Source: Clostridia bacterium (lineage in GTDB: Bacteria; Bacillota_A; Clostridia; Christensenellales; CAG-138). Taken from it: a DNA stretch of 21,240 nucleotides. How positions within the stretch are numbered: the stretch's first letter is position 1; each line of letters opens with the position of its first letter. The stretch is taken from contig JAFZJT010000264.1 in the NCBI GenBank assembly GCA_017553815.1, forward strand, positions 1 through 21,240, given 5' to 3'. The notes below the pieces were generated by a model that saw only the letters and a program-made list of their open reading frames with translations, searched no databases and had not been told where the DNA came from. This document shows, in pieces, positions 1 to 21,240 of this stretch. Position numbers and translations under genes: made by a program.

Positions 1-1
1 C

Positions 2-808
2 GAAACGAGCCAGGCGCTCGGCTACGGCTTCCGCTGCGGCTTCCTTGGGCGTCTTCATATGGAGATCGCGCAGGAGAGGCTCGAAAGTGAGTTTGACCTC
101 GACCGCGTCACGACCGCGCCGAGCGTCATCTACCGCGTTATTCTGACCGACGGCAGTACCGTTATGATAGACAACCCCGCGAACCTGCCCGCTCCCACCG
201 AGATAGACCGCATGGAGGAGCCGATGTGTTTAAGCCACATTATGACGCCTCCCGAATACGTCGGCACCATCATGGAGCTTTGCCAGGAGAAGCGCGGCAT
301 ATTCTCCGACATGGTCTATCTTGAGCAGAGCCGCGTTAAATTGACCTATCAGATACCGCTGAACGAGATAATCTTCGACTTTTTCGACAGCCTCAAGAGC
401 CGTTCGCGCGGCTACGCTTCGTTTGACTACGAGATAAGCGACTACGTTCAGAGCGACCTTGTTAAGCTCGATTTCCTTTTGAACGGCGATATGTGCGATG
501 CGCTTTCAACGATCGTTCACCGCGACAAGGCGTACGCCAAGGGCAGAGCCGTTGCGGAAAAATTGCAGGAAGTCATACCGCGCCAGCAGTTCGAGATACC
601 CATTCAGGCGGCTATCGGCGGCAAGATCATCGCGCGTGAGACCGTTCGCGCACTCCGCAAGGACGTTCTTGCGAAGTGCTACGGCGGCGACATCACCCGA
701 AAGAAGAAGCTGCTTGAAAAGCAGAAGGAGGGCAAGAAGCGCATGAGGCAGATCGGCTCGGTCGAGCTTCCGAGCGAGGCGTTCATGAGCGTTTTAAGGA
801 TAAACTGA
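2..808 (+). CDS. lepA: Elongation factor 4 (LepA), C-terminal part
   Basis: This is the 3' part of the ribosomal back-translocase GTPase EF4/LepA. The reading frame is open from base 2, so the gene begins outside the window and about 268 residues are present. The visible part starts in the EF-G-like domain V region ([14 protein letters not shown]) and continues through the segment with [16 protein letters not shown], then [19 protein letters not shown]. It ends with the LepA-specific C-terminal domain, including [25 protein letters not shown] and [14 protein letters not shown]. That last domain separates LepA from EF-G and TypA. The G domain lies upstream and cannot be judged. An ATG at 59 is an internal methionine, not the start. 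The stop overlaps the hemW start by one base, so the two are probably co-transcribed. Identification is very secure. Confidence 0.97.
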
Positions 809-1944
809 TGGCAGGGCTCTACATACACATACCGTTTTGCAGGAGAAAATGCGCCTACTGCGATTTCGTCAGCTTCGCGGACCGCGTGGATTTTCTCCCC
901 TATACAGCCGCGCTCATAACCGAGATGCGGCTTTATTGGCCGCTCATCAAGGAAAAGACCTTCGATACCGTTTTCATCGGCGGCGGCACCCCTTCCCTGC
1001 TGCCTGCGGGGCTAGTTTCGCGCATTTTGGATGAGGCGCGGGAATGCTTCGATATCGCGGAGGATGCGGAGATAACCATTGAATGCAACCCCGAATCGAT
1101 GGATGAAATCAAGCTCAACGAGTATAAAGCTGCCGGCGTGAATCGCCTTTCGATCGGAATGCAATCTTCGGACGATAAGGTGCTTGCCGCGATAGGCAGG
1201 ATACACGATAAGGCAAAGTTTCTTTCCGCATACGCGCTCGCGGAAAACGCCGGATTTACCAATATAAATATAGACATTATGCACGGGCTGCCGATGCAGA
1301 GCATGGAGTCGTATCTTGATTCCGTTCGCCTTGCCGCCGAGCTCGGCGCGCAGCATATCTCATCGTATTCGCTTATACTCGAGGAGCATACGAGGCTGTA
1401 TGATGAAGTCGTTTCGGGCAAGCTCGCGCTTCCCGATGAGGACGACACCGCCGATATGCAGGATGCGGGAATAGCCCTTCTCGAGAGCCTCGGCTACAAG
1501 CGCTATGAGATAAGCAATTTCGCAAAAGAGGGCTTTGAATGCCGCCACAACATCAATTATTGGAACAACGGCGATTATCTCGGGCTTGGCGTGAACGCGC
1601 ATTCGGCGCTGCATATCCGCGATAAGTGGGTTCGCTTCCGCAACCATGAGACTATCGAGGAATATGTTAAAGCGCTCGGCGAAAACAAGCTTCCGCTTGC
1701 GGAAACGCAGGAGGTCGAGCGCGAGGACGAGATGTTTGAATGTATCATGATGGGGCTTCGCAAGATAAAGGGCGTGAGCCGCACGGAGTTTGAAGCAAGA
1801 TTCGGCATAGACCCCGTGGAGCAGTTCGCCGCCGCAGTCAGCGCCGCCACGCTCGACGGCACGATGGAAGTGGTCGATGATCGGATGAAGCTGACAAGGC
1901 GCGGGCTTGATTTTCAAAATGAAGTGCTGCTGAACTTTATGTGA
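808..1944 (+). CDS. hemW: HemW, radical SAM heme chaperone (HemN-like)
   Basis: This 378-residue radical SAM protein has the 4Fe-4S motif CRRKCAYC at residues 11-18 inside YIHIPFC, followed by FIGGGTPSLL. Both are typical of the HemN/HemW family. HemW proteins are about 380 residues and lack the N-terminal extension of true coproporphyrinogen dehydrogenase HemN. The family is known to bind heme and insert it into respiratory enzymes, so older labels as coproporphyrinogen III oxidase are likely wrong here. Other family features are the SIGMQS and NINIDIMHGLP stretches and the C-terminal HemN_C-like domain (about residues 290-378, MFECIMMGLRKIKGV). The ATG at 808 shares its A with the lepA stop, giving translational coupling. 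The lepA-hemW order is common in Firmicutes. In many of them hrcA follows; here a small lipoprotein gene does. Confidence 0.95.
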   Translation: MAGLYIHIPFCRRKCAYCDFVSFADRVDFLPYTAALITEMRLYWPLIKEKTFDTVFIGGGTPSLLPAGLVSRILDEARECFDIAEDAEITIECNPESMDEIKLNEYKAAGVNRLSIGMQSSDDKVLAAIGRIHDKAKFLSAYALAENAGFTNINIDIMHGLPMQSMESYLDSVRLAAELGAQHISSYSLILEEHTRLYDEVVSGKLALPDEDDTADMQDAGIALLESLGYKRYEISNFAKEGFECRHNINYWNNGDYLGLGVNAHSALHIRDKWVRFRNHETIEEYVKALGENKLPLAETQEVEREDEMFECIMMGLRKIKGVSRTEFEARFGIDPVEQFAAAVSAATLDGTMEVVDDRMKLTRRGLDFQNEVLLNFM

Positions 1945-1985
1945 TTTTTGCAAGATAATATAGCAAAACGAAAGGATTTTATGGT

Positions 1986-2405
1986 ATGAAATACGGTTAT
2001 AGAGCCACCGCGCTTATACTCTCGCTCACCATGCTGCTCTGCTTTTTCGGCTGCGGCGGCTACACTTCAAAATACAAGGCGGTCGGCTTCGTTCATTCAA
2101 ACGATTCCGAATCCGCTTCCATGAGCTTCCATACCTTTGATGGCACGATGGTTTTTAAGCTTCATACCACCCGCGAGAGCGATATCAAGTATTCCGCCAA
2201 GCTCGAAAGCGGAAGCGCAACGGTCTATTATGATTGGGCAGGCAAGCAGGAGCTTTTTTCCGTAAAGGGCGGCGAGGAGCTCGATTCGCGCACCGGATAC
2301 GTCGATAACGGCACGATCTATATTATCGTTGAAACGGACGGCGAATGTATGAACGGTGAGTTCAGCTTCAGCATCCATGCGCCGGAGGAGGGCGTTTCGG
2401 AATGA
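1986..2405 (+). CDS. Small putative lipoprotein, function unknown
   Basis: The product has 139 residues. The N-terminus has positive residues (K2, R6), a hydrophobic core at about residues 8-21, and a lipobox-like end LCFFGC with the candidate lipidated cysteine at C23. The bulky F at -2 makes the lipobox imperfect. After a short GGYTSKY linker the mature part is rich in Ser, Thr and acidic residues, with alternating hydrophobic residues suggesting a beta-sandwich fold. I do not recognise the family. The start is supported by AAAGGA about 10 bases upstream. The gap from hemW is 41 bp, so it could be read from the hemW transcript. Likely exported and anchored to the outer face of the membrane; no ligand or partner can be assigned. 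Confidence 0.75.
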   Translation: MKYGYRATALILSLTMLLCFFGCGGYTSKYKAVGFVHSNDSESASMSFHTFDGTMVFKLHTTRESDIKYSAKLESGSATVYYDWAGKQELFSVKGGEELDSRTGYVDNGTIYIIVETDGECMNGEFSFSIHAPEEGVSE

Positions 2406-2454
2406 TGAGCCTAACTTCTATTCTTCGGGGTTTTCGCTTTTGAGGTGATTATTT

Positions 2455-2979
2455 ATGCTTTGTGTGATAGCAAAACTTGATAAGAGCGCGATCGAAAGGC
2501 TGGCTTCGCTGAAAAAAGCCTTTGTTCCCGCCGAGTTTGCCGCAAGACCGCTTTACGGGCATATTACGATAGCGAACTATATCGGGAGCGACGAGGCGGG
2601 CTTCATGGACTTCTGTAAAGCTCTGCTTAAGGGCGCTGTCGCGTTCCAAGTTGAGTATAAAAAGCTTGAGGTTTTGGAGAAATCCGCGATAATAGTCGCC
2701 TCGCCCGAAAAAGCGGGAACGCTTGCCGCGCTGCACCGCCAAATAGCCGAGAAGTTTGCGCCTTCGCTCAATGAATGGACGCAGCCGGAGCTTTGGCAGC
2801 CCCATACCACGCTTCTGTACTCCCCCGCTTTGGATCTTGATGCGATATGTGCGAATATGAAAAAAGCGTTCGCGCCGTTTTCCGCGCGGGTGTGCGCGAT
2901 CGAGTTTTCGCGCGTGCTCGATACGGACTATGAGATAGTTGAGAGGGTGGAGCTGAAGGAGCGCGGAAGTTTATCTTGA
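2455..2979 (+). CDS. 2H phosphoesterase / 2'-5' RNA ligase family protein
   Basis: This 174-residue protein carries the two signature H-x-T motifs of the 2H superfamily: H36-I-T38 (YGHITIAN) and H117-T-T119 (WQPHTTLLY), about 80 residues apart as expected. Members include LigT/ThpR and cyclic phosphodiesterases, which open 2',3'-cyclic phosphates on RNA ends or small nucleotides. Which substrate applies cannot be told from sequence. A very strong ribosome binding site, GAGGTGAT, sits just ahead of the ATG. The stop at 2977-2979 overlaps the ribosome binding site of the following HAD gene, so the two are probably translationally coupled. Predicted cytosolic, with no signal peptide or membrane segment. 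Confidence 0.88.
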   Translation: MLCVIAKLDKSAIERLASLKKAFVPAEFAARPLYGHITIANYIGSDEAGFMDFCKALLKGAVAFQVEYKKLEVLEKSAIIVASPEKAGTLAALHRQIAEKFAPSLNEWTQPELWQPHTTLLYSPALDLDAICANMKKAFAPFSARVCAIEFSRVLDTDYEIVERVELKERGSLS

Positions 2980-2990
2980 GGAGGCATGTT

Positions 2991-3617
2991 TTGATCAAGG
3001 TTTTATTCTTTGACATCGGCTATACGCTGGTCAATGAGGATGCGGTTTGGAAAAGGCGCTGCGAGGAGCAGGCGGAAACGGTCGAAGCGAAGGCTTTGGG
3101 GCTTACCGCTGATGATATTTACCGCGAGATAGAAGCGGCTTCGCGCACGGGAGCGGGTCAGTTTCGTTCGGTGCTGCGAAAACTCCAAATCAAGGAAGCC
3201 GCTCCCTATCGTCACGAGCTTGAGACGCTCTATGACGATGCGCCGCAGGTGCTTGAAGCGCTTTGCCGCAGATACGAGCTCGGCATCATCGCAAATCAAG
3301 CCGACGGTTTGCGGGAACGCTTGGACGGCTGGGGCGTACTGCAATACTTCAAACATGTTGTTTCGTCGTTTGACGTTAAGATAACAAAGCCCGATATACG
3401 CATCTTTGAGCACGCGCTGAATGCGGCGAACTGCCCGCCCGAAAGCGCCTGCATGATAGGCGACAGGCTCGATAACGACATCATCCCCGCAAAAGCCGCC
3501 GGAATGAAAACGGTTTGGATAAAGCAGGGCTTCGGCGCTTTGCAGCGGCCGTCTTGCGCCGCGGACGCGCCGGATCATACTATTGAAGGACTGTCGGAGC
3601 TATTGAATATTTTCTGA
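2991..3617 (+). CDS. HAD-family hydrolase
   Basis: This is a haloacid-dehalogenase-like phosphatase of 208 residues. I chose the TTG at 2991 as start: GAGGAGG at 2978-2984 lies 6 bases upstream and the protein then begins MIKVLFFDIGYTL, the usual family start. A TTG at 2976 in the same frame would put the start inside the preceding gene. Motif I is D8-I-G-Y-T with Gly at the +2 position instead of Asp, motif II region is GIIANQ, the motif III lysine is K133 in TKPD, and motif IV is G157-D-R-L-D161-N-D163. The GIIANQ and GDRLDND motifs recall a Firmicutes subgroup of uncharacterised HAD phosphatases. An alpha-helical cap lies between motifs I and II. Substrate unknown, probably a small phosphorylated metabolite. 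A 16-bp gap separates it from the next gene. Confidence 0.9.
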   Translation: MIKVLFFDIGYTLVNEDAVWKRRCEEQAETVEAKALGLTADDIYREIEAASRTGAGQFRSVLRKLQIKEAAPYRHELETLYDDAPQVLEALCRRYELGIIANQADGLRERLDGWGVLQYFKHVVSSFDVKITKPDIRIFEHALNAANCPPESACMIGDRLDNDIIPAKAAGMKTVWIKQGFGALQRPSCAADAPDHTIEGLSELLNIF

Positions 3618-3633
3618 TATGAAAGGTAAAAAA

Positions 3634-4287
3634 ATGAACGATATTACTATCCGATTGGAAAATGAAAAGGACTACCGCGCGGTGGAGGAGCTGACGCGCG
3701 AGGCGTTTTGGAACGTGTACAAGCCCGGCGCGGACGAGCATTATTATGTTCACATGATGCGAAGCCACCCCGATTTCTTGCCTGAGCTGGACTTCGTGCT
3801 TGAAAAGGACGGCAGGATCGTCGGCAGCATCATGTTCACCAAGGCTTGGCTTGAGGATGAGCGCGGCGAACGCATGGAGATAGTTTCCTGCGGGCCGCTC
3901 TGCATCGCGCCCGAATTACAGCGGCAAAAGCTCGGCAAGCTGCTTATCGAGCATTCGTTCGAGGCGGCGCGAAAGCTCGGCTACGGCGTGAACGTCAATT
4001 TCGGCAACCCCGGCAATTACGTTGGGCGCGGCTTTGTTAGCTGCAAAAAGAAGAATATCAGCTTTGTTTTTGACGGCAACTTCCCCACCGCCCTGCTCGT
4101 TTGCGAGCTGGTTGAGGGCGCACTCGACGGCAGAAAACGGATGTATATCCCAAGCACCGCCGCCGATTGCTGCGAGGATACGGCCGCTGTTGAAGCTTTT
4201 GATGCGACATTCCCGCCCAAGGAGAAGAAATGGATGCCGAGTCAGGAGGAATTCTATATCTATCGGCATTCGTCGGTTGTAAGGTAG
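3634..4287 (+). CDS. GNAT-family N-acetyltransferase (YhbS-like)
   Basis: This 217-residue protein resembles YhbS-type GNAT acetyltransferases, which transfer acetyl from acetyl-CoA to an amine. Visible elements are the start ITIRLENEKDYRAVEELTREAFW, the central strand GRIVGSIMF, and the CoA pyrophosphate-binding turn LQRQKLGKLLIEHSFEAAR, a variant of the Q/R-x-x-G-x-G/A loop in which the last glycine is Lys. It then reads NFGNPGNYVGRGF. The C-terminal 60 residues extend past the core fold and include CC in the TAADCCED stretch. I prefer ATG 3634 because GAAAGG at 3621-3626 is spaced 7 bases from it; an in-frame ATG at 3619 lacks a good site. Substrate cannot be inferred. Confidence 0.88.
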   Translation: MNDITIRLENEKDYRAVEELTREAFWNVYKPGADEHYYVHMMRSHPDFLPELDFVLEKDGRIVGSIMFTKAWLEDERGERMEIVSCGPLCIAPELQRQKLGKLLIEHSFEAARKLGYGVNVNFGNPGNYVGRGFVSCKKKNISFVFDGNFPTALLVCELVEGALDGRKRMYIPSTAADCCEDTAAVEAFDATFPPKEKKWMPSQEEFYIYRHSSVVR

Positions 4288-4344
4288 GGCGCGGGCTGCA
4301 ATCTGTTCTAATACCGATTTTCGTGGTATAGCGCCGTTTCCCGC
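4288..4344 (+). other. Possible nested intergenic hairpin
   Basis: Directly after the stop of the YhbS-like gene, GGCGC (4288-4292) can pair with GCGCC (4331-4335) around an inner ATACC/GGTAT stem (4311-4315 with 4325-4329). A GCGGG/CCCGC pairing (4291-4295 with 4340-4344) would compete with the outer stem. No T-run follows, so it is not a standard intrinsic terminator. It may be an RNA processing or stability structure, or chance. Confidence 0.25.
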
Positions 4345-4385
4345 AAAAAAGATGCTGCGTGCATAACAGCGTTTGGGAGAGTATT

Positions 4386-4874
4386 ATGCTGATACGAAAA
4401 GCGAACGGAGAAGAAATGCTTGCGCTATGGGGCTATGAAGACGCGCGTACCGCTTCACCCACCGCGAGATTCTTCTATGAGAATATCTCCGCCGGCAACG
4501 CGGTTTTTTGGACTTTGGACGTTCAAGGGAATCTTATCGGCGAGCTATATGCTTTTTTCGCTCTTGAGGACGGAGCTTTTGCAAACGGCGAAAGCACCGC
4601 CTATCTATGCGCGTTCAGAGTGAAGCAGGAGTATCGCGGGCAAGGATATGGAACAAGGCTTATGACCGCCGTTCTTTCGGAGCTGAAGGAACGCGGCTTC
4701 ACGCGCGCGACCATCGGCGTTTCCCCAGACGAGCCGCAGAACCTTCGGCTTTATCGTCGCCTCGGATTCACCGATAAGATCAAGCCTTGCCATTACGACC
4801 CCTGCGCGATGGACGTGGATATGCGGCCCGTTTATGATGAAAAAGGCTTTGTGCTGCTGGCAAAAAGGCTTTGA
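4386..4874 (+). CDS. GNAT-family N-acetyltransferase
   Basis: This 162-residue GNAT protein has the acetyl-CoA binding motif A clearly present: YLCAFRVKQEYRGQGYGTRLM, with the R-G-Q-G-Y-G loop, and then the C-terminal motif ENLRLYRRLGF-like stretch as PQNLRLYRRLGF. The N-terminus MLIRKANGEEMLALW matches the usual beta-1/alpha-1 start. ATG 4386 is chosen because GGGAGA at 4375-4380 lies 5 bases upstream; an in-frame ATG at 4359 has no convincing site. The acceptor substrate is not evident. It follows a 98-bp gap and precedes a Nudix gene after 43 bp, in a run of small-molecule modifying enzymes. Confidence 0.9.
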   Translation: MLIRKANGEEMLALWGYEDARTASPTARFFYENISAGNAVFWTLDVQGNLIGELYAFFALEDGAFANGESTAYLCAFRVKQEYRGQGYGTRLMTAVLSELKERGFTRATIGVSPDEPQNLRLYRRLGFTDKIKPCHYDPCAMDVDMRPVYDEKGFVLLAKRL

Positions 4875-4917
4875 GCGTTCAGGAGCAATTCTAATAAGGA
4901 ATTGGAAGGGAACAAAA

Positions 4918-5388
4918 ATGTTAGCACAGAACAAAAGCGGGTGGAAACTGCTGGAATACCTGAATATAGGTGAGGACAGAATAGCCGACTATGAAAACGT
5001 CACGGGCGCATTTGTCATAATAAAGGTCAATGATAAATTCCTTGTCGGTTTTAATCCCCTGAGACAGCAATGGGAATTCCCCGCAGGGGGTATTGAGGAA
5101 GGAGAAACTGCCCGCGAAGCGGCTATTCGTGAACTGTTTGAAGAGACTCATCAGACCCAACGGGAGCTGAAATTCGCAGGTTTGTTCAAAGTTATGGATC
5201 ATAGAGGAATTATCAAGTATCAGGCAGTTTTTACCGGCGAACTGCCGGAGCTGCAGCCATTCATTCACTCCGAGGGCGATGAAATGACACGGCTCCGTTT
5301 GTGGGATCTAAAGGAAGATATCGGTTATGTTGACGAATGCGATTTGGCGATCGCAAAAACGGTAAATCAGAGAAGGCAAGTCGGATGA
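4918..5388 (+). CDS. Nudix hydrolase
   Basis: This 156-residue protein is a Nudix-family hydrolase, which splits nucleoside diphosphates linked to another moiety. The Nudix box spans about residues 57-79 (GGIEEGE, then RELFEETH). It keeps the metal-binding R71-E72 and E75-E76, but the usual glycine after EEx is His78. The fold segment before it, FLVGFNPLRQQWEFPAGG, is typical of ADP-ribose pyrophosphatase-like members. ATG 4918 is chosen from GGAAGGG at 4904-4910, spaced 7 bases; the frame is open upstream into the GNAT gene, but that part has no family similarity. The stop overlaps the next start in an ATGA, so it is translationally coupled to the APH-like kinase. Codon use is somewhat more AT-rich than in its neighbours, by eye, which may hint at separate acquisition. 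Confidence 0.9.
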   Translation: MLAQNKSGWKLLEYLNIGEDRIADYENVTGAFVIIKVNDKFLVGFNPLRQQWEFPAGGIEEGETAREAAIRELFEETHQTQRELKFAGLFKVMDHRGIIKYQAVFTGELPELQPFIHSEGDEMTRLRLWDLKEDIGYVDECDLAIAKTVNQRRQVG

Positions 5389-6434
5389 ACAAAATGAACA
5401 ACACGAAAAGTACGCACATAGATCCCGCAATTAAGGAGCTTTTCTCCCGTTTTTTCGATGGCAAGCCGATTTCCGCCGAGCTTATAGATACGAGCAGGGG
5501 CGAGGACGACTTTAGAAACACGCTCATAATAACGACCGATGGCGGCGAAAGAAGCGTTTTGAAGATAGTTTCAAACGATTTCACCTTCCCCGAAAGGATA
5601 CGAATGTGGCAGCGGACTGCCGAAGAATACCGCGATCTCGGGTATTACTGCCCGCGTATTTACTGCGATAAAAGCGGCGGCTTCCCCGTTATTGAGTATC
5701 GCGGCAAGCGCTGCATCGTTTACGCCGAGGAGTTTTCGATATTCAAGCCCCTATCGGATCGCGCGGCTGACGGAAGCGATCAGGCCGTGAGCGCAAAAGC
5801 CTATTTCAAGGATATTTGGAGCATGAGCGCAAAGCTTGCGGCAAAGAAGCTCGATTATACGAAATCCCCTTCGGGCTACTGCCTTTTCGAGACCTTTTGC
5901 CCGAGCGATCGGACCGACGAGGTCATGGAAAATGCGCTCGAATGGAAGGAGTATGCCCTTTCGCTTCCCGTGGAGTTTTCGGAGCAGGTGCAAAGGATTT
6001 GGGATGCTTGGAGCGCCAACAGAGAGGCGCTGAAGGAGCGCTATTTCCTTCTTCCGACCTCGGTTTTTCAGGCCGATCTCAACCCGACCAATCTGCTCAT
6101 CGACGACAGCGGCGCTTTTCGCGGCGTTTACGACTTCAATCTCTGCGGCAGGGATGTTTTTCTGAACTATCTTATGCGCGAGAACTACGCCGATTTTGAG
6201 GAGGAGATCGAGCTTATCCGCAGTGCGTTGACTATCGCCAAAGAGCACTATGCTTTTTCCGAGGATGAGAAGGCGGCGGCGCTCCCCCTCTATCGCTGCA
6301 TCAAGCCGCTTTGGTATACGCGGGTGTACGATCTCAAGCAGGCGGGAAATGATGCTGCGGAGATAAAGCATTGTCTTGATCGGATAGAGCATTATCTTAC
6401 TGCGGATATTGATTTTATAAGCTATATGGACTGA
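5385..6434 (+). CDS. Aminoglycoside phosphotransferase (APH)-like kinase
   Basis: This 349-residue protein belongs to the APH/choline-kinase-like superfamily of small-molecule kinases. The catalytic loop reads FQADLNPTNLLIDD: D231 is the putative catalytic base and N236 the metal ligand. The usual HGD is replaced by QAD. The second metal aspartate is D250 in GVYDFNLCGRDVF. The N-lobe has a nucleotide-binding strand pair with VLKIVS. Homologues phosphorylate choline, homoserine, sugars or antibiotics; the substrate here is not evident and resistance should not be assumed. AGAAGG at 5371-5376 supports ATG 5385, which overlaps the Nudix stop by 4 bases. This close pairing suggests the two products act on related compounds, but that is inference. 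Confidence 0.8.
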   Translation: MNKMNNTKSTHIDPAIKELFSRFFDGKPISAELIDTSRGEDDFRNTLIITTDGGERSVLKIVSNDFTFPERIRMWQRTAEEYRDLGYYCPRIYCDKSGGFPVIEYRGKRCIVYAEEFSIFKPLSDRAADGSDQAVSAKAYFKDIWSMSAKLAAKKLDYTKSPSGYCLFETFCPSDRTDEVMENALEWKEYALSLPVEFSEQVQRIWDAWSANREALKERYFLLPTSVFQADLNPTNLLIDDSGAFRGVYDFNLCGRDVFLNYLMRENYADFEEEIELIRSALTIAKEHYAFSEDEKAAALPLYRCIKPLWYTRVYDLKQAGNDAAEIKHCLDRIEHYLTADIDFISYMD

Positions 6435-6482
6435 GCTTCGCCAAACGGAGCATTATATGGCAGAGTTTACGGAGGTTTTAAA

Positions 6483-6989
6483 ATGAGTTTTCTTGAATTG
6501 GCGCGCAGCAGGTTTTCGGTGCTGGAATACGAGCATAGACCCGTTGAGAGCGAAAAGATAGACGCTATAATCGAGGCGGCGATCGCGGCTCCAACCGCGT
6601 GCAACAACCAGCCGCAGCGGATACTTGTGATCGACAGCGACGAGCTTCGTGCCAAGCTCAACGAGGTGGTTCCGAGCAAATACTATGTTCCCGTTGCGTT
6701 TTTGGTGTGTTATGACAGGGAAAGCTGTTGGGTTCGCCCGATGGATGGCAAGCCCAGCGGAGATATCGACGCAAGCATTGCGACAACCCACATGATGCTT
6801 GAAGCGACAGAGCTCGGTTTGGGTTCGATATGGGTCATGTATTGGGATCCCGATAAGATGAAGGAAGTCTTTTGTTTGGACGATGGCATTGAACCCGTGG
6901 CGCTTATTATCGCGGGATACAGGGCGGAGAACGCGAAGCCTCGGCAGGGGCATCTGAACCGCAAAAGCAGGGACGAGATAATCCTTTAG
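6483..6989 (+). CDS. Small nitroreductase-family flavoprotein
   Basis: At 168 residues this is a compact member of the FMN-dependent nitroreductase superfamily. Diagnostic segments are the N-terminal ELARSRFSVLEYE helix, PTACNNQPQRILV (residues about 37-49) and IATTHMMLEATELGLGSIWV in the middle, then PVALIIAGYRAENAKPR near the C-terminus. The usual R-R-S-V-R FMN phosphate-binding signature is altered to R10-F-S-V-L14, so the second arginine is missing. Such proteins use NAD(P)H and FMN to reduce nitro, quinone or other conjugated compounds. CGGAGG about 7 bases before the ATG supports the start. It lies 48 bp after the kinase gene and 30 bp before the P-loop gene, so an operon is likely. Confidence 0.88.
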   Translation: MSFLELARSRFSVLEYEHRPVESEKIDAIIEAAIAAPTACNNQPQRILVIDSDELRAKLNEVVPSKYYVPVAFLVCYDRESCWVRPMDGKPSGDIDASIATTHMMLEATELGLGSIWVMYWDPDKMKEVFCLDDGIEPVALIIAGYRAENAKPRQGHLNRKSRDEIIL

Positions 6990-7019
6990 CGGCGGCTTTA
7001 TGGAAAGGGGGTATCGGCA

Positions 7020-7685
7020 TTGAAGATAGAAAACAACATACTCAAGCATTATCTTAAAAACGCATACTTCATAACGGGCACGGCGTACGCGGGCAAATCC
7101 ACGGCGGCAAAGCTCCTTTCCGAAAGGTACGGGCTTCTTCTTTGCGGCGAAAACTACCACAGCAGGGTGTCGGACTCCGTGGCAACGCGCGAAAATCAGC
7201 CCGATATAAGCTTTATAAACGAGCTCACCGATTGGCGGGAGTTCGTGCTTCGTTCGCCCGAGGAATACGAGAGGTGGATATACGCGGTAGGGCGCGAGGC
7301 GGCGGAATTCGAGGTGGCGGAGCTTATCGCTATTTCGCAGGAGAGGAAGGTCATCGTCGATACGAATATCCCCATCGATATCCTCAAAGAGATTTCCGAC
7401 TATAGCCGCGTTGCCGTCATGCTTTCGCCGCAGTCGCTGAGCGTTGAGCGCTTCTTCGAGCGCGACGACCCCGACAAAAGATTTCTTCTCGAAGTTATCG
7501 AAAGCTGTGACGACCCCGAGGCCGCCATGGCGAACTATCGGCGCGGGCTGGAGCTTATAAACAGCCAAAAGCACTACGACGAACTCGCAAACAGCGGCTT
7601 TTTTACGCTCGTTCGGCAGGACGACGGGCGGGATACCCGCGAGGAGGTCGTGGAGAAGCTCGCGAAGCATTTCGCGCTGGTATGA
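7020..7685 (+). CDS. P-loop NTPase, kinase-like, family unclear
   Basis: This 221-residue protein has one Walker A motif, G20-TAYA-G25-K26-S27-T28, at the end of strand FIT. A hydrophobic strand ending in Asp, KVIVDTNIP (about residues 109-117), may act as the second acidic site. A short strand VAVMLSP follows, as in nucleoside- or shikimate-type kinases. An Arg-rich segment RFFERDDPDKR (about 144-154) resembles a LID region. I do not recognise a specific family or substrate. The start codon is TTG at 7020, supported by AAAGGGGG at 7004-7011 with an 8-base spacer. No membrane segment or signal peptide is seen. It ends the stretch that starts near 4386; the next gene seems to have its own promoter. 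Confidence 0.78.
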   Translation: MKIENNILKHYLKNAYFITGTAYAGKSTAAKLLSERYGLLLCGENYHSRVSDSVATRENQPDISFINELTDWREFVLRSPEEYERWIYAVGREAAEFEVAELIAISQERKVIVDTNIPIDILKEISDYSRVAVMLSPQSLSVERFFERDDPDKRFLLEVIESCDDPEAAMANYRRGLELINSQKHYDELANSGFFTLVRQDDGRDTREEVVEKLAKHFALV

Positions 7686-7714
7686 TTCGCCTTTTCCCGC
7701 CTTCCGCGCCATTA

Positions 7715-7743
7715 TTGACTGCCCACCCGAGATATGATAAGCT
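7715..7743 (+). promoter_or_regulatory. Candidate sigma-A-type promoter before the VanZ-like gene
   Basis: TTGACT (7715-7720) is followed after 17 bases by TAAGCT (7738-7743), 29 bases ahead of the VanZ-like start codon. The -35 is near consensus and the -10 is weak. It falls in the 87-bp gap after the P-loop gene, which suits a new transcription unit. Confidence 0.45.
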
Positions 7744-7772
7744 GAGGCTCAAAAAAAAGCAAGGAGAAGATT

Positions 7773-8390
7773 ATGTTTGACAAATTCAGAACGCTTATGA
7801 ACTCAGGTACCGTTTCAGGTTATTTCTTTCAGGCGATACCTATAACCTTGATTGTTGGGATCGTTTATTCAATAATTCGGATAGCTGTAATCAAAAAGAA
7901 AAAGCTCGGCTTTAGCTTTGGAAAAGAGCTCGTCAAGCTGCTGTTCGTTTGCTATCTTACGGGGCTGATAAACCTTGTGATTCTGCCCGCAAACTTCTGG
8001 CTGAAGCTGTTCGACGGCATTTTCTACGGGTGGTGGAATAATTTCGGCCCGGTCTTCAGCTTCGGCTGCTTCAACTTCGTTCCTTCCGTTGTTAAAGCGC
8101 TTTCCGGCGAACTTACGCTCGGAAGCTGGGTAAAAACCATGCTCATCGGAAACATCGTTATGTTTCTGCCTCTTGGCTTCTTCCTTCCGTTTGTTTCCAA
8201 AAAAGTTAATAATAAAAACATATTTATTCTTGCCGCTCTCATTCCCATTGCGGCGGAGCTTCTTCAATTGATCTTTGGAAGAAGCTTTGATGTTGACGAT
8301 CTTATCTGCAACTTCATCGGCATCGTTGCGGGCTACTTCATCGCGCGCGGCATTATCGGGACGAAAAAGCGGCAGAGCAAGCCCGATTAA
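7773..8390 (+). CDS. VanZ-like family membrane protein
   Basis: This 205-residue integral membrane protein shows the VanZ-like pattern. About five hydrophobic segments lie near residues 18-38, 52-72, 122-142, 150-168 and 175-195. Conserved elements are FNFVPS, GNIVMFLPLGFFLPF, and the C-terminal signature with E162 in AAELLQLIFGRSFDVDDLICNFIG. VanZ itself gives low-level teicoplanin resistance in enterococci, but most family members have no known role and occur widely in Firmicutes, so no resistance should be inferred. AAGGAGA 6 bases upstream supports ATG 7773. It is followed after 11 bp by the HExxH gene, and a PAP2 phosphatase comes next, so this unit has an envelope or lipid flavour. Confidence 0.88.
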   Translation: MFDKFRTLMNSGTVSGYFFQAIPITLIVGIVYSIIRIAVIKKKKLGFSFGKELVKLLFVCYLTGLINLVILPANFWLKLFDGIFYGWWNNFGPVFSFGCFNFVPSVVKALSGELTLGSWVKTMLIGNIVMFLPLGFFLPFVSKKVNNKNIFILAALIPIAAELLQLIFGRSFDVDDLICNFIGIVAGYFIARGIIGTKKRQSKPD

Positions 8391-8401
8391 GGAGAAAAGC
8401 T

Positions 8402-9187
8402 ATGCTGATTACATATAAAAACCCGGGTTTTGAACACTCGATAAGCAGCATTCTTCTTTTTCAAGAGGACGGCACCGCGCCGTTTTGGTCTGAGGCTCTC
8501 ATTCACTTCTATCCGCAGATAAAAAAAGCGAAGCTTGACAGCCTTTCCGCCGCCGAGAAAAAGGTGTATCTGACCCAAGAATTGAGCTGTATTTGGAATG
8601 AAATTAGCTCCGAACTTGAACGCAAGGAAGAGGCCTATAACGCGCATTTCATAAAACACCATCGTAGGATAGAGGATGCGCTCTCGGAGGCTTTCGATAT
8701 CGATACTCGCGCGATCTTCAATGATCTTGTCGGCAATATCTGCCTTAATCCCATCTGTCCGAGGTTCTTGAAGGAACGCTATTTCGATATCTTCTATAAA
8801 AACAGCGAGCGCGGCGCTCTGGGGCTGAGCCTGCACGAGATCATCCACTACCTTTGGTTCCACGTCTGGAACGGCCATTTTGGCGATGATTATTTCGAAT
8901 ACGAAACGCCTTCTTTAAAGTGGATACTGAGCGAAGCGGTGGTTGAAAGCATCATGAGCGACGAAAGGCTCGCATCGATAAACCCATACTTTCCGCGCGA
9001 GAACGGCGGCTGTGTATATCCGTATTTTCAGAATATGAGCATTTGCGGCGAGCCCATACTCGATACGCTTATGCGGATGCACCGAAGCAACGGCATCACG
9101 GACTATATGGAGCTTTCCTACGGCTATTTTCTGAAGCATGAAGCCGCGATAAGGCGGCATATAGCGGAAGGCGAAAAAACTTTTTGA
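8402..9187 (+). CDS. Putative zincin metallopeptidase (HExxH)
   Basis: This 261-residue protein has H145-E146-I-I-H149 inside SLHEIIHYLWFHVW, and a downstream SEAVVE with E178 that could be the third zinc ligand, as in gluzincins. There is no signal peptide and no clear membrane segment, so it is probably cytosolic. The N-terminal half (residues 1-130) is charged and probably helical, with no recognised domain. I do not recognise the exact family. Peptidase activity is inferred only from the HExxH-(28)-E spacing, and a non-peptidase role is possible. AAGGAGAAA directly before the ATG supports the start. It lies 11 bp behind the VanZ-like gene, so the two are almost certainly co-transcribed; a PAP2 gene follows 33 bp later. 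Confidence 0.72.
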   Translation: MLITYKNPGFEHSISSILLFQEDGTAPFWSEALIHFYPQIKKAKLDSLSAAEKKVYLTQELSCIWNEISSELERKEEAYNAHFIKHHRRIEDALSEAFDIDTRAIFNDLVGNICLNPICPRFLKERYFDIFYKNSERGALGLSLHEIIHYLWFHVWNGHFGDDYFEYETPSLKWILSEAVVESIMSDERLASINPYFPRENGGCVYPYFQNMSICGEPILDTLMRMHRSNGITDYMELSYGYFLKHEAAIRRHIAEGEKTF

Positions 9188-9220
9188 CTATAGAAACCAA
9201 GCAAAACAGGAGGTATATTT

Positions 9221-9940
9221 ATGACCAATACTGCAAGAAACGCCCGCCCGCTCAAGCTTTGGGCGATAGTTCTCGGCATAGTTTACGCTCTTGCGCAGCA
9301 CGCATTCTACCTTGCGGGGCATGAGCTTGCGCTTATCATCGGCTTTACGCCGTTTTCGCCCAAGTTAGCTTTGGATGATAAGATTCCGCTTCTTTCCATC
9401 TTCATCATCCCTTACGTTTGGGCCTATCTCTACTGGGCGATGGGGCCGATGGCGGTCTCCAAATGCGAAAAGCGGCATTTTGCCGACTATATGGCGGCGA
9501 ACCTCGTTGCCTGCGTCGCAGGTGTGGCGGCGCTCGGCCTGTTCCCGACCTATATGGATCGTGTCGCCGAGGGGCTTTATGAGACCGTGGAGAACCCCAA
9601 TTTCTTTGATAAGCTCCGCATATTCTGGTATTCGCTGGACGGCTCCGCGATGGCATACAACCTGCTTCCGAGCTTCCACTGCATAAACAGCACGCTCTGT
9701 TATCTGGGCGTTGCGGGGCGTGAGGAGCTTCCCAAATGGTTCAGGGTGTATTCGCTCATCACCACCCTGCTTATCTTCGCCGCGACCGCGTTCGTTAAGC
9801 AGCATTTCTTCCTCGATATCCCGACGGGTATCGCGCTCGCGGCCGCCGCGTACTTCATCTGCAAAAGGTTCCATTGGGGAAGGATGTTTGCGCCCATCGA
9901 GAGGCTTTATGAGAAGCTGACGGCGAAAAAGGCGCGTTGA
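9221..9940 (+). CDS. PAP2-superfamily phosphatase, membrane bound
   Basis: This 239-residue multispanning protein has PAP2 motifs: P150-S-F-H153 (LLPSFHCINS) and VKQH195-FFL-D199, with H153 and H195 as predicted catalytic histidines and D199 as the charge-relay residue. The N-terminal basic motif is weak. Hydrophobic segments lie near residues 13-32, 55-75, 90-108, 175-192 and 200-215. Family members dephosphorylate undecaprenyl pyrophosphate, phosphatidic acid or related lipids at the membrane face, or act as phosphocholine/inositol head-group transferases. The KQHFFLDI form resembles the latter group, so the substrate is open. AGGAGG before ATG 9221 supports the start. It probably shares a transcript with the VanZ-like and HExxH genes. 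Confidence 0.87.
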   Translation: MTNTARNARPLKLWAIVLGIVYALAQHAFYLAGHELALIIGFTPFSPKLALDDKIPLLSIFIIPYVWAYLYWAMGPMAVSKCEKRHFADYMAANLVACVAGVAALGLFPTYMDRVAEGLYETVENPNFFDKLRIFWYSLDGSAMAYNLLPSFHCINSTLCYLGVAGREELPKWFRVYSLITTLLIFAATAFVKQHFFLDIPTGIALAAAAYFICKRFHWGRMFAPIERLYEKLTAKKAR

Positions 9941-9950
9941 CGCGGTATCG

Positions 9951-9974
9951 ACCGTTGAACTAACTGTTGAACTA
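9951..9974 (+). repeat. 12-bp tandem direct repeat before the Nudix-methyltransferase gene
   Basis: ACCGTTGAACTA (9951-9962) is followed at once by ACTGTTGAACTA (9963-9974), with one mismatch. The second copy runs into the AAAGGAG ribosome binding site of the gene starting at 9986. It could be an operator for a dimeric regulator or a simple slippage duplication. Confidence 0.6.
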
Positions 9975-9985
9975 AAGGAGAAACC

Positions 9986-11287
9986 ATGGCAAGAGCAAAA
10001 TATCAGGTATTGATACTCCCCTATCACCGCGAGGGCGAAAGCGTGCTTTACTGCGTTTTTCGGCGCAGGGATATGGACGTTTGGCAGTTCATCGCGGGCG
10101 GCGGCGAGGATGAGGACGCTTCTGTGCTCGCTTCTGCTAAGCGCGAGGCCTTTGAGGAGGCGGGCATTTCGGAAGGCCGCTTCTTCCCGCTCGAAACGCT
10201 TTGCAGCATCCCGACGGAATGCTTCCCCAAAGCGCGGGCGGTTTGGGGCGAAGAATGCCTCGTTATCCCCGAGCATTCGTTTGCGGTGGAGCTTGAGAAT
10301 ACCGCGCTTGCCATCTCAAACGAGCATACCGAGTACTGCTGGGTGAACTATGAAACGGCGAGGGAGCTTCTTCGATACGACAGCAATAAAACGGCGCTTT
10401 TCGAGCTTGACGGCAAGCTGAAGCTTGGGATTATCGGAGAAGCCGAGCAAAAAACCATGGATATTTCAAGCCTTCTTATGTGCCCCTGCTGCGGCGGCGA
10501 GCTCGATAGCAACTGCGTTTGCCTTTCCTGCAAGCGCGCGTATGAGCGCAGGATGGGCGTTTACAGCATACTTTACGAGGATATGGGCGAGGATTACGGC
10601 TTCTCGGCGTGGAGCTTCGACGAAAACGATTTGAGAAAGAGCGCGGAGGAGTATCGCGCCTTCCGCGAGGAGTACCAAAGCCGTCTCACAAGTGGTTGTA
10701 AACAGGCCGAGCGCAGGCTGGATGAGGCGGTGCGTGGGTTCATCGAGGATTGCCGAGGCGTCGCCGTGGATATCGCCACGGGGCGCGGGATGCTGCTAAG
10801 CCGCGTTATGGAGTGGAACCCCGAATTGAACCTTATCGGAACGGATATCGATGCGCGGATACTCGCCGTTACCAAGCTCGTGCGAAACTGCGGCGAAAAC
10901 GTCGCGTTCGTGGGCTGCGACGGCAGGCATATCGCGCTAAAGGACGGGAGCGTGGACCATGTTTTCTCCTTCGTCGGCATCGCTAATATGCCCGAGCCCG
11001 AAAAGGCCGTTTCGGAAGTTTATCGCATTTTGAAGAAGGGCGGTACTTTCATCTATAAGGGCCTTTTCATGGACCGCGAGAGCGAGGGTATGCGCGACCT
11101 TGAAACGCGATTCGGCCTCGGAAGGGTCATGAACCTTGAGCTTTTGACCGAGCTGTTTAAAACCGCTGGGTTTAGGGTCGTGAAATCCGAGATAGTAGCG
11201 TCGGCAATTTGGGGCGAAAACCCCTACGACAGATACCCGTTTGCGGGCGAAAACTGCAATTACGGCTTGATAGTTGTTGAAAAATGA
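9986..11287 (+). CDS. Nudix hydrolase - zinc ribbon - SAM methyltransferase fusion
   Basis: One uninterrupted 433-residue frame joins three parts. Residues 1-150 are a Nudix domain like NudB-type dATP/dihydroneopterin pyrophosphatases: WQFIAGGGEDED, then REAFEEAGI at 53-61, ending EHTEYCWVNYETA and DSNKTALFEL. Its box has one extra residue before REAFEE. Residues 163-186 are a zinc ribbon with C166-x2-C169 and C179-x2-C182 (MCPCCGG ... CLSCKRAY). Residues about 240-433 are a class I methyltransferase: motif I VDIATGRG at 261-268, GTDID, then DGSVDHVFSF and EVYRILKKGG. Zinc ribbon plus methyltransferase resembles RlmA-like rRNA methyltransferases or the Trm112-like/UbiE arrangement. The Nudix fusion is unusual. 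AAAGGAG supports the ATG. The stop overlaps the next GNAT gene by 4 bases. Substrate and link between the activities are unknown. Confidence 0.88.
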   Translation: MARAKYQVLILPYHREGESVLYCVFRRRDMDVWQFIAGGGEDEDASVLASAKREAFEEAGISEGRFFPLETLCSIPTECFPKARAVWGEECLVIPEHSFAVELENTALAISNEHTEYCWVNYETARELLRYDSNKTALFELDGKLKLGIIGEAEQKTMDISSLLMCPCCGGELDSNCVCLSCKRAYERRMGVYSILYEDMGEDYGFSAWSFDENDLRKSAEEYRAFREEYQSRLTSGCKQAERRLDEAVRGFIEDCRGVAVDIATGRGMLLSRVMEWNPELNLIGTDIDARILAVTKLVRNCGENVAFVGCDGRHIALKDGSVDHVFSFVGIANMPEPEKAVSEVYRILKKGGTFIYKGLFMDRESEGMRDLETRFGLGRVMNLELLTELFKTAGFRVVKSEIVASAIWGENPYDRYPFAGENCNYGLIVVEK

Positions 11288-11895
11288 GCAAGGAATTTGA
11301 ATTGGAGCTTGAGGAAACCGCGATCGACTTCGTTTTATTTGAAACGAAGCGGCTTTTCGTGCGCGAATTCAACGCGGATGACGTTGAGGCCGTGCTCGAA
11401 TACTCCGGCGATGCGGAGAACACCGCCTTTATGGAGTGGGGGCCGTCGAGCCGAGAGAGCGTGGAGGAATTCATCGCTTCAAGGCTTGCCTCGCAGATAG
11501 CTTCGCCGAGAAAGTTTTTCGACCTTGCCGTGTGCCTAAATGAAACTGGCGAGCTCATCGGCTCGGTCGGGCTTTATTTTGATGAGGCCATGACGCAGGC
11601 CGACCTCGGCTATATCTTCAACAAGCGCTTTTGGGGCAATGGTTACGCTTCGGAAGCCGCGAGGGGCATGCTTCGCTTCGGTTTTATGAATCTTGATCTG
11701 CACCGCATTACCGCGAAATGCGACAGCGAAAACCTTGCTTCCGAGGCGGTGATGAAGCGCATAGGGATGCGCAAGGAGGGCGAAACGAAAAAGAGCGTCT
11801 ATACCAAGGTGCGCGGCGTGGCAGGGTGGCGAAGCGAGAAGCATTACGCGATGCTTCAAAAGGAGTTTTTGAACGCGCTAATCGATAGCGAATAG
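11284..11895 (+). CDS. RimJ/RimL-type GNAT acetyltransferase
   Basis: This 203-residue protein matches the RimJ/RimL branch of GNAT acetyltransferases, which acetylate the N-termini of ribosomal proteins or other amines. Seen are ETKRLFVREFNADD at the start of the domain (about residue 20), the CoA-binding segment FNKRFWGNGYASEAARGML, then RITAKCDSENLASEAVMKRIGMRKEG. About 18 acidic residues precede the domain (EFELELEETAIDF). The ATG overlaps the preceding stop as ATGA, so translation is coupled to the Nudix-methyltransferase fusion, which suggests joint regulation. The exact acceptor is unknown; many members modify free amino compounds rather than ribosomal proteins. Confidence 0.9.
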   Translation: MSKEFELELEETAIDFVLFETKRLFVREFNADDVEAVLEYSGDAENTAFMEWGPSSRESVEEFIASRLASQIASPRKFFDLAVCLNETGELIGSVGLYFDEAMTQADLGYIFNKRFWGNGYASEAARGMLRFGFMNLDLHRITAKCDSENLASEAVMKRIGMRKEGETKKSVYTKVRGVAGWRSEKHYAMLQKEFLNALIDSE

Positions 11896-11917
11896 CTTTG
11901 AGGCGCCGTTTTTCTGC

Positions 11918-11945
11918 GCGGTGGCATTCCCCCGCTTTTTCTTTT
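11918..11945 (+). terminator. Intrinsic terminator after the GNAT gene
   Basis: GCGGTGG (11918-11924), loop CATT, CCCCCGC (11929-11935) form a 7-bp stem with one mismatch, followed by five T, C, four T. It sits 22 bp after the GNAT stop and ahead of a clear promoter, so it separates two transcription units. Confidence 0.75.
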
Positions 11946-11970
11946 CTTATTTTTTATCAAACAAATATAT

Positions 11971-11999
11971 TTGCAACTGCGATAAAAAAGGGCTAAAAT
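11971..11999 (+). promoter_or_regulatory. Sigma-A-type promoter for the aminotransferase-tyrS unit
   Basis: TTGCAA (11971-11976), a 17-base spacer and TAAAAT (11994-11999) form a good housekeeping promoter. Transcription would start near 12006, giving a leader of about 35 bases before ATG 12040. The leader is too short for a T-box. Confidence 0.75.
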
Positions 12000-12039
12000 G
12001 GAAATATAGTTTCAGAGTCTTAGGACGGAGGTAAGTATT

Positions 12040-13227
12040 ATGCAGATTGCAGAACGTATGCAGGGCGTGTCCGGCAGCGCAATAAGAGAGCTTTTTAAGC
12101 TTCTCGGCGACCCGGTCATTATTTCCTTCGGCGGCGGCAACCCTTCCAAGGCTTGCTTCCCCGGCGAGACCATCCGCACCATCACGGACGAATTGCTCCG
12201 TGAAAAATCCGATATTCTTTTGCAGTACGGCGCGACCGAGGGCTATTTGCCGCTTCGTCGCGCTTATCTTGACCACATTCTGCCCGCAAACGACCTTCAC
12301 GGCGAGCTTGAAAACGTGCTTGCGCTGACAGGCTCGATGCAGGGTCTCGACCTTATCTGCAAGTCCGTTATAAACCCCGGCGACGTGGTTCTCGTTGAGG
12401 AGCCGAGCTTTTTGGGCGCGTTGCAGACCTTCCGCGTTGCGCAGGCGAAGCTTGTGACCGTTCCGATGCATACCGACGGCGTACACGCGGATGAGCTTGA
12501 GGCGATAGTCAAGGAGCATCGCCCCAAGGTATTCTACACCATCCCCACATTCCAGAATCCCTCCGGCTACGTTACCTCCGTTGAGAACCGCAAGCGCATT
12601 GCTGAGCTTGCCGCCGAGTACGATATGCTGGTTATCGAGGACGACCCCTATGCGGCGCTTCGTTTCTCCGGCGAGAGGATGCCGACCGTCAAGAGCTTTG
12701 ACACGAGCGACAACGTTATCGTATTAACGAGCTTTTCAAAGACCATCTCCCCCGGCCTTCGCGTTGCGCTTTGCTTCGGCAATAAGGATCTTATCCGCAA
12801 GATGACCATCGCCAAGCAGGGCAGCGACACGCATTCGCCCAACCTCAATCAGGCGATAGTGGCGGAGTTCATCAATCGCGGCCATATGCCCTCTCATATC
12901 GAATATATATCGGGCGTCTACGCACGCTCCGCCCGCATTATGACCGATGCGATGGCGGAGCACTTCCCCGAATGGGTGCATTTTGAAGAGCCCGTCGGCG
13001 GACTTTTCATCTGGTGTACCCTGCCCGAGGGCTGGGATGCGCAGGAGCTTTTCAAGCGCGCGGTCGAACGCAAGGTCGCGTTCGTACCCGGCGCACCCTT
13101 CCACACCAACGAGGGCGCAGGTCAGAACACCTTCCGCCTCAATTTCTCCGCCGAGCCCGAGGAGCGCATCCGCGAGGGCGTTAAGAGGCTTGGCGACCTT
13201 TTGAAGGAGATGGCGGAGGAAAAATAA
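12040..13227 (+). CDS. PLP-dependent aminotransferase, class I/II
   Basis: This 395-residue protein is a fold-type I aminotransferase like the 2-aminoadipate/aromatic (LysN, MocR-domain) group. K234 in LTSFSKTISPGLR is the predicted Schiff-base lysine. Other family features are YGATEGYLPLRRAYLDH, the LTGSMQGLDLICKSVINPGD helix, the IPTFQNPSGY segment, VIEDDPYAALRF carrying the pyridine-nitrogen aspartate, and RLNFS near the C-terminus with the carboxylate-binding Arg. No DNA-binding domain is fused, so it is an enzyme and not a MocR regulator. The substrate is an amino acid/2-oxo acid pair, not fixed by sequence. ACGGAGG supports the ATG. It is first in the unit driven by the 11971 promoter, 39 bp ahead of tyrS, which suggests a role in amino acid metabolism. 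Confidence 0.93.
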   Translation: MQIAERMQGVSGSAIRELFKLLGDPVIISFGGGNPSKACFPGETIRTITDELLREKSDILLQYGATEGYLPLRRAYLDHILPANDLHGELENVLALTGSMQGLDLICKSVINPGDVVLVEEPSFLGALQTFRVAQAKLVTVPMHTDGVHADELEAIVKEHRPKVFYTIPTFQNPSGYVTSVENRKRIAELAAEYDMLVIEDDPYAALRFSGERMPTVKSFDTSDNVIVLTSFSKTISPGLRVALCFGNKDLIRKMTIAKQGSDTHSPNLNQAIVAEFINRGHMPSHIEYISGVYARSARIMTDAMAEHFPEWVHFEEPVGGLFIWCTLPEGWDAQELFKRAVERKVAFVPGAPFHTNEGAGQNTFRLNFSAEPEERIREGVKRLGDLLKEMAEEK

Positions 13228-13249
13228 CAAACTCCAAAATCGATAATTG

Positions 13250-13263
13250 AAAGGAAACCCTTT
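13250..13263 (+). promoter_or_regulatory. tyrS ribosome binding site within a small hairpin
   Basis: AAAGG (13250-13254) is the only good ribosome binding site for tyrS. It can pair with CCTTT (13259-13263) across an AAAC loop. The stem has only 5 bp, so any effect on tyrS translation would be mild. Confidence 0.3.
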
Positions 13264-13266
13264 ATT

Positions 13267-14490
13267 ATGATAAACGCATACGACCTTTTGAACGAGCGCG
13301 GCTACCTCAAGCAGTGCTCCCATCCCGAGGAGCTTCGTGAGCTTCTCTCTAAGGAAAAGCTGACCTTCTACATCGGCTTCGACCCCACCGCGGAGAGCCT
13401 TACGGTCGGCCACTACGTTGCAATGTGCGTTATGGCTCACATGCAAAGATGCGGGCATAAGCCCATCGTGCTTCTCGGCGGCGGCACGGCGATGATAGCC
13501 GACCCCTCGGGCAAGACCGAGCTAAGAAAGCTTCTCTCCGTTGAGGAGCTCGATTATAACGTTGAGTGCATCAAAAAGCAGATGTCGCGCCTTATCGACT
13601 TCGAGGGCGAGAACGCGGCTATCCTCGTAAACAACGCCGATTGGCTCCGCAATCTCAACTTCATGGACTTCATGCGCGAAATCGCGGTGCATTTCTCCGT
13701 CAACGAGATGCTCCGTGCCGAGTGCTACAAGCAGCGCTACGAGCGCGGACTCACCTTCTTTGAGTTCAGCTACATGCTCATGCAGAGCTACGACTTCCTC
13801 TGCCTGAACCGCAAGTACGGGTGCGAGCTTCAGATGGGCGGCGACGACCAGTGGAGCAATATCCTCGGCGGCGCGGATCTCATCAGGCGCAAGGAAAGAA
13901 AGCGCGCCTATGCCCTCACGACCCGCCTGCTCACGACTGCGGACGGCAAGAAGATGGGCAAGACCGAGAAGGGCGCGGTGTGGCTCAGCGAGGAGCGCAC
14001 GAGCGTTTTCGATTTCTACCAGTATTTCCGCAATATCGATGATGCGGACGTTAAGACCTGCCTCTGCCTTCTGACCTTCCTTCCAATGAGCGAGATAGAT
14101 GCGCTTTGCGCTGAGGGCGCAAACATCAACGAGGCGAAGCGGGTGCTTGCATACACCGTAACGAGCCAGGTCCACGGCGAGGAGAAGGCAAAGCAGGCTC
14201 AGGAAGCCGCGCTGGCGCTCTTCTCCGGCAAGGGCGATATCTCGCACATGCCCACCGTGACCGTTACCGATGAGGACGCGGAGGCGACCGGCATGAGCCT
14301 CGTTCGCCTGCTCGTTCACGCGGGCATCGAAAAGTCCAATTCCGCCGCCATTCGCTCGATAAAGGAGGGCGGAATCAGCGTCAACGACGAGAAGGTGACC
14401 GACACGCAGGCCGTGCTCGATCGTGCGCTTCTTGACGGAGGCATCATCCTCAAGAAGGGCAAAAAAACCTTCGTCCGCCTTGTAAAATAA
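13267..14490 (+). CDS. tyrS: Tyrosyl-tRNA synthetase
   Basis: This 407-residue class I aminoacyl-tRNA synthetase charges tRNA-Tyr. The catalytic domain has FYIGFDPTAESLTVGH with the HIGH-equivalent at residues 47-50 (VGHY), the tyrosine site region FEFSYMLMQSYDF and QMGGDDQWSNI, and the KMSKS loop as K229-MGKT. The C-terminal S4 RNA-binding domain is complete (about residues 340-407, with IRSIKEGGISVNDEKV). The length is normal for bacterial TyrS. No T-box lies upstream: the gap to the aminotransferase is 39 bp and the only leader is the short one before that gene. It is therefore probably expressed from the 11971 promoter. Confidence 0.98.
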   Translation: MINAYDLLNERGYLKQCSHPEELRELLSKEKLTFYIGFDPTAESLTVGHYVAMCVMAHMQRCGHKPIVLLGGGTAMIADPSGKTELRKLLSVEELDYNVECIKKQMSRLIDFEGENAAILVNNADWLRNLNFMDFMREIAVHFSVNEMLRAECYKQRYERGLTFFEFSYMLMQSYDFLCLNRKYGCELQMGGDDQWSNILGGADLIRRKERKRAYALTTRLLTTADGKKMGKTEKGAVWLSEERTSVFDFYQYFRNIDDADVKTCLCLLTFLPMSEIDALCAEGANINEAKRVLAYTVTSQVHGEEKAKQAQEAALALFSGKGDISHMPTVTVTDEDAEATGMSLVRLLVHAGIEKSNSAAIRSIKEGGISVNDEKVTDTQAVLDRALLDGGIILKKGKKTFVRLVK

Positions 14491-14508
14491 CCCCATCGGA
14501 GGAACGTA

Positions 14509-15141
14509 ATGCCGCTCAAGAGCTATAAAATGCCCGCAAAGGCAAGCGAAACAGAGTACGTCGTGAACCGCTCGCGGTTCATCGGAAGGTGCTTCCCCGT
14601 TTGCTCGGAGCAGGAGGCGCTTGAGCGGCTTGAAGAAGTTCGCAGGAAGCACGAGGGCGCGACGCACAACTGCTATGCCTACTCCCTTCTGGACGGCACG
14701 CGCAGGTTCTCAGACGACGGCGAACCGGGCGGCACGGCGGGCATGCCCATCATGGACACGCTTATACGCTCGAGCACCGAGAACGCGCTCATCGTCGTTA
14801 CCCGCTATTTCGGCGGCATCCTGCTCGGAAGCGGCGGCCTCGTTCGCGCATACTCCAAATCCGCTTCGGACGCGCTGAACGCTTCGGGCGCTCTGATGAT
14901 GACGCCCTGCGATCAGATCGAGTTCACCGTGGATTACACGCGCTACGGCGCGATAGAGGGCTTCGTTCGAGGAAATTCCACCGTGAAGGCCACGGAATTT
15001 ACCGACAGCATCCTTTTCCGCTGTTTGGTCGAAAAGGAAAGGGCGGAAGCCTTTATCGCCGATATCATCGAGCGCACGGACGGACGGAGCAGGCCAACTG
15101 TTTCGGGCGAAGAATATCTTCCCGTTTCCGTCGAGCAGTGA
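14509..15141 (+). CDS. YigZ/IMPACT family protein
   Basis: This 210-residue protein is of normal length for the YigZ family. The N-terminal UPF0029/IMPACT domain has VVNRSRFIGRCFPV, HNCYAYSLLDGTRRFSDDGE, PGGTAGMPIMD and VTRYFGGILLGSGGLVRAYS. A smaller C-terminal domain (about residues 138-205, DYTRYGAIEGF) has the EF-G domain IV-like fold. Eukaryotic IMPACT modulates Gcn2; the bacterial role is unresolved, though a proposed link to translation fits the tyrS neighbour. GGAGG before the ATG supports the start, 18 bp after tyrS. No membrane segment or catalytic motif is seen. Confidence 0.95.
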   Translation: MPLKSYKMPAKASETEYVVNRSRFIGRCFPVCSEQEALERLEEVRRKHEGATHNCYAYSLLDGTRRFSDDGEPGGTAGMPIMDTLIRSSTENALIVVTRYFGGILLGSGGLVRAYSKSASDALNASGALMMTPCDQIEFTVDYTRYGAIEGFVRGNSTVKATEFTDSILFRCLVEKERAEAFIADIIERTDGRSRPTVSGEEYLPVSVEQ

Positions 15142-15147
15142 ATAAGC

Positions 15148-15196
15148 GGATGCGGAGCATCCCCACAAAAAAGTTTTCCCCGCGCCGAACGGCGCG
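15148..15196 (+). repeat. Two-hairpin intergenic element (REP-like?)
   Basis: In the 100-bp gap between yigZ and ilvE, GGATGC-GGA-GCATCC (15148-15162) is followed by CCACAAAAAAGTTTTCC and then CGCGCC-GAAC-GGCGCG (15181-15196). The first hairpin may act as a weak terminator, but no T-run follows directly. The layout resembles dispersed bacterial hairpin repeats such as REP elements. Whether it recurs elsewhere in the genome cannot be seen here. Confidence 0.5.
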
Positions 15197-15241
15197 AAGA
15201 ATAATAAACCATTAAACCCATTATTAACCGGAGGCTGAAAA

Positions 15242-16330
15242 ATGGATATCAAGATCACCAAAGCCACAGAGCTCAAGAGAAAGCCCACCGTTGAGGAGGA
15301 AGGCTCCCTCGGTTTCGGCAAGCGCTTCACCGACCACATGTTCATCATGAACTATGACAACGGCGAATGGCACGACGCACGCATCGTTCCCTACCAGAAG
15401 TTCTCCATGGATCCCGCTTCCTCGGTTTTCCACTATGCGCAGGAGATCTTCGAGGGGCTCAAGGCATACCGCACCGCTGACGACCGCATCCTCATGTTCC
15501 GCGCGAAGGACAACGCGCGCCGTCTGAACGATTCGGCCGACCGTATGTGCATGCCCCGTGTGGACGTTGACTTCAACTATGAGGTCATGCGTCAGCTCGT
15601 GAACGTGGAGCGCGACTGGGTGCCCCACTCCCCCGGCACCAGCCTGTATCTGCGCCCGACCATGATCGCAAACGACGAGGCGCTCGGCGTACACGCCGCG
15701 AAGAGCTACATCTACTACGTCATCTGCGCGCCCTCCGGCGCTTACTACAAGGCGGGTCTCGCCCCCATCCGCATCCGCGTTGAGGATAAATACGGTCGCG
15801 CGGTCCGCGGCGGCACCGGCTTTGCAAAGACCGGCGGCAACTACGCCTGCTCTATCCTTGCGGGCGCGGAGGCCGAGAAGGACGGCTACAGCCAGGTTCT
15901 CTGGCTCGACGGCGAGCACATGAAATACGTTCAGGAAGTCGGCGCGATGAACATGATGTTCCTCATCGACGGCAAGCTCGTTACCGCTCCCCTTGAGGAC
16001 ACCATCCTGCCCGGTATCACCCGCCGCAGCGTCATGACCCTTGCCCGCGAGATGGGCGTTGAAGTCGAGGAGCGTCCCCTCTCGGTCGATGAGCTGTTCG
16101 AAGCCGGCGAGAGCGGCAAGCTTCAGGAGGCATTCGGCACCGGCACCGCCGCAGTCGTTTCCCCCGTCGGCGAGCTCGCGTACCGCGACAAGCGTATCTA
16201 CATCGGCGACAAGTCCGTCAACAACGGCATCGGCGAGCTGACCATGAAGCTCTACAACACCCTCACCGACCTGCAGTGGGGTCGCATCAAGGATACCCAC
16301 GGCTGGGTTACCGATATCGACAAGAACTGA
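15242..16330 (+). CDS. ilvE: Branched-chain amino acid aminotransferase
   Basis: This 362-residue fold-type IV PLP enzyme interconverts Leu, Ile and Val with their 2-oxo acids. It is of the longer BCAT type (about 355-365 residues, YwaA/BCAT-like) and not the short 300-residue IlvE. K196 in GTGFAKTGGNYACS is the Schiff-base lysine. Also seen are SSVFHYAQEIFEGLKAYR, LYLRPTMIA, EVGAMNMMFL and LPGITRRSVM, with TGTAAVVSPVG near the C-terminus binding cofactor phosphate. CGGAGG at 15229-15234 supports the ATG. It follows yigZ after 100 bp holding two hairpins, and no clear promoter was seen there, so it may be read from upstream. A strong terminator follows. The other ilv/leu genes are not in the window. 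Confidence 0.96.
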   Translation: MDIKITKATELKRKPTVEEEGSLGFGKRFTDHMFIMNYDNGEWHDARIVPYQKFSMDPASSVFHYAQEIFEGLKAYRTADDRILMFRAKDNARRLNDSADRMCMPRVDVDFNYEVMRQLVNVERDWVPHSPGTSLYLRPTMIANDEALGVHAAKSYIYYVICAPSGAYYKAGLAPIRIRVEDKYGRAVRGGTGFAKTGGNYACSILAGAEAEKDGYSQVLWLDGEHMKYVQEVGAMNMMFLIDGKLVTAPLEDTILPGITRRSVMTLAREMGVEVEERPLSVDELFEAGESGKLQEAFGTGTAAVVSPVGELAYRDKRIYIGDKSVNNGIGELTMKLYNTLTDLQWGRIKDTHGWVTDIDKN

Positions 16331-16350
16331 CAGCACTAATCCCGCATATT

Positions 16351-16385
16351 GCGAGCTGCTCTTTAGCGGCTCGCTTTTCTCTTTT
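16351..16385 (+). terminator. Strong intrinsic terminator after ilvE
   Basis: GCGAGCTGCT (16351-16360), loop CTTT, AGCGGCTCGC (16365-16374) form a 10-bp stem with one G-U pair, followed by TTTTCTCTTTT. It ends the aminotransferase-tyrS-yigZ-ilvE region 20 bp after the ilvE stop. Confidence 0.92.
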
Positions 16386-16609
16386 GCTTCGGTGTGCTGC
16401 AATCATGCGCCTTAAGAGAAGCGTTCTCGAAATTCAGTCTAAAGCGCGCCGCATTTTTAAGTGTCAAATTATATAATATAATCGGTTGTGCTTAAAGTAA
16501 GTGATAAAAACCAGTACGCCGCTCGTTATTGCGAATATATAATGCAAGAATTGCGCATTCTGCATATATTTTTGCTAACTATATATTCAAAACATACGCT
16601 TTAGGCGCA
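16386..16609 (+). other. AT-rich intergenic stretch without a gene
   Basis: No plausible coding region is seen on either strand. The composition turns AT-rich between about 16455 and 16600. Contents noted: a small GAGAA-GCG-TTCTC hairpin near 16416; two overlapping TATAAT boxes (16472-16482) without a convincing -35; and an imperfect inverted repeat at 16537-16569 (ATGCAAGAAT pairing with ATTCTGCAT around TGCGC, extended by ATAT/ATAT), followed by a short T-run. The last could be a weak terminator or a protein-binding site. Confidence 0.4.
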
Positions 16610-16638
16610 TTGACTTTCAATATATGCTTTGGTAAAAT
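16610..16638 (+). promoter_or_regulatory. Sigma-A-type promoter of the leader/subtilase unit
   Basis: TTGACT (16610-16615), a 17-base spacer and TAAAAT (16633-16638) form the best promoter match in this gap. Transcription would start near 16645, about 258 bases before the subtilase start codon, leaving a long leader. Confidence 0.75.
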
Positions 16639-16706
16639 CGTTGAGGACAGCGGTTTGCCCCTCTGTCAAACACTACTTTGCAACCCCAATCTCTATTGGA
16701 GGCAAT

Positions 16707-16832
16707 ATGCGAAATCGGTTCCTTCGCCGCCCTAATACCGCCGTTATGTTCCGTGCCGTCAGGCACGGCTTTATGATGCGCCGTTTTGCGCGATTTGTTT
16801 TTACGCGCTTTAACTGCACCGCAATGTCATAG
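16707..16832 (+). CDS. Possible 41-residue basic small protein or leader peptide
   Basis: ATG 16707 follows TGGAGG (16697-16702) by 4 bases and opens a 41-codon frame ending in TAG at 16830-16832. The product would be rich in Arg and Phe (MRNRFLRRPN..., then FARFVFTRFN), with no signal peptide and no family I recognise. In favour: promoter, ribosome binding site, and a stop 8 bases before the terminator stem, as in leader-peptide attenuators. Against: short length, and the strong CCGTGCC/GGCACGG hairpin inside it suits an RNA better. Its ribosome binding site is part of the right arm of the 16678-16705 stem. Low confidence as a real protein. Confidence 0.25.
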   Translation: MRNRFLRRPNTAVMFRAVRHGFMMRRFARFVFTRFNCTAMS

Positions 16833-16840
16833 AAATATTC

Positions 16841-16867
16841 AAACAAAGTGGAAACACTTTGTTTTTT
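16841..16867 (+). terminator. Perfect intrinsic terminator 35 bp before the subtilase start
   Basis: AAACAAAGTG (16841-16850), a GAAA tetraloop and CACTTTGTTT (16855-16864) form a perfect 10-bp stem, with a T-run through 16867. It lies between the only good promoter and the subtilase ribosome binding site (16888-16894). Full-length subtilase mRNA from that promoter therefore needs read-through. Confidence 0.88.
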
Positions 16868-16902
16868 ATATAAAACGAAAAAACAAAATGGAGGACATCA
16901 GA

Positions 16903-19900
16903 ATGTCAAAAGCAACCAAGCGCTTCCTCGCCTTTGCCCTTGTGTTTGCAATGCTTCTTTCCTACGCCGTAAGCGGCCTCGCAAGAAGAAGCAATGTGGA
17001 CGTAGAGCGCATCGGCGCTGAGGAGCTCCGACTCGAAGAGCTCGAGTCCGGCGTTATTTCCCTGCCTCGCCTCGAAGCAGCGACCCGCAGCACTGAGCAG
17101 GAGCAGACCGTACCCACTGCAGAGTACGCACCCGATGAGATCGTGCGCGTATCCATCATTCTCAACAAGCCCTCGACGCTCGATAAGGGCTATCCCACGA
17201 AGAATATCGCTGAGAACCGCAGCGCGATGAACTACCGCGACAGCCTCAAGCGCGATCAGGCCGAGCTCACCCGCCGCATCGAGGATGCTATCGGCGAGAA
17301 GCTCAACGTTAAGTGGAACCTCACCCTTGCGATGAACCTGATCTCCGTCGAGATCCGCTATGAGCAGATCGAGACCATAAAGGCGCTTGAAGGCGTGCTG
17401 GACGTTCAGCTCGAAAACATCTTCGAAGCCATCAGTACCAAGGACGAGGGAGATGATACCGCCGAACCCATGACCGCCGTCACGAGCGAGCACATGGTAT
17501 TTGCGACCAACGCTTGGGCGGAGGGCTACACCGGCGCGGGCAGCCGAATCGCCGTTATCGATACCGGTACCGCCTATCAGCATAAGTCATTCCTTACCGA
17601 CGCTTACGAATATTCGCTTCAGCAGAACGCGATCGCTAAGGGCATGACCCTTTCTGCGTACAAGAGCAGCCTCAACCTTCTGACCTGGAACGAGATCAAC
17701 GGCCTCAAGAGCCAGCTCAACAAGAGCACCATTAACCAGAACGTTTATCTCAACGCAAAGCATCCCTTCGCATACAACTACGTTGACGACAACTATAAGA
17801 TCACCCATGCGGACGACAATCAGGGCAACCACGGCTCCCACGTTGCGGGTATCGCCGCGGCGAACCGCTACGTCAAGAGCGGCAACGTCTACGTTGAGGC
17901 CGCCGAAAACGTGTACGCGGTCGGTATCGCTCCCGACGCTCAGCTCATCACGATGAAGGTGTTCGGCACAAAAGGCGGCGCGTTTGAGTCCGACTATATG
18001 GCAGCAATCGAGGACGCGATCATCCTCAAGTGCGACGCCATCAACCTTTCCCTCGGCTCCAGCACAGCGGGCTTCACCATCAACTCCTACTACAACGTCA
18101 TGAACAAGATGGTCAACAGCTCCGCGCTCGTTACTATGGCGGCGGGCAACGCCTATTCATGGCCGTACAAGCTTCAGGGTGAAGCCGCGCTCTACGCCGA
18201 GGATATCAATTTCCATACCGGCGGTTCCCCCGGAACCTACAACAACGGCATGTGCGTTGCATCCGCCGACAATATCGGCCTCGTTACCAACGCGCTCCGC
18301 TTTGCAAACGGTCTCAACGTTGCCTACAAGGATTCGGCAAGCTCCAACGCACACGCGATGACGACCATCCCCGGCAACTACGGCTTCGTTTACCTTGACG
18401 GCAGCGCTACTTCTGCCGAGCTTTCCGCTGTCAACCAGCGCGTTCCCCTTGCAAACAAGATAGTTATCTGCAACCGCGGCGGCAACACCACATTCGTTCA
18501 GAAGGCCAACAATATCAACGCCTACGGCGCAGCGGCCATCGTCGTTGCGAACAATGCCCCCGGAAACATCCTGATGAACGCGAGCGGCTACAACGGCACC
18601 GCCCCCTTCGTTTCGATCTCACAGGAGGACGGCGTTCTTATTAGGAACTCCGCCGTACGCGCGACCACAGGCAACTACGTTTACTACACCGGCAACGTTA
18701 CCGTTTCGCAGGATAAGACCACCGTTATCACCACCACCCTCGATAACGCAAAGATCTCCAGCTTCAGCTCCCGCGGCATCCCCGGCTCGCTTCTTATGAA
18801 GCCCGAGATCACCGCTCCCGGCGGCAGTATCTACTCCGTAAACGGCCTCAACAACACCGATTACGAGACCAAGTCCGGCACCTCGATGGCAACCCCGCAT
18901 GTCTCCGGTATGGCCGGCATCCTCGGCCAGTACATTCGCGAGAACAATATGCAGAATAAGATAGCGGATCGCAATGTTCGTCATCTTATCACCAGCCTTC
19001 TTATGTCCACCGCGAAGCCCATGAAGAACGACGGCCAGTACGTTTCAATACTCAGCCAGGGAAGCGGCCTTGCAAACGTATACTCCGCCATCAAAGCGCA
19101 GTCCCATATTCTCATGGGTTCAAACGCCACTTCGGCATACGCCGACGGCAAGGTCAAGGTCGAGCTCGGCCACGATCCGCAGCGCAGCGGCAATTACAGC
19201 TACAGCTTCTCGATCAACAACATGAGCAATCGCAGCCTGAGCTACAGCCTCAGCACCGATATGTTCACCCAGAACATCTACACGAAGAACGGTCTAAGCT
19301 ACATGTCCGAGCAGACCCGCAGCATGGGCGCGACCGTTACCTACCGCGTGAACAACGCGAGCGTTACCTCCGTCACCGTTCCCGCGAACGGCTCCGTCAC
19401 CGTTACGGTCAGCATCGCGCTCACCGCAAACGAAAAGACCAAGCTCAACAACGAGAACAAGGGCGGCGCGTACGTCGAGGGCTTTACCCACATAAGGTGT
19501 ACCACGAACAACGGCGACGTTGACCACTCCATCCCGATCCTCGGCTTCTACGGCAACTGGACCGACGCTTCGATGTTTGACAACACCTCCGCCGTAGACG
19601 TTTCCTACGGCAAGGACGTTAAGATCCCCTACACCCAGAACAAGGACACCAACTATCTGACAGTTCGCTACAGCGGTCAGAACGCAAACACCACCTACCT
19701 CGGCAACCCTTACGTTATCGAGGAGAACTTCCCCGAGGATCGACTTGCACTGAACGGCGGCACCACTATCGTTTCCGCGAAGTACAGCATCATCCGCAAC
19801 GCGGCGACCATATATCCTGCGATCTTCAACGCGGCGGGCGAACCTCTCTTCGGCGGCGATTATCTCACCAAGATATTCCAGCCCTATTATGCGGCGGGTC

Positions 19901-21240
19901 AGGCAAAGTGGGTCAATACCGACGCAAGGACGGCGACCTTCAACCGCACCGTATCCTCCCTTGACGCTAATGAGGGCGATCAGATCACCATCGGCGTGTT
20001 CGCAGTTCCCGAGTACTACGCGCTCAAGCTCAACCCCACCACCAACACGCATACCATCAGCTACCGCGATATCGGCAGACTCCTTGCGCAGGGCGAGCTC
20101 GGCAGGGGCTCCTACGTTGGTTATAATGTAACCATCGACAACACCGCCCCCACCGTTTCCGGCGCATCCATCAGCTCCGACCGCACCAAAGTGACCGTCA
20201 GGGCGCAGGATAACCAGTACATTGCCTATATCAGCCTCATGGATACCGCGCACGAGACTCTCTACGTTGGTGCTGTTCCCAATCAGGCGGGCGCAGGTCA
20301 GGAAGCGACTGCGGTGCTCGATATCTCCGGCCTCGGCCTCACCGGCACCGTTGCGATCGTTCTCGGCGACTACGCGGGCAACGAGAAGGCTTACACCATC
20401 AACCTTAACTCGAACGCGACCCCGTCTCCGACGGCTACCCCCGCTCCCACCGCAACTCCGAGACCTACCAACACCCCCGTGGTCACCGCCACTCCGGCTC
20501 CCACTGCCGCTCCCGGCGTTACCACCTATACCCTCGTCAACAACGTTGAGGTCGGCAGCAGGTACGTTATCGTTGCCGAAAGCTCCATCTCCGGCACCAC
20601 CGGCTATGCGGTCGGCAACACCGCTACCTCCGGCAGCCGCTATCTGAACTCCGTTGCGGTCACCGTCAACGCGAACAACACCCTTACCGTTCCCGCCGCG
20701 AGCGCGAGCTCCATCACCTGGATCGCCGGCGGCAGCGCGAACGCGGGCTACACCTGGAGAAGCGTTGGAAACAACAAGTACATGGGTCTTGATTCGGCTC
20801 AGTTCCTTGCCCCCTCCGACACCGCGATCAACTGGCTGTATTCGACCACTAACGGCTCGTTCAACAACCAGGTCGATACCGACGGCTACTACTATCTGAC
20901 CATTGCGTCCGCCATGACCTACTTCACCACCGCAAAGAATGCGGCAACCTTCCGCCTCTACAAGGTGACCGAAGGCGCGGCGGCTCCTACTGCGGCTCCC
21001 ACGGCTACCCCGACGCCGAAGCCCACGGCTACTCCGACGCCTAAGCCCACGGCTACTCCGACGCCTAAGCCCACGGCTACTCCGACGCCCAAGCCCACGG
21101 CTACCCCGACGCCCAAGCCCACCAACACCCCCGCTCCCACCGCGGCTCCCGGCGTTACCACCTATACCCTCGTCAACAACGTTGAGGTCGGCAGCAGATA
21201 CGTTATCGTTGCCGAGAACTCCATCTCCGGCACCACCGGC
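16903..21240 (+). CDS. Secreted subtilisin-family (S8) cell-envelope protease, 3' end outside window
   Basis: The frame is open from ATG 16903 to the window end, 1446 codons without a stop. Signal peptide: about residues 1-27 (K3, K6, R7, hydrophobic core, SGLA). Pro-domain like inhibitor I9: about 79-175. Catalytic triad: D220 (AVIDTG), H310 (NHGSHVAGI), S661 (SGTSMATPH), with oxyanion N416 (AAGN). A PA-type insert lies at about 518-590. The 90-residue Asp-His spacing and the PA insert match the C5a peptidase/lactocepin group. Fn3-like beta domains follow (about 745-890, then to 1170). A Thr/Pro linker leads to a 150-residue module (1206-1355), a second linker and a second copy from 1417. 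No wall anchor is visible yet. TGGAGG at 16888-16894 supports the start. Expression is probably controlled by the terminator-containing leader. Likely role: surface or extracellular protein degradation. Confidence 0.96.
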   Translation, partial: MSKATKRFLAFALVFAMLLSYAVSGLARRSNVDVERIGAEELRLEELESGVISLPRLEAATRSTEQEQTVPTAEYAPDEIVRVSIILNKPSTLDKGYPTKNIAENRSAMNYRDSLKRDQAELTRRIEDAIGEKLNVKWNLTLAMNLISVEIRYEQIETIKALEGVLDVQLENIFEAISTKDEGDDTAEPMTAVTSEHMVFATNAWAEGYTGAGSRIAVIDTGTAYQHKSFLTDAYEYSLQQNAIAKGMTLSAYKSSLNLLTWNEINGLKSQLNKSTINQNVYLNAKHPFAYNYVDDNYKITHADDNQGNHGSHVAGIAAANRYVKSGNVYVEAAENVYAVGIAPDAQLITMKVFGTKGGAFESDYMAAIEDAIILKCDAINLSLGSSTAGFTINSYYNVMNKMVNSSALVTMAAGNAYSWPYKLQGEAALYAEDINFHTGGSPGTYNNGMCVASADNIGLVTNALRFANGLNVAYKDSASSNAHAMTTIPGNYGFVYLDGSATSAELSAVNQRVPLANKIVICNRGGNTTFVQKANNINAYGAAAIVVANNAPGNILMNASGYNGTAPFVSISQEDGVLIRNSAVRATTGNYVYYTGNVTVSQDKTTVITTTLDNAKISSFSSRGIPGSLLMKPEITAPGGSIYSVNGLNNTDYETKSGTSMATPHVSGMAGILGQYIRENNMQNKIADRNVRHLITSLLMSTAKPMKNDGQYVSILSQGSGLANVYSAIKAQSHILMGSNATSAYADGKVKVELGHDPQRSGNYSYSFSINNMSNRSLSYSLSTDMFTQNIYTKNGLSYMSEQTRSMGATVTYRVNNASVTSVTVPANGSVTVTVSIALTANEKTKLNNENKGGAYVEGFTHIRCTTNNGDVDHSIPILGFYGNWTDASMFDNTSAVDVSYGKDVKIPYTQNKDTNYLTVRYSGQNANTTYLGNPYVIEENFPEDRLALNGGTTIVSAKYSIIRNAATIYPAIFNAAGEPLFGGDYLTKIFQPYYAAGQAKWVNTDARTATFNRTVSSLDANEGDQITIGVFAVPEYYALKLNPTTNTHTISYRDIGRLLAQGELGRGSYVGYNVTIDNTAPTVSGASISSDRTKVTVRAQDNQYIAYISLMDTAHETLYVGAVPNQAGAGQEATAVLDISGLGLTGTVAIVLGDYAGNEKAYTINLNSNATPSPTATPAPTATPRPTNTPVVTATPAPTAAPGVTTYTLVNNVEVGSRYVIVAESSISGTTGYAVGNTATSGSRYLNSVAVTVNANNTLTVPAASASSITWIAGGSANAGYTWRSVGNNKYMGLDSAQFLAPSDTAINWLYSTTNGSFNNQVDTDGYYYLTIASAMTYFTTAKNAATFRLYKVTEGAAAPTAAPTATPTPKPTATPTPKPTATPTPKPTATPTPKPTATPTPKPTNTPAPTAAPGVTTYTLVNNVEVGSRYVIVAENSISGTTG
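20515..21240 (+). repeat. 636-bp tandem duplication of the subtilase C-terminal module
   Basis: The stretch starting at 20515 (GVTTYTLVNNVEVGSRYVIV) recurs from 21151, a period of 636 bp or 212 residues, in frame. Over the first 90 bases the two copies differ at only 3 positions, so the duplication is recent or kept uniform by recombination. The second copy is cut by the window end. The module looks like an all-beta, lectin-like surface domain ending in RLYKV; its exact family is not recognised. Confidence 0.9.
20998..21117 (+). repeat. 24-bp coding minisatellite, five units
   Basis: Five tandem 24-bp units beginning CCCACGGCTACYCCGACG encode PTATPTPK repeated, a stiff Thr/Pro/Lys linker between C-terminal modules of the subtilase. 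Units differ only at third codon positions (C/T and G/T/C), so the array is a likely length-variable tract. Confidence 0.92.

What the first reader, a model, noticed from the sequence alone, without database searches (positions are those of the whole stretch)
16610..16902. Promoter - structured leader - terminator arrangement controlling a giant secreted protease
The sequence shows a sigma-A-type promoter (16610-16638), about 200 bases of possible stem-loops with mutually exclusive alternatives at the 5' end, a perfect 10-bp GAAA-loop terminator (16841-16867), and only 35 bp later the subtilase ATG with its own ribosome binding site. No -35/-10 pair fits between terminator and start: TATAAA at 16869 lacks a -35. 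Expression of the protease therefore probably depends on conditional read-through. I know no riboswitch of this form, so an undescribed cis-regulatory RNA is possible. The alternative is an independent small RNA ending at the terminator.
Basis: partly seen in the sequence, partly recalled or inferred. Interest (0 to 1): 0.7.

Follow-up and report, generated by a model that had tools for sequence, protein, structure and literature searches.

The report
Translated leader and terminator before protease

Summary
The promoter (16610-16638), the terminator (16841-16867) and the lack of a second promoter motif hold up. One ortholog was found, G001 (MAG RUG13931), with the same promoter, 41-codon frame, terminator and protease start. 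The stretch before the ORF has diverged (44% of columns identical), while Shine-Dalgarno to terminator is 88% identical. The ORF differs at 18 of 123 bases; synonymous divergence in 10 alignable neighbouring genes (of 14 tried) is 0.354. The constraint is on the nucleotides; the peptide is no better kept than random placement of the same changes. Without its terminator the leader folds unremarkably, no consensus pair changed on both sides (n = 2), and the window's antiterminator is absent in G001. No Rfam family matches. Best reading: a translation-linked attenuator, mechanically like the S. gallolyticus pil1 leader, in which a ribosome finishing the leader ORF hinders a weak terminator. The anatomy is well supported; the conditional switch is inferred. 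A small independent gene with a leaky terminator is a serious rival.

The parts
16351..16374 (+). strong terminator of the upstream aminotransferase gene, separating it from the protease unit
   Evidence: 10-pair stem plus T-rich tail; terminator score 28.1
16610..16638 (+). sigma-A-type promoter with TG before the -10
   Evidence: 10 of 12 hexamer matches, 17-nt spacer; conserved in G001
16674..16680 (+). possible antiterminator strand, pairs with 16844-16850 in the window only
   Evidence: pairing up to 0.83 (5' arm alone) and 0.97-0.99 (loop added) before the 3' arm is made; absent in G001
16695..16702 (+). Shine-Dalgarno ATTGGAGG of the leader ORF; start of the conserved block
   Evidence: 14 of 15 bases of 16695-16709 identical in G001; BLAST block begins at 16695
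16707..16832 (+). 41-codon leader ORF (arginine-rich, no known relative)
16751..16768 (+). hairpin inside the leader ORF
   Evidence: 7 pairs in the window; 6 pairs in the two-sequence consensus
16841..16867 (+). intrinsic terminator, 10-bp stem, GAAA loop (GCAA in G001), T-tract
   Evidence: weak by score, 6.4 on the 7-bp core and -18.5 if all 10 pairs are counted
16890..16894 (+). Shine-Dalgarno GGAGG of the protease gene
   Evidence: 15 of 17 columns of 16889-16905 identical in G001
16903..21240 (+). subtilase gene (S8, PA, Fn3-like domains), runs off the window

Best explanation
It is a translated-leader transcription attenuator. Shown by sequence and comparison: a conserved promoter stands before a 41-codon ORF with a strong Shine-Dalgarno; the ORF stops 8 nt (9 nt in G001) before a terminator-like hairpin; the protease has no other visible promoter. 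Inferred: a leader RNA of about 220 nt is made, many transcripts end near 16867, and the protease is made when RNA polymerase reads through. A ribosome that follows closely and reaches the ORF's stop codon would sit at the base of the terminator's 5' arm and hinder the hairpin, so read-through would rise with leader translation, as in the S. gallolyticus pil1 leader. What signal, if any, changes leader translation is unknown.
For: SD plus ORF of 41 codons or more is rare in shuffles (0.0004 of 5000). The block from SD to terminator is 88% identical in G001, while the untranslated stretch before it is 44% identical by column. The ORF differs at 18 of 123 bases; P of so few is 2e-7 at the mean synonymous divergence of 10 neighbouring genes (0.354) and 0.002 at that of the slowest gene (0.26). 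Length, stop and stop-to-stem distance (8 and 9 nt) are kept. The terminator is beyond chance and weak. A published leader of this anatomy works by ribosome occlusion (PMC3894217, passages). Rare codons, conserved in part, resemble bmrB.
Against: No expression data. Two species only. The terminator's complete hairpin forms at about 0.96 in every folded suffix, so nothing in the RNA alone makes termination conditional. At 8 nt a terminating ribosome would cover only the AT-rich base of the stem (inference), so occlusion may be partial. No shared antiterminator. Peptide similarity is no better than random placement of the same changes, and about half of random placements keep the frame open. Poor codon use also fits a frame that is not much translated. 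The hairpin scores below zero if all 10 pairs are counted.
Confidence: 0.45

Rival explanations
1. An independent small gene: promoter, 41-residue basic protein (or a small RNA of about 220 nt) and its own terminator. The protease behind it is made by constant leaky read-through, so the terminator only sets a ratio.
For: Complete gene anatomy with its own SD and terminator. Nucleotide-level constraint on the ORF. A weak terminator.
Against: No protein relative was found. dN/dS is 0.79 (13 replacement, 5 synonymous changes) against 0.07 in the aminotransferase and 0.26 in the protease N-terminus; the peptide is no more similar than random placement gives. For an RNA gene the 5' part would be expected to be kept, but 16641-16694 is not.
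Confidence: 0.33
2. The protease has its own promoter inside or just after the terminator, using TATATAAA (16867-16874) with an unusual -35 or another sigma factor; leader and protease are then separate units.
For: TATATAAA just past the stem is identical in both species.
Against: The scan finds no -35/-10 pair there. The same bases can pair with the AT-rich base of the extended hairpin, which would also explain their conservation.
Confidence: 0.1
3. A new metabolite- or protein-sensing structured RNA (riboswitch-like) controls the terminator.
For: The whole leader folds better than shuffles (z -3.00 and -2.75); window-only antiterminator; as good a consensus energy arose in 0.015 of 600 simulations for the full block with the terminator.
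Against: Without the terminator z is -1.59 and -1.29; for the ORF block alone 0.127 and 0.247 of simulations do as well, and 0.185 for the central hairpin; 0 of 48 pairs changed on both sides; no Rfam match (below-threshold hits only); antiterminator not shared.
Confidence: 0.07

Closest known systems
pil1 leader of Streptococcus gallolyticus (PMC3894217; abstract and passages seen)
   Same: Promoter, short translated ORF (38 aa there, 41 here), premature intrinsic terminator, then a secreted or surface protein gene with its own RBS; no classical antiterminator needed. There, stops 4 bp before or inside the hairpin go with high expression, and stops at least 28 nt before it with the mostly low, mixed profile; here the distance is 8-9 nt.
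   Different: pil1 varies leader length through GCAGA repeats; no tandem repeat was found here. The pil1 hairpin is much stronger (-18.7 kcal/mol there; -10.7 for the 10-bp hairpin here). No experiment here.
bmrB leader of Bacillus subtilis bmrCD (PMC4191407; passages seen)
   Same: Translated leader with rare codons and an intrinsic terminator before the regulated genes.
   Different: The bmrB terminator lies inside the ORF and there are predicted antiterminator and anti-antiterminator structures; here the terminator lies after the ORF and no shared antiterminator was found. It controls a drug transporter.
mdtU upstream ORF of E. coli mdtJI (PMC7815308; passages seen)
   Same: Upstream ORF of 34 codons whose translation affects premature termination.
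   Different: Rho-dependent; stop codon 106 nt upstream of the gene; conserved in at least 17 genera. Here an intrinsic terminator and two species known.

Membership tests
Ribosome-mediated transcription attenuator (translated leader) | Short ORF with ribosome binding site between promoter and terminator | tested here: met
   same in G001
Ribosome-mediated transcription attenuator (translated leader) | Intrinsic terminator before the regulated gene, without another promoter | tested here: met
   motif scan only, so a non-canonical promoter is not excluded
Ribosome-mediated transcription attenuator (translated leader) | Antiterminator that competes with the terminator (classical trp or bmrB type) | tested here: not met
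   Present in the window only, absent in G001; the conserved TTTGTTT/AAACAAA pairing is weak and not populated
Ribosome-mediated transcription attenuator (translated leader) | Read-through changes with leader translation | not testable with these tools
   needs a reporter or RNA data
pil1-type occlusion attenuator | Leader stop codon close to the terminator stem | tested here: met
   8 nt in the window, 9 nt in G001
pil1-type occlusion attenuator | Leader length varied by tandem repeats | tested here: not met
   no tandem repeat in 16400-17000
Known Rfam family (riboswitch, T-box, other leader) | Match at the family's gathering score | tested here: not met
   0 matches in the window; only below-threshold hits in 16400-16950
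New structured cis-regulatory RNA | Covariation among relatives | tested here: inconclusive
   Two sequences only; 0 of 48 consensus pairs changed on both sides, 2 changed on one side and stayed paired

The most novel reading that the evidence does not exclude
A young, lineage-specific translated leader, with no relative found in the protein set, Rfam or the genomes searched, uses the ribosome's arrival at its stop codon to gate a weak terminator and so ties production of a giant secreted protease to translation capacity, perhaps to arginine supply, given the arginine-rich ORF with rare arginine codons.
Probability: 0.2. Interest if true: 0.55.

Novelty: new member of a known kind. Interest (0 to 1): 0.33.

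Why it matters
If true, it would add a secreted protease of a Clostridia lineage to the genes controlled by translated leaders, and show that such leaders can be confined to a few species, so that covariation or protein-family searches miss them. It also shows that a "structured leader" read from raw sequence can be mostly a short ORF.

Tried and rejected
Riboswitch or known RNA: Rfam scans found nothing at gathering score and only below-threshold hits. A covariance model from the two sequences found G001 and one weak hit (G039, E 0.48) among 103 family genomes, with stricter filters; the weak hit was not inspected.

Relatives of the leader elsewhere: besides G001 the BLAST matches were short. 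The family hits returned as loci were re-aligned locally and stayed short or fell elsewhere in the locus. Of the order hits, eight were re-aligned; L052 lies in a mutL-like coding frame (identified by eye) and L051 before a permease-like gene (by eye). L088 (class) was looked at only by a motif search that found nothing. The remaining matches were not each inspected.

Leader shared with other subtilases: of 24 loci printed (L062-L084 from the family, L062 being G001's own truncated gene, plus L002), 2 (L072, L073) had a terminator-like hairpin within 60 nt of the assigned start; several starts are uncertain. The leader sequence itself was found in G001 only. A first pass over the same loci was discarded because minus-strand loci had not been turned.

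Conserved antiterminator TTTGTTT (16794-16800) with AAACAAA (16841-16847): identical in both species but weak (-3.7 kcal/mol for the surrounding duplex) and not populated. Frameshift into the protease frame: that frame is open from the leader ORF's stop to the protease ATG in both species, but chance gives 0.16 and 0.20 and the encoded residues differ. Phase-variable repeats: none found. Viral contigs: four exact patterns gave no match and no subtilase relative. Phages: no match. Plasmids: five records with short matches of 6-10% of the query. Papers: four searches were answered; I saw listings (20 of 26, 20 of 31, 0 and 13 of 13 titles) and no listed title names such a leader before a subtilase. 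Three papers were seen in passages, none in full.

Full report
What is there. The scan finds the promoter at 16610-16638 and the hairpin at 16841-16864, and no promoter-like site between the hairpin and the protease ATG at 16903. The promoter motif alone is not above chance (4 found, 3.5 expected in 14000-21240), but the perfect 10-bp stem with T-run is (0 of 3000 shuffles). The gene behind it encodes a subtilase of at least 1445 residues with S8, PA and Fn3-like domains; the best sequence matches among solved structures are chemokine protease C, a cell envelope proteinase and C5a peptidase.

Positions 16707-16832 are a 41-codon ORF behind ATTGGAGG. In dinucleotide shuffles of 16645-16840 an ORF of at least 41 codons behind GGAGG occurs in 0.0004 of 5000, and behind any of five SD-like words in 0.008. 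The stop codon ends 8 nt before the terminator stem. Its codon use is poor (CAI 0.50; 3.8% of 132 gene pieces of that length are as low).

The relative. No whole genome is held for the window. A protein search of genome contigs gave nine loci; the closest, L001, is from MAG RUG13931 and starts inside the protease. The leader was found on another contig of the same genome, G001:C43. The aligned region shows the same order: aminotransferase, hairpin, promoter, 41-codon ORF, terminator, protease start. Identity by part: intergenic before the promoter 162 of 289 columns; promoter 29 of 37; untranslated stretch 27 of 61 columns; SD and start 14 of 15; ORF body 102 of 120; stop to terminator 43 of 46 columns; spacer 4 of 14 columns; protease SD to ATG 15 of 17 columns. 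The only change in the terminator hairpin is GAAA to GCAA in the loop. Two other full-length proteins (P0004, P0005) share 44 of 44 and 42 of 44 N-terminal residues with G001's protease, so they probably add no third lineage; their DNA could not be opened.

How strong is the constraint. Of 14 window genes tried, 10 aligned to the G001 contig; their pS is 0.354 overall (range 0.260-0.493), and the protease has 0.446. The ORF differs at 18 of 123 bases; P of so few is 2e-7 at 0.354 and 0.002 at 0.26, the slowest gene and the ORF's neighbour. Synonymous sites alone: 5 of about 29 changed, P 0.03 at 0.354 and 0.20 at 0.26. Within the ORF pS is 0.171 and pN 0.139, dN/dS 0.79, against 0.07 in the aminotransferase and 0.26 in the protease N-terminus. 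When the same substitutions are placed at random, the peptide is as similar as observed in 0.41 and 0.45 of 20000 simulations, and the frame breaks in about half. So the nucleotides are constrained and the amino-acid sequence is not visibly protected beyond that. The evidence for translation is the SD, its place at the edge of conservation, and the shuffle test; it is not codon-level conservation.

RNA structure. The whole leader folds better than shuffles (z -3.00 and -2.75), largely because of the terminator: without it z is -1.59 and -1.29. RNAalifold predicts 48 pairs, 2 changed on one side, none on both. Random placement of the substitutions gives as good a consensus energy in 1.5% of 600 cases for the full block with the terminator, but in 13% and 25% for the ORF block alone and 19% for its central hairpin. 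The one antiterminator in the window (16674-16680 with 16844-16850) is strong before the 3' arm is made and is lost once it is complete; G001 lacks it. A riboswitch is therefore not supported.

Distribution. At family level 37 of 103 genomes had some match at E up to 0.1, but only G001 a full one. In the order sample 11 of 396 had a match at E up to 0.001, and in the class sample 2 of 391 at E up to 1e-4; the only full match was again G001, the source of those two queries. The ORF has no relative in the protein set by shared words. No viral-contig pattern or phage match was found, and plasmids gave only short matches.

Mechanism. The terminator is weak: by the d'Aubenton-Carafa formula (recalled) its score is 6.4 on the 7-bp core and -18.5 if all 10 pairs are counted, against 28.1 for the upstream terminator. 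Partial read-through is therefore plausible. In S. gallolyticus pil1 a leader ORF and a premature terminator control a surface protein without a classical antiterminator: stops 4 bp before or inside the hairpin go with high expression, and stops at least 28 nt before it with the mixed, mostly low profile (PMC3894217, abstract and passages). At 8-9 nt the present leader is nearer the first case. I favour occlusion by the terminating ribosome (0.45) over a small independent gene with constant leaky read-through (0.33). Which is right cannot be settled from two sequences.

Novelty. The scheme is known; this instance was not named in the listings of the searches made. Without a shown signal or regulation it deserves modest interest.

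Noticed in passing
window 20437-21240; P0004, P0005: The protease's C-terminal half carries a repeated module of roughly 130 residues between proline-threonine linkers (three copies by eye in P0004). Pfam assigns only S8, PA and Fn3-like domains, while most loci (L003-L009) match the window protein only in this part, so it looks like a widespread unnamed module.
   Followed up: partly
window 16777-16902; L020 1874-1987: The protease reading frame is open upstream through the terminator into the leader ORF in both species; between the leader stop and the ATG chance gives this in 0.16 and 0.20 of shuffles.
   Followed up: yes
window 16773-16802: Longest identical run inside the leader ORF, 30 of 30 bases; it holds a small hairpin followed by ATTTGTTTTT, which the scan lists as a terminator-like site.
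   Followed up: partly
window 2424-2961: This stretch is 95.5% identical to G001, more than the other aligned blocks of the contig (74-91%); it covers most of a gene with a 2'-5' RNA ligase domain.
   Followed up: no
window 6456-7712, minus strand: A 419-codon minus-strand ORF without a Pfam match lies among plus-strand genes; the block 5418-7686 aligns to G001 at 90.9%.
   Followed up: no
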